Origin: Bifidobacterium subtile
Lineage (GTDB): Bacteria; Actinomycetota; Actinomycetes; Actinomycetales; Bifidobacteriaceae
DNA length: 64,000 nucleotides
Assembly (NCBI RefSeq): GCF_000741775.1
Contig: NZ_JGZR01000008.1
Span: 62,001 to 126,000, forward strand
Reading direction: 5' to 3'
How positions within the stretch are numbered: the first letter of the stretch is position 1; each line of letters begins with the position of its first letter. Positions 1-64,000 of the stretch are shown here, in pieces. The notes below the pieces were generated by a model. The model worked only from the letters and a program-made list of their open reading frames with translations, did no database searches and was not told the origin of the DNA. The translations under genes were made by a program, and so were the position numbers.

Positions 1-119
1 AAGATATATGAAGTCTTAGTATTAACAGCTCTTCATACGACCGCTGACTGCAGTGAATGCCGAATAGCCGACTGCCATAGATTCCGCCGTTCTCCCCCTT
101 CACTCGTACTGTGGTTTGC

Positions 120-263
120 ATGACAATCACCGTATCGACAGACGGCAGCGCATTAGCTGAGCCGTCAAGCAGACAGTCCAGTGGACTGTCTGTAAGCGAA
201 GTGAGCGACCGCCAAGGTCGCGAAGGGGCCGTTGGAATTGCCGGACATTGGAGTGCGAAATGA
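120..263 (+). pseudogene. Duplicated RNase HI start followed by dispersed repeat (47-codon leader ORF)
   Basis: The first 35 bases of the downstream RNase HI gene are present twice, at 120-154 and 260-294, with two mismatches. From the ATG at 120 the frame stays open through the 70-bp dispersed repeat for 47 codons. It stops at TGA 261-263, which overlaps the real rnhA start at 260 as ATGA. No Shine-Dalgarno precedes position 120, whereas GGAG precedes 260. The simplest reading is a rearrangement in which the repeat entered near codon 12 and the gene start was re-duplicated. It could also serve as a coupled leader peptide, but that is inference. Confidence 0.6.
156..225 (+). repeat. 70-bp dispersed repeat, copy 1
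   Basis: This segment matches the reverse complement of 52167-52236 over 70 bases, with a few substitutions, one single-base indel and a small variable patch. It contains the perfect palindrome GACAGTCCAGTGGACTGTC flanked by CGAAGTGAGCGACC-type sequence. Two copies 52 kb apart in opposite orientation indicate a small dispersed element with no coding capacity. Confidence 0.75.
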
Positions 264-1537
264 CAATCACCGTATCGACAGACGGAAGCGCCTTAGGTAA
301 TCCCAACGGCCCTATGGGCTGGGCATGGGCAGACCATAATACGAATCCGACGCAGGGCAGCGAGCACCGGCACGATGGCGACTGCGACGCGGGCGGCGCG
401 ACGAACGGCACCAACCAGATTGGGGAGCTGTGCGCGGTTTTGGAAGCGCTGCGTGCTCATCCTGGTTCCGAAGACCTTGTGATCGAAACCGACTCGCAGT
501 ATGCCATCAACTGCTCGACCAAATGGGTGCACGGCTGGAAAAAGAACGGCTGGAAGAATTCGCAGAAGAAACCGGTGAAGAACGCGCCGCTCATCAAGGC
601 CATCGATGCCGAACTTTCCAAGCGCTCCGGTTCCGTGCGCTTCAAGTGGGTCAAGGGCCATGCCGGCAACGCAGGCAACGAGAAAGTGGACGATCTGGCG
701 CACACGTACTCCGGCGATGCCCGCAGCGGGGTCAAGGACGGTTACCTGCCGTTGGAGGGCTGGCAGTCGCTGCTGGCCTCCGACTATGCCAAAGGCGTTG
801 ACATTCCCGCCGATGCGCAGATGCTGCTGGATGGCAAGATCACCGCTGAGGAATATCACCTGGGACGCGGCGTGGCATCATCTGCGAACGATGATGGAAA
901 CTCTGGGGACAATGAAGACGGTGACCGGTACGAGGATGCCGCCGCCTATGCCTCCGACGTTGCCTCTTCGCGTCGTAAACCGTCACTGGAAGAGCTGCTT
1001 GCCGAACCCGAAGGGGTGCCGGACTTGCCGGCACGCGTTCAGAAGGCACATAACAGCTCAGCAGAGACCGTGAAATCGCAGACCGACGCATCGGACACAT
1101 CCGCAGATGCTGATTACAACCATGCTCACAGCACTGACGCTGCAGATGATGATTGGCTCGGAGCCGGCACATCCGACGAGGGTTCAGCTGAAACCGACGA
1201 TGGCAAACGGGTCTCTGGCGATGATGAGCGTATGCCCGATGTCAGCAGTCAATCGTCCGACGATAACGCGCAAACGCCGCATTCAATGAACCCCGACACG
1301 GCCACATCGCAAATAGCCGCCGCAGACAACGCTTCGAACCACGGCAAGCCCGATCACCCCGACCAGTCCACAGGCTTGACGCTGTCCGGCACGCTGCGCT
1401 TCACTCCTCCGCCTTCGAGCAGCGCGACCTACGACGGCCGCCCGCGCTTCATCCGAGGCACCGTAACCGTCGAAGGATATGTCGAAGGCGACGGCACCAT
1501 CGTGCTACGCGACGCGCCTTTCGCGGTTGATATGTGA
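260..1537 (+). CDS. rnhA: Ribonuclease HI with long acidic C-terminal extension
   Basis: Cleaves RNA in RNA-DNA hybrids. The RNase H fold occupies about residues 1-150, with the carboxylates visible as D8 (STDGS), E56 (GELCAVLEAL), D78 (ETDSQYA) and D144/D145 (KVDDLAH), plus the flexible-loop H134. The remaining 270 residues are unusual: an acidic, Ser/Thr/Asp-rich low-complexity stretch, then a short ordered-looking C-terminus (about 375-425) with LSGTLRFTPPP and GTVTVEGYVEGDGTI, possibly a small beta domain. The ATG at 260 is chosen because GGAG lies 6 bases upstream; the TTG at 248 only adds four residues. Family enzymes are usually about 150 residues, so the tail is an add-on of unknown role. 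The upstream region carries a duplicated gene start and a repeat. Confidence 0.9.
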   Translation: MTITVSTDGSALGNPNGPMGWAWADHNTNPTQGSEHRHDGDCDAGGATNGTNQIGELCAVLEALRAHPGSEDLVIETDSQYAINCSTKWVHGWKKNGWKNSQKKPVKNAPLIKAIDAELSKRSGSVRFKWVKGHAGNAGNEKVDDLAHTYSGDARSGVKDGYLPLEGWQSLLASDYAKGVDIPADAQMLLDGKITAEEYHLGRGVASSANDDGNSGDNEDGDRYEDAAAYASDVASSRRKPSLEELLAEPEGVPDLPARVQKAHNSSAETVKSQTDASDTSADADYNHAHSTDAADDDWLGAGTSDEGSAETDDGKRVSGDDERMPDVSSQSSDDNAQTPHSMNPDTATSQIAAADNASNHGKPDHPDQSTGLTLSGTLRFTPPPSSSATYDGRPRFIRGTVTVEGYVEGDGTIVLRDAPFAVDM

Positions 1538-1868
1538 CGGCCTCTCATCCAGGCGCGGTTCGACCGATTATCGCCGAATCTCAACCTATCTGGTGCAGCG
1601 CGACACACCCGGGTGAATACGCCCAAGTCGGTTAATAGCACATGCGAATGGCGGAATTCTGCGGTCGAAAAAGACTATCCACCGACTTGTGTATAGGCTT
1701 TCGAGCGCGTCGCGCATACTGTCGCAAAACGAGCGCCCACGATCACGCCGACGAGTGCATGCACAGGCACACGATCCCGCCGAACTATGCATTTAACGGC
1801 GCAGCAGATAGGATGGAACCGACTTCTGACCAGACTTCACGAAGTTACGTTTCCACCGAAGGAGCATT
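1538..1868. other. Intergenic region rnhA-rpiA
   Basis: About 330 bases with no credible ORF on either strand. It presumably contains the rpiA promoter; GGAG at 1860-1863 is the rpiA ribosome binding site. I see no clear terminator hairpin after rnhA. Confidence 0.5.
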
Positions 1869-2567
1869 ATGGACAAGGCACAGCAGGATGCGCTCAAGAA
1901 GGCAGCCGGCATCGAAGCAGCCAAACTGATCGAAAACGGCATGATCGCAGGACTGGGAACCGGCTCGACCGTGCGATTCCTCGTGGACGAGCTTGGCCGG
2001 CGCGTCAAGGAGGAGGGGCTCGAATTTACCGGGGTCACCACCTCTCGCCGCACGCAGGAGCAGGCGGAGGGCTACGGCATCCGCATCGTCAACATCGATG
2101 ACGTGGACCATATCGACGTCACCATCGACGGCGCCGATGAGGTCGACAAGAACTTCAACGGCATCAAGGGCGGCGGCGCTGCGCTGCTGTGGGAAAAGAT
2201 CGTGGCGACGAACTCCAACAAGATCGTGTGGATCGTCGACGAATCCAAGGTTGTGGACACCATCGGCAAGTTCCCGCTGCCGGTCGAGGTCATCCCCTTC
2301 GGCGCTGGGCAGGTCGTCAGGCGCTTCGAAGCCAAGGGCTACAAGCCGGTGCTGCGCTTGGATTCAGAGGGCGAGCCAGTGCGCACCGACGAAAACAACT
2401 ACGTGGTCGACCTGCATCTCGAGCGCATCGAACATCCGGAGGATTTGGCCGAAGACCTCATCACGACGGTCGGCGTGGTCGAGCACGGGCTGTTCCTCAA
2501 CATGGTCGATCAGGTCATCGTCGGCGACCCCAACGGCCCCCGCGTGCTGACCAACGCCAATAAGTAG
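1869..2567 (+). CDS. rpiA: Ribose-5-phosphate isomerase A
   Basis: Interconverts ribose 5-phosphate and ribulose 5-phosphate in the pentose phosphate and bifid shunt pathways; cytosolic. The 232 residues match the family length. Visible signatures are the phosphate-binding [10 protein letters not shown] near residues 28-37, the catalytic DGADEVD near 84-90, [11 protein letters not shown] near 97-107, and the C-terminal [14 protein letters not shown]. The start follows GGAG by a good spacing. It converges on tpx with a shared hairpin between them, so it is probably monocistronic. Confidence 0.96.
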
Positions 2568-2724
2568 GCGCACGAATCTGCGATAGCAGCCGCTCGGCCC
2601 GCCGGACCGCCTTGGAGCTTGGTAACCAATAAACCTTATATGAGCCATATGGGCAGCAGGGCGGCGGGCCACGATGGGAGCGGTCAGGCTGTCGCTTTAT
2701 GTATGCCCAAGCCGGGCGAATGAA

Positions 2725-2766
2725 AAAGGCGATTGCCTTCCTAATTCATGGAAGGCAATCGCCTTT
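2725..2766. terminator. Bidirectional terminator between rpiA and tpx
   Basis: A perfect 16-bp stem (2725-2740 with 2751-2766, arm AAAGGCGATTGCCTTC) and a 10-base loop lie between two convergent genes, with A-rich and T-rich arm ends suited to termination from both sides. Confidence 0.85.
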
Positions 2767-2843
2767 GCTATCGCTGCGCGATCTCTGTGATTTCTGCATC
2801 ACCTGCCCGCTGCAATCAGCGAGCCAAGTTCAGCATCAAATCA

Positions 2844-3350
2844 TCAGTCCAGCGCGGTCACCGCAGCGCGCGCGGCATCGTAGTCGGGCTCGTCGTGAAT
2901 CTCGGGCACCTGCTGGGTGTAGGCCACCTTGCCATCGCGGTCGGCGACCACGATGGAGCGGGACAACAGGCCTTCAAGTGCGCCGTCGGTCATGGTCACG
3001 CCGTAGTCCTCGCCGAACGACGAGCGGAAGGCGGAGGCGACGACCACGTTCTTGATGCCTTCGGCACCGCAGAAGCGGGCCTGCGCGAAAGGCAGATCCT
3101 TTGAGATGCACACCACCACGGTGTCGTCGAGCTCGTCGGCGATGGTGTTGAAGCGCCGCACGGAGGCGGAGCAGACGTCGGTATCGATTGACGGGAAGAT
3201 GTTCAGGACGATTTTCTTGCCCGCGAAGGACGCGGAATCGACCTCGCCGAGCTCCGTGTCGACAAGGGTGAAGGCCGGCAGAGCCGAGCCGGTCTCAGGA
3301 AGCGTGCCAATGGTCTGTACGGGGTCTCCCCCCAAATTTATCTGTGCCAT
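2844..3350 (-). CDS. tpx: Thiol peroxidase (Tpx, atypical 2-Cys peroxiredoxin)
   Basis: Reduces hydrogen and alkyl peroxides using thioredoxin. From the ATG at 3350 the protein is 168 residues, the family length. The peroxidatic cysteine is C60 (TDVCSASVRRF) and the resolving cysteine C94 (ARFCGAEG), matching the E. coli Tpx pair. A longer in-frame start at 3392 would add 14 residues with no family match, so 3350 was chosen (AGGGG just upstream). In a catalase-poor anaerobe this would be a main peroxide defence (inference). Confidence 0.95.
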   Translation of the reverse strand: MAQINLGGDPVQTIGTLPETGSALPAFTLVDTELGEVDSASFAGKKIVLNIFPSIDTDVCSASVRRFNTIADELDDTVVVCISKDLPFAQARFCGAEGIKNVVVASAFRSSFGEDYGVTMTDGALEGLLSRSIVVADRDGKVAYTQQVPEIHDEPDYDAARAAVTALD

Positions 3351-3415
3351 ACCCCTATGATGGCACAGCAGCGGTGGATGCGCCAGAAACAACGATAATT
3401 CCGGTGAAAGCGAAA

Positions 3416-3448
3416 GGGCCCGAATCCGAGCGAATCGGATTCGGGCCC
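3416..3448 (-). terminator. Terminator downstream of the bS22 gene
   Basis: A perfect 14-bp stem (3416-3429 with 3435-3448) with a 5-base loop, followed on the minus strand by a T-rich stretch (TTTCGCTTT). It separates the bS22 gene from tpx. Confidence 0.8.
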
Positions 3449-3550
3449 TATCCCCATGAGACTGTTGTGGTCACTCGGCTGCTGATCGCAGCTTACAAGA
3501 GTGAGCCATGCGGCTTGAGGGGTTGCGCTATCGCAAGCGTGCGCAGCGTA

Positions 3551-3640
3551 TTACTTGCGCTGGTGACGAGTCTTACGCAGCATTTTGCGGTGCTTCTTCT
3601 TGCTCATCCGCTTGCGGCGCTTCTTGATGACAGAACCCAT
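3551..3640 (-). CDS. Small basic ribosomal protein bS22 (AURKAIP1/COX24 domain)
   Basis: A 29-residue, extremely basic protein that reads [19 protein letters not shown] and ends in KTRHQRK. It matches the very small actinobacterial protein with an AURKAIP1/COX24 motif that was found in mycobacterial 30S subunits and named bS22. It is preceded by GGAGGC on the minus strand and followed by a strong terminator, so it is its own transcription unit. It is too short for routine ORF calling and easily missed. Confidence 0.88.
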
Positions 3641-3786
3641 CTGAAGCCTCCAATCCTTGACTATAAGTGTGCAACTTGCCCAATACTACACTGCTTGCGC
3701 GACTTTGGCACCCGGTGTGGTGCGCAATCCGCACAAGCGCATGGTTCATGCAGCCGCCGAACGACCGTAGCTCGGCTGCAACTCGG

Positions 3787-4392
3787 TTACAGCGGGAATT
3801 TCTGGTAGAGTCGCTCGACCGAATCCTTCGCGCCGGTGGCTTGGAATACCACGGTATCGTTCTGCCAGAGAGCCACGGCGTTCTTCGCATTCGCAGGATC
3901 GGTTTTGACCGAGTAGCTGCCGGTGGCATTGCCGGAAACCTTCACGCTGCCCGCGCCGAGTTCCTGGCCCGTCATAGCCGCAGCCAACGCGTCATATTGG
4001 CCCTTGGCACCGTCCGCACCTGACCACTGCGCCACAATGACCCTGACATCCTGCGCCTCATTGCCTGTCGAATAGGTCAGCGTGTATTCCTCGATCGGCG
4101 AGGAACCGGTCCAGCTCGCGCTGGGCGCGGCTTCGGTCCGCGCAAAATTCAGCACGCTGTCAGGCATGGCCTTGAGCAGTTCGCTCGCACCGTCGGGCAG
4201 CGGTTTCGCCTTGATGCTCGGCGTCGTCGGCGCCTCGGTGCTCTTCTGATTTGCGGAAGGGCTTCCGGCCTTGTTCAGCGCCCAGCCGGGCCAGATGAAA
4301 GCCGAGAGCAGCGCGAGGATGATGACCAGTGCGGCCACGACGACAACGGCGATAAGACGGCCATGAGAAGAGGAGGATTCGCTTTTCGACAT
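3787..4392 (-). CDS. Single-pass membrane protein of unknown function
   Basis: 201 residues from the ATG at 4392. A short polar N-terminus (MSKSESSSSHGR) precedes one hydrophobic helix at about residues 13-35 (LIAVVVVAALVIILALLSAF). A Pro/Ala/Thr-rich linker and an exported globular part of about 140 residues follow. The C-terminal half has YTLTYSTG and VRVIVAQWSGADGAKGQYDALA, which suggests a small alpha/beta domain, but I do not recognise a family. Likely anchored in the membrane with the C-terminus outside. It is divergent from radA with 111 bases between them. Confidence 0.75.
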   Translation of the reverse strand: MSKSESSSSHGRLIAVVVVAALVIILALLSAFIWPGWALNKAGSPSANQKSTEAPTTPSIKAKPLPDGASELLKAMPDSVLNFARTEAAPSASWTGSSPIEEYTLTYSTGNEAQDVRVIVAQWSGADGAKGQYDALAAAMTGQELGAGSVKVSGNATGSYSVKTDPANAKNAVALWQNDTVVFQATGAKDSVERLYQKFPL

Positions 4393-4503
4393 GGCTCCGA
4401 TTATCGCACAGCGGATTGACGCGGCTAGGCACGCCGATTGCCGCAAGCGGGGAGAGCGTAAGACGCCTGACGATGTCTGGAAACTTCGCTAGCGTGAAGG
4501 ATC

Positions 4504-5928
4504 ATGGCGAAAAGCACGACGCAGTATGTATGCACAGAATGCGGCTGGAGCGGACCGAAATGGTACGGCCGCTGCCCTCAGTGCGGCCAATGGGGCACCA
4601 TCGAGGAATTCCATGAGGCCCGGCCTGCTGCCTCCACACGCACAGCGGCGCCGGGACGCACTTCGCGAACGTTGGCGAATCATTCCGGCGATCTTGGCGC
4701 TATGCCTATCACCAAGGTCGACACCCGCAATGTGCAGCGCATACCAACCGGTTTCGGCGAGTTCGACCGGGTGCTCGGCGGCGGCATCGTCCCCGGTTCG
4801 GTCGTGCTGGTTGCCGGCGAGCCGGGCATCGGCAAATCGACGCTGCTGCTGGAGACCGCGGGGCATGTCGCGCGTTACGTGGCGCACGGCCAATCGCCTA
4901 GATCAGTGCTGTACATATCCGGCGAGGAATCGCAGGCCCAGGTCAGGATGCGGGCTTCGCGCATCGAGGCTGTCGAGGAGAACCTGCTGCTGGCCTCCAC
5001 CACCGATCTGTCCGCCGCGCTCGGCCTGATCGAGCAGGAGAAGCCGGCATTGGTCATCGTCGATTCGGCGCAGACCATCGTCTCGCAGGAAGTCGACGGC
5101 ATCGCCGGCGGCTCCACGCAGGTGCGCGAAGTCGCCAGCGCTTTGATCGACAGCGCGAAGACCATGGATATCCCGGTGTTTCTGGTGGGCCATGTGACCA
5201 AGGACGGCTCGATCGCCGGCCCGCGCACGCTGGAACACGTTGTGGACGTCGTCTGCCAGTTCGAGGGCGACGCGCAGACCGCGCTGCGCATGCTGCGCGC
5301 CGTGAAGAACCGCTTCGGACCGACCGATGAGGTCGGCTGCTTCGATATGAGCGGCGACGGCATCGAAGAGGTGCGCGACCCTTCGGGGCTGTTCCTGTCG
5401 ACTTCGGATCAGCCGACCGAAGGCACCTGCGTCACCTTCACCTTGGACGGGCATCGCAGCCTGCCCATCGAAGTGCAGGCGCTGGTGACCGCGACGGCGC
5501 TGCCCTCGCCCCGTCGCGCCACTAACGGCATCGATTCGAACCGCTTGGCGATGCTCATCGCCGTGCTCTATAAACATGGTCACGTGAATCTTCTGGCCAA
5601 GGACGTCTACGTTTCGACCATCGCCGGCGGGCTGGCGAAGGAGCCCGGCTGCGACCTGGCTATCGTTTCCGCGCTGGCGAGCGCCGCCACGTCACGCCCG
5701 ATTGCACGCACCACCTGCGCAATCGGCGAAATATCGCTCACCGGCCAGGTGCGCCCGATCCCCCGTCTCGCGCATCGCCTGGCCGAGGCGGCACGACTGG
5801 GCTTTACTACGGCGATAGTGCCGCCGATGCGCCAACGCGCCAACGTCGCCGCGCCTGCCGGACTGCATGTGGTCGAAGTGACTTCGCTGCGCGATGCTTT
5901 GGGAGCCTTGGGCGTGTCGACACGATAA
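4504..5928 (+). CDS. radA: DNA repair protein RadA (Sms)
   Basis: RecA-like ATPase that drives branch migration during recombination and repair. An N-terminal zinc finger (CTECGWSGPKWYGRCPQC, about residues 10-27) is followed by a RecA core with Walker A GEPGIGKST, the RadA-specific KNRFG motif (VKNRFGPTDEVG) and a C-terminal Lon-like domain. Length 474 is typical. GAAGGA lies just before the ATG. It converges on the OpuC-type operon. Confidence 0.96.
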   Translation: MAKSTTQYVCTECGWSGPKWYGRCPQCGQWGTIEEFHEARPAASTRTAAPGRTSRTLANHSGDLGAMPITKVDTRNVQRIPTGFGEFDRVLGGGIVPGSVVLVAGEPGIGKSTLLLETAGHVARYVAHGQSPRSVLYISGEESQAQVRMRASRIEAVEENLLLASTTDLSAALGLIEQEKPALVIVDSAQTIVSQEVDGIAGGSTQVREVASALIDSAKTMDIPVFLVGHVTKDGSIAGPRTLEHVVDVVCQFEGDAQTALRMLRAVKNRFGPTDEVGCFDMSGDGIEEVRDPSGLFLSTSDQPTEGTCVTFTLDGHRSLPIEVQALVTATALPSPRRATNGIDSNRLAMLIAVLYKHGHVNLLAKDVYVSTIAGGLAKEPGCDLAIVSALASAATSRPIARTTCAIGEISLTGQVRPIPRLAHRLAEAARLGFTTAIVPPMRQRANVAAPAGLHVVEVTSLRDALGALGVSTR

Positions 5929-6015
5929 GACTTCGCCAAGGGACCGAACGAGAACGATACCCCTTGCACTATCGCGGCCCGCAGATGAGGCGAACCCGTG
6001 CCGCGACGCGACTTG

Positions 6016-6933
6016 TCAGTTGAGCTTGTTGTCGGCAAGCCATGCCTTGGCGATGACGGATGGCGACTCCTGCTTGACGGTGCTGCGCACATTGAGGGAG
6101 ATCAGACTCGCCGGCGTGAGCTTCGCGCTCACCGCATTGATCGTGGGAGCCACCTTGTCGGCAATGCTCTTGTTTGCCAGCGGCACCACGTTCGAGGCGA
6201 GAATCAGCGCTTTGGGGTCCTTCAGCACCACCAGATTGCGGGTCTGGATATTCGGGTCGGCCGTGAACACATCGGCGACGTTGATGGTCCCCGCCGCCAG
6301 GTCCTCGACCGTCGTCTGCCCGGTCGCGGAGAAGTCGACGGAGATGCCATAGGTCTTCTTCAGTCCTTTCGGACCGTACGGCCTGTCTGCAAGCTCGGGC
6401 TGCCCGCCGAGAGTAAGCTTTTCGCTCACCTTCGCCAGATCGGCGATCGAGCTGAGCTGATATTTGTCGGCAAAGGCCTTGGTGACCGTATAGGAATCCT
6501 GATCAGTGGCCGAAGCCTGATCAAGCACGGTGAGGCTGCTTGGCAAAGCCTTCTTCAGCGCCGCGTAGACCGCCTCCGAAGAACTCACCGCAGCCTTGCT
6601 GTCGACGTATTGCAGCAGATTGCCGGTGTATTCGGGGAACAGGCTGATCGCGCCGCTTTTCACCTGGGGCATGTATGCATCGCGCTGACCGATGTTGAAT
6701 TGGCGTTTGACGCTGAAGCCCTTTCCCTCGAGCGCTTGGGCGTAGATCTCCGCGATGATTTCGTTGGAATAGTAGGCTTGCGATCCGATGACGATCGTGT
6801 CGGATGAAGCGGCAGCGCCGGAACTGGAGCCGGAAAGCGGATTGCCGGAGCCGCACCCGGCCAGAATGAGCATGGCCGAGACGATGGCAGCAGCCAAAAC
6901 CGTACGCAAACTGCGAAAACGTTGATGAAGCAT
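6016..6933 (-). CDS. Glycine betaine/choline-type ABC transporter substrate-binding lipoprotein
   Basis: 305 residues from the ATG at 6933. A signal peptide ends in a lipobox (LILAGCGSG), so it is a lipid-anchored surface binding protein. The mature part resembles OpuCC/ProX-type quaternary-amine receptors: IVIGSQAYYSNEIIAEIYAQALEGKGF, FPEYTGNLLQY and DVFTADPNI. It is the last gene of a four-gene operon (ATPase, permease, permease, receptor). The ligand could be betaine, choline, carnitine or a related osmolyte; the sequence does not decide. A longer start at 6975 has no added family match. Confidence 0.88.
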   Translation of the reverse strand: MLHQRFRSLRTVLAAAIVSAMLILAGCGSGNPLSGSSSGAAASSDTIVIGSQAYYSNEIIAEIYAQALEGKGFSVKRQFNIGQRDAYMPQVKSGAISLFPEYTGNLLQYVDSKAAVSSSEAVYAALKKALPSSLTVLDQASATDQDSYTVTKAFADKYQLSSIADLAKVSEKLTLGGQPELADRPYGPKGLKKTYGISVDFSATGQTTVEDLAAGTINVADVFTADPNIQTRNLVVLKDPKALILASNVVPLANKSIADKVAPTINAVSAKLTPASLISLNVRSTVKQESPSVIAKAWLADNKLN

Positions 6934-7080
6934 GATTTTCTTCTCTCTGTACTTGTTTTCCTGAATTGATTGCATTCCCGATACTGGTATTCCTGAATTG
7001 CCTGCGTTCCTACTTTGGACGATGATCAGTCAAGTATATTGGGACTTCAATAATGCTTGAAATTTCAAGCTTTTAGCGGA

Positions 7081-7755
7081 TTATGACGCGGCCCGCGCTC
7101 CTTTGGGAACAACGGCCCGCTGGATGGCGGCAAGCAGCGCGTCAAGCGCCAGGGCGAGCAAGGCGACGAGCAGCGAGCCGCCTAGCACCATATCGTAGCG
7201 TTGCAACGCAATGCCGGTGATGATCGGCAGGCCAAGCCCGCCGAGATTGACGTAGGCGGCGATGGTGACCGTGGACACGACTTGGAGCACAGCCGATCGC
7301 AGTCCTCCTACGAGCAGCGGCAAGCCAAGCGGTATTTCGACTTTCCGCAGAATCTGCCATTCCGACATGCCTGCGGCACGGGCCGCATCGATGACGCTGC
7401 GGTCAACTGCCTCGCACCCGGTATAGGCGCCGGCCAGCAATGACGGAATCGCAAGAAGCACAAAGGTGATGCCTCCGGCGGCAGGTTTGTGAAGCACGCC
7501 CAGCAGAAGAACGAGCAGAATCAGCAGCCCGAACGAGGGAATGGCCCGCGCCGCGCCGGAAATCGCCACCGCGATCTCGCGCCCATGGCCCGTATGACCG
7601 ATCGTCCAGCCGGCCGGAATGGCTATGAGCGCTGCAATGGCAATCGGTATGGCGGTAAGATACAGCTGCTGGAACAGCAGCAGCGACAATGCGCCAGCTC
7701 CCTGCCATTGAGCTGGCGCGAACAGCCAGGCCATCGCGTCGGATACCAGATTCAT
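7081..7755 (-). CDS. ABC transporter permease, OpuC type (second)
   Basis: 224 residues with about six transmembrane helices and the EAA-type loop DAARAAGMSEWQILRKVEIP. The ATG at 7755 overlaps the stop of the preceding permease as ATGA and has a strong GGAGGAGC site, so translation is coupled. An in-frame extension to 7896 overlaps the previous gene and is rejected. Paired with the next permease it forms the membrane channel for osmolyte uptake. Confidence 0.88.
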   Translation of the reverse strand: MNLVSDAMAWLFAPAQWQGAGALSLLLFQQLYLTAIPIAIAALIAIPAGWTIGHTGHGREIAVAISGAARAIPSFGLLILLVLLLGVLHKPAAGGITFVLLAIPSLLAGAYTGCEAVDRSVIDAARAAGMSEWQILRKVEIPLGLPLLVGGLRSAVLQVVSTVTIAAYVNLGGLGLPIITGIALQRYDMVLGGSLLVALLALALDALLAAIQRAVVPKGARAAS

Positions 7756-8489
7756 CGAAGCTCCTCCGATCTCGCTGGCGTAGACGCTGGCGTTCGCGAA
7801 GTTTGCGAGGCTTGCAGGGTTCGCGTCGTCGATATCTGTCTGCGGGTTCGAGCGTGCGAAGCATGCGTCCACGGCATCACCAGGCGACCGACGCACAGCA
7901 AAATCAAGTCGATCACGACCGCGATGACAGCGACCGCGACGATGCCGGCGAGAACCTCTGCGATGATTCTTCGCTGCAGCCCGTCGGTAAACAGGTAGCC
8001 GAGATTGGTGACGCCAACCAGAATGCCAACCGTAGCCAGCGAAATCGTGCTCACGGCGGCGACGCGCACGCCGGCGAGAATGACCGGGCCCGCCAATGGC
8101 AGGTCCACAGTCCAGAACCGGCGTGTGGAACCGTATCCGATTGCAGTAGCCGCCTCTCTGGCGCTGGCGTCAACCGAGTCAAGCCCTTCGACCACCGCGC
8201 GTACCATAATCGCGATCGCGTATATGGTCAGCGCCACAATCAGATTGACCTCGCTCGTGGCCGGGTACCCGATGGCGACCGGCAGGATCAGCAGCAGCGC
8301 CAGCGAGGGAATCGTGTAGAGCACTCCGGTTGCGGTCAGTATCGTCGAGCGCAGCCAGCGCACGCGCCATGCCGCCCATCCCAGCGGCAATGAGAGCGCG
8401 AAACCAGCCACGATGGCGATCAGGCTCTGCTGCAGGTGATCTGCCGTCAGCGACACGATCAGCGCAAGGTTGTTCAGCGTCCAGGCCAT
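7752..8489 (-). CDS. ABC transporter permease, OpuC type (first)
   Basis: 245 residues from the ATG at 8489, one base after the ATPase stop. Multi-helix permease with YTIPSLALLLILP and DASAREAATAIGYGSTRRFW, the site that contacts the ATPase. The C-terminal 40 residues are an Arg/Ser/Thr-rich tail (THASHARTRRQISTTRTLQ) not expected in the family and probably cytoplasmic. Part of the same importer as its neighbours. Confidence 0.88.
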   Translation of the reverse strand: MAWTLNNLALIVSLTADHLQQSLIAIVAGFALSLPLGWAAWRVRWLRSTILTATGVLYTIPSLALLLILPVAIGYPATSEVNLIVALTIYAIAIMVRAVVEGLDSVDASAREAATAIGYGSTRRFWTVDLPLAGPVILAGVRVAAVSTISLATVGILVGVTNLGYLFTDGLQRRIIAEVLAGIVAVAVIAVVIDLILLCVGRLVMPWTHASHARTRRQISTTRTLQASQTSRTPASTPARSEELR

Positions 8490-8490
8490 A

Positions 8491-9312
8491 TCACGAACCG
8501 TTCTCGACCAGCACGCCGCGCATGCGGCCGTTGCCGTCGACCAGCACCCGGCCGGTCTCGGTCTCGCGGATGCGCAAGGCCCGGGAGCCATGATCCGCGC
8601 CGATGAACTCGGCTACGAAATCATTGGCCGGATGCTCGATGATCTCATTGGCGGACCCCACTTGTTCTCTATGAGCGCCGGCGGTAAGAATCACCACCTG
8701 ATCGCCAAGCAGAAACGCCTCATCGATGTCATGGGTGACGAATACGACCGTTTTGCCCAGCTCTCGCTGCAGTCTGGACAGCTCGCGCTGCAGCTCGGCG
8801 CGAACGATCGGATCCACCGCGCCAAACGGTTCATCCATCAACAGAATATTCGGGTCGGCCGCCAGTGCGCGGGCCACGCCCACCCGCTGCTGCTGACCGC
8901 CCGAAAGCTGGCTCGGATACCGATCGGCTATCGCAGGATCAAGACCGACCACGCTCATCAGCTCCAACGCGCGAGTATGCGCCGCGCGACGCGTGCTTCC
9001 CAGCAGCCTAGGCACTGTCGCGATATTGCGCGCAACAGTGAAATGAGGCAGCAGCCCGGCATTCTGCATGACGTAGCCGATGTGGCGGCGCAGCGTCACT
9101 GCCGGCTGGTCCGCTACGTCTTCCCCGTCGATCGACACAGTTCCGGAAGTCGGCTCCACCATGCTGTTGATCATGCGCAGCAGCGTCGTCTTTCCGCATC
9201 CCGAAGAGCCTACCAGCACGGTTATCTTGCGGGAAGGGATAACCAGATTGAAATCCTTCACCGCCACTGTGCCGTCTGAGAATTGCTTGCTCACATGCGT
9301 GTATTCGATCAC
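8491..9312 (-). CDS. ABC transporter ATP-binding protein, OpuCA/ProV-like
   Basis: 273 residues. Walker A GSSGCGKTT, Q-loop VMQNAGLLPH, signature LSGGQQQR, Walker B ILLMDEPFGAVD and switch THD are all present, so it should be an active ATPase. It most resembles quaternary-amine importers (RMINSMVEPTSG). The C-terminus is short and lacks tandem CBS domains, so ionic-strength gating through CBS is unlikely. First gene of the operon; the promoter must lie in 9313-9705. Confidence 0.9.
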   Translation of the reverse strand: MIEYTHVSKQFSDGTVAVKDFNLVIPSRKITVLVGSSGCGKTTLLRMINSMVEPTSGTVSIDGEDVADQPAVTLRRHIGYVMQNAGLLPHFTVARNIATVPRLLGSTRRAAHTRALELMSVVGLDPAIADRYPSQLSGGQQQRVGVARALAADPNILLMDEPFGAVDPIVRAELQRELSRLQRELGKTVVFVTHDIDEAFLLGDQVVILTAGAHREQVGSANEIIEHPANDFVAEFIGADHGSRALRIRETETGRVLVDGNGRMRGVLVENGS

Positions 9313-9705
9313 GCGGCCCCTCCTGAACTGTTGAATGTGAATTGTTGAATGCCGTCACCGTGACGATGCGCGCGAACCACCTTCAGCCTTCATACGCCTG
9401 CAGTTATGCATGTAATCCAGAGTGCGCCGACTTCGGCAAGCCTGTTTCGCCCACCCTATCCCCATCACGGCCGATCATCAACTTCTTCGCTAAGGGATAA
9501 GACCTTCATGCCCGCCGGTATTCTGGAAGCATATACACCAATATGCGGCACATGCATTGGTCCATGAATCCAGGTCGATGCCAGATGTGAATCGCGGCAA
9601 CCGCGTGCTCCTGCACATGCGCCTCGGCAATGGCATATCTCAGCCAAGACGCCTCGCACAGCCCGCATTGACAACCCGGCACTGCTGCCAACGAAGGAGA
9701 CAACT
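9313..9705. other. Divergent intergenic region, importer operon and oxidoreductase
   Basis: About 390 bases between divergent genes. It should hold both promoters. I see a short palindrome GTCACCGTGAC (9353-9363) and the AAGGAG site of the oxidoreductase near 9694, but nothing else I can support. Confidence 0.4.
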
Positions 9706-11124
9706 GTGACATCACCAACATCAACGAATAAGCGCCCATACGACTATGATGTGATCGTCATCGGCAGCGGCCCGGTCGGCGAGAATGTGGCCGATTATGC
9801 GACGAAGCAAGGTGCCAAGGCGGCAGTCATCGAATCCGAACTGGTCGGCGGAGAATGCTCGTATTGGGCATGCATGCCATCGAAGGCGCTTTTGCGCAGC
9901 GCCGACGCGATCCGCGCAGCACGGCGGCTGCCCGGCGCACGCGAAGCGATCACCGGCGACATCGACGTTTCTGCCGTGCTGCGCAGACGTTCGTCGTTCA
10001 CCAGCGAATGGAAGGATGACGGCCAGGTATCGTGGCTTGAATCCGCGGGCATCGAACTGATTCGAGGCTACGGCCGGTTGACCGGTCCCCACCGGGTCAT
10101 GGTGGGCGAACGTACGTACACGGCAGGCGCGGTTGCGCTGGCGACCGGCTCGGTTCCGGTGGTGCCGGATATTCCAGGTCTCGCTCAGTCGGCTCCTTGG
10201 GGCACCCGCGAGGCGACCGCCGCCGAGCATATTCCCCCGCGACTGATCGTGCTCGGCGGCGGACCGGCCGCGCTGGAGCTGGCGTTCGCCTTTTCCTCGC
10301 TCGGCTCGCAGGTCACAGTGCTGGCCCATAGTGCCCTCCTGCGGCACGAAGAGCCGTTCGCAGGCGAATATCTCAGGAAAGCGATGGAAGACGATGGCAT
10401 TGGCATACGCTGCGACACCACACCGGCACGCGTCGAGCGAAACGAGAGCGGCTTGGTCACCGCAACATTGGACGACGGCGAGCGCATCACGGCGGAAGAG
10501 ATTCTGGTGTCCACCGGACGACGGCCGAATACCGACGACATCGGCCTTGACAGCGTTCATCTCGGCGCGAAGCTTGCGGTGGATGACACGATGCTGGTTC
10601 GGGGCACCGACTGGCTGTACGCGGTCGGCGATGTGAACGGCCGCGCACTGCTCACTCACCAAGGGAAATATCAGGCGCGGGCTGCGGGCGAGGCCATCGC
10701 GGCTCGCATCCAGGGCCGACCGGTTTCGAACGAGCCATGGGGCCGGCATGTTGCCACGGCCGACCATGTAGCCGTTCCCCATGTGGTGTTCACCGATCCG
10801 CAAGTGGCGAGCGTCGGGCTCACTGAGGATCAAGCGCATAGCAAAGGGCTGCGCATACGGGCCGTCGATTATGATCTCGGCGCAGTCGCCGGCTCCTCCC
10901 TGCACGCCGATGGATACACCGGACGCGCGAAAATCGTCGTCGACGAAGAACGCCATGTGATTGTCGGCGCGACATTCGTTGGCCAGGATGTCGCGGAATT
11001 GCTGCAGTCTGCGACGATTGCGATTGTGGGCGAGGTCACGATCGACAGATTGTGGCATGCCGTTCCTTCGTACCCGACGATCAGTGAGATCTGGCTCAGG
11101 CTGCTCGAAGCCTACGGACGGTGA
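9706..11124 (+). CDS. FAD-dependent pyridine nucleotide-disulfide oxidoreductase
   Basis: 472 residues with a GTG start behind GAAGGAG. An N-terminal FAD site (VIVIGSGPVGENVAD), the redox cysteines C51 and C56 (GGECSYWACMPSK), an NAD(P) site (LIVLGGGPAALELAFAFSSLG), the second FAD motif (LYAVGDVNGRALLTHQGKYQAR) and a dimerisation domain ending in HAVPSYPTISE are visible. This is the class of dihydrolipoamide, mercuric and mycothione reductases. The neighbours include no 2-oxoacid dehydrogenase, so a general thiol or quinone reductase is more likely than lipoamide dehydrogenase. Substrate unknown. Confidence 0.88.
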   Translation: MTSPTSTNKRPYDYDVIVIGSGPVGENVADYATKQGAKAAVIESELVGGECSYWACMPSKALLRSADAIRAARRLPGAREAITGDIDVSAVLRRRSSFTSEWKDDGQVSWLESAGIELIRGYGRLTGPHRVMVGERTYTAGAVALATGSVPVVPDIPGLAQSAPWGTREATAAEHIPPRLIVLGGGPAALELAFAFSSLGSQVTVLAHSALLRHEEPFAGEYLRKAMEDDGIGIRCDTTPARVERNESGLVTATLDDGERITAEEILVSTGRRPNTDDIGLDSVHLGAKLAVDDTMLVRGTDWLYAVGDVNGRALLTHQGKYQARAAGEAIAARIQGRPVSNEPWGRHVATADHVAVPHVVFTDPQVASVGLTEDQAHSKGLRIRAVDYDLGAVAGSSLHADGYTGRAKIVVDEERHVIVGATFVGQDVAELLQSATIAIVGEVTIDRLWHAVPSYPTISEIWLRLLEAYGR

Positions 11125-11260
11125 ACGAATTCATCGCAGGCCGCTCTGCGCCTAGCGTGACACGGCTCGAACTGGGGGGGACTGGAATAGTCTCTTTTCG
11201 GCCCTTTACTCCCCCAGCAGGACCCCACTTCACGCGACATGCTCCTTGCTCTCGTGATGC

Positions 11261-11848
11261 TTATTCGAACTGCATCGTCGCGATTTTGGCGAGATGCCGT
11301 TTGCGCTGCTGGGGCGTGGACGCGGTGATGCCGCCGAAGTTGATCCAGCGCCGATGCTGCATGCCGAGCTGCTTGAGCGTCTGGTTGATGAAGATCCGTT
11401 TGACGCCGTCGCCAAGGAACAGGCGGAAGAAAAGCGTCGGTGAGGTGGATGTGGTGAGCACGTAGGTGTGCTTGATGTTGGTCAGCTCCCCTTGGACGCC
11501 GAAGCGGCCTATCGTGTGGCTCAGTCCCTCGCCCTCCTTCATCACCTTGTCGATGAAGCCTTTGAGCATGCCGGGAATCGAATTCCACCAGATCGGCGTA
11601 ATAAACACTGCCGTATCGGCCCTGCGCAGCATGCTCAGATAGGCGCTCACCTGTGGGTCGTGCGTGTCGCCTTCATGGAACAGCCGCAGCTCCTCGGCGT
11701 CGTAGGCGGGATTGAAACCTTCGTCGTGCAGATCGATGACATGCGTCTCGTGGCCCTGTTCGTTCAGCGCCTCGACGACGGTGCGCAGCACGGCATGATT
11801 GAAACTTCGCTCATACGGATGACAATAGATAACGACTACGTTGCTCAT
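11261..11848 (-). CDS. NAD(P)H dehydrogenase (quinone), flavodoxin fold
   Basis: 195 residues from the ATG at 11848 (AAAGGAG upstream). N-terminal VVVIYCHPYERSFNHAVL and the WWNSIPGMLKGFIDKV motif are typical of the KefF/MdaB/YwrO flavodoxin-like family, which reduces quinones with FMN or FAD. It lies 76 bases downstream of a TetR regulator on the same strand, so it is probably its target, giving a redox- or drug-inducible pair (inference). A longer in-frame extension to 11995 runs into the regulator and is rejected. Confidence 0.88.
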   Translation of the reverse strand: MSNVVVIYCHPYERSFNHAVLRTVVEALNEQGHETHVIDLHDEGFNPAYDAEELRLFHEGDTHDPQVSAYLSMLRRADTAVFITPIWWNSIPGMLKGFIDKVMKEGEGLSHTIGRFGVQGELTNIKHTYVLTTSTSPTLFFRLFLGDGVKRIFINQTLKQLGMQHRRWINFGGITASTPQQRKRHLAKIATMQFE

Positions 11849-11924
11849 AGCAGCTCCTTTGTTGCGGTTGTTGGTTTGTCGTAGTTGCTGGTTGCGAATG
11901 AAGGAACGTTTGGATATCGGCAGC

Positions 11925-12698
11925 TCATTTGGCTGCGTGTTTGCGTGCATCCGGCGGCGGCGAAGGCGCCGAAGGTTCTGGAGATGGTTTGCCAAGCAGT
12001 CGCATCAGCGCTTCGCGAAGCATGCTTGCGTCGTACTCCGCGACGCCTCGCATGATGAGATTGCCATAGCCTTGGATGAACGCCCATATCTGCACAAACA
12101 GCTGCTTCGGATCGACGGATGCATCGTAGCGTTCGCATAGTCGAGCGCATATGCCGAGCAAGGTGGCGAGAAAGCGCGGCGTTTCGACTGCGCCGGGCTG
12201 CTTTGTTGCCATGCCGTACAACGGCCCGAAGAAAAGAAATTCCACGCCATACGGGTCGTCGCGCATCAACTGCAGCAGCCTATCCGCGATTCCCAAAAGG
12301 ATTTCGACATTGCTATCTGCGGCGTCGCTGCCTGCATTGACATTGCTGGCGGCACCCCTGTCTTCAATGTCGTCATGGTCGCCATCACTTGCGACATCAC
12401 TCGTTGAGATATCGCTGATTGCCGTATTGCCGCTCGCGGCAACGCTACCGCCGGATGGCCTTTCGCCCTTATCCGCAACTGAGGGCACAACCGCATCGTT
12501 GATAATCTGCGACATCTCATAGCCTGCAGCGTTCAACAGCTCTTCTTTGGACTCGAAATGCCGGTACACCGAGCCGGTCGTCAGCCCGAGCTCCGCCGCA
12601 AGCGAGCGTAACGATACCTGCCCATACCCGTGCTCGCGTATGTCGCGAACCGCCTGGTCGACAATGCGCTTACGGGTTTCGCTGCCTCGTGCCGTCAT
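11925..12698 (-). CDS. TetR-family transcriptional regulator
   Basis: 257 residues. The N-terminal TetR helix-turn-helix is clear (RKRIVDQAVRDIREHGYGQ and SVYRHFESKEELLNAAG). The ligand domain belongs to the type ending in a WHG-like helix (FLFFGPLYGM). Between them, about residues 78-130 form an Asp/Ser/Ala-rich low-complexity insertion (SDGDHDDIEDRG) not normal for the family. A tandem palindrome sits directly upstream, consistent with autorepression. Likely also controls the downstream NAD(P)H dehydrogenase. Confidence 0.9.
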   Translation of the reverse strand: MTARGSETRKRIVDQAVRDIREHGYGQVSLRSLAAELGLTTGSVYRHFESKEELLNAAGYEMSQIINDAVVPSVADKGERPSGGSVAASGNTAISDISTSDVASDGDHDDIEDRGAASNVNAGSDAADSNVEILLGIADRLLQLMRDDPYGVEFLFFGPLYGMATKQPGAVETPRFLATLLGICARLCERYDASVDPKQLFVQIWAFIQGYGNLIMRGVAEYDASMLREALMRLLGKPSPEPSAPSPPPDARKHAAK

Positions 12699-12711
12699 GA
12701 AGCCTCCAAAC

Positions 12712-12742
12712 GATAACAGTGTTATCTGATAACACTGTTATC
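12712..12742. promoter_or_regulatory. Tandem palindromic operator of the TetR gene
   Basis: Two 15-bp palindromes, GATAACAGTGTTATC and GATAACACTGTTATC, lie one base apart, so the full 31 bp is also near-perfectly palindromic. It begins 14 bases upstream of the regulator start. This is what a site for two TetR dimers looks like. Confidence 0.8.
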
Positions 12743-13341
12743 GTAACATACTTTTGCCCCATTGCAGATTTTGCAGCATTCGAGCTCTCTGCACTTTGCC
12801 GCACATGGTCGCGTATGTATTATTGCAGCGCGTAGCTCACGGCGTTTGCCCAACTGATATGGGATCGCAACTGCTTCGCGGAATCAATTAAGCAGATTCA
12901 CGGGAAACATGCAGTCGCATGCGCCGAATCGGTCATACGTCAATGCTCAAGAATGGCGTCATTCCGCCAAAACAGTGTCTGCGGAATGTGCAGGAACGTG
13001 CTGGCTACTTTGCCAAGTGCTTAATAGACGAAAAAACTGCTTAATAAGCGTTGCTCCAGGGCTGTTATCAGCATAATGGTCGTTTCCACGCTATGGCTGT
13101 TCAGTACAGACTGTTCAACACGTCTATTAGGCAGTTTTTTCGTCTATTAGGCAGATGCGAAAGTATATGCTCCCTGCGCCCATTGCCCGATGCCTGCAAT
13201 TCCGCCATTCCTGAATGCAAGACGACGGTGCGGAGAAGCTTGTTCGAGCAGTCCTGCACCGAAATGTGCCTAATAAATGACGAATAGTGCGTTCATAGGG
13301 TAAAACAATGGCGAAGCATCAGGGATTCAGGCACGATGAAG
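12743..13341. other. 600-bp gene-free region with inverted paired CTAAT motifs
   Basis: No credible gene. The first part is featureless. From 13018 to 13155 there is a structured element annotated separately, and a further single motif copy (CCTAATAAAT) at 13269-13278. The ORF at 13051-13287 simply reads through this element and has no family resemblance. Confidence 0.6.
13018..13155. repeat. Inverted paired-motif element, locus A
   Basis: The left arm has CTTAATAGAC at 13020-13029 and CTTAATAAGC at 13040-13049, exactly 20 bp apart around an A6 tract. The right arm has GTCTATTAGG at 13122-13131 and 13142-13151, also 20 bp apart around a T6 tract. The arms are reverse complements over about 27 bp with two C/T differences, which would be G-U pairs in RNA. 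The same architecture recurs at 57159-57601. Confidence 0.75.
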
Positions 13342-14544
13342 TCAGGACGCTTGCGTCGTCAGCGCCAAAGTGTGCTCCACATCGCCGGCAAGCGCCGCCT
13401 TGAGCTCGTCGATGCCGTCGAACTTGATCTGCGGACGCAGGAAGCCGGCGAACTCGACCCGCAGCATATGCCCATACAGATCGAGCTGCTTGTCGGTTAT
13501 GGCATAGGCTTCCACTACGCGCTCGTTGATTCCGGTTGCCTCGCTGAAGGTCGGCTTGGTGCCGATGGATATGGCTGCGGGCCAGCGCCATGCGGAGTGC
13601 GCGGACAGGCGCATTTCTTCGCTCGGAGCTGCGAGCTCATCGGATTGCCCAGGCTTGCCCAAATCGACCACCCACCCGGCGTAGACGCCATCAACGGGTA
13701 TATAGCCCTCGACGGACTGGCCGAGATTCGCCGTGGGGAAGCCAATACGGTCGACGCCGCTGCTTTCGCCATGCACCACCGTGCCCTCGATGCCGTGCAG
13801 ACTCCCGAGCACCTGATTCGCGGCCTTGATGCGCCCTTGCGAGAGCAGGTAGCGCACGTTGGACGAGCTCCACACGCGCACTTTGCGGCCCTGATGGTCC
13901 TTGCTCCATGCGCGCAGCTCGGCCTTGGTCATGCCGTCGGTCGGGTCGGCGGGTTCTCCCGGACCAAGCGGCGCCTGCGGAACGATGTCGGCCGGGACGC
14001 GCACGTAGCCTGGGCCTCGATCGCCCACGACATCCAGTTCGAACACGCCGGTGGCCTGGGCAAGGTTCTCGATGGCCTTGACGTCACCGGTGCGGTTCGC
14101 GCCCATAGCGGCGTCCGCGCCCAGTACGATCGTGCGCATGCCGAGCTTGCCGACCAGCTGACCGAGGAAGAAACGGAATGATTTCGCGGCGAAGGCCAGC
14201 GAGTAGCGCACGACCAGCACCTGGTCGATGCCCAGCTCGCGCATCACGCGTATGCGCTGGCTGGCCGAGGTCAGCGCCCCGGTATCGCGGAAGTCGGGGC
14301 CCGGCTCGCTGTTGTGGTGCGTGGCGGCGTAATGATGCACGACGCCCGGGCGCGGGTCGAACATGATGACCACGGAGAAGGATTTGGTTGCCTTGGCTAG
14401 CTGAACCACCCGCTCGATTACCCCGCGATGGCCCAAATGCATGCCGTCGAATCCGCCGACCGTGACCACGGCTTTCTTGGTTTTGCTTAAGGTGGGCCAG
14501 TCGACCAAGCCGTTAGCGTCAGGTGTCAAAGTGGTGATATTCAT
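13342..14544 (-). CDS. ribF: Bifunctional riboflavin kinase / FAD synthetase
   Basis: Makes FMN from riboflavin and then FAD. The FAD synthetase domain is N-terminal, with the nucleotidyltransferase motif VGGFDGMHLGHRGVIE near residues 29-44. The riboflavin kinase domain is C-terminal, with GFPTANLG and VVEAYAITDKQLDLYGHMLRVEFAGFLRPQ. 400 residues is a little longer than usual; an Ala/Pro-rich linker (residues about 195-215) and an insertion after VDLGKPGQSDELAAP account for it. Lies 44 bases after truB in the nusA-infB-rbfA-truB-ribF order. Confidence 0.95.
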   Translation of the reverse strand: MNITTLTPDANGLVDWPTLSKTKKAVVTVGGFDGMHLGHRGVIERVVQLAKATKSFSVVIMFDPRPGVVHHYAATHHNSEPGPDFRDTGALTSASQRIRVMRELGIDQVLVVRYSLAFAAKSFRFFLGQLVGKLGMRTIVLGADAAMGANRTGDVKAIENLAQATGVFELDVVGDRGPGYVRVPADIVPQAPLGPGEPADPTDGMTKAELRAWSKDHQGRKVRVWSSSNVRYLLSQGRIKAANQVLGSLHGIEGTVVHGESSGVDRIGFPTANLGQSVEGYIPVDGVYAGWVVDLGKPGQSDELAAPSEEMRLSAHSAWRWPAAISIGTKPTFSEATGINERVVEAYAITDKQLDLYGHMLRVEFAGFLRPQIKFDGIDELKAALAGDVEHTLALTTQAS

Positions 14545-14588
14545 AAGTCCTCGTCAAGTCGTGTACCGGCGTCAACAATACCAGCGAA

Positions 14589-15707
14589 TCAATCCGCAGG
14601 GAAGACGGCCACCGGCTTGGCGATGCCTGCGTCGGCGTCGCCAGCCGGCTCGAGAATCGCGATCACCTCGCCACTGGGCTGCACGTATGCGGCCGTCGGC
14701 GCATCAATGCGCACGTGCACCTCGATGCGCCTGCCGAAGCGCAGGTCGCGAGCCTGCGCCTCGGTTATCGCGATGCTCGGCATAGCGGCCTTCGCCGCCT
14801 CAAGCATCGGCATCGCGCATGAACGCAATCCGTCCGCGTCACAGTCGAATACTGCCTTGTTGCGCGTGACCTCGTGGCCTTCCCGGCCGATGTAGGTTCT
14901 GGCGACAGCGCGGGCAGGCATAACATGCGGCGCAGTGACATCGAAATCGCCGATGCGGGTGCGGCGCAAAGCAGTCAGGTGCCCGCCGACGCCGAGTTCG
15001 CGCCCGAGGTCGCGGCCAAGAGCGCGTATATAGGTGCCTGCCGAGCAGGTGACCCGCACGTCAAGGTCGATCAGATTGCCATGCGGAGCTGTTGTCGTTC
15101 CCGGCGCCGCCGTTGCGGTTTCCGGTTCCGCCGCTGCCGCCGTCCGTGCTCTGAAAGCTGTTTCAGGAGCTGGACTCGCAGTCGTGCTGGACACTCGTCG
15201 CATGTCAAGAACGTCGAAGGCGCTGACCGTAATCGACCGGGCTTTCAGTTCGACGTCCACGCCTTGCCGAGCAAGGTCGTAGGCGCGTTTGCCGTCGATT
15301 TTGATGGCGGAGTAAATGCTTGGCACTTGGTCGATCACACCGATGAAACGCTCCCGAATGACCTGCTCAATCGTTGCTTGGTCGATCGACTCGCAATCAG
15401 GCAGCGGATCAGCCGCAATCGGCTCGCCTTCGGCGTCGTCGGTCGTCGTCGCCACGCCCAGCCGAATCGTCGCCTCGTAGGTCTTGTCGTGCCCCACGAT
15501 GACATTGAGCAGCCGCGTGGCGTGGCCAAATCCAACGATCAGCACGCCGGTGGCCATCGGGTCAAGCGTTCCGGCGTGTCCGACCCGCTTGATGTGCAGC
15601 ATCGAACGCACCGCAGCCACCACGTCATGGCTGGTCACGCCCCGTGGCTTGTCGATGACGAGGAGGCCGGAACCGAGCTGAGACGTTGGAGCCATGCCCC
15701 GGCTCAC
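14589..15707 (-). CDS. truB: tRNA pseudouridine(55) synthase B
   Basis: Forms pseudouridine 55 in the tRNA T-loop. LLVIDKPRGVTSHDVV and the catalytic HAGTLDPMATGVL (Asp nucleophile) are visible, as is a C-terminal PUA-like part. At 372 residues it is long: an Ala/Thr/Pro-rich stretch (about residues 175-212, with EPETATAAPGTTTAP) is inserted in the catalytic domain. The GTG at 15707 overlaps the rbfA stop as GTGA; the ATG at 15695 is an alternative that removes four residues. Confidence 0.93.
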   Translation of the reverse strand: MSRGMAPTSQLGSGLLVIDKPRGVTSHDVVAAVRSMLHIKRVGHAGTLDPMATGVLIVGFGHATRLLNVIVGHDKTYEATIRLGVATTTDDAEGEPIAADPLPDCESIDQATIEQVIRERFIGVIDQVPSIYSAIKIDGKRAYDLARQGVDVELKARSITVSAFDVLDMRRVSSTTASPAPETAFRARTAAAAEPETATAAPGTTTAPHGNLIDLDVRVTCSAGTYIRALGRDLGRELGVGGHLTALRRTRIGDFDVTAPHVMPARAVARTYIGREGHEVTRNKAVFDCDADGLRSCAMPMLEAAKAAMPSIAITEAQARDLRFGRRIEVHVRIDAPTAAYVQPSGEVIAILEPAGDADAGIAKPVAVFPAD

Positions 15708-16471
15708 GCTTCGCGCACCGGCAGCGAACCAGAATCGGCATCGTTGCCCGCAGCATTCTCGTCCATGGTGTCGTCAGCGACCGTATCGTCGGAATCGGAG
15801 TCGACTTCGCCGAAGCCCTCATCCTCGCTCACGGCATTGTCATCCGCGTCGCCATTGGCGCCTAAGCTATCTGCATCGGCGCTATCGTCAATGCTGTCGC
15901 TATCTAGGTCGTCGAAATCAACACCGCCGATCGCGCCGGCGAAACCGGCTCCGTAGCCATCGGCACCGTCAAAGCCGCCGAATCCACCGGCATCATCGGA
16001 TTCGTCGAATTCATCGCCGGATTCGTCATCCGCTGGTTCGTCGCCGTGCCGATAGGGGTCTTCCTCCCCGGCATACCGTGCGTTGGCACGCGCCTTGGCG
16101 AGTTCCTCATCGCGCTTGCGGGCCGCAGCGAGGATGTCCTCGATCTCGTGCGCCTCGCTGGGCACCTCGTCATAGATGAACTGCAGCTCCGGCGTGAGCC
16201 GCAGCCCGGCCTTCGCGCCGACGGCAGCGCGCAGCCGGCCCTTGGCCTGCCGCAACGCCTGGGTGGCGCGCTTGCGCTCCCCTTGCTCCTTGCCATCGTC
16301 GCCCAGCTGGGTCCAGAAGACCCGGGCAAGCTGCAGGTCGTTGGTGACCCGCACCTCGGTGATGGTCACATTCTCCAAGCGCTTGTCATGCAACTGGGTC
16401 TCGATGGACGCAGCGATAACGCGCTGAACGAGTTTGGCAATACGCGCCGCCCGAGGATTAGTTCCCGCCAT
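15704..16471 (-). CDS. rbfA: Ribosome-binding factor A with acidic tail
   Basis: 30S maturation factor. The KH-like core (residues 1-130) shows RIAKLVQRVIAASIETQLHD and ITEVRVTNDLQLARVFWTQLG. The C-terminal half (about 140-255) is strongly acidic, with repeats of DDESGDEFDESDDAGG and DDLDSDSIDDSADAD, far longer than the usual 120-130 residue protein. The tail may be a disordered extension. Coupled to truB by a 4-base overlap. Confidence 0.93.
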   Translation of the reverse strand: MAGTNPRAARIAKLVQRVIAASIETQLHDKRLENVTITEVRVTNDLQLARVFWTQLGDDGKEQGERKRATQALRQAKGRLRAAVGAKAGLRLTPELQFIYDEVPSEAHEIEDILAAARKRDEELAKARANARYAGEEDPYRHGDEPADDESGDEFDESDDAGGFGGFDGADGYGAGFAGAIGGVDFDDLDSDSIDDSADADSLGANGDADDNAVSEDEGFGEVDSDSDDTVADDTMDENAAGNDADSGSLPVREA

Positions 16472-16558
16472 ATCAATTCCTTACATAGAGGGCATCAAGA
16501 TTATTGAACCAAAAAGATCAGAGGGCTTTTATTCCCCTCCACAAACACCATCGCCAAC

Positions 16559-16585
16559 CGTTCATGCATACAGTAAAATGAACGG
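16559..16585 (-). promoter_or_regulatory. Hairpin upstream of rbfA
   Basis: CCGTTCAT (16559-16566) and ATGAACGG (16578-16585) form a short inverted repeat between the infB terminator hairpin and rbfA. A weak stem; it could be a leader or operator element for the rbfA-truB-ribF unit. Confidence 0.35.
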
Positions 16586-16621
16586 CATTTAATCCATAAA
16601 GGGACTCTCTATGAAAAACGA

Positions 16622-16715
16622 GCTGCGTTTGGAAAGGAGGGGCATTGTCAGACCGTATGACCGGCCGAGCGGCTTTGGAGCGTGTCGGACAATGCCCCTC
16701 CTTTCCAAACGCAGC
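16622..16715 (-). terminator. Very long perfect hairpin after infB
   Basis: A perfect 28-bp stem (16622-16649 with 16688-16715) with a 38-base loop, 30 bases downstream of the infB stop. On the minus strand it is followed by TCGTTTTTC, so it can act as an intrinsic terminator. The stem is much longer than normal and the arms contain an AAAGGAGGGG Shine-Dalgarno-like string. Confidence 0.75.
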
Positions 16716-16744
16716 GGATAACCTACACAGTCACCGCTAACGGA

Positions 16745-19678
16745 CTACTTCCGCTCGATCTCCTGCATTTCGAAGGTTTCGATGATGTCGCCCACTTCGA
16801 TGTCGTTAAAGGTGCCGAGGTTGATGCCGGCCTCGTAGCCTTCCTTGACCGACTGCACGTCGTCCTTGAAGCGACGCAGCGAGGAGATCTCCAGGTCGTT
16901 GACCGTGGCGACGCCGTCGCGCAGGATGCGGCACTTCGTGCCCCGCTTGACTTCGCCGTCCTGCACCAGGACGCCGGCGATGTTGCCGAACTTGGAGGAA
17001 CGGAAGATCTCGCGGATCTCGGAATGCGAGGTCGTAACCTCCTCATACTCCGGTTTGAGCATGCCCTTGAGCGCGGCCTCGATGTCTTCGATGGCCTTGT
17101 AGATGATCGAGTAGTACTTGATCTCCACGCCTTCGTGCTCGGCCAGATCGGCGACCTGACGGTTCGGACGCACGTTGAAGCCGATGATGACGGCCTTGTC
17201 GACGGTCGCCAGGTTGACGTCGTTCTGCGTGATCGCGCCGACGCCGCGGTGGATGACCTGGATGCCGACCTCGTCGGAGACCTCGATCTTCATCAGGGAG
17301 TCTTCCAGCGCCTCGACGGAACCGGAGGAATCGCCCTTGATGACGATGTTGAGCATATCCACCTCGGATTTGGCGAACTGCTCTTTGAGGCCTTCGAGAG
17401 AGACGATCTTGCGGCGCTTGGCCAGCTGCGCGGCACGCTCGCTCGCCTGACGCTTCTCGGCGATCTGGCGTGCGGCGCGGTCGTCCGAGGCCACGAGGAA
17501 CAGGTCTCCTGCGGTTGGCACGGAGGTGAGTCCCAGCACCTGAACCGGCGTGGAAGGCGCGGCTTCCTTCATCTGGATGCCGTTCTCGTCCATCATCGCG
17601 CGGACGCGACCATAGGAGGTGCCTGCCACGATGGCGTCGCCGACATGCAGCGTGCCGGATTGCACCAGCACGGTCGCCACAGCGCCGCGGCCCTTGTCGA
17701 GGCGGGCCTCGACGGTCGCTCCGCGGGCGTCCATATCCGGGTTCGCCTGCAGATCGAGCTCGGCGTCGGCCGTGAGCAGCACGGCTTCGAGGAGCTTGTC
17801 GACGTTGGTTCCCTGCTTCGCCGAGATGTCGACGAACATGGTGCTGCCGCCGTATTCCTCGGGCACGAGGCCGAATTCGGTGAGCTGCCCGCGCACCTTT
17901 TCGGGGTTGGCTCCGGGCACATCGATCTTGTTGACCGCCACGACGATCGGCACATCGGCCGCCTGCGCGTGGTTGATGGCCTCGACGGTCTGCGGCATCA
18001 CGCCGTCATCCGCGGCCACGACCAGAATCGCGACATCGGTCAGTTCGGCGCCACGCGCGCGCATGGCAGTGAAGGCCTCGTGGCCAGGGGTGTCGAGGAA
18101 GGTGATCTTGCGGTCGGCGCCCTCGAGATCCACGGTCACCTGATAAGCGCCGATGCGCTGGGTGATGCCGCCGGCCTCGCGCTCGACGACCTTGGTCTTG
18201 CGGATCGTGTCGAGCAGTCGGGTCTTGCCGTGGTCGACATGGCCCATGACGGTGACCACCGGCGGGCGGGGCTGAAGATCCTCGCTGTCCTGATGCTCCT
18301 CGTCGTCCAGGTTGATGTCGAACTGCTGCAGCAGCTCCTTGTCTTCCTCTTCGGCCGAGACGATCTGGATGTTCCAGCCGATCTCCTCGCCCAGAATCTG
18401 GAAGGTGGACTCGTCCAAGGACTGCGTGGCCGTGGCCATTTCTCCCAAGTGGAAGAGCACAGTCACCAAAGCCGCCGGGTTGACGTTGATCTTCTCAGCC
18501 AGGTCGGAGAGCGTGGCGCCCTGGCGCAGGCGGATGATCTGCCCATGGCCTGCCGGGATGCGCACGCCGCCGATGACCGGCGCTTTGATCTCTTCGAAAT
18601 CATGACGCTTCGCAAGACGGTTCTTGCGCGACTTGGAGGATCTGCCTCCCTGACGACCGAACGCGCCTGCAGTGCCGCCGCGTCCGCGACCGCCGCCACG
18701 CGAGGGGCCGTTATTCGTGGTGCCGGAAGCGCCTTGGAAGCCGCCGCCGGTGTTGCTGCCGCCTCCGAAGCGACCAGTGCCGGTGCCGGTGCGACCTTGG
18801 GTCGCGCCACCGGTCTGGCCGGGGCGGTTGTGGCCCCACTGACCTGGCCTGGCTGCTCCCCCTTGGCCGCCCTGCCCAGGACGACCTCGGAAACCGCCTC
18901 GACCTCCCTGACCGCCTTGGCCGGGACGGCCTTTGCCGCGACCGTTGCTGACCGTCGGACGAGCCATCGGATGAGGACGCGGTATATCGCCTGGCGTAGG
19001 CGTATGCATGCCCTGCTTGCGGCTGAAGGGATTGTTGCCAGGACGAGGCCCGGATGCCGAATGGGTGCGCGGCTGCGCATCGGAAGCGCCCGGCTGCTGG
19101 CCTCGTGGCGCTGCTGGGTGCGGCGCATGGCCGCCGCCGTTGCCGTTATCGCCATTGCCGTGCAAACGACCCGGACGGGGCACCGACTGGGATGCGGAAC
19201 GCTGACGGTTGCGATCGCGATCGCGATCGCCTGGACGCGCCTGACGTCCGGAACCGCTCTGCTCCTGCCTGCGCTGGGACGAAGAACCGGCCGGTTTCGG
19301 CGCATTCGAGCGCGATGAACCTGGCTTGGGACCATCACCCTGCCTTGCTGCGGGCGAGGGCGTCGCCGACGTATGCTGGGCCGAACCATGCGAGCCCGGC
19401 GCGTGCGGCGTTGCTGATGTATGCGTATGCGACGCTGCTGCATGCGGTGCGGTAGCGGTCTTGCCCGCGTTGGGCTTTGCCTTGTCACGGGTGCCCGCGG
19501 AAGCCTGCTGATGCGCATCAGCTCCTGCGAAGGCATTCTTCAATCGGCGCACAACCGGTGCCTCGACCGTCGACGAGGCGGATTTGACGAACTCCCCCAT
19601 GTCCTTGAGCTTCTCAAGGACAGCCTTGCTGTCGACGCCAAGGTCCTTGGCTAGTTCATATACGCGCTGTTTTGCCAC
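16745..19678 (-). CDS. infB: Translation initiation factor IF-2
   Basis: GTPase that brings initiator tRNA to the 30S subunit. The N-terminal IF2N motif ([19 protein letters not shown]) is followed by about 300 residues of Gly/Arg/Pro/Gln-rich low complexity ([13 protein letters not shown]). The GTPase domain then shows G1 [25 protein letters not shown]3 DTPGHEAF and G4 NKID, and the C-terminal domains end in [17 protein letters not shown]. 977 residues is typical for actinobacteria. GTG start behind AGGAG. The long antisense ORF (16682-19318) is a composition shadow of it. Confidence 0.97.
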
Positions 19679-19969
19679 TCAGTTTTCTCCTAATTCCAGT
19701 GACCGCGCGTACATGCGCGGTCAGCTTTCGATGACGGCGAGCCTACCCTGTTTCATCGTGCGACCATGATTGCGTTACCTCGTCTCCATGCCACGAAGCG
19801 CATGCGGTGTGCATACGCTCGCGAATTACCGCATTCAGCATACTCGAGACGCTGGATTGCGTCCATCAATGCATAATGCGACCATGTGTTGCCGGCGCAG
19901 CGGCAGCGCATTCGTCCCGGCTGACTGCGCTCAGCAGCGTCAACCGTCAATGCGCCCCCGATGCGCCCG

Positions 19970-21073
19970 TCAAGCCTTGCTGTTGTCCTGCGGCTCGGCG
20001 TCCTGTTGCTCGGTGCTGCCGGGATCGGCGCTCTGCTGCTCCGCGCTTTTCCGCTCGGCAGCCTCCTTGGCCGCATGCGCCTCGCTGGATTCGATGCCGA
20101 TCTTCCAGCCGGTGAGTTTGGCGGCGAGGCGGGCGTTCTGCCCCTCCTTGCCGATGGCCAGCGAAAGCTGATCGTCATGGATGTAGGCGATGGCCGTCTT
20201 GTTCTTCTCGCTGACGACGTGCACGCCGGTCGCCACCGCAGGAGAAAGCGCCGAAGCGACGAACTGCGCGGGATCCTTGGACCAGTCGACGATGTCGATC
20301 TTCTCCGGTCCCAGATTCTCCATCACCGCGCGAACGCGAGCGCCTCCCGGGCCGATCAGCGCACCCTTGGGATTGACGCCCTCCGTGTTCGCATGCACGG
20401 CGATCTTCGTGCGAGCGCCCGCCTCACGCGCAATGGCCATAATCGACACGGCTCCGGAGACCAGCTCAGGAACCTCGCGTTCGAACAGCCGGCGCACCAG
20501 CTCGGGGTGGGAGCGCGAGACGATGATCTCCGAGCCCTTGAGCCCGCGCGCCACGTTGACGACGTAGACGCGAATGCGCTCGCCGTGGCGGTATCGCTCG
20601 CCCGGCACCTGCTCGCGCTTGGGCAGAATGGCCTCCACGTCGCCCACGGCGACATGCACATTGGCCGGATCCTTGACGTCCTGCTGCACGACTCCGGTGA
20701 TCAGCTTGCCGCGCTGGCCGGAGAAGGCTCCGAAGATCTTCTCGTCCTCGGCACTGCGGAACAGCTGACTGATGACTTGGCGGGCCGTAGCCGCCGCAAG
20801 CCGTCCGAAGCCCTTGGGCGTGTCGTCGTATTCCTCGCCGAGTTCGGGAATCGGGTGGGGGTTGTCCTCGGTGGGCTCGACCTCGGTCTCGTCACGCGCC
20901 CACACCGTGAAGGTGCCTGCGCGATCATCGAGTTCGATGCGAGCGTGTTTCGCGGATTTCGGTGTTTTGAGATAGGCGAGGCGCAACGCTTCGGCAAGCG
21001 CGGCGTCCACCGTTTCGGCATCTATTCCCTGTCCAGCAGCCAGTTGGTGAATACCCGTCAGGTCCAATTGCAT
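19970..21073 (-). CDS. nusA: Transcription termination/antitermination protein NusA
   Basis: Binds RNA polymerase and nascent RNA to modulate pausing, termination and antitermination. An N-terminal domain is followed by an S1 domain (GQRGKLITGVVQQDVKDPANVHVAVGD region) and two KH domains (VNPKGALIGPGGARVRAV and LSLAIGKEGQNARLAAKLTGWKIGI). A short Glu/Gln/Ser-rich tail replaces the proteobacterial acidic repeats. AGGAGG precedes the ATG. The next gene on the strand is infB after 291 bases, with no YlxR gene visible between. Confidence 0.96.
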   Translation of the reverse strand: MQLDLTGIHQLAAGQGIDAETVDAALAEALRLAYLKTPKSAKHARIELDDRAGTFTVWARDETEVEPTEDNPHPIPELGEEYDDTPKGFGRLAAATARQVISQLFRSAEDEKIFGAFSGQRGKLITGVVQQDVKDPANVHVAVGDVEAILPKREQVPGERYRHGERIRVYVVNVARGLKGSEIIVSRSHPELVRRLFEREVPELVSGAVSIMAIAREAGARTKIAVHANTEGVNPKGALIGPGGARVRAVMENLGPEKIDIVDWSKDPAQFVASALSPAVATGVHVVSEKNKTAIAYIHDDQLSLAIGKEGQNARLAAKLTGWKIGIESSEAHAAKEAAERKSAEQQSADPGSTEQQDAEPQDNSKA

Positions 21074-21153
21074 GGTGCAAGACCTCCTATGAAGTTATTT
21101 AGCCGAGCGCTTGTGCCCTACTTGGTCATAATCCTTCACTATCCTAATGGTCT

Positions 21154-22041
21154 ATGCAGACACGCTCCACCCACTTCATGCACAGCGAACGACACTTCGT
21201 GCGCGCCCTTGCCGGTGCGCTGGTAGGGTGTCTGCTGCTCTCGTCGGCGGGATGCGCAGCCCCGCAGCTGACGGCACGGGTCGAAGAGAGCAGGGCCGCA
21301 AACCCGTGCGTCCGAGCGTACCGATCGGCCAGCAGCGCGCAAGCCATGATGGCCGGTCACAATCCGCGCCTGCTGCGATTTCTTGCGTCCGTCGCTTCCG
21401 GCAGCCAATGGACCGAAGTGGCCGCGGCATGCCCACAGCGTTTCGCCGAAGGCACCATACGCGCGGCGCAGACGCAGCATCTTGCGCATGTTCTGGCGCC
21501 TTCCGTAGGCGGATCATACGCCGACCCCGCCGCGACAGCGCATCGCGGCGGACTTGACGACATCGCACGATTGCAGGCCAGCGCCGATGCGCTTCTGGCC
21601 GCGGTCCTGGCCGAGGATCGGGCTGGTTTCGCAGTCGAAGTCCTTGCCGCGCGCGGCGTGTCGAACGCCACGCTGATGCTCAGCGATGATCACAAGGCCA
21701 CTGCTTCGCGGTTGTTCTCGCTGGCATCCGCGGTGTCCGAGGCATCGCCCGATGCCGATGGGGCGACGCGCATCAAAGACCCTCGGCAGAAGGTCTACTC
21801 CGTCAAGCAGCTGCTCGCCAATCACAATACGATCATCGACCAAAGCACTGGTCTGCGCGTGCCGACGCTAGCCGCGGTCGAAATCGACTGTGCACGCGAG
21901 GAGATTGCGGGCGCGAGCGGTCAGAGTTCGGATGCGACGCACGTTGATGGTCTGCGAACGCTTTCGCGATTGGCCTCTTCGCGTGTCGAGCAGGCACTGA
22001 ACTACGGCTACCCGTCCTTCGATGACGCGCTGTTCTCGTGA
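21154..22041 (+). CDS. Putative lipoprotein of unknown function
   Basis: 295 residues. The N-terminus has basic residues, a hydrophobic helix and a lipobox-like LLSSAGCAAP, so it is predicted to be lipid-anchored on the cell surface. The mature part is Ala-rich and helical, with HLAHVLAPSVGGS, ARLQASADALLAAVL and a C-terminal SRVEQALNYGYPSFDDALFS; no family recognised. The ATG lacks a Shine-Dalgarno, so translation may be leaderless or begin at the second ATG (21178). Divergent from nusA with an 80-base gap. Confidence 0.7.
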   Translation: MQTRSTHFMHSERHFVRALAGALVGCLLLSSAGCAAPQLTARVEESRAANPCVRAYRSASSAQAMMAGHNPRLLRFLASVASGSQWTEVAAACPQRFAEGTIRAAQTQHLAHVLAPSVGGSYADPAATAHRGGLDDIARLQASADALLAAVLAEDRAGFAVEVLAARGVSNATLMLSDDHKATASRLFSLASAVSEASPDADGATRIKDPRQKVYSVKQLLANHNTIIDQSTGLRVPTLAAVEIDCAREEIAGASGQSSDATHVDGLRTLSRLASSRVEQALNYGYPSFDDALFS

Positions 22042-22080
22042 ACACGGGCCATCGGCACCGCAGCATCCGCGCCACGCTGA

Positions 22081-22119
22081 AAAAGTAAAAGCCCCTCGGG
22101 GTGGAATCCGAAGGGCTTA
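22081..22119 (-). terminator. Terminator after tRNA-Ser
   Basis: AAGCCCTTCGG pairs with CCGAGGGGCTT, followed by TTTACTTTTT on the minus strand, a few bases beyond the tRNA 3' end. Confidence 0.8.
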
Positions 22120-22121
22120 GC

Positions 22122-22206
22122 GGATGAGGCGAGATTCGAACTCGCGGAGGGGTTCGCCCTCACACGCTTTCGAGGCGTGCTCCTTCGACCGCTCGGACAC
22201 TCATCC
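22122..22206 (-). tRNA. tRNA-Ser(CGA)
   Basis: 85 nucleotides on the minus strand. The acceptor stem is GGATGAG/CTCATCC with discriminator G. The anticodon stem-loop is CACGC-CTCGAAA-GCGTG, giving anticodon CGA (codon UCG). A long variable arm and the T-loop GTTCGAATC fit class II serine tRNA. CCA is not encoded. Confidence 0.95.
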
Positions 22207-22283
22207 ACATTGCACAAGGCAACTTGTTTATTATACGACGAAGAGCGAATCGCGCAAGTCAATGCTGTGTCGCGTCGCAAAAC

Positions 22284-23078
22284 CTACTGTTCGTGCACCG
22301 AAGCGTTGACCCACTGGCTCTGGCTGACGTTGTCGCCGGAGAAGATGCCGATGTCGAGCATGCAGTCGCGGTAATCGCGGCCGTGGGCGATGGTGATGTA
22401 ATTGTCGTCTACCATGCGGTTATGCGTCGGGTCCAGCCCGATCCAGCGCCCGTCATGGTACACCTCGGTCCACGCATGAGTCGCGCCCTCGCCGCCGAGC
22501 AGGCCGGCGATATAGCGCGCGGTCAGGCCGAGATGCCTGCACACGGCGAGCATGACGTGCGCGTAGTCCTGGCACACGCCCGTGCCCTGAGTGAGCGCCT
22601 GCTCCGCCGTAGTGCGAATCGTGGTGGCTCCCGGCGTGTAGGTGAACGCGCGGAACACTTCGCCCATCACCACTTGGGCCTGTTCGACGGCTGTGGCATC
22701 GCCGCCCAGCTCAGCCAGCTTGGCGCTGCACGTCGCGATCATGGCCGCGAGCGAAGGCCCTGGCACGGTCAGCGCGGAGTCGAAGCGATAGAGCGGCTTG
22801 TAGGGCTCCGGCTTGGTGTTTTCGGTATCGACGAATGCGATGCCTTTGACCGAATAGTTGAAAATAGAATGTGCCTGCCGGATATAACCGGTCTTCACCA
22901 CGGCATCGAAGGCATCGATCGTGGTCTCCAATTCGGCGGCAGGCTCCATGCCGACCTCGACATCCACCACCTGCTGGCGTGGGCCGGAGACGGGAACGCA
23001 GCGCAACTGGAAACGGTGGTCCGTGACGGGAGAGCTGAACGACAGCTTCATCTCGTAATCAAACTCCAATTTCTTCAT
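22284..23078 (-). CDS. Transglutaminase-like cysteine peptidase domain protein
   Basis: 264 residues. An N-terminal beta-rich domain (about 1-110) is followed by a transglutaminase core with the triad Cys in GTGVCQDYAHVML, His in ATHAWTEVYHDGRW and Asp in GLDPTHNRMVDDNY. No signal peptide, so cytosolic. Proteins of this type often occur beside a circularly permuted ATP-grasp/alpha-E protein, as here, and may cleave or make an amide bond on a small peptide; the substrate is unknown. GAGGAG precedes the ATG. Confidence 0.88.
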   Translation of the reverse strand: MKKLEFDYEMKLSFSSPVTDHRFQLRCVPVSGPRQQVVDVEVGMEPAAELETTIDAFDAVVKTGYIRQAHSIFNYSVKGIAFVDTENTKPEPYKPLYRFDSALTVPGPSLAAMIATCSAKLAELGGDATAVEQAQVVMGEVFRAFTYTPGATTIRTTAEQALTQGTGVCQDYAHVMLAVCRHLGLTARYIAGLLGGEGATHAWTEVYHDGRWIGLDPTHNRMVDDNYITIAHGRDYRDCMLDIGIFSGDNVSQSQWVNASVHEQ

Positions 23079-23159
23079 TGATATCGGCTCCTCGAATTCG
23101 GCCTAAGCCGCGAATACTTCCCCCACTGTAGCAGACTCGACTACGCGCTGGGCGCTGAC

Positions 23160-23211
23160 GGTCTGGGCGATTGGCGAAGCCGCGCACGCGCAGCCGTCAA
23201 TCGCCCAGACC
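23160..23211 (-). promoter_or_regulatory. Intercistronic hairpin
   Basis: A perfect 14-bp stem, GGTCTGGGCGATTG (23160-23173) with its complement at 23198-23211, between the ATP-grasp and transglutaminase genes. No T-run follows on the minus strand, so it may be a partial terminator or an RNA-stabilising hairpin that sets relative expression. Confidence 0.5.
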
Positions 23212-23221
23212 CGTGCGCGCC

Positions 23222-25411
23222 TCACGGACGACGAGCGTCCATGTTCATGGCGCTGAGCATGCCGTCTTCGGAATGCCCCAGCACCGACCTGCCCTCGAAA
23301 TCGCTGCGGAACTCGTTGAGCCGCTCGGCCAGCTGAGCGTAGCCGCGCGCGGGCAGCTGCTCGGAGAGCCAGCCCACGCCGGCCGCGAAGCACTGCGGCA
23401 GCGGCAGACCATCGAGCATATGAGCGTAGGTCTCCAGCTTCGTAAGCGGCGCGGTAAGCTCCTCAGGCGCCAGATGAAGGCGCGTGTACAGATCGAGGCG
23501 TTCGATGTACTTGCCGATGAAGATGGACGCCTTGAGCGTCGCATCGATGGCGGAATCCTCCACGCCGCCCCAGAAGGTGAGCATGTTGTCTTCGATGTCT
23601 CGCTGCTTGTAGATGTCTTCGGCGCTGGCGGAGCGCGTAGCCGCATCGGTGATGTTCGTCACGCCGAGCTCGATGTGCTGCAGCAGCCGCGAGCTGAGTT
23701 CCGGGCGCAGGATCACGGCGTTGTCGAAGGCGCGCACCACGGCGCTGCGCACCGAGTTCGGGTCCTGCCCGTCGTAGAGGAAGGAGTGGATGAAGTCGTC
23801 GAAGTCGCCGAAATCCTGCGGCAGGTCGAGCGCTTGGGCGAAGGGGCGGAAGGCGTCCACATCAGTGTCCATCACGCGGTCGTAGAAGGGGAAGAAGCGC
23901 GCGAGCGTGGTGAATGCGCGCTCCGTGTAGCGTCCGAGCCAGTACAGGTTGTCTGCCTTCGATGCGGTGACCAGCGAGAGCGTGTGCGGCTGCTGCGAAT
24001 CGGCGATCAGGCTGGCCGCGTCTTCTGCGGACACGCTATCCTGCTGCTCGCTGTCCTTCGGCGCGCCGGGGGCCAGAATCCAAGTATCTTTGAATCCGCC
24101 GCCCTGCGAGGAGTTGACAATCATCTCGCCGGGCTTCGAAGAATAGCGCGTCAGGCCTGAATACCACACATGCGTGTTCTGGCCCGTCACCACGAAGGCG
24201 CGCAGATCGCATTTGCGCGGGGTTTCCTCCCCGGTGACCGGGTCGATGACGTTGATGTCCTTGAACTGGATGACCTCCTGTGCGATAAAGCGCCGAGGCT
24301 CGCTTTCGATGCGTTCGGCGAGCTCCTGACGATGCGCCTTGTCGAGGCTCGAACCGAAGACCACGCCGTAGCCGCCCGCCTCGCTCACATCCTTGATCAC
24401 CAGCTCGCCGAGCCGGTCGATCACCTCGCGGCGGTCCTCCTCGAACATCGGCATATAGGTCGGCGCGTTGTTCAGAATCGGTTCTTCGTTGAGATAGTAG
24501 CGAATCATGCGCGGCACGAAGTAGTAGATCGCCTTGTCGTCGGCCGCGCCGTTGCCGGGGGCGTTGACGATGGCCACATTGCCTGAGCGATACACGGAGA
24601 GCAGTCCCGGCACGCCGATGACCGAATCGGGGTTGAAGGCGAAGGGGTCGAGGAACTCGTCCGACATCCTGCGGTACATGACGCCCACACGGTGTCGTCG
24701 GCCGGCGTAATCCAGGAGATACAGCCGGTTGTCGAGCACTTCCAGATCCTCGGGGAAGGCGAGCACCGCGCCGGTTTTCTCGGCCAGATAGGCATGCTCG
24801 AAGAACGCGGAATTGTAGCGGCCCGGGGTGAAGACCACCGCGATGCCATCGGTGGAGACGAAGTCCATGGCCTTGCGCAGCAGCCGCGGGTAGTCGCGGT
24901 TGTCGCGCACGTGCAGCTGGCGGAAGAGCTTGGGATTGGTCCGGCGCTCGACGTCCCTGGCGAACAGCGGGTAGCTGGCGCCCGAGGGGATGCGCAGATT
25001 GTCCTCGAGCACCCACCAGCGGCCGTCCTCGCCCTGCACCAGATCCTCGCCGGCGATATGCGCGAAGATCCCGCCGGGAGGCGTCACGCCGTTGACCTGC
25101 GGGAAGTAGCCTGCGGAGGTGTAGACGTATTCGCCGGGAATCACGTTGTCGGCGATGATGCGTTTGTCGCCGTAGATGTCCCGAAGATACGCATTCAGCG
25201 CGTTGACGCGCTGTTTGAGGCCGGCCTCTAGCTGGTCGAATTCATCGGATTCGATGATGCGCGGGATCGGATCGTAGGGGAAGAGCCGATCGCGATATTC
25301 GCCGTCCTTGTAGACCCCGAAGCGTACCCCGTTGCGGCTGAGTTCGCGATTGATCCCCTCCCTGCGATCGACCAGCTCCCCCGTCAGTTGATGCACTGAA
25401 TTTACTGCCAT
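23222..25411 (-). CDS. Circularly permuted ATP-grasp type 2 / alpha-E fusion protein
   Basis: 729 residues. The N-terminal part (about 1-420) is the circularly permuted ATP-grasp domain: FGVYKDGEYRDRLFPYDPIPR, LNAYLRDIYGD, EDNLRIPSGASYPLF, INAPGNGAADDKAIYYFVPRMI and ERIESEPRRFIAQE. The C-terminal part (about 485-725) is the helical alpha-E domain (SLVTASKADNLYWLGRYTERA). The two are often separate genes and are fused here. The predicted activity is an ATP-dependent amide ligase. With the downstream transglutaminase it forms a recurrent bacterial pair thought to synthesise or modify a peptide. Confidence 0.88.
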   Translation of the reverse strand: MAVNSVHQLTGELVDRREGINRELSRNGVRFGVYKDGEYRDRLFPYDPIPRIIESDEFDQLEAGLKQRVNALNAYLRDIYGDKRIIADNVIPGEYVYTSAGYFPQVNGVTPPGGIFAHIAGEDLVQGEDGRWWVLEDNLRIPSGASYPLFARDVERRTNPKLFRQLHVRDNRDYPRLLRKAMDFVSTDGIAVVFTPGRYNSAFFEHAYLAEKTGAVLAFPEDLEVLDNRLYLLDYAGRRHRVGVMYRRMSDEFLDPFAFNPDSVIGVPGLLSVYRSGNVAIVNAPGNGAADDKAIYYFVPRMIRYYLNEEPILNNAPTYMPMFEEDRREVIDRLGELVIKDVSEAGGYGVVFGSSLDKAHRQELAERIESEPRRFIAQEVIQFKDINVIDPVTGEETPRKCDLRAFVVTGQNTHVWYSGLTRYSSKPGEMIVNSSQGGGFKDTWILAPGAPKDSEQQDSVSAEDAASLIADSQQPHTLSLVTASKADNLYWLGRYTERAFTTLARFFPFYDRVMDTDVDAFRPFAQALDLPQDFGDFDDFIHSFLYDGQDPNSVRSAVVRAFDNAVILRPELSSRLLQHIELGVTNITDAATRSASAEDIYKQRDIEDNMLTFWGGVEDSAIDATLKASIFIGKYIERLDLYTRLHLAPEELTAPLTKLETYAHMLDGLPLPQCFAAGVGWLSEQLPARGYAQLAERLNEFRSDFEGRSVLGHSEDGMLSAMNMDARRP

Positions 25412-25699
25412 TCGAAACTCCTGACGCGAATTATTGCAATGTCACAGCGCCATGCCACGACGTGCGACGCGGCATGCTTCCTTGCGATTTCCTTGGCAAC
25501 GCTAACCACCACGCATTACCATCGGCGCGTGGCTATGTTACGAACATATGTCACGAGAAGCGAGCAGGCGCGGGCAGGGCGCGGCTCGGAGAATGAGCAT
25601 GGCGGCGCAGACGCGCACGGAAAAGATGCAGCTGGCAAAGCCGGACGGAACACGCGTGGATATAGACGCGGATGCGGGCGCAGCGGCATGGCGCACCGA

Positions 25700-26710
25700 T
25701 CACGGCAGCACGCGCCTGGCCCGGATGCGCTCGGCCCGCGCCCCCAGCTCCTCGTCCAGCGGGTAGGCGATATGTTCAAGCGTAAGGCCCTGCGGCGCGA
25801 TGGGCCCGGTGGATCCCTCGCGCACCGGCTGCGCCATTTTGCCCGAGAACCAGTCCAGCGTGCGCTTGCCCAAGCCGATCTGCACGCATGCGCCAACCAG
25901 GGAGCGCACCATATTATGCGCGAAGGCGTCCGCGACGATGGTGAAGCACACCAGCCCGGACTCGACCGCAGGCGTGCGATGGCGCTCCTGCGGTGAATTT
26001 TCAGAAGGGGCCTGCCCAACGAGCGTCTGCTCAATGCGCGACTGGCCGACAGCTCTCTGCCCGGACGGGCTCTGCCCGATGGGCGGATCCTCAACGGGTG
26101 AATCCTCGATGAGCGGGCGAACGGCGACGCGGCGCCAACACGCCGCTTTGACCTCTCGTATGGTGGTGCCGCCGGGGTTCGGCGTAGCGAAGGAACCAAA
26201 ATCATGCAGCCCGACCATCATCGCCGCGGCCTGATTCATTGCATCGATGTCGAGTTCGCCGTCCATCGTCAGCACGAAGCCGCGCAGCCGAGGATCCGTT
26301 TCATACGCGCCATCGGCGATGCGGAAGACATAGGTCCGTTCGAGCGCGGAGAACCGCGCGTCAAAGCCCTCAGGGGCTTCGCTGACGCCATGGATCGCAA
26401 TGTCACTCGGCAAAAAATGCCGCAGCCTGCGCAGCAGCGCTTCGATAGCCGGCACATTCATATGGCCGATGCAGCAGGACAACGTCTCGGACCGCAGATC
26501 GAGATGGCACACCTGATGGCTCGCATGCACGCCCGTGTCGGTGCGCCCGGCCACGACGAGACGCAGCGGCTCCCGCTCGTCATTGTCGGGAACGCCCAGA
26601 ATGCGGTGCAGCGCCGTCTCCATCTCGCCCTGCACCGTACGCAGGCCCGGCTGCTTCGCCCAGCCATGGAATCCGCCGCCGTCATAGGCCAAATCAATTC
26701 GCAGTCTCAT
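25700..26710 (-). CDS. truA: tRNA pseudouridine(38-40) synthase A
   Basis: Modifies positions 38-40 of the anticodon arm. LRIDLAYDGGGFHGWAKQPG, the catalytic Asp in AGRTDTGVHA and the C-terminal FTIVADAFAHNMVRSLVG are clear. An insertion of about 50 residues (around 185-235) built from short PIGQSPSGQRAVGQ-type segments interrupts the normal fold just before VESGLVCFTIV. The ATG at 26710 is preferred to the GTG at 26716; neither has a strong ribosome binding site. 336 residues against the usual 260-280. Confidence 0.92.
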   Translation of the reverse strand: MRLRIDLAYDGGGFHGWAKQPGLRTVQGEMETALHRILGVPDNDEREPLRLVVAGRTDTGVHASHQVCHLDLRSETLSCCIGHMNVPAIEALLRRLRHFLPSDIAIHGVSEAPEGFDARFSALERTYVFRIADGAYETDPRLRGFVLTMDGELDIDAMNQAAAMMVGLHDFGSFATPNPGGTTIREVKAACWRRVAVRPLIEDSPVEDPPIGQSPSGQRAVGQSRIEQTLVGQAPSENSPQERHRTPAVESGLVCFTIVADAFAHNMVRSLVGACVQIGLGKRTLDWFSGKMAQPVREGSTGPIAPQGLTLEHIAYPLDEELGARAERIRARRVLP

Positions 26711-26775
26711 CGACACCAGTATAAACGCGTGGGCGTCGGCGAGCGGCGTCGCGAACCACTTGCATGATCCGCGGG

Positions 26776-29376
26776 TCAGCTGCTGACGATTTGCGATTCG
26801 CCGCCGCGCGTGAAGTCGAGCACTGCACCCGCCAATTGCACCGCATGGCTCAAATCAGGATCGGCATCAAGCAGCGCGTCGGCATCGGCGCGGGCATCGG
26901 CGATGATTGCGGCGTCCTTGACCACGCGCAGCAATTTGAGTCCGGATTTGCCCCCGGACTGGGCGTCGCCAAGCACATCGCCCGCTCCGCGCAGTTCGAG
27001 ATCCGCCTGCGCAATCTCGGCCCCGTCCAATGAGTGGTGGATGACTTCGAGCCGCTGAGCCGCGATGCTGTCCGGTTCGGCGCGCGAGACGAGAAACGCC
27101 CAGGAATCAGTGCCGCCGCGCCCGACCCTGCCACGTAGCTGATGCAATTGGGACAGCCCGTAGCGGTCGGCGTCGAATATCACGATGCAGCTGGCTTGCG
27201 GAACGTCTACGCCGACCTCAATCACCGTGGTGGCCACAAGCACAGGCGTCCTGCCCGAGGAGAAGTCGGCCATGACCTGCGTTTTGGTCGCGTCATCGTC
27301 ACGGCCGGTTAGCGTCGCGAATGCGATACCCGCGAATTGGGGCAACGATTGCAAACGCTGCGCGATTTCCGCGACCGCGTGCAGCGGCGGCTTGGGTTTG
27401 CCGCCCTCCGAGCCGTCCGCGTTGCCGTCACCGCTGCGGCGAGCACTCGAACGACTGCTCCCAGCAGCCTGCGACCGTTCGTCGCCCGAGCCGTCATCGA
27501 AGGCCTCGAAGCCGTCTTCGTTTTCGCCCGCGCCACCCGTGCTGTCCGCGTCCTCGTCCATATCGATTCTCGGGCAGACCACGTAGGCCCGCTCCCCTGC
27601 ATCGATGCGCCTGCGAACATGCGCGAACATGGCCGCCATCGTCCGCGCATCGGCTTCCGGCACGACAACCGTTCTGATCGGCTTGCGGCCTCCCGGCAAT
27701 TCAGTGAGCCACGAGATGTCCAGATCGCCGAACCATGTCATCGCGGCGGTGCGCGGGATGGGCGTCGCCGTCATCACCAGCAGATGCGGCGTCAGCTCCG
27801 ACTGATCGCGCAACGATTCGCGCTGCTCGACGCCGAAGCGATGCTGCTCGTCGATAACCACCAGCGCGAGGTTCGGCGCCTGAAATGTCGAAGAGAACGC
27901 GGCATGCGTGGCGATGATGATGCCCGGCTCACCGCTTGCAGCCCGCGCCAAGGCTTTGCGGCGGGCTGCCAGCCGCATGCCGCCGGTGAGCAGCGTCACC
28001 GCCACCTGCATCGAATCGCCGTTGACCATCGCCGATATGGTCTGGTAATGCTGCTCGGCGAGCACCTGCGTCGGCGCTACCAGCACGGCCTGATACCCCG
28101 CGCCCACGGCCTGCAGCATCGCGCAGACGGCCACCACGGTTTTGCCTGATCCCACTTCGCCTTGGAGCAGCCGCTGCATGGGATAGCTCTGCGCCATGTC
28201 GGCGGCGACGTCGTCAATGACCTTGCGCTGGCCGCCGGTCAGCTTGAACGGCAGGGAGGCGATGAACATGTCCCGCAGGGAATCATCCACGCACGCACGG
28301 GAGCGCGTGTGGCGCGTGTGCTGGCGCGATTGCAGCACGGCGGTCTGCGAGATCAGTGCCTCCTCATAGCGCAGCGTGGCGATGGCCTGATGGAATTCCC
28401 CGGTCGACTGCGGGTCATGGATGGCAAGGAAAGCCTGCGCTCGATGCATGAGGCCATGCGCGGCACGAATCGATTCGGGGATGACGTCGGGAACGGCCCG
28501 ACGCATGGCCGCTGCGCCAGGCGAGGTTTCCGCGATGTCAGCGTCGGCGACATCGACAGGTCGTGAGGCATCGGCTGTCGTGGTGTCATCATCTTTCGCA
28601 GCGCCGTTCCGCACAGCGCCATCTGCGATAACGCCCTGCGCGGCATCGCTGCGCAATCGAGCGGAATCGACATCCGCTGGGCCAGTCGTTGCGGACCGCA
28701 GCCCGGCATCGGCGGCAGCGACGACGCCGCCCTGCAACGCATCCAGGAATCCTAGAATCGCCTCGTGGATGTGCTCGCTGGAAATGCGCGAGATGGCATG
28801 GTACACGGGTCGAGGCCGGCATACCCGACGCAGGGCCTCCTCTTCGGTATCGGCGTCATACATGCGCCTCGCCGCCGCCTTGTCTGATGCGGCACCCCCC
28901 GATCTCGCAGAGCCGCGCGGATCAGGGTCAATCGTCAGCACCTCAGGATGCGTGAACTGCAGCTGCCCGTTGAACTCCGTAGGCTCCCCCGCGACGACGA
29001 CATCCGCGCCGGAGCGCATCCGCGCGCTGAGCCAGTCGATGTATTGCCGTTTGCCGGAGAAGAACACGAGCCGGGCGATGGCGCCGTTGATGTTTCTGGT
29101 CCGCGCGAAATCCGCGTCATCGACCAGCACCTCAAGCCGAAACCCGCGCCGGGCATTCATCGGCACCACGCGCACCTGCCGCACTTGGGCGGCGAAGGCC
29201 ATCGGCTGCCCTGCGCGAGCCTCGCGCAACGCCTTGAGCGCAACCGGCTCGGTCACGCGGAACGGGTAATAGGTCAGTGCGTCGCCGACCGTTATGAGTC
29301 CCAAGGATTTGAGCGCACTGACCCGCCGCTTGTTCGTCATCAATGACGAAATCGGGGTACTCAGTGAAACGCTCAT
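26776..29376 (-). CDS. recG: ATP-dependent DNA helicase RecG
   Basis: Branched-DNA helicase that reverses stalled forks. An N-terminal wedge/OB domain (VGDALTYYPFRV and FRLEVLVDDADFA) is followed by helicase motifs I QGEVGSGKTVVA, II VVIDEQHRFG, III VMTATPIPRTAAM, and the C-terminal lobe VATTVIEVGVDVPQASCIVIFDADRYGLSQLHQLRGRVGRGG (motifs IV-VI). At 866 residues it is long: Ala/Asp-rich insertions sit near residues 230-290 (GVVAAADAGLRSATTGPADV) and 640-690 (DEDADSTGGAGENEDGFE). Confidence 0.95.
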   Translation of the reverse strand: MSVSLSTPISSLMTNKRRVSALKSLGLITVGDALTYYPFRVTEPVALKALREARAGQPMAFAAQVRQVRVVPMNARRGFRLEVLVDDADFARTRNINGAIARLVFFSGKRQYIDWLSARMRSGADVVVAGEPTEFNGQLQFTHPEVLTIDPDPRGSARSGGAASDKAAARRMYDADTEEEALRRVCRPRPVYHAISRISSEHIHEAILGFLDALQGGVVAAADAGLRSATTGPADVDSARLRSDAAQGVIADGAVRNGAAKDDDTTTADASRPVDVADADIAETSPGAAAMRRAVPDVIPESIRAAHGLMHRAQAFLAIHDPQSTGEFHQAIATLRYEEALISQTAVLQSRQHTRHTRSRACVDDSLRDMFIASLPFKLTGGQRKVIDDVAADMAQSYPMQRLLQGEVGSGKTVVAVCAMLQAVGAGYQAVLVAPTQVLAEQHYQTISAMVNGDSMQVAVTLLTGGMRLAARRKALARAASGEPGIIIATHAAFSSTFQAPNLALVVIDEQHRFGVEQRESLRDQSELTPHLLVMTATPIPRTAAMTWFGDLDISWLTELPGGRKPIRTVVVPEADARTMAAMFAHVRRRIDAGERAYVVCPRIDMDEDADSTGGAGENEDGFEAFDDGSGDERSQAAGSSRSSARRSGDGNADGSEGGKPKPPLHAVAEIAQRLQSLPQFAGIAFATLTGRDDDATKTQVMADFSSGRTPVLVATTVIEVGVDVPQASCIVIFDADRYGLSQLHQLRGRVGRGGTDSWAFLVSRAEPDSIAAQRLEVIHHSLDGAEIAQADLELRGAGDVLGDAQSGGKSGLKLLRVVKDAAIIADARADADALLDADPDLSHAVQLAGAVLDFTRGGESQIVSS

Positions 29377-29607
29377 AGTTCCTTATTGTCCTCGAGCAGC
29401 GCGACACCGAGTACTGACCTGCCGGCATCGTCGCTGCCGCGCTGCACCGTGCAGCCCCTCGTTAGGAGGCCGCTTATCTTTAACAATGCCCCATGTGTGA
29501 CGTATTCCCGCTCCTGAGCGTCACGAAAGGGGCAGAATTGGAGGAATAATGCCCTTTTTGTGCCGCTAACGAGGGATGAGAGTCACCAATGGGACATAAT
29601 CCCGAAT

Positions 29608-29643
29608 ACACAAAACCCCGAAGGCTATGACGCCCTCGGGGTT
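29608..29643 (-). terminator. Terminator after rpmB
   Basis: AACCCCGAGGGC pairs with GCCTTCGGGGTT, followed by TTTGTGT on the minus strand, just beyond the rpmB stop. Confidence 0.85.
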
Positions 29644-29664
29644 CGAATCGCGGTTACTCGCGAC

Positions 29665-29859
29665 TCACGCGGCCACGCGCTGAACCTTACCGGCCTTGAT
29701 GCACTTGACGCAGACGCGAACGCGGACGTTCTCGCCGTCGATCGTGGTGCGGACCGGCTGCAGGTTCGGACGGAAGGTGCGCTTATTGCGGATATGTGAG
29801 TGTGAAACGGTGTAACCGGTTTGCGGTCCCTTGCCGCACACTGCGCAACGAGCTGCCAT
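29665..29859 (-). CDS. rpmB: 50S ribosomal protein bL28, zinc-binding form
   Basis: 64 residues from the ATG at 29859. [20 protein letters not shown] and a C-terminal CVKCIKAG supply two CxxC pairs, so this is the zinc-ribbon paralogue. In actinobacteria with two L28 forms, the cysteine-free one is often under zinc control; no Zur-type site is evident here. A terminator follows directly. Confidence 0.95.
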
Positions 29860-30288
29860 AATGGACTCCCTAATTTCTTTGACTTGCAAGTCTCGGCGAT
29901 CAACAACCACACGCATGCACGCATGCTGTTGAACACACAATCACACAACTATACAATACGGGTCGACATAACGCAAATTCAGCAGCGGAACCGGTCGACG
30001 GATACTTCATACTGCAATCCGAATTATTCTGAACCGCAGGAATCCGAACTGCGCAACTACGAAAATCCGGATGGCAGCCGGATCGATTGTCCCGTCCGTC
30101 ATGACTACTCCCGCATCCCGCCAGCACCCAACAGCGACGCCGCTACCGTCTGTGCGGCAACCGCCCCGCCGTCCGCTCAGCGCTGAAGCGTTCAGGTAAC
30201 GTTCATACGCGAAAGCTACAAAAGAAGAACCGCACGTAACGCCATATTCAATTATGGGCTATGGCTCGTCACACTGAAGGAGGTTGCA
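29860..30288. other. Divergent intergenic region rpmB / PfkB-like gene
   Basis: About 430 bases, noticeably A/T-richer than the flanks, with no credible ORF. It should contain both promoters. AAGGAGG at 30279-30285 is the site for the kinase-like gene. I see no repeat or riboswitch. Confidence 0.4.
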
Positions 30289-31344
30289 ATGCTGCACGAA
30301 TTCATATCACGAGCGTTCAGGAGCCCAAGCCGACCTCTGGCCGCTTCGGTGCTTTCGCTCGGCCAGATCTGGGTCGACGTCATGATGGATGTCAACGAAA
30401 TACCGCCCTCCGGAGGATTCACCGTCTCGCAGCAGGTCAACGCGACCATCGGCGGCAGCTTCCGCGTGCTGCAGGCTGCCAGCCGCATGGGCTCGCCCAC
30501 CAGGCATGCGGGCATCATCGGCGGCGGAATGTGGGGCACCGCTGTGCGCGAGGCCCTATCACGCGACAAGATCGACCACATCGGGCAAGACCGGCTGGAT
30601 TCGGACACCGGGTTTCGCCTGGTGCTCAACGACGGCGAGCGCAAAACCTTCATCGCCACCTATGGCGCGGAATCGCAGGGCGACGCCAACACCTTCGACG
30701 CCATCGAGCCGAGGGACGGCGATGTGGTGCATATCAGCGGCAACACGCTGATGGATCATTCCTCCTCCGGAATCGAGGCGTTCTTCGCGCGCACGGCGCC
30801 CGACCCCGATGACCGCCCCTACACGCTGGTGCTCAGTCCCACGAACGCTTTGGAGCTGGTCAGCGAACAACTGCTGGAAAACGTGGTGCTGGCCCGCCCG
30901 ATCTGGTCCTGCAATCGGCAGGAGGCGCACACCTTGGCCGAACGGCTCGGCGTTCCGCAGGGCGACGCCAGAAAGCTCACGGTCGGAGGCGCTTTCGACG
31001 AGGCGATGGAGGGCCTGTGCGGCTCCCTCGGCGAGGCGTTGCGCGCGCCTTTGGTGCTGCGCGCCGGATCGCGCGGCGCATGGGTGCGCGAGCCGGGCGG
31101 CGGCGTGGCCCACGTGCCGGGGTTCCCGGTCAAGCCCGCGCACACCCGCTCGGCCGGCGCCTGCCACACCGGAGCCTTCTGCGCGATGCTCGCCCAAGGC
31201 TGGTCGATGCCCGACGCAGTGCGCATCGCCAATGCCGCATCCTCGCTCGCCATCGAGCGCCATATCGCAGGCGTGCCCGACTGCCCTCATCGCCAGGAGG
31301 CGATGGCTTTGGCCGAAGACCACGAGCACAGCGAAAACGAATAA
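30289..31344 (+). CDS. PfkB/ribokinase-family protein lacking the catalytic aspartate
   Basis: 351 residues. The ribokinase-like fold shows LGQIWVDVMMDVNEIP, GGSFRVLQAASRMG and a C-terminal segment matching the PfkB signature. In active relatives that segment reads GAGDTHTGAF; here it is SAGACHTGAF, so the catalytic base Asp is Ala and a glycine is Ser. The frame is intact and the ribosome binding site is strong (GAAGGAGG), so this is not a decaying gene. It may be a non-catalytic sugar-binding relative, or use another residue. Converges on the lactonase gene. Confidence 0.82.
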   Translation: MLHEFISRAFRSPSRPLAASVLSLGQIWVDVMMDVNEIPPSGGFTVSQQVNATIGGSFRVLQAASRMGSPTRHAGIIGGGMWGTAVREALSRDKIDHIGQDRLDSDTGFRLVLNDGERKTFIATYGAESQGDANTFDAIEPRDGDVVHISGNTLMDHSSSGIEAFFARTAPDPDDRPYTLVLSPTNALELVSEQLLENVVLARPIWSCNRQEAHTLAERLGVPQGDARKLTVGGAFDEAMEGLCGSLGEALRAPLVLRAGSRGAWVREPGGGVAHVPGFPVKPAHTRSAGACHTGAFCAMLAQGWSMPDAVRIANAASSLAIERHIAGVPDCPHRQEAMALAEDHEHSENE

Positions 31345-31441
31345 AGCCGGGCATCCCAGGCCAATCGGCCAGTTGCCGCCCGATGCTGGATGTATTCCTG
31401 CGTTTCAGCGTTTGACACGCATAAATACGTCCAACAGACGT

Positions 31442-31534
31442 GGCTGTTTTCCTAGTGCTGGTTGGCTTTGTGCGTTTTGCGTGCGGGAACGCACGAACCT
31501 GTCCGCTATCGGGAAAGCAGCCAGGAAAACAGCC
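31442..31534. terminator. Nested inverted repeats between convergent genes
   Basis: GGCTGTTTTCCT (31442-31453) is complementary to 31523-31534, and inside it CGTGCG-GGAA-CGCACG (31480-31495) forms a tight hairpin. Placed between two convergent genes, it fits a bidirectional terminator. Confidence 0.6.
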
Positions 31535-31553
31535 TGACTGAGGGAGCCGCCCG

Positions 31554-32771
31554 TCACGCCTGCAGAATCGCCGTGGGCGAATCGGCGTCGAATCGGGCGC
31601 ATTCACGCGGCTCGCCAGTGGGGAGAAGATCGAAGGCAGCGATGTTGTTGGAAGCCTCATCGGCTGCTAACAGGATCGAACCCAGGGCGACGAGCTGCCG
31701 GGGCCGCCTGCCGCCGCACGGCACGCCGCGACCGCGCCAGCCGGGCGTTGCAGGCTCGGCGAGCCGCGCGAATCGCTCGCCATCCCAGGCCAGCGTGATG
31801 ATGCGCTCCGACCCGCGCAAGCCGATATAGGCGAAGCCCGCAGAGGCCGGCGTGGTCTCTTTCGCGCGAGCAGGGCGAGCGGAACGGGCGGCGCATGCGG
31901 AAGACGACGGCACATAGGCCAGCGACGCGGCCTGATCGCCGGGATCGCCGCCAAGGTCAATGGTTTGCACGATGCGGAAGTCATCGCCGCCCGCAGCGTG
32001 TTCGCGCTCAGAAGGGTCTTCCGAGGCATCCTCGCACGCCAGCAGCGTGACCGAGTTCCCCCACTCGCCGACCGCCGCGACGCGCCAGCCGCCGTCATTC
32101 GCAGGTATGAGATGCATGTCGCGCGGTCCGGTGCCCGGTGCAAGCGTCACCGCGCCGATGCGACGCAGCACACCATGATTCCACTGGTGCACGTAGATCC
32201 GATCGGCCCCCAGATCAGTGGCGAGCACGCGCCCGTCCGGCAACGGCAGCGCCCAGTGGGCGTGTGGCCCAGCCTGCGCCGGCATCGGCCCATGTCCCTC
32301 GCCGCGCAGCAACTGCGTTCCCTGCATCGCGCACCCATCGTCGCCGATCGGGTGCACGGCGATGCTTCCGTCGCCGTAGTTCGCAACGACAAGACGTCGG
32401 CGGCCTTCATCGTCGATGGCCACTGCGGCATGGGTCGGCCCGTCTCCCTGCACCGGCACTCGGGACAGCGCTCGCACATGGAGCCCCTCGCCATCATGCT
32501 GGATGCGCAGTGAGGCGATTTCGCCGGTGTTCTCCAGCACCGCGTACAGCATGTCGCCGTCGCGCTCAAGCCATGTGGGCGAGGGCAGCTCGGCCAGCAT
32601 ATCGCGCCGCAGCACTTGGACGGCGCGCCCGTTTCCCACGCTCTTGCCTTTGCCCGCAGCTCCGATTTCGACAGCAGCAGCGTTCTGGGCGCCAAGCGCG
32701 AGCTCGAAACGCTCGACGCCTTTGCATGTCTGGCCATTGAGAGGCCCGAATCCGCCAACGAGAATATCCAT
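31554..32771 (-). CDS. Lactonase-family beta-propeller protein (6-phosphogluconolactonase-like)
   Basis: 405 residues of the Pgl/YkgB seven-bladed propeller type. MDILVGGFGP, LPSPTWLERDGDMLYAVLEN, GDGPTHAAVAID, PHAHWALPLPDGRVLATDLG, APGTGPRDMHLIPA and YIGLRGSERIITL are characteristic. The last third carries a Ser/Ala/Arg-rich insertion (SSSACAARSARPARAKE). The family hydrolyses 6-phosphogluconolactone in some bacteria; in others the substrate is unknown, so the assignment is by fold. Overlap with the start region of the neighbouring plus-strand ORF is resolved by starting that gene at 32925. Confidence 0.85.
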   Translation of the reverse strand: MDILVGGFGPLNGQTCKGVERFELALGAQNAAAVEIGAAGKGKSVGNGRAVQVLRRDMLAELPSPTWLERDGDMLYAVLENTGEIASLRIQHDGEGLHVRALSRVPVQGDGPTHAAVAIDDEGRRRLVVANYGDGSIAVHPIGDDGCAMQGTQLLRGEGHGPMPAQAGPHAHWALPLPDGRVLATDLGADRIYVHQWNHGVLRRIGAVTLAPGTGPRDMHLIPANDGGWRVAAVGEWGNSVTLLACEDASEDPSEREHAAGGDDFRIVQTIDLGGDPGDQAASLAYVPSSSACAARSARPARAKETTPASAGFAYIGLRGSERIITLAWDGERFARLAEPATPGWRGRGVPCGGRRPRQLVALGSILLAADEASNNIAAFDLLPTGEPRECARFDADSPTAILQA

Positions 32772-32924
32772 ATGCTCATCGTAGGCCCGCGCGTCTACGC
32801 CGCCGTCATCGTCTCGCCGTCATCGTCTGCATCCGCAAGCGCAATCAGCGGCTATGCTCTGCGCTGGTTCGCTACGCGCGGTTACGCGCAGCGATTATCA
32901 TCGCAAATGATGCAGGAGGCTGCC

Positions 32925-34175
32925 ATGGGCAATATCATCGACTATGTGCGCGAGGAGACGCGCGGCTTCGCCGAGCGCCCCTTCGGCGCGGTCGACGCCT
33001 TGGTGCTTGCCTCGCTCGCGTACCGCATCATGCCCGACGACGTGCCACGCCTGTCCGACATCACGACGAAGTACGGCACGTTTTCAGCCCGGGCGCGGCT
33101 GTTCGATCCACATCACCCGATCGCTTCGCTGCGCATGCTGCGCGAGGCTCCATTCGACGGTCCGACGCTTGCCAAAGCGAATGCCAGTCTCGTGCGGCAG
33201 CATGCCATTCACGCCACCTCCAGCCAGGCGGATGTCACCGGATTCGCCGACCCGCAGCTTACCAATGAGCTGTACGCCGCGGTTGCCGGCTCCTCGCGAT
33301 TCAGTGCGATACGGGTCTCGGCCTATGACCAGCGCTTCAGCGCGCAGCGTCAGACGCAGTTCGCCGCCGAAACGATGCGGCTGCCCGACGGCACGCTGAT
33401 CATCGCGTTCCAAGGCACCGATGACTCCTTCGTGGGATGGAAGGAAGACTTCAACATGGCCTTCCAATACCCGGTGCCCGCGCAGGAATCCGCCAACGAT
33501 TATCTGCAGACGGTGGCGGCGGTGTGGCCCGGGCCTATTCTTTTGCTCGGCCACTCGAAAGGCGGCAATCTCGCCGTGTACGCCGCCATGAACGCCCCCG
33601 CCGAAATCCAGGAGCGCATCACGCGCGTCTTCTCGCTCGACGGTCCGGGCTTTCCCTACGAGGTGGTGACCAGCCCGATCTACCAGGCCGTCGTGCCGAA
33701 GGTCGAGAAGATCGTGCCCGACTCGTCCATTGTCGGCATGATCCTGGAAACCCCGGAGCCCTGCGTCGTGGTGCGATCCGACCAGAAGGGCATCATGCAG
33801 CATATGGCGTTCTCATGGCAGGTGCAGGACGGCGCTTTCGAAGTGCTCCCCGCCATCGCGCCCAGCTCGCAGTATTTCAACACCTCGCTCAACGAGTGGC
33901 TGCGCAGCCTGTCGTACGAGCAGCGCCAACGCTCCGTCGACGCCCTCTTCTCGATTCTCGCCGCAAGCGGCACCGACCACTTTTCCGGCGTGCTGGGTTC
34001 CCTGCCCAAGGCGCTGCCCGAGATGATCGGGTCCTTCGCCGGACTCTCGGACGAGGACCGGCGCAACATCAGATTCGCCGTCAATCTGCTGATCAGATCG
34101 ACATGGGCCTATCGTCGGCGCACTCAGCGCGGAGGCGGCGCACGGGACTCCGGCGGAAAGGATGCGACGCGATAA
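32925..34175 (+). CDS. Mbeg1-like (DUF2974) alpha/beta hydrolase
   Basis: 416 residues from the ATG at 32925, preceded by AGGAGG. It contains AAETMRLPDGTLIIAFQGTDDSFVGWKEDFNMAF (split across the lipase-like core) and the nucleophile elbow LLGHSKGGNLAVYAAM, with a later Asp/His-bearing FSLDGPGF. This matches the DUF2974/Mbeg1 group of lipase-like serine hydrolases. No signal peptide, so intracellular. An upstream in-frame extension to 32616 lies inside the lactonase gene and is rejected. Substrate unknown. Confidence 0.85.
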   Translation: MGNIIDYVREETRGFAERPFGAVDALVLASLAYRIMPDDVPRLSDITTKYGTFSARARLFDPHHPIASLRMLREAPFDGPTLAKANASLVRQHAIHATSSQADVTGFADPQLTNELYAAVAGSSRFSAIRVSAYDQRFSAQRQTQFAAETMRLPDGTLIIAFQGTDDSFVGWKEDFNMAFQYPVPAQESANDYLQTVAAVWPGPILLLGHSKGGNLAVYAAMNAPAEIQERITRVFSLDGPGFPYEVVTSPIYQAVVPKVEKIVPDSSIVGMILETPEPCVVVRSDQKGIMQHMAFSWQVQDGAFEVLPAIAPSSQYFNTSLNEWLRSLSYEQRQRSVDALFSILAASGTDHFSGVLGSLPKALPEMIGSFAGLSDEDRRNIRFAVNLLIRSTWAYRRRTQRGGGARDSGGKDATR

Positions 34176-34482
34176 GACGTTTCCCCCGTGCATCCCCTCA
34201 CGCAATTGCGTTTACAAGACTTCTTGTACGCAACCATATCCACCGTCTCTGCGCGGCTTCCTGTACTTGCGCAAACGCCTTTACCCAACCAATCACAACC
34301 ACGATTCCGCAGCGCCGCGACCCCGGTGTCATATTCACACAGCGTCATATTCGCACAGTGCAATATTCACACAGCGTCACATTCACACAGCGCGCCTACA
34401 CTGGTCGGAAGATCGCATCGCCCTGTGGCCGTCGCACAATCGCCGACGGCCGCGCCACCGCGCACTCGGAAGGGATATCACA
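34176..34482. other. Leader region of the deaminase gene
   Basis: About 300 bases with no gene. It includes four tandem 16-bp units (annotated separately) and GGAAGGG just before the predicted TTG start of the deaminase. Confidence 0.5.
34328..34391 (+). repeat. Four tandem 16-bp units upstream of the deaminase
   Basis: Consecutive units GTCATATTCACACAGC, GTCATATTCGCACAGT, GCAATATTCACACAGC and GTCACATTCACACAGC, with no spacer. They end about 90 bases before the gene start, where a promoter or RNA leader would lie. Possible regulator array or slippage-derived repeat. Confidence 0.8.
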
Positions 34483-35556
34483 TTGAGCACATCCACACCA
34501 ACGAACGCATCGACCAGCCCCAGCAGGCAAGACGCCGCTCCCGAATCCACTCTGCTCGCCATGCCCAAGGCGGAGCTGCACCTGCATATCGAGGGCACGC
34601 TGGAGCCGGAACTGGCGCTCGATTTGGCGCGACGCAACGGCGTGCAGCTGCCTTGGAACGGTTTGGACGAATTGCGCGCGCAATACCGTTTCGAGAATCT
34701 GCAGTCATTCCTGAACCTCTACTACCAGCTGATGGCCGTGCTGCGCACCGCCGACGATTTCCGCGACCTCATGCTGGCCTATCTTGAACGTGCCCACGCG
34801 GACGGCGTGCGCCACGCGGAGATCTTTTTCGACCCGCAGGTGCATCTGGACAACGGCCTTGACTTTGACATGGTGATGGCCGGTCTGCTCGAAGGCCTCG
34901 CGATCGGCGAAGAGCGCTATGGCATCTCCGGCGGGCTGATCCTGTCCATCGTGCGCGACAAGCCCGTCGAATCCGCGCGGAGCATGATCGATCTGGCCGA
35001 GCACAGGGCCGGAGACCTGATCGGCGTCGGCTTGGATTCCGCGGAAGTAGGCTACCCGCCATCCTTGTTCGAGGAGTGCTTCGCGCACGCCCGGGCGATG
35101 GGACTGCATTGCGTGGCCCATGCGGGCGAAGAGGGCCCGGCCGATTACGTGACGCAGGCCCTCGATCTGCTGCATGCAGAACGAATCGACCACGGCATCC
35201 ACGCCATTGACAGCCCCGAGGTCACTGCCCGGCTGGCACGCGAAGGCATAGCACTTACCGTGTGCCCGCTGTCGAATCGGCGTCTGCAGGTAGTCGACGA
35301 TCTGCGCGAGCTGCCGATACGGCGTTTCCTCGATCAGGGCGTCGCCGTGACCGTGAACAGCGATGACCCGGCATACTTTGGCGGCTACATCGGCGCCAAT
35401 TACCAGGCGCTCGCCGATATCGGCTTCGGTGCCGACGAGCTTGCGGGCTTCGCCGAGAACTCGATCAAGCACTCCTTCGCAGCTGAGGAACGCAAGCGCC
35501 AGCTGCTCGGTCAGCTCGCCGAGTGGCGGAACGCCGTCACCAAGGGCATTGCGTAA
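34483..35556 (+). CDS. Adenine deaminase-type enzyme (adenosine deaminase superfamily)
   Basis: Metal-dependent aminohydrolase. MPKAELHLHIEGTLEPE (metal His pair), CVAHAGEEG (His), IDHGIHAI and VTVNSDDPAYFGGY (metal Asp) are intact. The GTLEPE and DDPAYFGGY wording is that of the adenine-deaminase branch rather than classic adenosine deaminase, so adenine to hypoxanthine is the likelier reaction. The start is uncertain: the TTG at 34483 has GGAAGGG 8 bases upstream and gives 357 residues; the ATG at 34561 has no ribosome binding site. Role: purine salvage or nitrogen release. Confidence 0.85.
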   Translation: MSTSTPTNASTSPSRQDAAPESTLLAMPKAELHLHIEGTLEPELALDLARRNGVQLPWNGLDELRAQYRFENLQSFLNLYYQLMAVLRTADDFRDLMLAYLERAHADGVRHAEIFFDPQVHLDNGLDFDMVMAGLLEGLAIGEERYGISGGLILSIVRDKPVESARSMIDLAEHRAGDLIGVGLDSAEVGYPPSLFEECFAHARAMGLHCVAHAGEEGPADYVTQALDLLHAERIDHGIHAIDSPEVTARLAREGIALTVCPLSNRRLQVVDDLRELPIRRFLDQGVAVTVNSDDPAYFGGYIGANYQALADIGFGADELAGFAENSIKHSFAAEERKRQLLGQLAEWRNAVTKGIA

Positions 35557-35769
35557 AACGCGGCGCGAAAACCGCATGAAGGCAGCTTGAGCGAAGGCCG
35601 TTGGACGAAAACGCAGCGGCGCGGAGGCATTGCGCAAAAATCGCATGGAACACCGCGGAGGCACCGCCGGACAACGGATACTCGAATAGCTCAGCCCAGC
35701 TCCGACGCGGCGGCTAGACTTGGCACATAAGATCAGGAAACCATAACGACCGGAGGCGAGGACAGGCGC

Positions 35770-36543
35770 ATGCACACGATCTTGGAGTGGTTGCAAACGA
35801 ACGCCGACAGAATCATATTGCTCGCGTCGGTGGCGTTGGCGGCAGCGGTGCTGAGCAATATCATCAGCCGTCTGCTGCGCAAGCTTCTGGAACGCTCGCA
35901 GGTGCCCAACGCTTCGATCTTCATCAATCTGACTCGGCTGACGATCTGGCTGTTCGCGGCCACCATCGTGCTGCGGCCTGTGTTCGGCGTTAATCCGACC
36001 ACGCTGATCACAGCGCTCGGCGTCGGCGGCCTTGCGATTTCGCTCGGGCTCAAGGACACGATCGCCAATGTGATCGGCGGCTTCGGGCTGATGCTCGGAA
36101 AGGTCATCACCCCCGGCGATGTCATCACCGTTTCAGGCGTGACCGGCACAGTCAAGGACATCACGTGGCGTCAGACCGTCGTGGGCGAGCGGGGCGGCAA
36201 TGATCTCGTCATTCCCAATTCCGTGCTCAACACCTCGCTGCTCGAACGCCTCACGCCAGCAGCCGAAAGCTGCGTGATCATTCCTTTCACCGCCAAGGCG
36301 GGAAGCGACCTGACCGACATCAGCAGGCGCATCACTGCAGCAGTCGAGCGCGTGACTGCGGATGACACGAACCCTGATATTCCGGCAGGAGTGAACTTCA
36401 CCGGATTCACCCCCTACGGCATCGAGGGGCAGGTGCTGCTTTTCGCCAAGCCCGGCGTGATGCTCGGCACCGTGCGCGATGAAGCCGTGCGTGCGCTGGC
36501 CGATGCCGAATTCATCGAGCAGCGTGCCGCCATCGGGCAATGA
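35770..36543 (+). CDS. Small-conductance mechanosensitive channel (MscS family)
   Basis: 257 residues. Three N-terminal membrane helices (about 13-33, 53-75 and 80-110) end in the pore-lining ALGVGGLAISLGLKDTIANVIGGF, followed by the cytosolic MscS beta domain (PGDVITVSGVTGTVKDITWRQTVV and VIPNSVLNTS). Opens under membrane tension to release solutes after hypo-osmotic shock, which complements the betaine-type importer elsewhere in the window. GGAGGCGAGG lies upstream of the ATG. Confidence 0.92.
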   Translation: MHTILEWLQTNADRIILLASVALAAAVLSNIISRLLRKLLERSQVPNASIFINLTRLTIWLFAATIVLRPVFGVNPTTLITALGVGGLAISLGLKDTIANVIGGFGLMLGKVITPGDVITVSGVTGTVKDITWRQTVVGERGGNDLVIPNSVLNTSLLERLTPAAESCVIIPFTAKAGSDLTDISRRITAAVERVTADDTNPDIPAGVNFTGFTPYGIEGQVLLFAKPGVMLGTVRDEAVRALADAEFIEQRAAIGQ

Positions 36544-36603
36544 GCCGACGCCGCGCTCCAATCGCATTGCAAGAGGCGGGAATCATCGACCTCATCCACA
36601 AAT

Positions 36604-37689
36604 TCATCCGTGGAAGAACAGATTCCAGGCCGCCATCGCCACGCATAGCACGCCGTAGACAATCATGCCGGGGTTGACCGCCGCGGTGCGGAAACGGGTT
36701 CCGCGCAGCAGCTCCTCCGGGGTGATGTAGAACTCGAAGCGTTTGCGCCACACGATCAGCAGCACGATGCCCGCCACAATCAACGCCAGCATCGCCGATC
36801 CATACAGCATGACCCAGGCGAGACCTGCGAGCGAACCCTGATCAATGGATTGCAGCAGCTTCAGCGAATCCGACTGGCTTTGCATCTGAGCGCCCGCGGA
36901 TTGCAGCGATTCGAGCGCCTTGGGGTCGATCTGGCGCGCGACCCACGGCGCTACCACGCCGCCGTTGCAGTTGATGATCATGTGCATCGCAATCGAATAG
37001 CGCAAGCGCGAGGTGCGCATGTAGACGTATGCGAACACCAGTCCGATGCCGAATGCGTAGAAGAACTGGAATAGGTTCTGGTGGAAGAGCCCGAAGGCGA
37101 GCGCCGAAACCACGATGGCTGTTTTCTCGCCGTAGCGCCGCAGCCTGTCGATGATCTGCTTGCGAAATATCCATTCCTCGAACACCGGCGCCACAAGCAC
37201 CATGAACACGAATGCCATCAGCGGGTCGAGCGAGGAGGCGAGCTCGCCGATGCCGCTGACTGCGGTGCCGCCCGACAGCAGCGATGAAAGCACGATGCCG
37301 ATGATGCTGCCGGCGTACATAATCGGCACGCACATGATCAGCAACGCGAAGAAACGACTGCCGCCCAGCGGAAAACGTCTTGTCGGCAGCTTCGGGATCG
37401 CGCGAAGCATCAGCACTGCGGCAGGCATCGCAATCACGTACAACGGCCCGTTGGAGGCCAGCAGATTCACCCAGATCGGGACCTTCTTTGCGTCGATGCC
37501 AAACGCGGGCAGCGCGGCATCGACGCCGAAGGAGACTGCAATGGCCAGCGCAATCCATATGACCAGCATCACGCTGAGTGCGAATCCCACGACGGAAAAC
37601 CGGCTGCGGGCATGCTTCCACCAAGGCGAGCCAAGCCTAGGGTCATAGCCGGGAACGGATCGGGTTTCGGGGCGGCCTTTGTGGTTCAT
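36604..37689 (-). CDS. CPBP-family intramembrane metalloprotease
   Basis: 361 residues with about eight membrane helices. The CPBP/Abi motifs are EEWIFRKQIIDRL (EExxxR) and FGLFHQNLFQFFYAF (FxxxH), plus a third motif near SRLRYSIAMHMIINCNGG. The family includes CAAX-type proteases and bacteriocin self-immunity proteins; no bacteriocin gene is nearby, so a housekeeping membrane protease is the more cautious reading. Start at the ATG 37689 behind GGAGAACC; a GTG one codon earlier is possible. Confidence 0.88.
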   Translation of the reverse strand: MNHKGRPETRSVPGYDPRLGSPWWKHARSRFSVVGFALSVMLVIWIALAIAVSFGVDAALPAFGIDAKKVPIWVNLLASNGPLYVIAMPAAVLMLRAIPKLPTRRFPLGGSRFFALLIMCVPIMYAGSIIGIVLSSLLSGGTAVSGIGELASSLDPLMAFVFMVLVAPVFEEWIFRKQIIDRLRRYGEKTAIVVSALAFGLFHQNLFQFFYAFGIGLVFAYVYMRTSRLRYSIAMHMIINCNGGVVAPWVARQIDPKALESLQSAGAQMQSQSDSLKLLQSIDQGSLAGLAWVMLYGSAMLALIVAGIVLLIVWRKRFEFYITPEELLRGTRFRTAAVNPGMIVYGVLCVAMAAWNLFFHG

Positions 37690-37896
37690 CACGGTTCTCC
37701 TTGGGTTTCGTGCCCCGTCATTGCGGCTTGCCTTCGCATTCTGTGTTCACGTTCTGCATTCGCGTTCGGACCTGTTCGCGCCCGGCCTCGAATCCGAACC
37801 TGCGCTCGCATGCATATGGGCACAGTCACGATAACGGTTACCATCACGGTAACATCTGCAGCCGAGGTTGCCGCCCAGGTTATGGGCGCGCCTAGG

Positions 37897-39060
37897 CTAT
37901 GCGGACTCAAGCACGCCGTCGATCAGCGCCGTGATAAGTTCGCCATAGCTGATGCCGGTCGCCTCCCAAGCCTTGGGATACATCGAAATCGGCGTGAAGC
38001 CAGGTATCGTATTGATCTCGTTGACGACGATGCTGCCATCCGCGCCCACGAAGGTGTCCACGCGGCTCATGCCGGTGCCATCGACCGCCTTGAAGGCCTT
38101 GATCGCCGTTTCGCGCACCCGATCAAGCATCTCGCCGGGCAGATCGGCCGGCACCTGCACATGCGAGGCATCTGAATCCATGTATTTGCTGTCGAAATCG
38201 TAGAACTGGTCATTGCCGGATTCGCGCCGGTCCAACACGATTTCGCCAGGCCAGCTGGCCAGAATATCCCGGTCGGCGCGCGGGGCAAGCACCGCGCATT
38301 CGATCTCCCGGGCATCGACGCCCTGCTCGACCAGCACCTTCCAATCATGCCGGGACGCCTCACGCACTGCGGCGGCAAGTTCAGCGGCATCGCCCTCGCG
38401 CTCAACCTTGGTCACGCCGAAGCTCGAACCCGCACGCGAAGGCTTGACGAACAACGGATAGTGCAATCCGGCTGCACGCACCTTGGTGATGAAGTCGTCG
38501 CCGTTCGCGGCAAAGGTATCAGCGGCCGCATAAGGACGCGCATCGAGAGTGATGCCGGGCGCAACCGGTATGCCGGCGGATTTAAGCAGAATTTTCGTGA
38601 AGTGCTTGTCCATGCACGCCGATGAGGCGAATACGCCGCAGCCCACATACGGCACCCCCAGCATTTCGAGCAGCCCCTGCACGGTGCCGTCCTCGCCGTA
38701 AGGCCCATGCAATATCGGCAGCACGGCATCGATATGGCCCAACGAAGTCAGCGCGCTCTGCCCTTCCGCGCCGCTATGCTCATCACGCGCGAAGAAGCCG
38801 TCGGCCCCCAACGCCATATCCAGCACGACATGGCTCGTGCCCGGCCCGGCGCTTACGACGGGAAGCGCCTGCTGCTCGAAATCGAAATCGCGCGGATCCG
38901 TGCAGCCGGTCAGCCACTCTCCTTGTTTCGTGATGCCGATCAGAACCGCCTCGAAGCGCTCGTCATCCATCGCAGCCAGCACTCCGGCGGCCGAAATGCA
39001 GGAGATGGAATGCTCATCGGCCTTGCCGCCATACAGCACTGCTATGCGTTTCCTGACCAT
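37897..39060 (-). CDS. ddl: D-alanine--D-alanine ligase
   Basis: Makes the D-Ala-D-Ala dipeptide for peptidoglycan. IAVLYGGKADEHSISCISA, LPILHGPYGEDGTVQGLLEMLGVPYVGCGV, the ATP-grasp FVKPSRAGSSFGVTKV and the catalytic VNEINTIPGFTPISMYPKAWEATGI are intact. 387 residues from the ATG at 39060 (GAGG 7 bases upstream). In many actinobacteria ddl follows gpsA directly on the same strand; here an 11-kb gene island intervenes. Confidence 0.96.
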   Translation of the reverse strand: MVRKRIAVLYGGKADEHSISCISAAGVLAAMDDERFEAVLIGITKQGEWLTGCTDPRDFDFEQQALPVVSAGPGTSHVVLDMALGADGFFARDEHSGAEGQSALTSLGHIDAVLPILHGPYGEDGTVQGLLEMLGVPYVGCGVFASSACMDKHFTKILLKSAGIPVAPGITLDARPYAAADTFAANGDDFITKVRAAGLHYPLFVKPSRAGSSFGVTKVEREGDAAELAAAVREASRHDWKVLVEQGVDAREIECAVLAPRADRDILASWPGEIVLDRRESGNDQFYDFDSKYMDSDASHVQVPADLPGEMLDRVRETAIKAFKAVDGTGMSRVDTFVGADGSIVVNEINTIPGFTPISMYPKAWEATGISYGELITALIDGVLESA

Positions 39061-39187
39061 GTCAATCCTCACGAATCCGTAACAGCCGCCGCATCCGCGA
39101 CAGCCAACCTCCCCATGCGGGGTTTGCCTCTGCTAGCCAGAATACTCAGCCCACTGTCGTTTGGGGTTTCTCGCTAAGTTGGCTGCG

Positions 39188-39212
39188 CCGCTGAAATGCC
39201 ATTTCGCGGCAA
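39188..39212 (-). promoter_or_regulatory. Hairpin between the amidase and ddl
   Basis: GCCGCTGAAATG pairs imperfectly with CATTTCGCGGC around a short loop. It lies downstream of the island's last gene on the minus strand and could be its terminator, but the U-tract is weak. Confidence 0.4.
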
Positions 39213-39331
39213 GTCAGGCAATTGCAATGCGCCATCGGACCCGTGTCAGGCATGCATTGTCAAGGCTGCGTCCCATCCACACCTACTTTCGCAACGTCAA
39301 CGGCAGCACCAGATCCACTTAGTCCAAGCGC

Positions 39332-40726
39332 TTAGTCCAAGCACATCGGCGGCCATTGATGGACGAAGCCCGCTTCGCTTTCGAGCAGCGCACAAGCGCT
39401 GAATAGAAGATCCTCATGACATGGTCTGGCGATGAGCTGGATGCCGAAGGGCAGCTCGTCGGGCATTTTCGGAGCAGGAAGCGACACCGAAGGAAAGCCG
39501 GCAAGAGAAAAGAGATATGTGCATTCCAGATAATCGGTTATCCTGCGTGTCGGACGCCCTCCTACCGTGGCGACCTCGCCGCTATCATTCCGGAACGGCA
39601 TCACGCTTGCGCTGGGAACCATAAGCAGGTCATACCGCTCGAAGAAGTGTTGCAGCTCACGATAAAAACGCGTGCGTTCCTCTTGCGCACTCAGATAGGA
39701 CTCAAGAGAAACGCCTTCGCCTTGCGCGACATTCCATTTGAATGGCTCGGTGGCCAATTCCGGATGCGCTTCGAGCAGGTGACGAAACTCGTACCACGTC
39801 TGGGCATAGCTGAGTGTGCAGAAAGCCTGTGAAGCTCCGCCTGCCTGTGGATGATCCTCGTCGACATCCATAATCTCCGACGCCTTGTCTATCGCCCGGG
39901 AAAAACGCTGGGCCACTTCACCGTCAACGTCATATTCGCCGCCGAGCGTGAGACTCGCCGCTGCATGGAATCGTTTCGGCAAGGATTCGCATTCATGTTC
40001 GCGATCCCCGAAGGCAAGCGGATCACGGGCATCATTCCCGGACATGACGGTTGCCATAAGCCGTGCATCCGCAATGGAACGTGCAAGCACCCCCTGCGTG
40101 GCGATTCTCTCCCATCCCAGCAGGCTTTGCGGTTCTGGTATACGACCCAGCGTCGGGCGAAAGCCGACGCAGCCGGTAAATGCGGCCGGAGTTCTGACGC
40201 TTCCTCCCAGATCGGTGCCCTGCGCCAGCGATACCATGCCGCTCGTCACGGCTACAGCTGAGCCTCCGCTGGATCCCGCAGAGGTCAGCGCGGTATCCCA
40301 CGGATTGCACGTCGTCCCCCTGATGAGATTCGTGCATACCGCGCCGAATGCATATTCGGGCGTGTTCGTTTTGCCGACGATGACCGCACCGGCGGCTTTC
40401 AGACGGGCCACGGACAAGGCGTCTGACTGCGCAGGCCCTTTCGCCGAAAGCCTGGAGCCGAACGTAGTCGTCAAACCTTTGACGTCGGTGACGTCTTTGA
40501 TGGCAAAGGGCAGACCATGGAGAGGGCCGCATTCCCCTGTATGGCCGTCAAGCTGTTTCGCGCGGCTGAGCGCTCCATCGCTATCGACGCTGATGAAGGC
40601 CCCGAGAGCCGGATCCAACCGATGGATTGAATCCAATGATTCCTGAACGACTTCGGTAACTCTGCATTCATGGCTGCAAAGTCGTTGAACCAATTCGCTG
40701 GCGGGCATCGACAAGAGATTGTTCAC
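39332..40726 (-). CDS. Amidase-signature hydrolase (island amidase 1)
   Basis: 464 residues. The Ser-cisSer-Lys triad is intact: Lys in FAIKDVTD, cis-Ser in TSAGSSGGSAVAV, nucleophile Ser in GTDLGGSVRTPA. The C-terminal part (FSLAGFPSVSLPAP, GIQLIARPCHED) is family-like. It hydrolyses a carbon-nitrogen amide of unknown substrate; relatives include AtzE, allophanate hydrolase and GatA, and the length excludes an allophanate hydrolase fusion. GTG start with AAGGA upstream, 17 bases after the cyclase gene, so the two form an operon under the operator at 41536. Confidence 0.87.
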   Translation of the reverse strand: MNNLLSMPASELVQRLCSHECRVTEVVQESLDSIHRLDPALGAFISVDSDGALSRAKQLDGHTGECGPLHGLPFAIKDVTDVKGLTTTFGSRLSAKGPAQSDALSVARLKAAGAVIVGKTNTPEYAFGAVCTNLIRGTTCNPWDTALTSAGSSGGSAVAVTSGMVSLAQGTDLGGSVRTPAAFTGCVGFRPTLGRIPEPQSLLGWERIATQGVLARSIADARLMATVMSGNDARDPLAFGDREHECESLPKRFHAAASLTLGGEYDVDGEVAQRFSRAIDKASEIMDVDEDHPQAGGASQAFCTLSYAQTWYEFRHLLEAHPELATEPFKWNVAQGEGVSLESYLSAQEERTRFYRELQHFFERYDLLMVPSASVMPFRNDSGEVATVGGRPTRRITDYLECTYLFSLAGFPSVSLPAPKMPDELPFGIQLIARPCHEDLLFSACALLESEAGFVHQWPPMCLD

Positions 40727-40743
40727 GGTGCCGTTCCTTATCC

Positions 40744-41475
40744 TTAATCATCCAAAATCGCAACGGCCCGGCACCAGGAGCCGCTTCCCTTGCGAATTTT
40801 GATCGGGAAGAGCGAGACTTTGAAGCCAGTGGCAGGGAGCAGCCGAAGATTGATCACCTTTTCGGCATGGACATACTCGACTTCGCGCCCAATCCTATGC
40901 GCAGGGAAAAAGCCGTCCTTGTCGCCATCCTTAAGCTTTTCGGCCATGTACTTCAAGGGAATATCAAGCGAATACGCATCCGTTGTTATCATGTGCACGC
41001 CGTGCTCCACCAGCCAGACGACAGCGGATGCCGTAAGCCCGGTGCCCATCTCGTTATAGGTCGGCGTATCCCAATAATCCTCGGCTCCTGTTCGGATCAT
41101 CACGATGTCGCTGGGCTGCAGCGTGTAATGCAGTCGATCAAGCGCAGCCTTGATATCGTTTTCGTCGATGGGTTCCGCGGTTTTCTTCGTCGTACTGAAG
41201 TCAAGCACGACTCCGTTGCCGTAGCACCATTCAAGAGGAATCTGGTCGACGGTTTTTGCAGGTTCTCCGGCCGTGGTGGGCCCAAAATGCCAGGGAGCGT
41301 CAATATGTGTGCCGGCATGAGAGGAAAGAGAAAGCTCCTCTCCCGCACTCCCCACATATGGCTCGGGAAAGTCGGCGGGATCGAGGCCCCACGTCTTCGC
41401 GGTGCGATGCGCAAAGTCATAATGATCCCAATAGGTGATGCTCGGTGAATTGAATTCGCTGGCGAAATTTGACAA
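40744..41475 (-). CDS. Cyclase-family metal-dependent hydrolase (possible 5' frameshift)
   Basis: The metal motif HAGTHIDAPWHF (HxGTHxDxPxH) marks the cyclase family, which includes kynurenine formamidase and isatin hydrolase and opens amide or lactam rings. The open frame begins only at a TTG (41475) with no ribosome binding site. The family-typical N-terminus FIDLSVPLSN is encoded just upstream in the same frame (41476-41496). An ideal start (AAGGAG, then ATG at 41504) is out of frame by one base: restoring a G after that ATG would give a continuous MDAFIDLSVPLSN. So the gene is either frameshifted at codon 2, carries a sequencing error, or uses an unusual start. Confidence 0.8.
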   Translation of the reverse strand: MSNFASEFNSPSITYWDHYDFAHRTAKTWGLDPADFPEPYVGSAGEELSLSSHAGTHIDAPWHFGPTTAGEPAKTVDQIPLEWCYGNGVVLDFSTTKKTAEPIDENDIKAALDRLHYTLQPSDIVMIRTGAEDYWDTPTYNEMGTGLTASAVVWLVEHGVHMITTDAYSLDIPLKYMAEKLKDGDKDGFFPAHRIGREVEYVHAEKVINLRLLPATGFKVSLFPIKIRKGSGSWCRAVAILDD

Positions 41476-41535
41476 AGGGACACTGAGATCGATGAACGCG
41501 TCATGCTTTGCTCCTTACCGGTAACGATCCGCTTA

Positions 41536-41550
41536 ATTGGTAGGACCAAT
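41536..41550. promoter_or_regulatory. FadR/GntR-type operator, cyclase-amidase promoter
   Basis: ATTGGTAGGACCAAT has half-sites TGGT and ACCA with a 3-base spacer, the arrangement bound by FadR-subfamily GntR regulators. It lies about 32 bases upstream of the predicted cyclase start. The identical 15-mer occurs at 50417-50431. Confidence 0.8.
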
Positions 41551-41595
41551 TATAGGATGTGGGATGTTGCGCGAAAGAAACGTTCTGTTACCTTT

Positions 41596-41612
41596 GGGAA
41601 ACATGTTTTCCC
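41596..41612. promoter_or_regulatory. Palindrome in the divergent control region
   Basis: GGGAAACATGTTTTCCC is nearly perfectly palindromic (one-base asymmetry) and lies between the two FadR-type sites. It could be a second operator for another regulator; none is identified. Confidence 0.45.
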
Positions 41613-41636
41613 GAAATTGCCTCTGCTGCGGGGAAT

Positions 41637-41647
41637 GGGGGGGGGGG
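41637..41647 (+). repeat. G11 homopolymer in the regulator leader
   Basis: Eleven consecutive G residues lie 86 bases upstream of the GntR gene start. Such tracts vary in length by slippage and could alter promoter spacing; it is also a site where assembly errors occur. Confidence 0.7.
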
Positions 41648-41695
41648 TGATTCGCAGCTGCGACTCGCACCAAAGATTCACTGATTGTATGATTG

Positions 41696-41709
41696 ATTGG
41701 TCATACCAG
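41696..41709. promoter_or_regulatory. FadR/GntR-type operator, regulator promoter
   Basis: ATTGGTCATACCAG carries TGGT-N3-ACCA, the same half-sites and spacing as the two other island operators, 24 bases upstream of the GntR start. Implies autoregulation. Confidence 0.7.
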
Positions 41710-41732
41710 CTAGTTTTAAGAGGCACCACCTG

Positions 41733-42428
41733 ATGACTTCCACCGTCTACGGCTCCCAGGCGACACAGACACCGGCAGCGACGCAAATCGCAGCAGACTT
41801 GGAACGGCGCATCATCACCGGCACGCTGCAGCCGGGCACCAAGCTGCCGCCGGAACGGGCGTTCGCGAAACGATACCAGGTATCTCGTTCCACCTTGCGC
41901 GATGCCCTGCTGGAGCTGGAGAACAAGAATCTCATCAGACGGGTGCAAGGCAACGGAACCATCGTTTTGGAACCGCCTCGCGACGAATGGGATCTGCGTG
42001 CGATGACGGCAAAAAGCAATCCCGAATATGTGGCCGAATTGCGCTATACCATTGAACCTACCATCGCCAGGCTCGCCGCTCTGCGCGCCACTGCGGCCGA
42101 CCTGCTGCAGATCAAAGAGGCCGTGGCCAAAACCGAGACGGCATCGAATCAGGAAGACGCCACGGATACTGACATCACCTTCCATGCCTTGCTTGCCCAA
42201 GCCTCGCACAACCCGATTATGGCTGCCATCGTGACGATGACCGCGGAATGGACTCGCGAAGAGCGCGTGCTCACCCACTCCAACGACGAGTGGCAGCGGC
42301 TCTCGGTCGAGGAGCACAACGCCATCGCCGAGGCGATCGGCCTGCATGATCCCGATCTCGCCGAAGAGACCATGCGCAAGCACATGGTCGAGGTACGCAG
42401 GCGCATCGAGCAATCAACGCATCAATGA
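41733..42428 (+). CDS. GntR/FadR-family (FCD) transcriptional regulator of the island
   Basis: 231 residues from the ATG at 41733. The N-terminal winged helix shows TQIAADLERRIITGTLQPGTKLPPERAFAKRYQVSRSTLRDAL. The C-terminal all-helical FCD domain has a D..H metal pattern (DITFHALLAQASHNPIM, then EEHNAIAEAI and MRKHMVEVR). FCD regulators sense small organic acids or amides. The only gene in the island on the plus strand, flanked by operators fitting its family; likely represses transporter and catabolic genes until the substrate appears (inference). Confidence 0.92.
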   Translation: MTSTVYGSQATQTPAATQIAADLERRIITGTLQPGTKLPPERAFAKRYQVSRSTLRDALLELENKNLIRRVQGNGTIVLEPPRDEWDLRAMTAKSNPEYVAELRYTIEPTIARLAALRATAADLLQIKEAVAKTETASNQEDATDTDITFHALLAQASHNPIMAAIVTMTAEWTREERVLTHSNDEWQRLSVEEHNAIAEAIGLHDPDLAEETMRKHMVEVRRRIEQSTHQ

Positions 42429-42447
42429 GCCCGCGCCCCACCAGCGT

Positions 42448-43644
42448 TCAGTTCACCCGCTTCCCCTCATAGAACGACATCCATACCGGCGCATGCTCCA
42501 ACAGCACGTCGCGCTCATTGCGGGTGTCGAACACCACGATGTTCGCGCTCTGACCTTTTTCTATTGCACCGCTTCCCATGTGGTTCGCCTTGGCGGCGTT
42601 GACTGTGAGCATGTCCATCACGTCATGCTGCTGCTCCGCCGATCCGAAGTGCGCCATTTCGGCAAGCATGTTCGCCGCGTTGAGCGGATCGCCATTGCCG
42701 AAAGGAGTGAACGCGTTCTGTATGTTGTTCGTGGCGACGACGACGTTCACGCCATGCTGCTGCAAAAGCCTGACGGGCGTGATGCCACGCCGGGGAGCTT
42801 GAAGGTCATCGCGTCCGTTGAGATACACGTCGGTCATCGGCAAACAGACGACGGAGATGCCCGCTTCGGCGATGCGGTCTGCGATACGCGCCGCCTTGTC
42901 CAAAGGCACGGAACCAAGCGAAGTCATGTGCCCGGCGCTGACGCTCCCCTGCATGCCGTGTGCAATCGCGTGATCGGCCAGCGAAAGAATATCGAGCTGC
43001 TCCGGATTGTCGGACAAATCAATGTGAACATCCACTGGCTTGTGAAATTCCTCGGCGAGCGCGAATACGAAATCGAGGTGCTCGGCGGGATCGGGATCGT
43101 TGTACGGGATGCCTCCTACGACGTCTGCTCCCATTTCCAGCGACGCGTGCATGAACTGCTTGACATTGCTCTGTCTGAAGATGCCTTCTTGCGGGAAAAC
43201 AGCGACTTGGAACCGCAGCCGGTCACGATATTCCTCGCGCAGCCGCAGCACGGTTTGCATGGCTTTGAGCTGCAGCGTGTCATCGACCTCGACGTGCGCT
43301 CGCACAGCCGTGGTTCCGAATGCGATCTCACGGTCAAGCACTTTGCAAGCGCGTTTGGCCATGTCTTCGCAGGTGAAGCCGCGTTTCATCTCGCCGGTGA
43401 TGTCAATCGCGTCTGCCAATGTATGCGCATCGCGGGGCATGCTGTCCAAGAGGAAGGCTTTCTCCAAATGCAGGTGGCTTTCCATGAAGCCGCCGTTTGC
43501 GAAGCGCCCTCCCTCATCAACGCTGACAGCCCCTTGCAAGCCTGTTTCCACAGCGGCGATCCGGCCGTCTTTGATTCCGATATCCGTCGTCGGACCATCC
43601 TTTACAGGCGTGAGACGAACATTGTTCAGCACTACATCAAACAT
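42448..43644 (-). CDS. Amidohydrolase, cytosine deaminase/AtzC-like
   Basis: 398 residues of the CodA-like metal-dependent amidohydrolase family. Metal motif ESHLHLEKAF, HVEVD near residues 117-121, HIDLSDNPEQ and SAGHMTSL are present. At the position where cytosine deaminase has the catalytic metal-binding Asp, this protein reads ATNNIQNAFTPFGNGD with Asn; relatives with Asn may exist, so inactivity is not implied. Predicted to deaminate or dealkylate an N-heterocycle or open a cyclic amide. Last gene of the long operon, 17 bases after the SDR gene. Confidence 0.88.
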   Translation of the reverse strand: MFDVVLNNVRLTPVKDGPTTDIGIKDGRIAAVETGLQGAVSVDEGGRFANGGFMESHLHLEKAFLLDSMPRDAHTLADAIDITGEMKRGFTCEDMAKRACKVLDREIAFGTTAVRAHVEVDDTLQLKAMQTVLRLREEYRDRLRFQVAVFPQEGIFRQSNVKQFMHASLEMGADVVGGIPYNDPDPAEHLDFVFALAEEFHKPVDVHIDLSDNPEQLDILSLADHAIAHGMQGSVSAGHMTSLGSVPLDKAARIADRIAEAGISVVCLPMTDVYLNGRDDLQAPRRGITPVRLLQQHGVNVVVATNNIQNAFTPFGNGDPLNAANMLAEMAHFGSAEQQHDVMDMLTVNAAKANHMGSGAIEKGQSANIVVFDTRNERDVLLEHAPVWMSFYEGKRVN

Positions 43645-43661
43645 GATTGCCTGCCCCTCGA

Positions 43662-44387
43662 TCAGATAGCCGTATAGCCGCCGTCGACAACGTAATTGGC
43701 CCCGGTCACGAACGACGATGCCGGAGATGCCAGAAACGCTATGACCTGCGCGATCTCGTCCGGTTTGCCCAGACGGCCGATCGGATGCTGGGCGATAAGA
43801 TCGTCGATCGTTCCCTGCGGTCCGCGCTTACCTCCTTCGAATTGCCGCGCCAGCAGCGGCGTCTCCACCGCGCCGGGAGAGACCGCGTTGACGCGGATGC
43901 CGTCTTTGGCGAGCTCAATAGCTAGAGACCGCGTAAGCCCAAGTATGCCGGCTTTGGATGCGGTATACGCGCTGAAACGATCCGCGCCGACCGAGGCGAG
44001 CTGTGAAGACACGTTCACGATGGATGCCGAATCCCCCGCTTTCAGAGCCTCGACGCCTGCCTTGATCGTCAGGAACTGAGCGCGAAGATTGGTGTTGATC
44101 ACGCGATCCCATTCTTCCACATCGAGCTCAGCCACACTGTGAACGGATTCCACGCCAGCTGCATTGATCAGGCAATCAAGTCCGCCCATTGTCTCGGTGG
44201 CCTCATGCACTGCATGCTCCACCTGCGCGGGATCGCGCAAATCGCAGATAAACGACAAGGCACTGTTGTCGGCATGCTGTATGTCCAGCACGGCCACCTG
44301 CCAGCCTTGCGAACGCAGCAGACCTACCGTTGCAGCGCCGATGCCGGAGGCGCCTCCTGTTATCAGCACTCTTCGAGCGGTATTCAT
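43662..44387 (-). CDS. Short-chain dehydrogenase/reductase
   Basis: 241 residues from the ATG at 44387 (AAAGGAAA upstream). Cofactor motif [13 protein letters not shown], the downstream Asp (AVLDIQHAD) favouring NAD(H), NVSSQLASV, the catalytic YTASK and the C-terminal [17 protein letters not shown] are all intact, so it should be an active classical SDR. Substrate unknown; in this operon it would oxidise or reduce a hydroxyl intermediate of the pathway. A longer start at 44411 adds eight residues without support. Confidence 0.9.
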
Positions 44388-44414
44388 GGTGATTTCCTTT
44401 CTATTATGCATCTG

Positions 44415-45656
44415 TCATGCAGCCGAAACCGCATCGCGTATCATGCGAGCGGTTTCAAAGAGCTGACGGTGCGTGATTGTTGAGGTAAGCGACGTGAGCA
44501 GCAGCCCGAAATCATAGGGAAACGACGATCTGCTGCGGCGCGTCGGAATGCAAATGCTAGCCGTGCCCAGCACATTGGCCAGCGATGTGTATCTCGTAAG
44601 CCGGCGCAGCATATCCGATCGGTTGCTCCAGGGAAGGCTGGGCGGCCGCTGCGGCAGGGCGGGCGTGATCACGACAACGTCAGGGAAGCGCTGCCCCATG
44701 TGCTGTACGTAGTTCCGTTTCTTCTGCAGAGCCTGCCGATAGTCGCTGCCGAGCACTGTCGGATTGCTCACGTACCGGCTGACGTAGCCGTTGATTTCGC
44801 GGCGCAGCCATGGTCCCGAGGTTTCGTCCTGCCGGACTGCTCGCATCAGCTCATAATTGCCGACAGTGGCGGCGATATCAGCTGGGTAGGCTAGCTGCTC
44901 CCAATCAATAGCGGACGATTCGAGACGAATGTCGTTATCCTCGCTCAGCATCACGCGAGCACGCTGGTATTGCGCATTGACAGCAGGGTCCATCAGTGCA
45001 TCGTCGATGGGCACAACATTGACGGGAGCAACATCGAATTCCGCCCCCCTCTCGGCAGAATCGTGGCCTGCACTGCTCAAGTTCAGTATGCGATCGAGTG
45101 CCTCCAGCCCCTCCAGATTGCGTGCAAGCGTTCCAACATCAGTAAAACCGGGCGACGTGTCGTAAATATGATCAGAGGGGTAACTGCCATGAACAGGCTT
45201 GAATCCCCAAATATCGTTGAGTGCAGCCGGTTTGCGCACCGATCCCATAGAGTCAGTTCCCAAGGCCACATCAGTGATGCCCGTGCTGACCGCGACCGCG
45301 CCGCCGGTGCTGGAACCTCCTGGATATGCACCTGGCATCGCAGGATACACCGTATCGACATCCGTCAATCCCAATCCCAACGGCGGGGTCTTCTGCGTGG
45401 CATACAGCCTGTAGCCGTGATTGCGTAGCAGCGAAACGCAGTTCGCAGACTCGGATGATTCAGATTGCTTTCGCCCATCACGGTGGTCGAAACCGAGATA
45501 GCGCGGCACTCCTTGCACCGCGATAAGATCCTTCACGCCGAAGACCGGGCCTTCGCCATCCCCTCGTCCGCCCAGCTCAGATCCCAGCACGGTCACGCTG
45601 GTGTGGAATCGCTCGTCAAGAAGCGCACGTTTCGCAGCCTGCTCAGTCATGATCAT
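44415..45656 (-). CDS. Amidase-signature hydrolase (island amidase 2)
   Basis: 413 residues. Triad: Lys in VFGVKDLIAV, cis-Ser in YPGGSSTGGAVAV, nucleophile Ser in GTDSMGSVRKPA. Shorter than amidase 1 and only distantly similar to it, so the two are not a recent duplication and probably act at different steps. Start codons at 45656 and 45650 both overlap the preceding amidohydrolase gene; the ribosome binding site is poor, which implies coupled translation. Confidence 0.85.
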   Translation of the reverse strand: MIMTEQAAKRALLDERFHTSVTVLGSELGGRGDGEGPVFGVKDLIAVQGVPRYLGFDHRDGRKQSESSESANCVSLLRNHGYRLYATQKTPPLGLGLTDVDTVYPAMPGAYPGGSSTGGAVAVSTGITDVALGTDSMGSVRKPAALNDIWGFKPVHGSYPSDHIYDTSPGFTDVGTLARNLEGLEALDRILNLSSAGHDSAERGAEFDVAPVNVVPIDDALMDPAVNAQYQRARVMLSEDNDIRLESSAIDWEQLAYPADIAATVGNYELMRAVRQDETSGPWLRREINGYVSRYVSNPTVLGSDYRQALQKKRNYVQHMGQRFPDVVVITPALPQRPPSLPWSNRSDMLRRLTRYTSLANVLGTASICIPTRRSRSSFPYDFGLLLTSLTSTITHRQLFETARMIRDAVSAA

Positions 45657-47001
45657 GCACCGCAAATATCCGAAGGGCCTCCTGCCGCAGCTGCATGAGG
45701 TCGGCATTGACCGGCGCGTGGTCCTTCACCACGAATTCGCCGTTCACGATAACATCGCGAATATCGTCACGCCGGTAGTTATAGACGATATGCTGCAGCT
45801 CTCCGCTGGCAGGGACCGACACCACAGGGTTGGGCTCGATGAGCACGATGTCGGCCTTGTATCCCTTTGCCAGACGCCCGAGATCATGCGAACGGCCGAT
45901 GGCGAGCGCGGGATTGATCGTCGCGGATGCAAGCGCCCGAGACGCGTCATAGTTATCGGGATGCGGTGAGTCGAGACGGTTCACCAGCACATACAGCCGC
46001 AGGCAATCGAGCATGTCGGGCATCATGTTGTCCGTGGCGACGCACACATTAGCACCGGCTTGGGCGAATTCGTCGCTCTGCAGACGGCAGCCGGATTTGA
46101 GATTTGCGCCCACCATCTGAATCACGTGTGTCTTCGCCTGCGCTAGCCGAGCGATGCGCGACCGCGGCAGCGATAGGCAGTGGCCAGCCAACAGCCATGG
46201 ACCCAACAAACCGCAGGAATCCAGCAATTCCACCGAATCCATACCATCGCGGGACGAAACCTGATCGCGCTCATGCGCTCCCTGCGACAGGTGGATCGCC
46301 ACCAGTTGCTGTCGAGCCTTGGCAAGCCGCGAACATTCCGCGAGCAATTCGCGCGAGCACGTATCCGGGCCATGCGGTCCGATCATCACGCGCATCAGAT
46401 CGTCATCGCCGTTGGCTGCGTAGCGGTCTTCGAGATTGTGCTGTCTGGACAGCGTTTGTTCGCGAATAGCGTGCTGATATTCGTACCGGCCGCTGTATGC
46501 CAGCACGGCGAGATCGGCGTCATGCACGCGTTCGCTGACATAGCAACGAATACCAACATGCTCCAGGTAGCCGGCGGAGGCATCCTCATGCTCATAGTTG
46601 TCGACTATGGTGGTCGATCCCATCAGCGCAGCCTGCACCGCTCCGAAACCGGCGAGAACCGCAAGTTCGTCAGGAGAGAACATGATGCCTTGCGCTACGC
46701 GGTGCTGATAAATCGGCGCCCCCGCGTAGTCGTCTCCCCGGCCATGATTCGATAGCAGGGCGGAATGAACATGGGTGTTGATGAACCCGGGCAGCGCATA
46801 GGCATCATGCGCGTCGATGACACGCACCTTGGCATCCGACGTCAGCGAAGAGCGCTCGGAATCTCCTATCCAAGCGATGGCGTTTCCCACCACATGGATG
46901 CTGGTATGGTGGCGCACCTCGAATTTGCCGTCATGCTCGATGACGGCTGCGACGTTCACCAACCAGTATTCATTGCCCAAGGTTCGCGATGCATCATGCA
47001 T
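45643..47001 (-). CDS. Amidohydrolase, AtzB/SsnA-like
   Basis: 452 residues from the ATG at 47001, overlapping the preceding gene by 8 bases. Metal motif GFINTHVHSALLSNHGRG, HLSQGAHERDQV, AGHCLSLP and the catalytic CVATDNMMPDM are typical of the ATZ/TRZ/guanine deaminase-like branch, which removes amino or other groups from nitrogen rings. A C-terminal KGYKADIVLIE completes the composite domain. The sequence cannot say which ring is used. Confidence 0.9.
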   Translation of the reverse strand: MHDASRTLGNEYWLVNVAAVIEHDGKFEVRHHTSIHVVGNAIAWIGDSERSSLTSDAKVRVIDAHDAYALPGFINTHVHSALLSNHGRGDDYAGAPIYQHRVAQGIMFSPDELAVLAGFGAVQAALMGSTTIVDNYEHEDASAGYLEHVGIRCYVSERVHDADLAVLAYSGRYEYQHAIREQTLSRQHNLEDRYAANGDDDLMRVMIGPHGPDTCSRELLAECSRLAKARQQLVAIHLSQGAHERDQVSSRDGMDSVELLDSCGLLGPWLLAGHCLSLPRSRIARLAQAKTHVIQMVGANLKSGCRLQSDEFAQAGANVCVATDNMMPDMLDCLRLYVLVNRLDSPHPDNYDASRALASATINPALAIGRSHDLGRLAKGYKADIVLIEPNPVVSVPASGELQHIVYNYRRDDIRDVIVNGEFVVKDHAPVNADLMQLRQEALRIFAVHDHD

Positions 47002-47719
47002 TGAACATCGTTCCCCACTGCTGGGCAAGCCTGTCGGCATTCGGGTATTCAATGACGCGCAGCGCCTCCCAGACAGCCAGAGCCGTGGAATCGATGAACG
47101 GTATGCCGTAGCGGCCCTCCGCCCAAATGGCTAGATCCGCAGCCTTCATATTGGTGCAGAACGCGTAGATGCCATCGGCGTCCGGGTGCTGCTGCATCAG
47201 CTCCTGGACTTTTGCCTTGATCTGAGAGCGGGTGAACTGCGAAAAATTCCAGTTCACATGCTCATTGAACGACGACCATCCGGCAACAGTCGTGCCCATC
47301 GCTCCAAACGTGCGCTGGATCGCCACATTCACATCCTCGGTGTACGGGTCCACCAGATTGATGGCATGCACTCCGAGCCGACGGAACAACTCGCGCTGCC
47401 CCAGCACGACAGATGAGCATGGAATGCCTGTTTCTTGGCTGATGCTGGCACACAGCTGCGCGTCGCTGTCCTCTCCGAGCCATCCTGCCGAAGTACCATT
47501 CCATATAATGCAGTCGACTTTTGCTTCCGCCAGCAGCCTGGCCGCCGTCAGCATGGGTTCGATATCGAACTGCCCCACGCCTTTATCGGAAAGCGTGATC
47601 TCTGTAACCGAAAACCTGCCGAAATGGACGCTGACATCGGGCAGCGCCGACAGCATGGCGAAGGTTTCAGGCTCCAAAATGGTGTTTGATGACGGGGTCA
47701 GCATGCCAATGCGTTTCAT
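46994..47719 (-). CDS. Asp/Glu racemase superfamily protein, maleate isomerase-like
   Basis: 241 residues. The N-terminal GMLTPSSNTILEPETF matches maleate cis-trans isomerase and arylmalonate decarboxylase. Where maleate isomerase has its first catalytic Cys this protein reads IIWNGTSAGW with none; the second Cys is kept (GIYAFCTNMKAAD). A single-Cys arrangement is known in arylmalonate decarboxylase. It could isomerise, racemise or decarboxylate a small dicarboxylic product. First enzyme gene after the transporter, so it may act early, or gene order may not reflect pathway order. Confidence 0.85.
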   Translation of the reverse strand: MKRIGMLTPSSNTILEPETFAMLSALPDVSVHFGRFSVTEITLSDKGVGQFDIEPMLTAARLLAEAKVDCIIWNGTSAGWLGEDSDAQLCASISQETGIPCSSVVLGQRELFRRLGVHAINLVDPYTEDVNVAIQRTFGAMGTTVAGWSSFNEHVNWNFSQFTRSQIKAKVQELMQQHPDADGIYAFCTNMKAADLAIWAEGRYGIPFIDSTALAVWEALRVIEYPNADRLAQQWGTMFNA

Positions 47720-47750
47720 AGGATGTCTCTTTCTGCGCGTTCTGCGCTCA

Positions 47751-48500
47751 TCAGTTGACGAGAAGCTCTCGAATGTGCTTCTTCAATTCGTTGAACGGAA
47801 CCGTGGTCGAGTCACGCGGGCGGTCCAAATCCACATGAATGTCATCCTTAACCCCGGTTCCTCGCGATCCCATGACGATGACGCGATCGCCGAGCACGAG
47901 CGCCTCATCGATGCTATGCGTTATGAACACCACGGTTTTCTTGGATTTCGACCAGATGTCAACCAGACTTTCCTGCATGGATTCACGTGTCTGCGCATCC
48001 AATGCGCCGAAAGGCTCATCCATCAAAATAATCTGAGGATCCATGGCCAACGCTCGCGCGATACCCACTCGCTGCTGCATGCCCCCGGAAAGCTGCCAAG
48101 GGAAATGTCGCTCGAAGCCCTTTAAGCCCACTGTGTCGATAAGCGGTTCGACCTTCGCGGCACGCTCCTCTTTGGAAACATGCTTCACCTTGAGCGGCAA
48201 TCCAATATTGGACTGTACATTCATCCAAGGCATCAGGCTCGCCTCTTGGAAGACGACCGCCCGATCGCTGCCTGGCCCTTCAATCGGCTCGTCCAGAAGC
48301 GTCAGCCGACCGGAAGTAGGTGATTCGAATCCCGCGATGAGATTGAGAATCGTGGTTTTCCCGCACCCGCTCGGGCCAACGATGCAGACGAATTCATGAT
48401 TCTCAATGCGCAGATCAAGACTCTCAAGCACATCAAGCGCGCCGTTCGGCGTCTGATACCTCTTGCCCACATTTTCAATATTGAGATAGCGATAGGCCAT
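47751..48500 (-). CDS. ABC transporter ATP-binding protein, SsuB/TauB-like
   Basis: 249 residues with Walker A GPSGCGKTT, Q-loop VVFQEASLMPWM, signature LSGGMQQRVGIARALA, Walker B ILMDEPFGALD and switch TH. The LDAQTRESMQ segment is typical of nitrate/sulfonate/taurine-class importers. The ATG is one base after the permease stop. Energises uptake of the island's substrate. Confidence 0.92.
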   Translation of the reverse strand: MAYRYLNIENVGKRYQTPNGALDVLESLDLRIENHEFVCIVGPSGCGKTTILNLIAGFESPTSGRLTLLDEPIEGPGSDRAVVFQEASLMPWMNVQSNIGLPLKVKHVSKEERAAKVEPLIDTVGLKGFERHFPWQLSGGMQQRVGIARALAMDPQIILMDEPFGALDAQTRESMQESLVDIWSKSKKTVVFITHSIDEALVLGDRVIVMGSRGTGVKDDIHVDLDRPRDSTTVPFNELKKHIRELLVN

Positions 48501-48501
48501 G

Positions 48502-49329
48502 TCAGGGCTCCTTCCAGAACATGACGCGGCGGTAGATGAGCCGCAGAATAAAGTCGGACAGGTAGCCGATAACCCCGATGCTCAGCATGGCGGCAACGAC
48601 CAGATCCAAGCGCATGAAATTGTACGAATCCCACAGGGAATAGCCCAAGCCGCTTTTCACCGCTATCATTTCGGACGTCACCACCGTCATCCAGGCGGCG
48701 CCAAGCCCTGTGCGCAAACCCGTGAAAATGGAGGGCACCGCATGGGGCAATGCCACGTATATCAGCTTTTGTAGCGAGCTTGCACTCATCATCTCCGTGG
48801 CACGAAGCAGATTCTCAGGCGTGCTGATAATGCCGTGCGTCGTATTGATGAAAATATGGAAGAACGATGCCAGGAACACGAGGAACACCGCAGGACCATC
48901 GCCTATGCCGAACCATATGATGCTTAATGGTATCCAGGAGACTGGCGGAATGAAACGCAGCATCTGCACCGTCGGTTCCAAAAGACGCTTGGTGACCTCC
49001 CACCACGAGCATACGATGCCTGCGATGACGCCCAGCACGATAGCAAGAACATAACCGGAAAGCACACGCGTCAAGCTGCTGGTCGCGGCCGTAAGCCACT
49101 GGCCGCTGACGCTCTGCGTACTGCCGTCGAACCCGAAGATCCAGTCTCCCAGCGCGTGGAGAATCTTGCTGGGGGTTGGAAAAACCGCACTATATCCTGA
49201 GCTGAATGAGGATGCTTCCCATATTCCAATGACCAGAATCGGGAAAACGAGCTTCTGAATCCCGTGGCCGAGCTTGGAAAGAACCATCCCACTCCACGTT
49301 GCAGGATTCTTGGAACCAGTCATGCTCAT
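48502..49329 (-). CDS. ABC transporter permease, SsuC/TauC-like
   Basis: 275 residues with about six membrane helices. It carries WEVTKRLLEPTVQMLRFIPPVSWIPLSIIWFGIG and the ATPase-contact loop LRATEMMSASSLQKLIYVALPHAVPSIFTGLRTG, diagnostic of the nitrate/sulfonate/taurine permease class. The start (ATG at 49329) abuts the binding-protein stop, so the genes are translationally coupled. Confidence 0.92.
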   Translation of the reverse strand: MSMTGSKNPATWSGMVLSKLGHGIQKLVFPILVIGIWEASSFSSGYSAVFPTPSKILHALGDWIFGFDGSTQSVSGQWLTAATSSLTRVLSGYVLAIVLGVIAGIVCSWWEVTKRLLEPTVQMLRFIPPVSWIPLSIIWFGIGDGPAVFLVFLASFFHIFINTTHGIISTPENLLRATEMMSASSLQKLIYVALPHAVPSIFTGLRTGLGAAWMTVVTSEMIAVKSGLGYSLWDSYNFMRLDLVVAAMLSIGVIGYLSDFILRLIYRRVMFWKEP

Positions 49330-49331
49330 CA

Positions 49332-50378
49332 CTACTTACCAAGCTGGGTTTCAGATTGCTTGGTCGCCTTGGCCAAGAAGCTGTAATCTACATGCGAGGA
49401 GACTTCTCCGGAGACGTCCTTCTGCACATATCCCAAATCCTTAAGCGTCTTGGCTACCTGCTCGGCGCTCTTCAACTTGATGGTGTAGTCAGGCGTCGCG
49501 TTCTTGACCGCACGCTGTGCGGTAGCTTTATCGAGACTCGTCTTGGCGACAATCGCATCCACCCATGGCTTCGTGTCATCTTTCAGACTCTTGACGACCT
49601 CGACATTCGCATCGACGAACTGCTGAAGCGCGTCGCTCTTTGATTTGATCACATCATCCCGGGTCAGGATGATATTGGTGAGATTGCTCATCGGCTGATC
49701 ATACGGATAAGCGAAGTGATAGCCGGAATTCGACAGGATGATGCCGGAGGCAAATGGCTCGACGGCGGACACCAGGTCAATCTGCTTGTTCACGAGATTG
49801 TTCTTGAAATCGGCAGGATTCGAGATGTTCACGAAATCCAATTCCTTGTTGACGTCGATGCCTTCGGCGCTGAACTGCGCGCGCATCTGAAGATCCTGCG
49901 AACTCCCGCGATTGGCGCCGATCTTCAGTTTTGCGCCATCAGACGCTTTTTGTTTGATATAGGAGGAGAGCTCTTTCCAGTTGCCCGGGCTAACCTTATC
50001 CTTCATATCATTGGAAAGAATAATATCGCTGCCGCCATTGATCTGGCCAGAAATAGCAACTACCGGAGACCCTTGATTCAGCGCCGTGACAAGATGGCCG
50101 TAGGTGACCTGGGCGACATCCACCTTCTTGCTCATGAGCGCCATCAGAGAATCATTGCCGTTTTGGAATTGGTGCATATCCAGTTTGACGCCCTTTGCCT
50201 GGTCGGGAATCAGGCTCATAGGGATGCAATGTGCGCAGCTCGCATAGCCAACACTCAGTGCATTAGAGGTGCTCGCCGAAGAACTGGCTGATGATCCACA
50301 GCCCGAGGCAAGAAGAATGACACTTGTGACCAAAGCGAGAGATTGCGCGATGTATCTGTTTACATTTTTTACTCTCAT
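49332..50378 (-). CDS. ABC transporter substrate-binding lipoprotein (NMT1/SsuA-like)
   Basis: 348 residues from the ATG at 50378 (AAAGGAAAAATC upstream). The signal peptide ends in the lipobox LLASGCGSS. The mature protein is an NMT1/THI5-like type II binding protein (LSVGYASCAHCIPMSLI, DVAQVTYGHLVTALNQG, VVAISGQINGGSDIIL, GANRGSSQDLQMRAQF). Relatives bind sulfonates, nitrate, or pyrimidine-like thiamin precursors; the CAHC pair near the mature N-terminus is unusual. First gene of the long operon, so this ligand is probably the pathway substrate. Confidence 0.9.
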   Translation of the reverse strand: MRVKNVNRYIAQSLALVTSVILLASGCGSSASSSASTSNALSVGYASCAHCIPMSLIPDQAKGVKLDMHQFQNGNDSLMALMSKKVDVAQVTYGHLVTALNQGSPVVAISGQINGGSDIILSNDMKDKVSPGNWKELSSYIKQKASDGAKLKIGANRGSSQDLQMRAQFSAEGIDVNKELDFVNISNPADFKNNLVNKQIDLVSAVEPFASGIILSNSGYHFAYPYDQPMSNLTNIILTRDDVIKSKSDALQQFVDANVEVVKSLKDDTKPWVDAIVAKTSLDKATAQRAVKNATPDYTIKLKSAEQVAKTLKDLGYVQKDVSGEVSSHVDYSFLAKATKQSETQLGK

Positions 50379-50913
50379 GATTTTTCCTTTTGTATGTGCT
50401 GCAATCACCAATTCAAATTGGTAGGACCAATCATAAAGAGACTGTGAAACTCAAGAGTAAAGCTCGTATTTCGATGCTGTTACGGATTTACGAATGTTGC
50501 CCGTTGATTTCATTGCCGCTATTGGAGGATGCGCGGATGAAAATGCGCTACTGAAAATGGGGAAAGACATCGCCCTGCATCTGCGTAAAACTTTGAGAAT
50601 ACGTATGACACAGCCAATCCGCCTAGCGATTTGAACATGCCATCCGTGCAGACAGCGTCGTCTGCACAGAAAAACCAACTAGCGGATACCGACCGGTACT
50701 TACGGCAACAGTAACAGCAACAGCAACAGCAAATACAGCGACCAAAGTTGACGGCAATGGCTAAAGCCGACATCTGCAGCTACGCCATTCAGATAAAGAG
50801 AACAGGAATCCCGCTGCGCGGGCGGCGAAGGCTCGAAGTCGGCCGCGCCCGCATACAGTCTGCCCGGCCCCACGAATATATATCGGAGAGCCTCCCGTCT
50901 CGTGAGACAGCGC
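50379..50913. other. Promoter region of the island operon
   Basis: About 535 bases with no credible gene. Near the operon it has the FadR-type operator (50417-50431) and an overlapping ACCAATT-CA-AATTGGT palindrome (50407-50422). A short hexamer run of GCAACA type occurs at 50705-50731. The rest, towards the gpsA stop, shows nothing I can support. Confidence 0.5.
50417..50431. promoter_or_regulatory. FadR/GntR-type operator, transporter operon promoter
   Basis: ATTGGTAGGACCAAT, identical to the 15-mer at 41536-41550, 39 bases upstream of the binding-protein start. Links the long operon to the same regulator. Confidence 0.8.
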
Positions 50914-51909
50914 CTACTCCTCGCCGATATCTGCGCTGAACAGCTCGCCAAGCATCTGAGAGCATGGGATGCCCTCGTCCAGCACCCTGCTCATCGCGTA
51001 CGCCAAGGGAGTGGGCACGCCGAGCTTGCGACCAAGCGCCACGACGGCATCGGTCGTGGGCACACCTTCGGCCACGCCGCTGCTGGCGGCGGTCGCCTCC
51101 GCGACGCTCATGCCTTTGCCCAGATTGGAGCCGAAAGTGTAATTGCGGCTCAGCGGCGAACCGCAGGTGGCGATCAGATCGCCGACGCCGGCCAGACCTG
51201 CGAAGGTTCGCGGGCTTGCCCCGGCGGCCTCGCCAAGCGCCGTCAATTCGGCAAGTCCGCGCGTCTCGATCATGGCCGCGGTGTTCTCACCGTATCCGGC
51301 TCCTCGGGCCATGCCGACCGCGAGCGCCACGACGTTCTTGAGCGATCCGCACATTTCCAGCCCAATGACATCAGTAGTGACGAAAGTCTTGAAATATCCC
51401 GTAGTGCAGGATGTGGCGACTGTATGCGCCACGTCGATATCCTCGCAGGCCACGACGGTGGCCGAAGGCTGGCGGTCGGCGATTTCCTTGCTCAAGTTCG
51501 GACCGGATATGGCGGCGAAACGCTCGGCTGGCAACGCAAGCGCCTCACGCACCACCTCATCCATGCGCTTGCCGGTATTGCGTTCGATACCCTTCATCAG
51601 CGAGACGACGATGGCGTTCTCGGGAATCAGATCCTTGAACGATTCGAGCGCTATCCGGGCGAACTGGGCGGCGATCGCCACCACGACGATCTGTGCGCCG
51701 CGCACCGCCTCGGCCTGATCACCGGTCGCGGACATGTTCTCCGGGAGACGCTCGACGCTGGGCAGACGGACCGCATTATGACGATGATCGCGGATGCCCT
51801 GTACGATCTCGGGTTCGCGAGCCCACATCATCACGTCATTGCCAGCATCCGCGAGCAGCTGGCCGAAGGCCGTGCCCCAAGCTCCCGCGCCCAACACCGT
51901 GATCTTCAT
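50914..51909 (-). CDS. gpsA: Glycerol-3-phosphate dehydrogenase [NAD(P)+]
   Basis: Makes sn-glycerol 3-phosphate from dihydroxyacetone phosphate for phospholipid synthesis. KITVLGAGAWGTAFGQLLADAG (cofactor site), SLMKGIERNTGKRMDEV, the catalytic Lys in MCGSLKNVVALAVGMARG and AGVGDLIATC are intact. 331 residues from the ATG at 51909 with AAGGAG 6 bases upstream; the extension to 51930 is unsupported. Lies downstream of plsC on the same strand, a logical lipid pair. Confidence 0.96.
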   Translation of the reverse strand: MKITVLGAGAWGTAFGQLLADAGNDVMMWAREPEIVQGIRDHRHNAVRLPSVERLPENMSATGDQAEAVRGAQIVVVAIAAQFARIALESFKDLIPENAIVVSLMKGIERNTGKRMDEVVREALALPAERFAAISGPNLSKEIADRQPSATVVACEDIDVAHTVATSCTTGYFKTFVTTDVIGLEMCGSLKNVVALAVGMARGAGYGENTAAMIETRGLAELTALGEAAGASPRTFAGLAGVGDLIATCGSPLSRNYTFGSNLGKGMSVAEATAASSGVAEGVPTTDAVVALGRKLGVPTPLAYAMSRVLDEGIPCSQMLGELFSADIGEE

Positions 51910-52255
51910 ACTTCGCTCCTTCGCGCCCATGGACGTATCTATGCCTTGTTATGCTACCGCCCGCCTTGACTTTGCCGAGCCGTTAAGTGGATAACGCGGT
52001 GCGCCATCCGCAAACGAGGCGAGGACACGCTAAGAGGCCGAGGAACGACGGCACCGTCTTTAGGCTTCTGTCCGGTGCCTCATTTCGCTTACCGTCGACG
52101 ATGTCAGCCGGACACCTCATCAGCATGCCCAGCGAAGTCTATGTTCTTCCTCTTGTAACTCGTTAACTTCGCGGCCTTGGCGGCCGCTCAGCTTCGCCTA
52201 CAGACAGTCCACAGGACTGTCTATTCACGGCTCAGCAGCTCAGCCATTCAGCCAT
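51910..52255. other. Intergenic region gpsA-plsC with dispersed repeat
   Basis: About 345 bases. It holds the second copy of the 70-bp dispersed repeat and a weak GGCACCG/CGGTGCC hairpin near 52048-52078. No gene. Confidence 0.5.
52167..52236 (-). repeat. 70-bp dispersed repeat, copy 2
   Basis: Reverse-complement match of 156-225, including the palindromic core GACAGTCCACAGGACTGTC with one central mismatch. It ends 20 bases before the plsC stop codon. Confidence 0.75.
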
Positions 52256-53140
52256 TCAGCGCGGCTTGCGGCTCATCGTGCGGAAGTCCCAGTACCCTTC
52301 GGCGGGCGGCTGCTCGCCGCGAATCTCAGTCATCACGGTTTCCATGCGCTCGCGCACCCGCCCGGCCAGCTCATCGGCCAGCGCTGCCGGCGGCTCCTCG
52401 CCCCATTGAGCCATGTCGCCAAGCAAATCGGAATAGTCGAGCTGTGCGTCGTAGCACATGACGACGTTCTTGCGCGGCCACGGCCACCAGTGATTGATGC
52501 TCGCCGCGCCCCAAGTGACCGCGCAGAACAGCGGCACCTGATGGCCCAATCGGCGCGAGGCCTCAAGCGCGATGATGCCGACGCCGTTCTTCATGCTCAT
52601 CGGCCATTTGAGCGGGTCGCGGGTCAGCGTGCCCTCCGGCCAGATCGTCAGCGGGCGCCCGGACGTGAGAATCCTGACGGACTCCTCTTCGATGACGCGC
52701 GCCTTGCCGCTGCGCCGCGGCACCGGCTGCATGCCAACCAGCTGGAACCATTTGCCGATCACCGGCCAGCCGCCCAGCTCCGCTTTCGCCATGAACCGCG
52801 GCCGTCTGCCCATATGAAACAGCGTCATCATCGGCACGAACACGTCGTACATCGTCACATGCGACGCCGCTGTGATGAACACGCCGGTTTCGGGGATGTT
52901 CTCCAAGCCCCAGGCCCGCACCTTGCTATGCATCTGCATCACGACCGACACTCCGGCGAGCAGGCGCCGCGTACCTTTCGGGTGCTGCGCCTCGATTTCG
53001 GCGGTGTTGGGCGCATGCCCCGGGATGGGCGGCTCATGCGTCGGATCGACCAGATGATGTCGTTCATCGAGTTTGCGCACCTGCTCGTTGCTCAGTGGTC
53101 TCACGGCCGAGCGTGGCGACGGTTTTCCTTTGGAACTCAT
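52256..53140 (-). CDS. plsC: 1-acylglycerol-3-phosphate acyltransferase (PlsC family)
   Basis: Adds the second acyl chain to lysophosphatidic acid at the membrane. The HxxxxD motif is ASHVTMYDVF, the second block GGWPVIGKWFQLVGMQPVPR, and the glycerol-phosphate-binding block LTIWPEGTLTRD. 294 residues from the ATG at 53140; an N-terminal polar leader of about 60 residues precedes the catalytic domain. Starts further upstream (53149, 53215) lack support. Forms a lipid-synthesis unit with gpsA. Confidence 0.9.
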   Translation of the reverse strand: MSSKGKPSPRSAVRPLSNEQVRKLDERHHLVDPTHEPPIPGHAPNTAEIEAQHPKGTRRLLAGVSVVMQMHSKVRAWGLENIPETGVFITAASHVTMYDVFVPMMTLFHMGRRPRFMAKAELGGWPVIGKWFQLVGMQPVPRRSGKARVIEEESVRILTSGRPLTIWPEGTLTRDPLKWPMSMKNGVGIIALEASRRLGHQVPLFCAVTWGAASINHWWPWPRKNVVMCYDAQLDYSDLLGDMAQWGEEPPAALADELAGRVRERMETVMTEIRGEQPPAEGYWDFRTMSRKPR

Positions 53141-53219
53141 GCCCCCCATTGTGCCGCAAGCGCCGAACGAACCGCAGGAATGGCCACGCAGCAGCCACGA
53201 AGGCGGCAGCAACACGCGT

Positions 53220-53252
53220 AACTATACATACCGACCGACGGTATGTATAGTT
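53220..53252. promoter_or_regulatory. TetR operator upstream of the TetR/AcrR gene
   Basis: A perfect inverted repeat: AACTATACATACCG (53220-53233), 5 bases, then its complement (53239-53252). The core TACATACCGTCGGTCGGTAT recurs at 54621-54644 before the MFS gene. Confidence 0.85.
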
Positions 53253-53355
53253 GCAACTAGCAGCACACGACGGCTGACGTTTTATACGCAGGACCATCTC
53301 CGCCCGACAAACAGCCGCGCACCACGCAACCTCGTTCCAGAAAGGAAGCAGCCTT

Positions 53356-54048
53356 ATGGCACGCAATGCCCACCCGGAAGTTACCCGGCAGCGCATCCTC
53401 GATGCGGCACGAGCCCAGTTCGCCGCCAAGGGATTTGAGAAAACCTCCATCCAGGACATCCTGAATGCGCTGGGCGACCTCTCAAAAGGCGCAATCTACC
53501 ACCATTTCGCCTCAAAAGAGGCCATTCTCGACGCGCTGAGCAATCAGGATATGGAATTCACCGAGAATATCTTCGCTCGGCTCGACAGCGACAAGACGAT
53601 GTCCGGACTGCAGAAACTGCAGGAGACCATGCGCTCCACCATGCGCGACAAGCAGCATCTCACCGCCATCCGCGCCCTGCTCCCCCAGCTCGACGACCCC
53701 ACGACGCCGGCCGCGAACCTGCGGCATTGGGGCAACGAGCTCTCGCAGCAACTGCTCGTCTATATCGAGGAGGGCGTCGCCGACGGCTCCACACCGACGC
53801 AATACCCGCGCGAAGCGGCCCAGATGCTGGCCCTGCTGCCAAACTACTGGCTGATTCCGCACTTCTTCCCCGGCACGCCGAGCGAGCTACGGCACCGAAT
53901 CGAATGCCTGGAAGCCATGCTTGAAGCCATCAACGTGCCGGTTTTCGACGATGCGCTCATCGATGACTTCATGAGCGGCATCGCCGTGCTCGCCGCGCCG
54001 GGCAACGAATCTCCAGCAGAAACGCCGCAGATCGCAATAGAACAGTAG
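53356..54048 (+). CDS. TetR/AcrR-family regulator of the adjacent MFS pump
   Basis: 230 residues. HTH: RQRILDAARAQFAAKGFEKTSIQDIL and LSKGAIYHHFASKEAILDAL. The C-terminal ligand domain is Leu/His-rich and helical (ALLPNYWLIPHFFPGTPSELRHR). AAAGGA precedes the ATG. The palindromic operator upstream suggests autorepression; the same site before the MFS gene suggests it represses the pump until a drug or metabolite binds. Confidence 0.92.
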   Translation: MARNAHPEVTRQRILDAARAQFAAKGFEKTSIQDILNALGDLSKGAIYHHFASKEAILDALSNQDMEFTENIFARLDSDKTMSGLQKLQETMRSTMRDKQHLTAIRALLPQLDDPTTPAANLRHWGNELSQQLLVYIEEGVADGSTPTQYPREAAQMLALLPNYWLIPHFFPGTPSELRHRIECLEAMLEAINVPVFDDALIDDFMSGIAVLAAPGNESPAETPQIAIEQ

Positions 54049-54655
54049 GAGATTTCGGCGGTCGACCGGATTGCCGATCACCCTTTTCCCGCTCATCAGT
54101 CAGTCTTTCGCCGGTCGGCCTTCTCTGCGGACGGCCCGCTCGCCAGTCGATCCGCCTTCCCGCCACTTCAGCCATCGTGCCAATGCCCCGTCGCCCGCAC
54201 CATCTCCATCATCCCTCATGCATTCCGCTATTCTTTCTTCCGCTATTTCCTCTACACCGTCCCTCTTCTCCGTCGCCAGCCAGCACTTCAAAAGACCTCA
54301 TCGCCGGCCGCTCGCCCCCATCCCCTAGCTATCCCCGAGCATGATGAACCGCTTGTTCACGCCGGCGCACTCGCTCCACGTCCCCTATATATCTCCCCTT
54401 CCACATCGTTGCCTTGTGCCGCCCCTTCTTCCCTTATCCCCCAATTTCATGTTCCCCATTCCACACTCGTTCCCGATATGCCGCCTCCCCCATTCCATTG
54501 CCCCAGCCTCCGCCTTCCTGCTCCGCATCATTCCAACCGCTCTCATTGCTCTTTCCCGCCCTCCGCCTCTTCAATCCCCAACATTCCAATCCAGTTCCAA
54601 TCTCGATTGTTTCATCACTTCTATACATACCGTCGGTCGGTATGAAAGAATTATC
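54049..54655 (+). other. C-rich, G-poor leader between the TetR gene and MFS gene
   Basis: About 600 bases without a gene. From roughly 54085 to 54620 the plus strand is dominated by C and T with very few G (runs such as CTTCCCTTATCCCCC). This is the composition of a Rho-utilisation region and would stop read-through from the TetR gene into the MFS gene. The ORF reading from 54341 is an artefact of this composition. Confidence 0.6.
54621..54644. promoter_or_regulatory. TetR operator upstream of the MFS gene
   Basis: CTATACATACCG-TCGGT-CGGTATG matches the TetR operator at 53220-53252 in sequence and spacing and ends 12 bases before the GTG start of the MFS gene. Confidence 0.85.
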
Positions 54656-55990
54656 GTGACCTCTCCGCATCCGCATCTCAACTCCAGCCCCGCACCTCAC
54701 TCCCTGCTCACCAGTCGCAATTTCATCCTCTTGGTTGCCGGCCAAGGGCTCTCCCTTTTCGCCAACACGATGCTGCGCTTTGCGATGTCGATGTGGGTGC
54801 TCGACAAAACCGGCTCAGTCTCGACCTTTGCCTCCATGCTCGCCACAGCCGTCGTGCCGACGATTCTGCTGTCCCCATTCGGCGGCGTGCTGGCCGACCG
54901 CATCAGCCGGCGCACCATCATGGTTGCGCTGGATGCACTTTCCGGCACTTTCATCGTGCTGGCAGCCGTCTGGTTTGCAGCAGGCAATGGGTTCAGCATG
55001 GTCGCGGTCAGCGCGCTCATGGTGTCGCTCTCCGTGCTCAGCGCCTTCGAAACGCCGACCGTTCAGGCCGCGCTGCCCCAGTTGCTGCGCGATTCCGGGA
55101 AAACGACCATGCGCCGCGGCATGGCCATCGTCAATCAGGTTCAGCAGCTCACCTCGCTGCTGCCCTCCTTCGCCGGCGGAGTACTGTACGCCGCATTCGG
55201 CATCCGAATGATGCTCATCATCAGCATCACGGGCTTCTACGCCACGGCAATCCTCGAATGCTTCCTGCGCCTCGCGCCCCCACGGCGTGCGGCCCATGAC
55301 GGCGCTGCAACCACAAACGCAAGCACAATCACAACCGATGAAGATGCGCCCACAGCCATGCCCACGCCTATCGAAGACATCAAGGAAGCCTTGCATTTCC
55401 TAGCTCGCAAGCAACCCAATATCCTTAAGCTCATGCTGTTCGCCACCGCCGTCAACTTCTTCGTCAACGGCAACAGCTCCGTGGGGTTCACCTATATGGT
55501 GCGCGCTACGCTGGGCTTCAACGCCAACGTCTACGGCATTAGCGAGGGAATCGTCGGCATCGCAGGAGTCGCAGGCGCCTTCATCACCGGTGCACTGGCC
55601 TCGAAACTCATCATCGAGCGATTCCCAGTTGCCTGCTACGCCATTGCCGTATGCGTGCTGCCCTGCGCAGTGGCGTTCGCAGCGCCGTTCAACGATTGGA
55701 CCAGACTGGCGCTGATTGTCGCCTCGTTCTGCGGCATGATCATCGCCGCCAGCTTCACCACCATCATCGCGATTCCCGCCATTCAAATGCGCACCCCAGA
55801 AGCGCTCACGGGCAAGGTCATGGCGATGGTTTCAAGCCTGTCAATCTGCGCCATGCCGCTGGGCCAGATGGCATACGGCTGGGCCTACGACCACGTGTCC
55901 CCGCTATGGATCGCGCTTGCCACCGCAGCCGCCATAGCCGCGCTGACCTTCCGCGCCCGTTCGCTGTTCGCGCATTTTGACGCATTGTGA
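54656..55990 (+). CDS. MFS efflux transporter (MefA/antibiotic-resistance type)
   Basis: 444 residues from the GTG at 54656, with about 12 membrane helices. The N-terminal LLTSRNFILLVAGQGLSLFANTMLRFAMSMWVLDKTGS, the loop FGGVLADRISRRTIMVALDA and the central RRGMAIVNQVQQLTSLLPSFAGG match the macrolide-efflux-like MFS branch. The frame is open to 54341, but that stretch is Ser/Pro-rich leader containing the operator, so the start is downstream of it. Exported compound unknown. Confidence 0.9.
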   Translation: MTSPHPHLNSSPAPHSLLTSRNFILLVAGQGLSLFANTMLRFAMSMWVLDKTGSVSTFASMLATAVVPTILLSPFGGVLADRISRRTIMVALDALSGTFIVLAAVWFAAGNGFSMVAVSALMVSLSVLSAFETPTVQAALPQLLRDSGKTTMRRGMAIVNQVQQLTSLLPSFAGGVLYAAFGIRMMLIISITGFYATAILECFLRLAPPRRAAHDGAATTNASTITTDEDAPTAMPTPIEDIKEALHFLARKQPNILKLMLFATAVNFFVNGNSSVGFTYMVRATLGFNANVYGISEGIVGIAGVAGAFITGALASKLIIERFPVACYAIAVCVLPCAVAFAAPFNDWTRLALIVASFCGMIIAASFTTIIAIPAIQMRTPEALTGKVMAMVSSLSICAMPLGQMAYGWAYDHVSPLWIALATAAAIAALTFRARSLFAHFDAL

Positions 55991-56180
55991 CGCAGAAACC
56001 GAGTCGCACCATACCGCGCGCGGCAATTCCCACCATCAGCCTCCTGATGCTCCATGCCACTGAAATGGCCTATGCGACCATCTCACCAGGCAAGCCCTCG
56101 GCGTGTCGAAACTTCAAGCCTTCGACCACATAACCGTGATACGCATGACACGACCGGGCAACCTCCCGTACGATGCCAAC

Positions 56181-57038
56181 ATGCAAACTACTTCCCGAAG
56201 CACATTCTTCACCCTCGATGAGGCACAACGGCTCGCCAACGAGCAGCATCTGGCCTGCGCCGAAGCAGCCAGACGAACCAAGCGCACGCTCATTTTCAGC
56301 CACATCACTCTTCTGAGGCTATGTGGCATGAGCGTCAACGTGCCCAGCAGTTTGAACAACAAGCTGCTACACGTCACCACTAACTCGACAGCGCAGCTCC
56401 TACACATGCGTGGCATTCAGAGTCATTTATGGACGAAAACTATGACCCACACACAGTTTGGCGACAACATCGCCGGAGTTTCGATAGAGCAGGCGGTATG
56501 TCAGATGGCCACTTATTGCGACCGCGATTCACTGGTTATGATCATGGACTGGCTGACCTGCGGCAACCCCAACCTAAAACAAACCAATCATGGTGCCCTC
56601 GAGGAATTCATCTATGGGATTGGCCGATTCCCCGGAGTTCGCGTCTGCAAAGAAGCCTTATCGCTGAGCGTCGAAGGAACCGACTCACCACAGGAGACCG
56701 AGCTCCGGCTTGGATTTCCTGTTGCCGGACTTCCTTCTCCGGAAGTAAACCCACTTATCATCGACACCATCGAAAGCAATCAATTCCAAGTAGATATGGC
56801 GTATCTCGAGCAGCAGGTGATTATCGAGTACGACGGCGCATATCACTACACCAGAGACCGCTGGACCTACGACGTCTACAAGCGCAATAGGCTGCAAAGC
56901 CTTGGGTGGAAGGTCTTCACTGCAACCAAAGAAGTGTTCGCAACCGAAACAACGCTGCATCACTTTGTGATGATGGTCGCCGATGCCTTTGTTCAAGCTG
57001 ACAAAGCCATTCACCAGTTCGGGCATCCAAACTGGTGA
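56181..57038 (+). CDS. DUF559/endonuclease-like domain protein
   Basis: 285 residues from the ATG at 56181; the start is uncertain because no clear ribosome binding site exists (56148 and a GTG at 56103 are alternatives). The C-terminal third has DSPQETELRLG and FQVDMAYLEQQVIIEYDGAYHYTRDRWTYDVYKRNRL, the D-E-Y pattern of the DUF559/Vsr-like PD-(D/E)XK fold. The N-terminal part resembles the AbiEi-type leader often fused to it, but this is weak. Function unproven. Immediately precedes the inverted-motif element of locus B. Confidence 0.75.
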   Translation: MQTTSRSTFFTLDEAQRLANEQHLACAEAARRTKRTLIFSHITLLRLCGMSVNVPSSLNNKLLHVTTNSTAQLLHMRGIQSHLWTKTMTHTQFGDNIAGVSIEQAVCQMATYCDRDSLVMIMDWLTCGNPNLKQTNHGALEEFIYGIGRFPGVRVCKEALSLSVEGTDSPQETELRLGFPVAGLPSPEVNPLIIDTIESNQFQVDMAYLEQQVIIEYDGAYHYTRDRWTYDVYKRNRLQSLGWKVFTATKEVFATETTLHHFVMMVADAFVQADKAIHQFGHPNW

Positions 57039-57619
57039 TGATGCAATGCTCGGGCGAACATACAATTCCCTAACCAAGGGAAATATTGAGACGACAGGCA
57101 TGGTCGTGAATGAAAAAAGCCATCGAGTCACCGTACACCACAATCTGCCCTGCACGCTCGTTCATTAGGTCTTTTTTCCGCTCATTAGGCCCTTGCCAAA
57201 GTAGACAAGTGAATGATCCATTCTATAAATGGCTTGAATTCAACGTTTTATAGCAGTGAGTTCATTGTGGGATTCCCCTTTCGAGACTTGCATTGGGTCG
57301 AATCGGCCTAATGAATTCAAGGGACTTCGGAGAAAGGGCTTAGCGTGCATGTGAGTATCCCGTCATTCAATCGCTACTTCTCTCCGTCAGGATCCTGCTC
57401 GCAAATTTTGATGTCCTGCAGCCACGTAGCTGCTACGCGGCTGCATTCATTAGGCCCTTTTTGGGTCTGAACGAAATTGTTTATGCGTATATCCCATCAA
57501 GCATCGACCAGAAACAGGAAGATTCCAACGATCTTGTATCCACACAATGACGAGGCTACTTAGCCAAAGGTCTAATGAACGAAAAAACCACCTAATGAAC
57601 GGCAGACACGCAAACACCA
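57039..57619. other. 580-bp gene-free region with paired CTAAT motifs
   Basis: No credible gene on either strand. Almost all of it lies between the arms of the locus B element, annotated separately. Confidence 0.55.
57159..57601. repeat. Inverted paired-motif element, locus B
   Basis: The left arm has GTTCATTAGG (57160-57169) and GCTCATTAGG (57180-57189), 20 bp apart around a T6 tract. The right arm has TCTAATGAAC (57571-57580) and CCTAATGAAC (57591-57600), 20 bp apart around an A6 tract. The arms are reverse complements over about 33 bp. Two lone copies lie between (57307-57316 and 57445-57454). No target-site duplication is visible. Related to locus A at 13018-13155. Confidence 0.75.
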
Positions 57620-58945
57620 CTAGTCGATGGCGGCGTCGAGGGCGGTGAGCTTGCCGCGGAAGTCGGCGTAGCCACGGTCGATCAGGCTGATGCCGCGCAC
57701 GTCGGAGGGGCCTTTGGCCGTCAGCGCCGCGATGAGATGGCTGAATCCGCCACGCAGATCGGGCACGTCGATGTCGCGGCCTTCGAGCGGAGTCGGCCCG
57801 AAAATCACAGCGGAATGCTTGTAGTTGCGCTGCTGGAAGCGGCAGGGCAATGACCCCAGGCACTCGCGGTAAAGCTGGATGGTCGCGCCCATCTGGACCA
57901 GCGGCTTGGTGAAGCCGAAGCGGTTCTCGTACACGGTTTCGTGCACGATCGACAGGCCGTTGGCCTGGGTCAGCGCCACGACGAGCGGCTGCTGCCAGTC
58001 GGTCATGAACCCGGGATGCACGTCGGTTTCGAGGGCAACCGACTTCAGGTCGCCGCCCGGATGCCAGAAGCGGATGCCCTTGTCGGTGATGTCGAATTCG
58101 CCGCCGATTTTGCGGAACACGTTGAGGAAGGTCATCATCTCGGGCTGCGTAGCGCCTTTGACGAAGATATCGCCGTGCGTCGCCAGCGCCGCCGAAGCCC
58201 AGGATGCCGCCTCGATGCGGTCGGTCAGCGAGGTATGCGTGTAGCCCTTAAGCTCCTTGACGCCTTCGACGCGGAAGGTGCGGTCCACATCCACCGAGAT
58301 GATGGCGCCCATCTTTTGGAGCACCGCCACCAGATCCATGATCTCCGGTTCGATCGCCGCGCCGGACAGCTCGGTCCTGCCTTCGGCCAGCACGGCGGCG
58401 AGCAGCGTCTGCTCGGTCGCGCCCACGGACGGGTAGGGCAGGTGGATCTTCGCACCATGCAAGCCATTCGGCGCGGTGATATGGATGCCGTCCTGATGCT
58501 CCTTGTCGACGTTTGCGCCCAGCTTGCGCAGCGTCTCCAGATGGAAGTCGATCGGCCGGCCGCCGATATTGCAGCCGCCCAGCTGCGGGATGAAGGCCTC
58601 ACCCAACCGGTGCAGCAGCGGACCGGAGAACAGGATTGGGATGCGCGAGGAACCGGACAGCGTGTCGACGTCGGCGACATCGGCCAGCTGCACATTCGTG
58701 GCATCGATGGTAACGATGCCCTTGTCGCCATTGACATCCACATTCACGCCATGCAGGCGCAGCAGATCGGAGACCACATGCACATCCCGGATTTCGGGCA
58801 CATTCTTGAGCACGGACACGCCCGGCGCGAGCAACGCGGCCACCATGGCCTTGCTGACGAAATTCTTCGCGCCGCGCACCTTGATGGTGCCGTTCAGCGG
58901 CTTTCCGCCGACCACATGCAGCACATCTTCGCTATCTTCAGCCAC
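57620..58945 (-). CDS. murA: UDP-N-acetylglucosamine 1-carboxyvinyltransferase
   Basis: First committed step of peptidoglycan synthesis. The EPSP-synthase fold has the substrate Lys in VRGAKNFVSKA and the fosfomycin-target Cys in PQLGGCNIGGRPIDFHLE, so it should be fosfomycin-sensitive at the enzyme level. ALETDVHPGFMTDWQQP is also family-typical. 441 residues; GTG start behind AGAGGA. Confidence 0.95.
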   Translation of the reverse strand: MAEDSEDVLHVVGGKPLNGTIKVRGAKNFVSKAMVAALLAPGVSVLKNVPEIRDVHVVSDLLRLHGVNVDVNGDKGIVTIDATNVQLADVADVDTLSGSSRIPILFSGPLLHRLGEAFIPQLGGCNIGGRPIDFHLETLRKLGANVDKEHQDGIHITAPNGLHGAKIHLPYPSVGATEQTLLAAVLAEGRTELSGAAIEPEIMDLVAVLQKMGAIISVDVDRTFRVEGVKELKGYTHTSLTDRIEAASWASAALATHGDIFVKGATQPEMMTFLNVFRKIGGEFDITDKGIRFWHPGGDLKSVALETDVHPGFMTDWQQPLVVALTQANGLSIVHETVYENRFGFTKPLVQMGATIQLYRECLGSLPCRFQQRNYKHSAVIFGPTPLEGRDIDVPDLRGGFSHLIAALTAKGPSDVRGISLIDRGYADFRGKLTALDAAID

Positions 58946-59449
58946 TCTTCAGTCCTCTTTCATTCCCCACGCTGGTTTGCAGGCGGATATAACGCTAGCA
59001 TTTAGTTTGCCACAAGGCTTGTGGGGGCTTGGTGAAATGCGCTAAATGCGCCCGCAGCCTAAACGACACGCGCTGAAAAGCTGCCCCGCTGCCGCCTTCG
59101 CTGCACTGCCGCAGTGCTGAGATGACTCAGCGGTGCGCTGCCGCCGTGTTTCACTGCCGCATCACCGCTTGCTTTGGCCGTATTCCGCAAGATGCCCCAT
59201 TGACACGTTGCTCTCGGTCATCACGCCTTGCCTTCAACGTTTCGACTGTTGCGCTTCATATCAACGCATATGCCCGCTGGCAGCCGGCGGGCGTTGGAAA
59301 GCGGCGGCAAGTATTAGCGGATTAGCAGACGGCGAACGAGCAGTGAAAGACAGCAGATCTCAGGACAACGTCTCTCTTGCATCTCGCGCATTTCCCGCAG
59401 TATGCAACCGTTGTTCAGCTATATCCCAATCAGCTTCATTCGCGACCAG
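58946..59449. other. Intergenic region upstream of murA
   Basis: About 500 bases containing the murA promoter and the end of the upstream gene's transcript. A plus-strand ORF (59122-59325 and overlapping frames) has no ribosome binding site or family resemblance. Nothing else visible. Confidence 0.4.
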
Positions 59450-60595
59450 CTACTGCCGCGGCAATTCGCCCTTGATCCGGTGCGCCAACTCGCAGTCCCA
59501 CATAGCACCGGTCGCGCTCATCACCGCATCCGCTCCAGTCGTGCGATACGCCTGATAATCCGCCGGACTCATGACCCCGCCGATGCCGATGATTGCAAAA
59601 TCAAGTCCCAGCCGCTCGCGCATACCGGCGAGTCGACGAACCATGTCCAGCCCGGCGCTGCGAATGGCCGAACCGCACACACCGCTGCGTTCACGGCCCT
59701 CACCCGGCAACGCCTGATTGCCCTTGCGGTCGACCAGCTTCGCGGAAACCGTGTTGATTGTCGCGAACGCCTGCACGCTGCCGTGCGCGGCGGTTTCACG
59801 CACCATGCGTTCCAGCGCCTCATCGCTGGGCAGATACGCCAGCTTGATGATCAGCGGCATGTCGCCGATCTCGTTCTTCACAGCCTGCGTGATCTCGCCG
59901 ACCAAGCGCGGGTCGTCGCAGAGCAGCCGATTACGGCCTTCATTAGGGCAGCTCGTGTTCATCTCCATGAGCTGAGCCCCGGTCTCGCGCACCAGCCGAG
60001 CGGCCGTCACATGATCGGCGATATACTCGCTCGTCGTCATGCCCTCATGCCGCGAACCTTGGAAGCTGGGAATGAGCAGCTGCCCGAGTCCCGCTGCGGC
60101 AATCGCATCGCGCATGTCCGGCTGCCATTCGTCCGGGTCGCGCGAGGGCACGCCGAAGGAATTCGAAATAGATAGCGGGCGCTCGAAATGGCTGTCGGCC
60201 AGCACGCCTTCGTCCAGTTCGGCGTCACCCGGAGTCAGCGCGCCCGTGCGCGGATGCACCGAAAGCACATTGGGAAAAGGATTGCAGTCCCAAGCCCGGG
60301 TGCGCACGGTCTTATAGACGGCGAGATCGAAGCCCATGCGGAACGCCGCCGTAGTGAACCGCGAATTGAGCAGCGGGCCGGCAGGGATGCCGAAAGGCAG
60401 ATTGACTGGGAGATCGAGGAAACTCGAGCTGGAGTCATATGCAGTTGCTGCCGCCGCGCTGCCGGATACCGACGTCTCGGTAGTCGAAGGCGTTGATTTG
60501 GCAAGCGCACCGGCGAATGCGCCGAACGGGCCACATTCGTAGTTCTCGGCATAGCTAAGGTTCACATCGTAGAACGGCTCGGCATACTCGGCCAT
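59450..60595 (-). CDS. Dihydroorotate dehydrogenase-like protein
   Basis: 381 residues. TIM-barrel FMN enzyme with SNSFGVPSRDPDEW, the catalytic EMNTSCPNEGRNRLLCDD (class 1 Cys-type), LIIKLAYLPSDEALERMV, and the C-terminal IIGIGGVMSPADYQAYRTTGADAVMSATG. An N-terminal extension of about 60 residues (GALAKSTPSTTETSVSGSA) is Ser/Thr-rich. Could be a true dihydroorotate dehydrogenase or a related flavin dehydrogenase; no pyrimidine genes are adjacent. AGGAG before the ATG. Confidence 0.85.
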   Translation of the reverse strand: MAEYAEPFYDVNLSYAENYECGPFGAFAGALAKSTPSTTETSVSGSAAAATAYDSSSSFLDLPVNLPFGIPAGPLLNSRFTTAAFRMGFDLAVYKTVRTRAWDCNPFPNVLSVHPRTGALTPGDAELDEGVLADSHFERPLSISNSFGVPSRDPDEWQPDMRDAIAAAGLGQLLIPSFQGSRHEGMTTSEYIADHVTAARLVRETGAQLMEMNTSCPNEGRNRLLCDDPRLVGEITQAVKNEIGDMPLIIKLAYLPSDEALERMVRETAAHGSVQAFATINTVSAKLVDRKGNQALPGEGRERSGVCGSAIRSAGLDMVRRLAGMRERLGLDFAIIGIGGVMSPADYQAYRTTGADAVMSATGAMWDCELAHRIKGELPRQ

Positions 60596-60754
60596 GACAC
60601 ACTCCTATAGATTTTTGCACCAGTATAGGAGAACGGCGCTACGGATTGACGAGACAGTCCCACACTCTCTACAGTGAGACACGAATCGGCACAATTCAGG
60701 CACATCACCAATGGAAATGTCCGCCCATTCATAGTCGCCCATCAACAATCGAGC

Positions 60755-60960
60755 GTATCTGCGTTATGTGTAGCGTTATTTGGGGGCTGCGGAGGTCTAT
60801 CTGCGTTGTGTGAGGCGTTATTTTGCGGAGCGTTGAGTATCGAGAGGCCCAGAACCGCCGTTTTCGGCCAGCGATACTCGGGGTGCCGGGGAATTAACGC
60901 CTCACACAACGCAGATAGACCTCCGCAAAGGTAAATTAACACTACACATAACGCCGATAC
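60755..60960. repeat. 206-bp nested inverted repeat
   Basis: The arms 60755-60829 and 60887-60960 are imperfect reverse complements of about 75 bases. Each arm carries two direct copies of TCTGCGTTRTGTGNRGCGTTA. The centre has its own hairpin, GAGTATCG (60835-60842) with CGATACTC (60872-60879). A candidate MITE-like element or structured RNA. Confidence 0.7.
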
Positions 60961-61091
60961 ACGCGCAAAACGGAAAACCGCACACATTCCCACACGAAGA
61001 AACTGAATCTGCGTGGGTTGTTTGGTGGAATAGGCGGCGAGACCGGCCCTGATTCCGAATCGTATGCGACGGATTCAGGACCTATATGCAA

Positions 61092-61325
61092 ATCACCGGG
61101 CCGCCCATCTCAATGACGGGTCCGGTCCTGCAATTAAGGACCGCCTGCGGCGCAGGCAATGACTGACTATGCGCAGATTCACCGAGACCATCCATCCCAA
61201 TGACGGCCTCAGTTCTGCAGTCATTAATCGCATGCGGCGCAATGCTGGGTATGCACGGATTACCGGGCCACACAATCCCAATGATGGTCCTGGTCCTGCA
61301 ATTAGGGACCGCCTTCGGCGGGCTC
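61092..61325 (+). repeat. Three degenerate tandem repeats of about 84 bp
   Basis: Units begin at 61092, 61177 and 61259 with ATCACCGGGCC, ATTCACCGAGACC and ATTACCGGGCC. Each then has an AATGAYGG-type segment, a YCCTGCARTTA segment and a GCGGCG-type end. The middle copy is the most diverged. Ends just after the leuD stop. Confidence 0.65.
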
Positions 61326-61333
61326 AATATTGG

Positions 61334-62065
61334 CTACGCCGCTCGTAAGTCGCGGCGCAGCTCGGGGCCAGTGGACAGCGCACCGCGCTGTCCACTGATT
61401 GGTCCCGACCACTCACCCTCATCCTGCTCTCTGGCGGAGGCGATGCGGTGCTCGGGCATGTGCTTGGCGGGGAGGGTCTTGGGCTTGAAGGGGAAGCGCT
61501 CGGCGCGCAGCTTCTCGTAGGCGGTGATATCGTCCTCATGCTGCAAAGTCAGGTCGATGTCGTCAAAGCCGTTCATCAGACGCCAGCGAGTGTAGTCGTT
61601 CACTTCGAAGGGCAGCGTCACGTCGCCGCAGGTCACGGTGCGCTCAACGAGGTCCACTGTCATTGCGCGGCCCGGCTTTTCTTCAAGCAGCTTCCACAGC
61701 AGCTCGATGCTTTCCTGCGACATGATCGCGGCCAACACGCCATTCTTGGCGGTGTTGCCGTAGAAGATGTCGGCGAAGCGCGGCGAGATAATGACCTTGA
61801 ATCCATAATCATGCAAGGCCCACACGGCATGCTCACGCGACGAGCCGGTGCCGAAGTCCGGCCCGGTGACCAGAATCTTGCCATTCGCATATTCCGAACG
61901 GTTGAGCACGAACTCGGGGTTGCGCCGCCACGCGTAGAACAGCGCGTCGTCGAAGCCCGTCTTGGTCACGCGCTTGAGGAACACGGCCGGAATGATCTGA
62001 TCCGTGTCCACGTTCGAACGACGAAGCGGCACGCCGACGCCGCTCACCACAGTAAGTTTTTCCAT
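61334..62065 (-). CDS. leuD: 3-isopropylmalate dehydratase small subunit
   Basis: 243 residues from the ATG at 62065 (GGAG upstream). Core motifs [39 protein letters not shown] and [20 protein letters not shown] are intact. Partner of LeuC in leucine synthesis, immediately downstream of it. The C-terminal 30 residues beyond [16 protein letters not shown] are extra. The in-frame extension to 62170 has no support. Confidence 0.95.
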
Positions 62066-62312
62066 AAATCTCCACGTCCTTTGACGTATCCGTTTCGCGG
62101 CTGCCCGATTTCGGCAATCCGACCGAATCAGTCGCGCATCGTTCACCGTCTGATTCAGTAGCGCCAACACATTCAGCAGATGCCCCGCGCGAATCCTCTA
62201 TACATCCTTACCAGCCATTCGGCCTGCTGGCAATGGTTTTCTCACCGATTAAGCCAAAAACCCATTCGCCAGCCAAACAGCAGCCAACGTCAGCCCGCAC
62301 CGCAAGCCCGCC

Positions 62313-63716
62313 TTACAGGTCTTCCAGGCTTGAGATCGTGCCGCGAATCGCAGTCGCAGCGGCCACGATCGGCGAGGACAGATGCGTGCGCGCGCCCTTG
62401 CCCTGACGGCCTTCGAAGTTGCGGTTCGAGGTCGAGATCGAGCGCTCGCCCGGCACCATCTTGTCCGCGTTCATGCCCAGGCACATCGAGCATCCGGCGT
62501 TGCGCCACTCGGCGCCGAAGTCGGTGAAGATCTTGTCCAAACCTTCCTGCTCCGCCTGCAGCCGCACGCGCGAGGAGGCGGGAACGACCAGCACGCGGTG
62601 AATCGACTTCGCCTTGTGATGGCCTTTCATGATCTTCGCCGCCGTGCGCAAGTCCTCGATGCGGCCGTTGGTGCATGAGCCGATGAACACCGTATCGACC
62701 GCGATGTCCTTGATCGGCATGCCCGGCGTAAGCCCCATGTACTCGATGGCCGACGTAGCCGAAGCCCGGGCATTGGCGTCCGGAATCTCCTGAGGCACCG
62801 GCACATTCGCGGTGATCGGCAAGCCCTGGCCGGGGTTCGTGCCCCAGGTCACGACCGGCGCGAGGTCGCTGGCGTTCAGATTCACAGTCCTATCGAACAC
62901 GGCGTCGTCATCGGTCTTGAGCGTCTTCCAGTATTCGAGCGCCTGATCCCACATCTCGCCTTCAGGAGCGTGAGGACGGCCTTTGAGATATTCGAACGTC
63001 GTCTCGTCCGGCGCGATCATACCGGCGCGTGCGCCGCCCTCGATGGACATGTTGCACATGGTCATGCGCGCTTCCATCGACAGCTTGCGAATCGCCTCAC
63101 CACGGTACTCAAGCACATGGCCCTGGCCGCCGCCGGTGCCGATCTTCGCGATAATCGCGAGGATGATGTCCTTCGAGGTCACGCCTGCCGGCAGCTCGCC
63201 GTCCACGTTGATGGCCATCGTTTTGAAGGGCTTCAACGAAAGCGTCTGCGTGGCCATCACATGCTCGACCTCGGAGGTGCCGATGCCGAAGGCAAGCGCG
63301 CCGAAAGCCCCATGCGTCGAAGTGTGCGAATCGCCGCACACGATGGTCATGCCGGGCTGCGTCAGTCCCAGAATCGGCGCGAAGGCGTGCACGATGCCCT
63401 GATCGGCATCGCCCAAGCCGTGCAGACGCACGCCGAACTCCTTGCAGTTGCGTTCCAAGGTCTGCAGCTGCAGCGCGGAGGTCTTGTCCGGGTTGGGGCG
63501 GTCGATGTTGGCCGTCGGCGTGTTGTGATCCTCGGTGGCGATGAGCTGATCGATGTGGCGCGGCTTGCGCCCGGCGAGCCGCAGGCCCTCGAACGCCTGG
63601 GGACTGGTCACCTCGTGCATCAGCATCAGATCGATGTACAGCAGATCGGGGGCGCCGTTTTCTCCCCGCCGCACCAAATGGTCGGCCCATACCTTCTCAG
63701 CCAATGTGGTTCCCAT
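62313..63716 (-). CDS. leuC: 3-isopropylmalate dehydratase large subunit
   Basis: 467 residues from the ATG at 63716 (AAAGGAGA upstream). The three iron-sulfur cluster cysteines are in [11 protein letters not shown] and [10 protein letters not shown], and [39 protein letters not shown] and the C-terminal [15 protein letters not shown] are present. Isomerises 2- to 3-isopropylmalate with LeuD. Divergent from a partial IclR-type regulator. Confidence 0.97.
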
Positions 63717-63867
63717 GCAGTCTCCTTTTGGACTCGCCATACACGGTTTCGCGCCTGAAAACAATTCCGGCTGCGCACTCAAACACAGCCCTTCCACAAC
63801 CGAGTATGCGAGCTTGCAGCGCGCACGAACTTTTGCGTTTCGAAATATGAGATGGCATAATCCGAAT

Positions 63868-64000
63868 ATGACTTCTTCTAGCACCCACACCGACGAGTTC
63901 GATGCGCAGTTCGGCGGCACGGCGCACGACGACCATGGCGCGACCGGGGCTGCTCGCATGGACGACGGGGAGATTCATTCGGGAGTCGGGGTGCTTGACA
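63868..64000 (+). CDS. IclR-family transcriptional regulator (partial)
   Basis: Only the first 44 codons are in the window. After an Asp/Gly/His-rich leader ([17 protein letters not shown]) the frame ends in IHSGVGVLD, where IclR helix-turn-helix domains begin (SGVGVLDRA type). Divergent from leuC with 151 bases between, the position of the regulator that controls leuCD in other actinobacteria. The GCGTTTCGAAATATG segment in between is a possible operator, unproven. Confidence 0.7.

Follow-up and report, generated by a model that had tools for sequence, protein, structure and literature searches.

The closest described type for the element found before rnhA in Bifidobacterium subtile, within a 64,000-nucleotide stretch of genomic DNA (hereafter the window), is the small palindromic repeat with variable duplication, and none of the REP/RAYT, YPAL, RPE, MITE and Rfam types is fully matched. 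YPAL and RU-2 elements of Yersinia, according to the part of PMC2229807 consulted, are small palindromic repeats, not A+T-rich, and the target duplications that go with them vary in length, 3-26 bp in YPAL. Direct copies of differing length, about 26-46 nt, flank many cores of the Bifidobacterium repeat as well; yet the copies of gene ends are longer than in YPAL and also inverted, and era and pcrA loci lacking a core or a remnant mostly lack a strong stem. The same portion of PMC2229807 describes Rickettsia palindromic elements (RPEs) as hairpin repeats of about 100 bp, carrying an open frame and residing within coding sequence. An open frame likewise traverses the Bifidobacterium element at 17 of 18 rnhA loci, but as a separate leader rather than inside a protein, with copies of host sequence at its flanks, and in an unrelated genus. 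REPs and BIMEs, linked to RAYTs, are palindromes near gene 3' ends, clustered with flanking DNA and sometimes supplying stop codons, as far as the consulted part of PMC3733652 goes; compared with that account, no Y1 transposase was found in the genome of the window, the core is longer, and copies of gene ends recur with the core. As to the GTAG or CGTC tag at the palindrome foot of REPs, many cores have GTAG after the first hairpin, and the window copy has GTAA. Template-switch hairpins are reverse-complement copies which make and keep perfect stems (PMC8794818, in its consulted portion); unlike those described there, the copies seen here recur beside one dispersed repeat, often with a direct duplication too. 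A Bifidobacterium repeat of this kind was not found described in the open-access literature, as judged from top-ranked titles and abstract openings. Short leader genes may precede protein-coding genes, ribosomes restarting on the latter. The leader at rnhA differs from these, being built from the gene's own start and the repeat, and seems to take the place of a leaderless one.

The order of the components at rnhA is putative promoter, upstream copy of the gene start (D1), core, inverted copy of a gene segment (B), spacer with a presumptive ribosome-binding site, and native start in the real gene (D2), as detailed in Table 1. The original prediction held that the first 35 bp of rnhA occur twice with two mismatches, that a dispersed repeat lies between the copies, and that the upstream copy stays open for 47 codons up to an ATGA overlap with the rnhA start. 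All this was confirmed, the repeat measuring 71 rather than 70 bp. D1 and D2 differ only at 146/286 and 152/292, the rest of the 35 bp being identical, and the pair can be extended to 44 nt at 89% identity. In the window D1 ends at 35 bp because codons 13-16 are absent from it; in other species its length is about 48 bp. The overlap is less special than it may appear, because most rnhA genes start with ATGAC or GTGAC, so that nothing but the correct frame, free of stops, is required. One component had been overlooked, the inverted rnhA copy B, which matches a segment (A') just past D2. The RnhA protein of the window is 97% identical to that of B. tibiigranuli over 150 columns; it has 425 residues, about 275 of which lie beyond the matched RNase H domain.

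Table 1. Features at the rnhA locus of the window
Feature	Position	Strand	Remarks
TACTGT, -10-like box of a predicted leaderless promoter	107..112	+	7 nt before ATG 120
Upstream copy of the rnhA start (D1)	120..154	+	lacks codons 13-16 here
47-codon leader ORF	120..263	+	ATG 120; stop TGA 261-263 overlaps ATG 260-262 (ATGA)
Dispersed palindromic repeat (core), 71 bp	156..226	+	hairpin GACAGTCC/GGACTGTC at 172-189
Inverted partial copy of rnhA codons 13-18 (B arm)	226..242	+	17-nt arms, 88% complementary to 296-312
GGAG, Shine-Dalgarno-like motif ahead of the real start	250..253	+	
Native copy of the duplicated start (D2)	260..294	+	inside rnhA
rnhA, ribonuclease HI with long C-terminal extension	260..1537	+	NF001236, E 6e-31, 107 bits (curated cut-off 160)
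rnhA codons 13-18, partner of the B arm (A')	296..312	+	

Of the best 80 among 322 related Bifidobacteriaceae loci, 15 have this arrangement ahead of rnhA; with the window and two more genomes (G047, G075), 18 occupied loci are available, three of which (L072, L084, L134) hold tandem units. The best ungapped 36-nt match of the rnhA start within 400 bp upstream scores 25-36 in 14 of the 15, 18-24 in six remnants, and 15-21 in the 59 loci having neither repeat nor remnant (upstream stretches being short in L051 and L100). The fifteenth occupied locus, L044, scores 19 of 36 when the match is begun from the upstream copy, and 31 of 33 when measured from the real start. The comparison with relatives lacking the repeat, suggested along with the original prediction, agrees with it, as none of the 59 loci shows the duplicated start. 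Close relatives with empty sites share the upstream flank, likeness being judged by eye: L040 for the window, L065 and L073 for primatium, L102 and L107 for felsineum, L096 for scaligerum, L053 for biavatii. The flank preceding D1 in the occupied species directly precedes rnhA in the empty relative. L051, L074, L077, L091 and L097 are decayed or core-deleted remnants, and L078 may be a sixth; the latter was treated as a remnant when promoter boxes were counted, and as a locus without repeat in the tree discussed below. In Galliscardovia (L111:2850-3000) a diverged repeat sits at the same rnhA point, and the leader stops after 19 codons.

The two copies resemble each other more within than between species. 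Identity over codons 2-12 is 0.916 for copies of the same species and 0.735 across species, and at third codon positions 0.83 against 0.42 and 0.41; none of 20000 permutations of the pairing equalled the own-copy identity. The own copy matches at least as well as that of any other species at 14 of the 18 loci, the exceptions being hapali, miconisargentati, biavatii and callitrichidarum. Similarly, the B arm agrees with its own rnhA at 15.06 of 17 positions (18 genomes), against 13.18 when permuted, a value as high being reached in 0 of 20000 permutations. The copies must therefore be recent, or have been kept alike. The insertion point lies after codon 16 in occupied loci save the window, where D1 carries its deletion.

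Of 45 empty rnhA loci, 42 have a TANNNT box 6-7 nt upstream of the start, while only 64 of 2400 random positions have one at 4-10 nt; the count leaves aside 14 of 81 loci, which belong to Gardnerella or have uncertain starts. The empty genes thus look leaderless by their sequence, and leaderless starts account for 15% of start sites in B. pseudolongum, according to the consulted part of PMC4782308. Of 16 occupied loci, 14 carry the box at the upstream copy, with a spacing of 6-8 nt, and just one has it at the real start, Galliscardovia, whose leader is broken. The two misses at the upstream copy, L072 and L084, were scored at inner copies of arrays, and the outermost copies carry the box by eye. 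A Shine-Dalgarno-like motif precedes the real start in 8 of 16 occupied and 8 of 45 empty loci.

Whether the frame through the repeat is open by chance in other copies had been proposed as a check: it is open in 30 of 67 copies elsewhere, against 17 of the 18 at rnhA, the species being related and the loci not independent. In 15 of the 18 it stays open to a start overlap of the kind seen in coupled leaders (ATGA, GTGA or, in goeldii, TTGA), and the two other frames hold stops in all 18. Copy distances of 140, 149, 158, 161 and 260 nt all keep the frame; it is not kept in primatium and pluvialisilvae, where the distance is 159 nt and the leader ends at -4, the outermost, promoter-side frame of pluvialisilvae ending within the inner copy. 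In jacchi and moraviense, where the remnants have lost the core, an ATGA end behind a TANNNT start persists. In simiarum the leader frame ends in ATGA, and a TANNNT start was sought and not found. From this conserved anatomy we infer translational coupling at rnhA. The native gene would be leaderless, and with the element in place the 5'-terminal AUG would belong to D1; ribosomes would start on this AUG, read through the repeat, terminate at the rnhA start and initiate anew at that point. Coupling is not obligatory, since in the decayed elements of reuteri and myosotis the leader start codon is lost, and a search for a TANNNT start found none in either. The original prediction had offered an insertion footprint and a coupling leader as alternatives. 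Both fit, and no choice is needed: the locus may well be a footprint now acting as a leader.

Copies of host sequence also flank the repeat at other genes. The 83 best repeat loci come from 17 of the 18 genomes searched, one genome having none, and two of the searches contributed loci for up to 30 matches each; setting aside 7 loci without a recognisable head, 5 at rnhA and 4 same-place repeats leaves 67. As the original prediction had asked of other copies, duplicated host sequence, direct or inverted, flanks 35 of the 67 at a score of at least 16, and none of 166 random positions taken in the same loci; the 35 cases are not independent, as the same genes recur and some are tandem arrays. The remaining 32 have no copied flank at this threshold. 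In 19 of 20 copied-flank loci viewed for context, the stop of the right-hand gene (longest minus-strand frame) lies 66-110 nt from the core start, a count that the range searched, 60-230, itself favours. Right-hand genes include what we take to be a UvrD-type helicase (called pcrA), typA, era, glgP, smc and pncB. None of these 20 loci is a gene-start case like rnhA.

Matches to positions 100-300 of the window number 17 in its own genome, 16 of them elsewhere, and the core was recognised in 11 of 14 stretches of this genome. Spread past the taxonomic family was rejected, as among 197 genomes from the class only that of the window matched at E 1e-4. In one stretch of this genome (L223:2560-3215), between what are presumably sufC and sufS, two repeat copies 364 bp apart each lie inside inverted arms of 29-31 nt that differ in sequence; the other strong matches are arrays of the repeat itself. 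The window holds a second copy at 52167-52236 on the minus strand, apparently just past a gene end, around which direct or inverted repeats of at least 14 nt were sought and not found. Long inverted arms also enclose the repeat in L162, L178, L180, L193, L205, L210, L212, L216 and L221, and in several of these nine the arms share a motif like GGGATATACAATGTCCGAC.

Occupied and empty sites were compared at two of the recurring genes. For pcrA the 30 best loci of 110 genomes were taken, 29 being readable. The stem formed by the gene end and its inverted copy scores 9-18 in all seven loci with a core; among the 22 without, three reach at least 9, all with a core remnant by eye, and the other 19 score 4-7. 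For era (30 best loci of 109 genomes, 29 readable) stems of 14-26 accompany the core in 9 of 9 loci. Stems of 10-23 were found in 8 of the 20 era loci without a recognised core, and a remnant is visible by eye in most of these, being weak in L247 and not clear in L237. Era loci lacking a strong stem score 5-8; at both genes these low-scoring loci, which would tell whether dyad symmetry precedes insertion as at YPAL targets, come from species other than the occupied ones. At both genes, as far as sequence tells, the inverted copy of the gene end is found with the repeat or with what remains of it, a single era locus being unclear.

These data probably describe a family of small palindromic Bifidobacterium repeats residing beside gene ends, often together with inverted (B) and direct (D1) copies of the gene terminus, and forming at rnhA a coupled leader. 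Comparison of the loci establishes, at sequence level, that the copies go together with the repeat, resemble the gene of the same species, and are missing from empty sites. B is a reverse copy spanning the site at which the gene sequence is broken by the core, and D1 duplicates the stretch outward of that site. Both could be produced if DNA synthesis folded back on the gene end and copied it, then switched to a repeat template, and re-entered upstream. The same process, and recombination between D1 and D2, would keep the copies alike; such recombination could also remove the element cleanly. Template switching, reported to create and keep perfect stems (PMC8794818, consulted in part), is a candidate route of copying which we advance tentatively, short of calling it probable; the association of the copies with the repeat is firmer than this route. 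The broader notion that the spread of the repeat itself writes and homogenises direct and inverted copies of gene ends, in a reversible and gene-preserving manner, and in one case converted a gene without a leader into one with a coupled message of two frames, is one that we doubt somewhat more than we credit.

The main rival to template switching is a dedicated, enzyme-driven mobile element making a long target duplication (about 25-50 bp) at gene ends, B being part of a mobile hairpin end. The direct copies flanking many cores, the constant insertion point at rnhA, save in the window, and the YPAL duplications (PMC2229807, consulted in part) are in its favour. Against it, the Y1 (RAYT) domain PF01797, present in 5 of 14 control genomes, has no match in the genome of the window, 98.48% complete, and a RAYT/REP origin was discarded on this ground. 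Contig 23 of the same genome carries three tandem tyrosine recombinases (L222:3707-6822), presumably RIT-like, between 99-nt inverted repeats, 97% complementary; the comparison with resident transposons (the MITE test) covered this trio alone, and the trio was rejected as a source, since no core was recognised in its ends. Plasmid or phage carriage was set aside too, as no match occurred in plasmid or phage records at E 1e-5. No transposase tied to the repeat family was found. Moreover the copies vary in length, and B comes from the host gene. On balance an enzyme of this sort seems unlikely.

Neutral duplication, retained by descent, the leader frame being a by-product without a role, would account for the distance of 16 nt between B and the start in 12 of 18 loci, as descent predicts, and for the two decayed elements without a leader start. 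Peptide-level selection on the leader is weak, pN/pS being 0.57 against 0.71-1.14 in the other five frames (Galliscardovia and tibiigranuli left out), which also speaks for neutrality. Yet the identity of own copies at synonymous sites requires recent copying or continuing homogenisation, it is the upstream copy that has the promoter-like box, and most length changes preserve the frame; we hold this reading quite unlikely. A simple single origin by descent was rejected. In a rapidly built RnhA tree of 82 rows, from which the duplicated codons and L052 were excluded and in which 40 of 78 inner branches are open, presence of the element asks for 15 changes, 5 of them forced by starred branches, and 73 of 500 shuffles are equally low. 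The spread is patchy, hardly more clustered than in shuffles, and fits repeated gains or repeated losses.

An RNA switch selected at rnhA, in which D1 and codons 13-18 would be alternative partners of B, leader translation deciding between them, is the least probable reading, very unlikely in our judgement: B does covary with rnhA, with paired changes at four third-codon positions, and the predicted fold of the window (z -4.76 against shuffles) pairs B with A', but the same architecture occurs at 3' ends of unrelated genes, D1 of the window has lost the pairing arm, the start and the Shine-Dalgarno motif fall in a loop rather than a stem, and template switching yields the same covariation (PMC8794818, in the part consulted). 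A known structured RNA was dismissed, as the window has no Rfam match at gathering scores, and six loci searched at E up to 1 gave a tRNA and five matches under the gathering score.

A caution follows for other loci, as compensatory changes in a stem need not imply RNA function. If insertion routinely copies the gene end both ways, the flanks of these repeats would be a readable record of how a family spreads without a known transposase, and it would be explained why repeats reside in gene termini without breaking genes. The rnhA locus, being full in some species, empty or decayed in others, is a natural system in which to see how a leaderless gene survives the gain of a leader.
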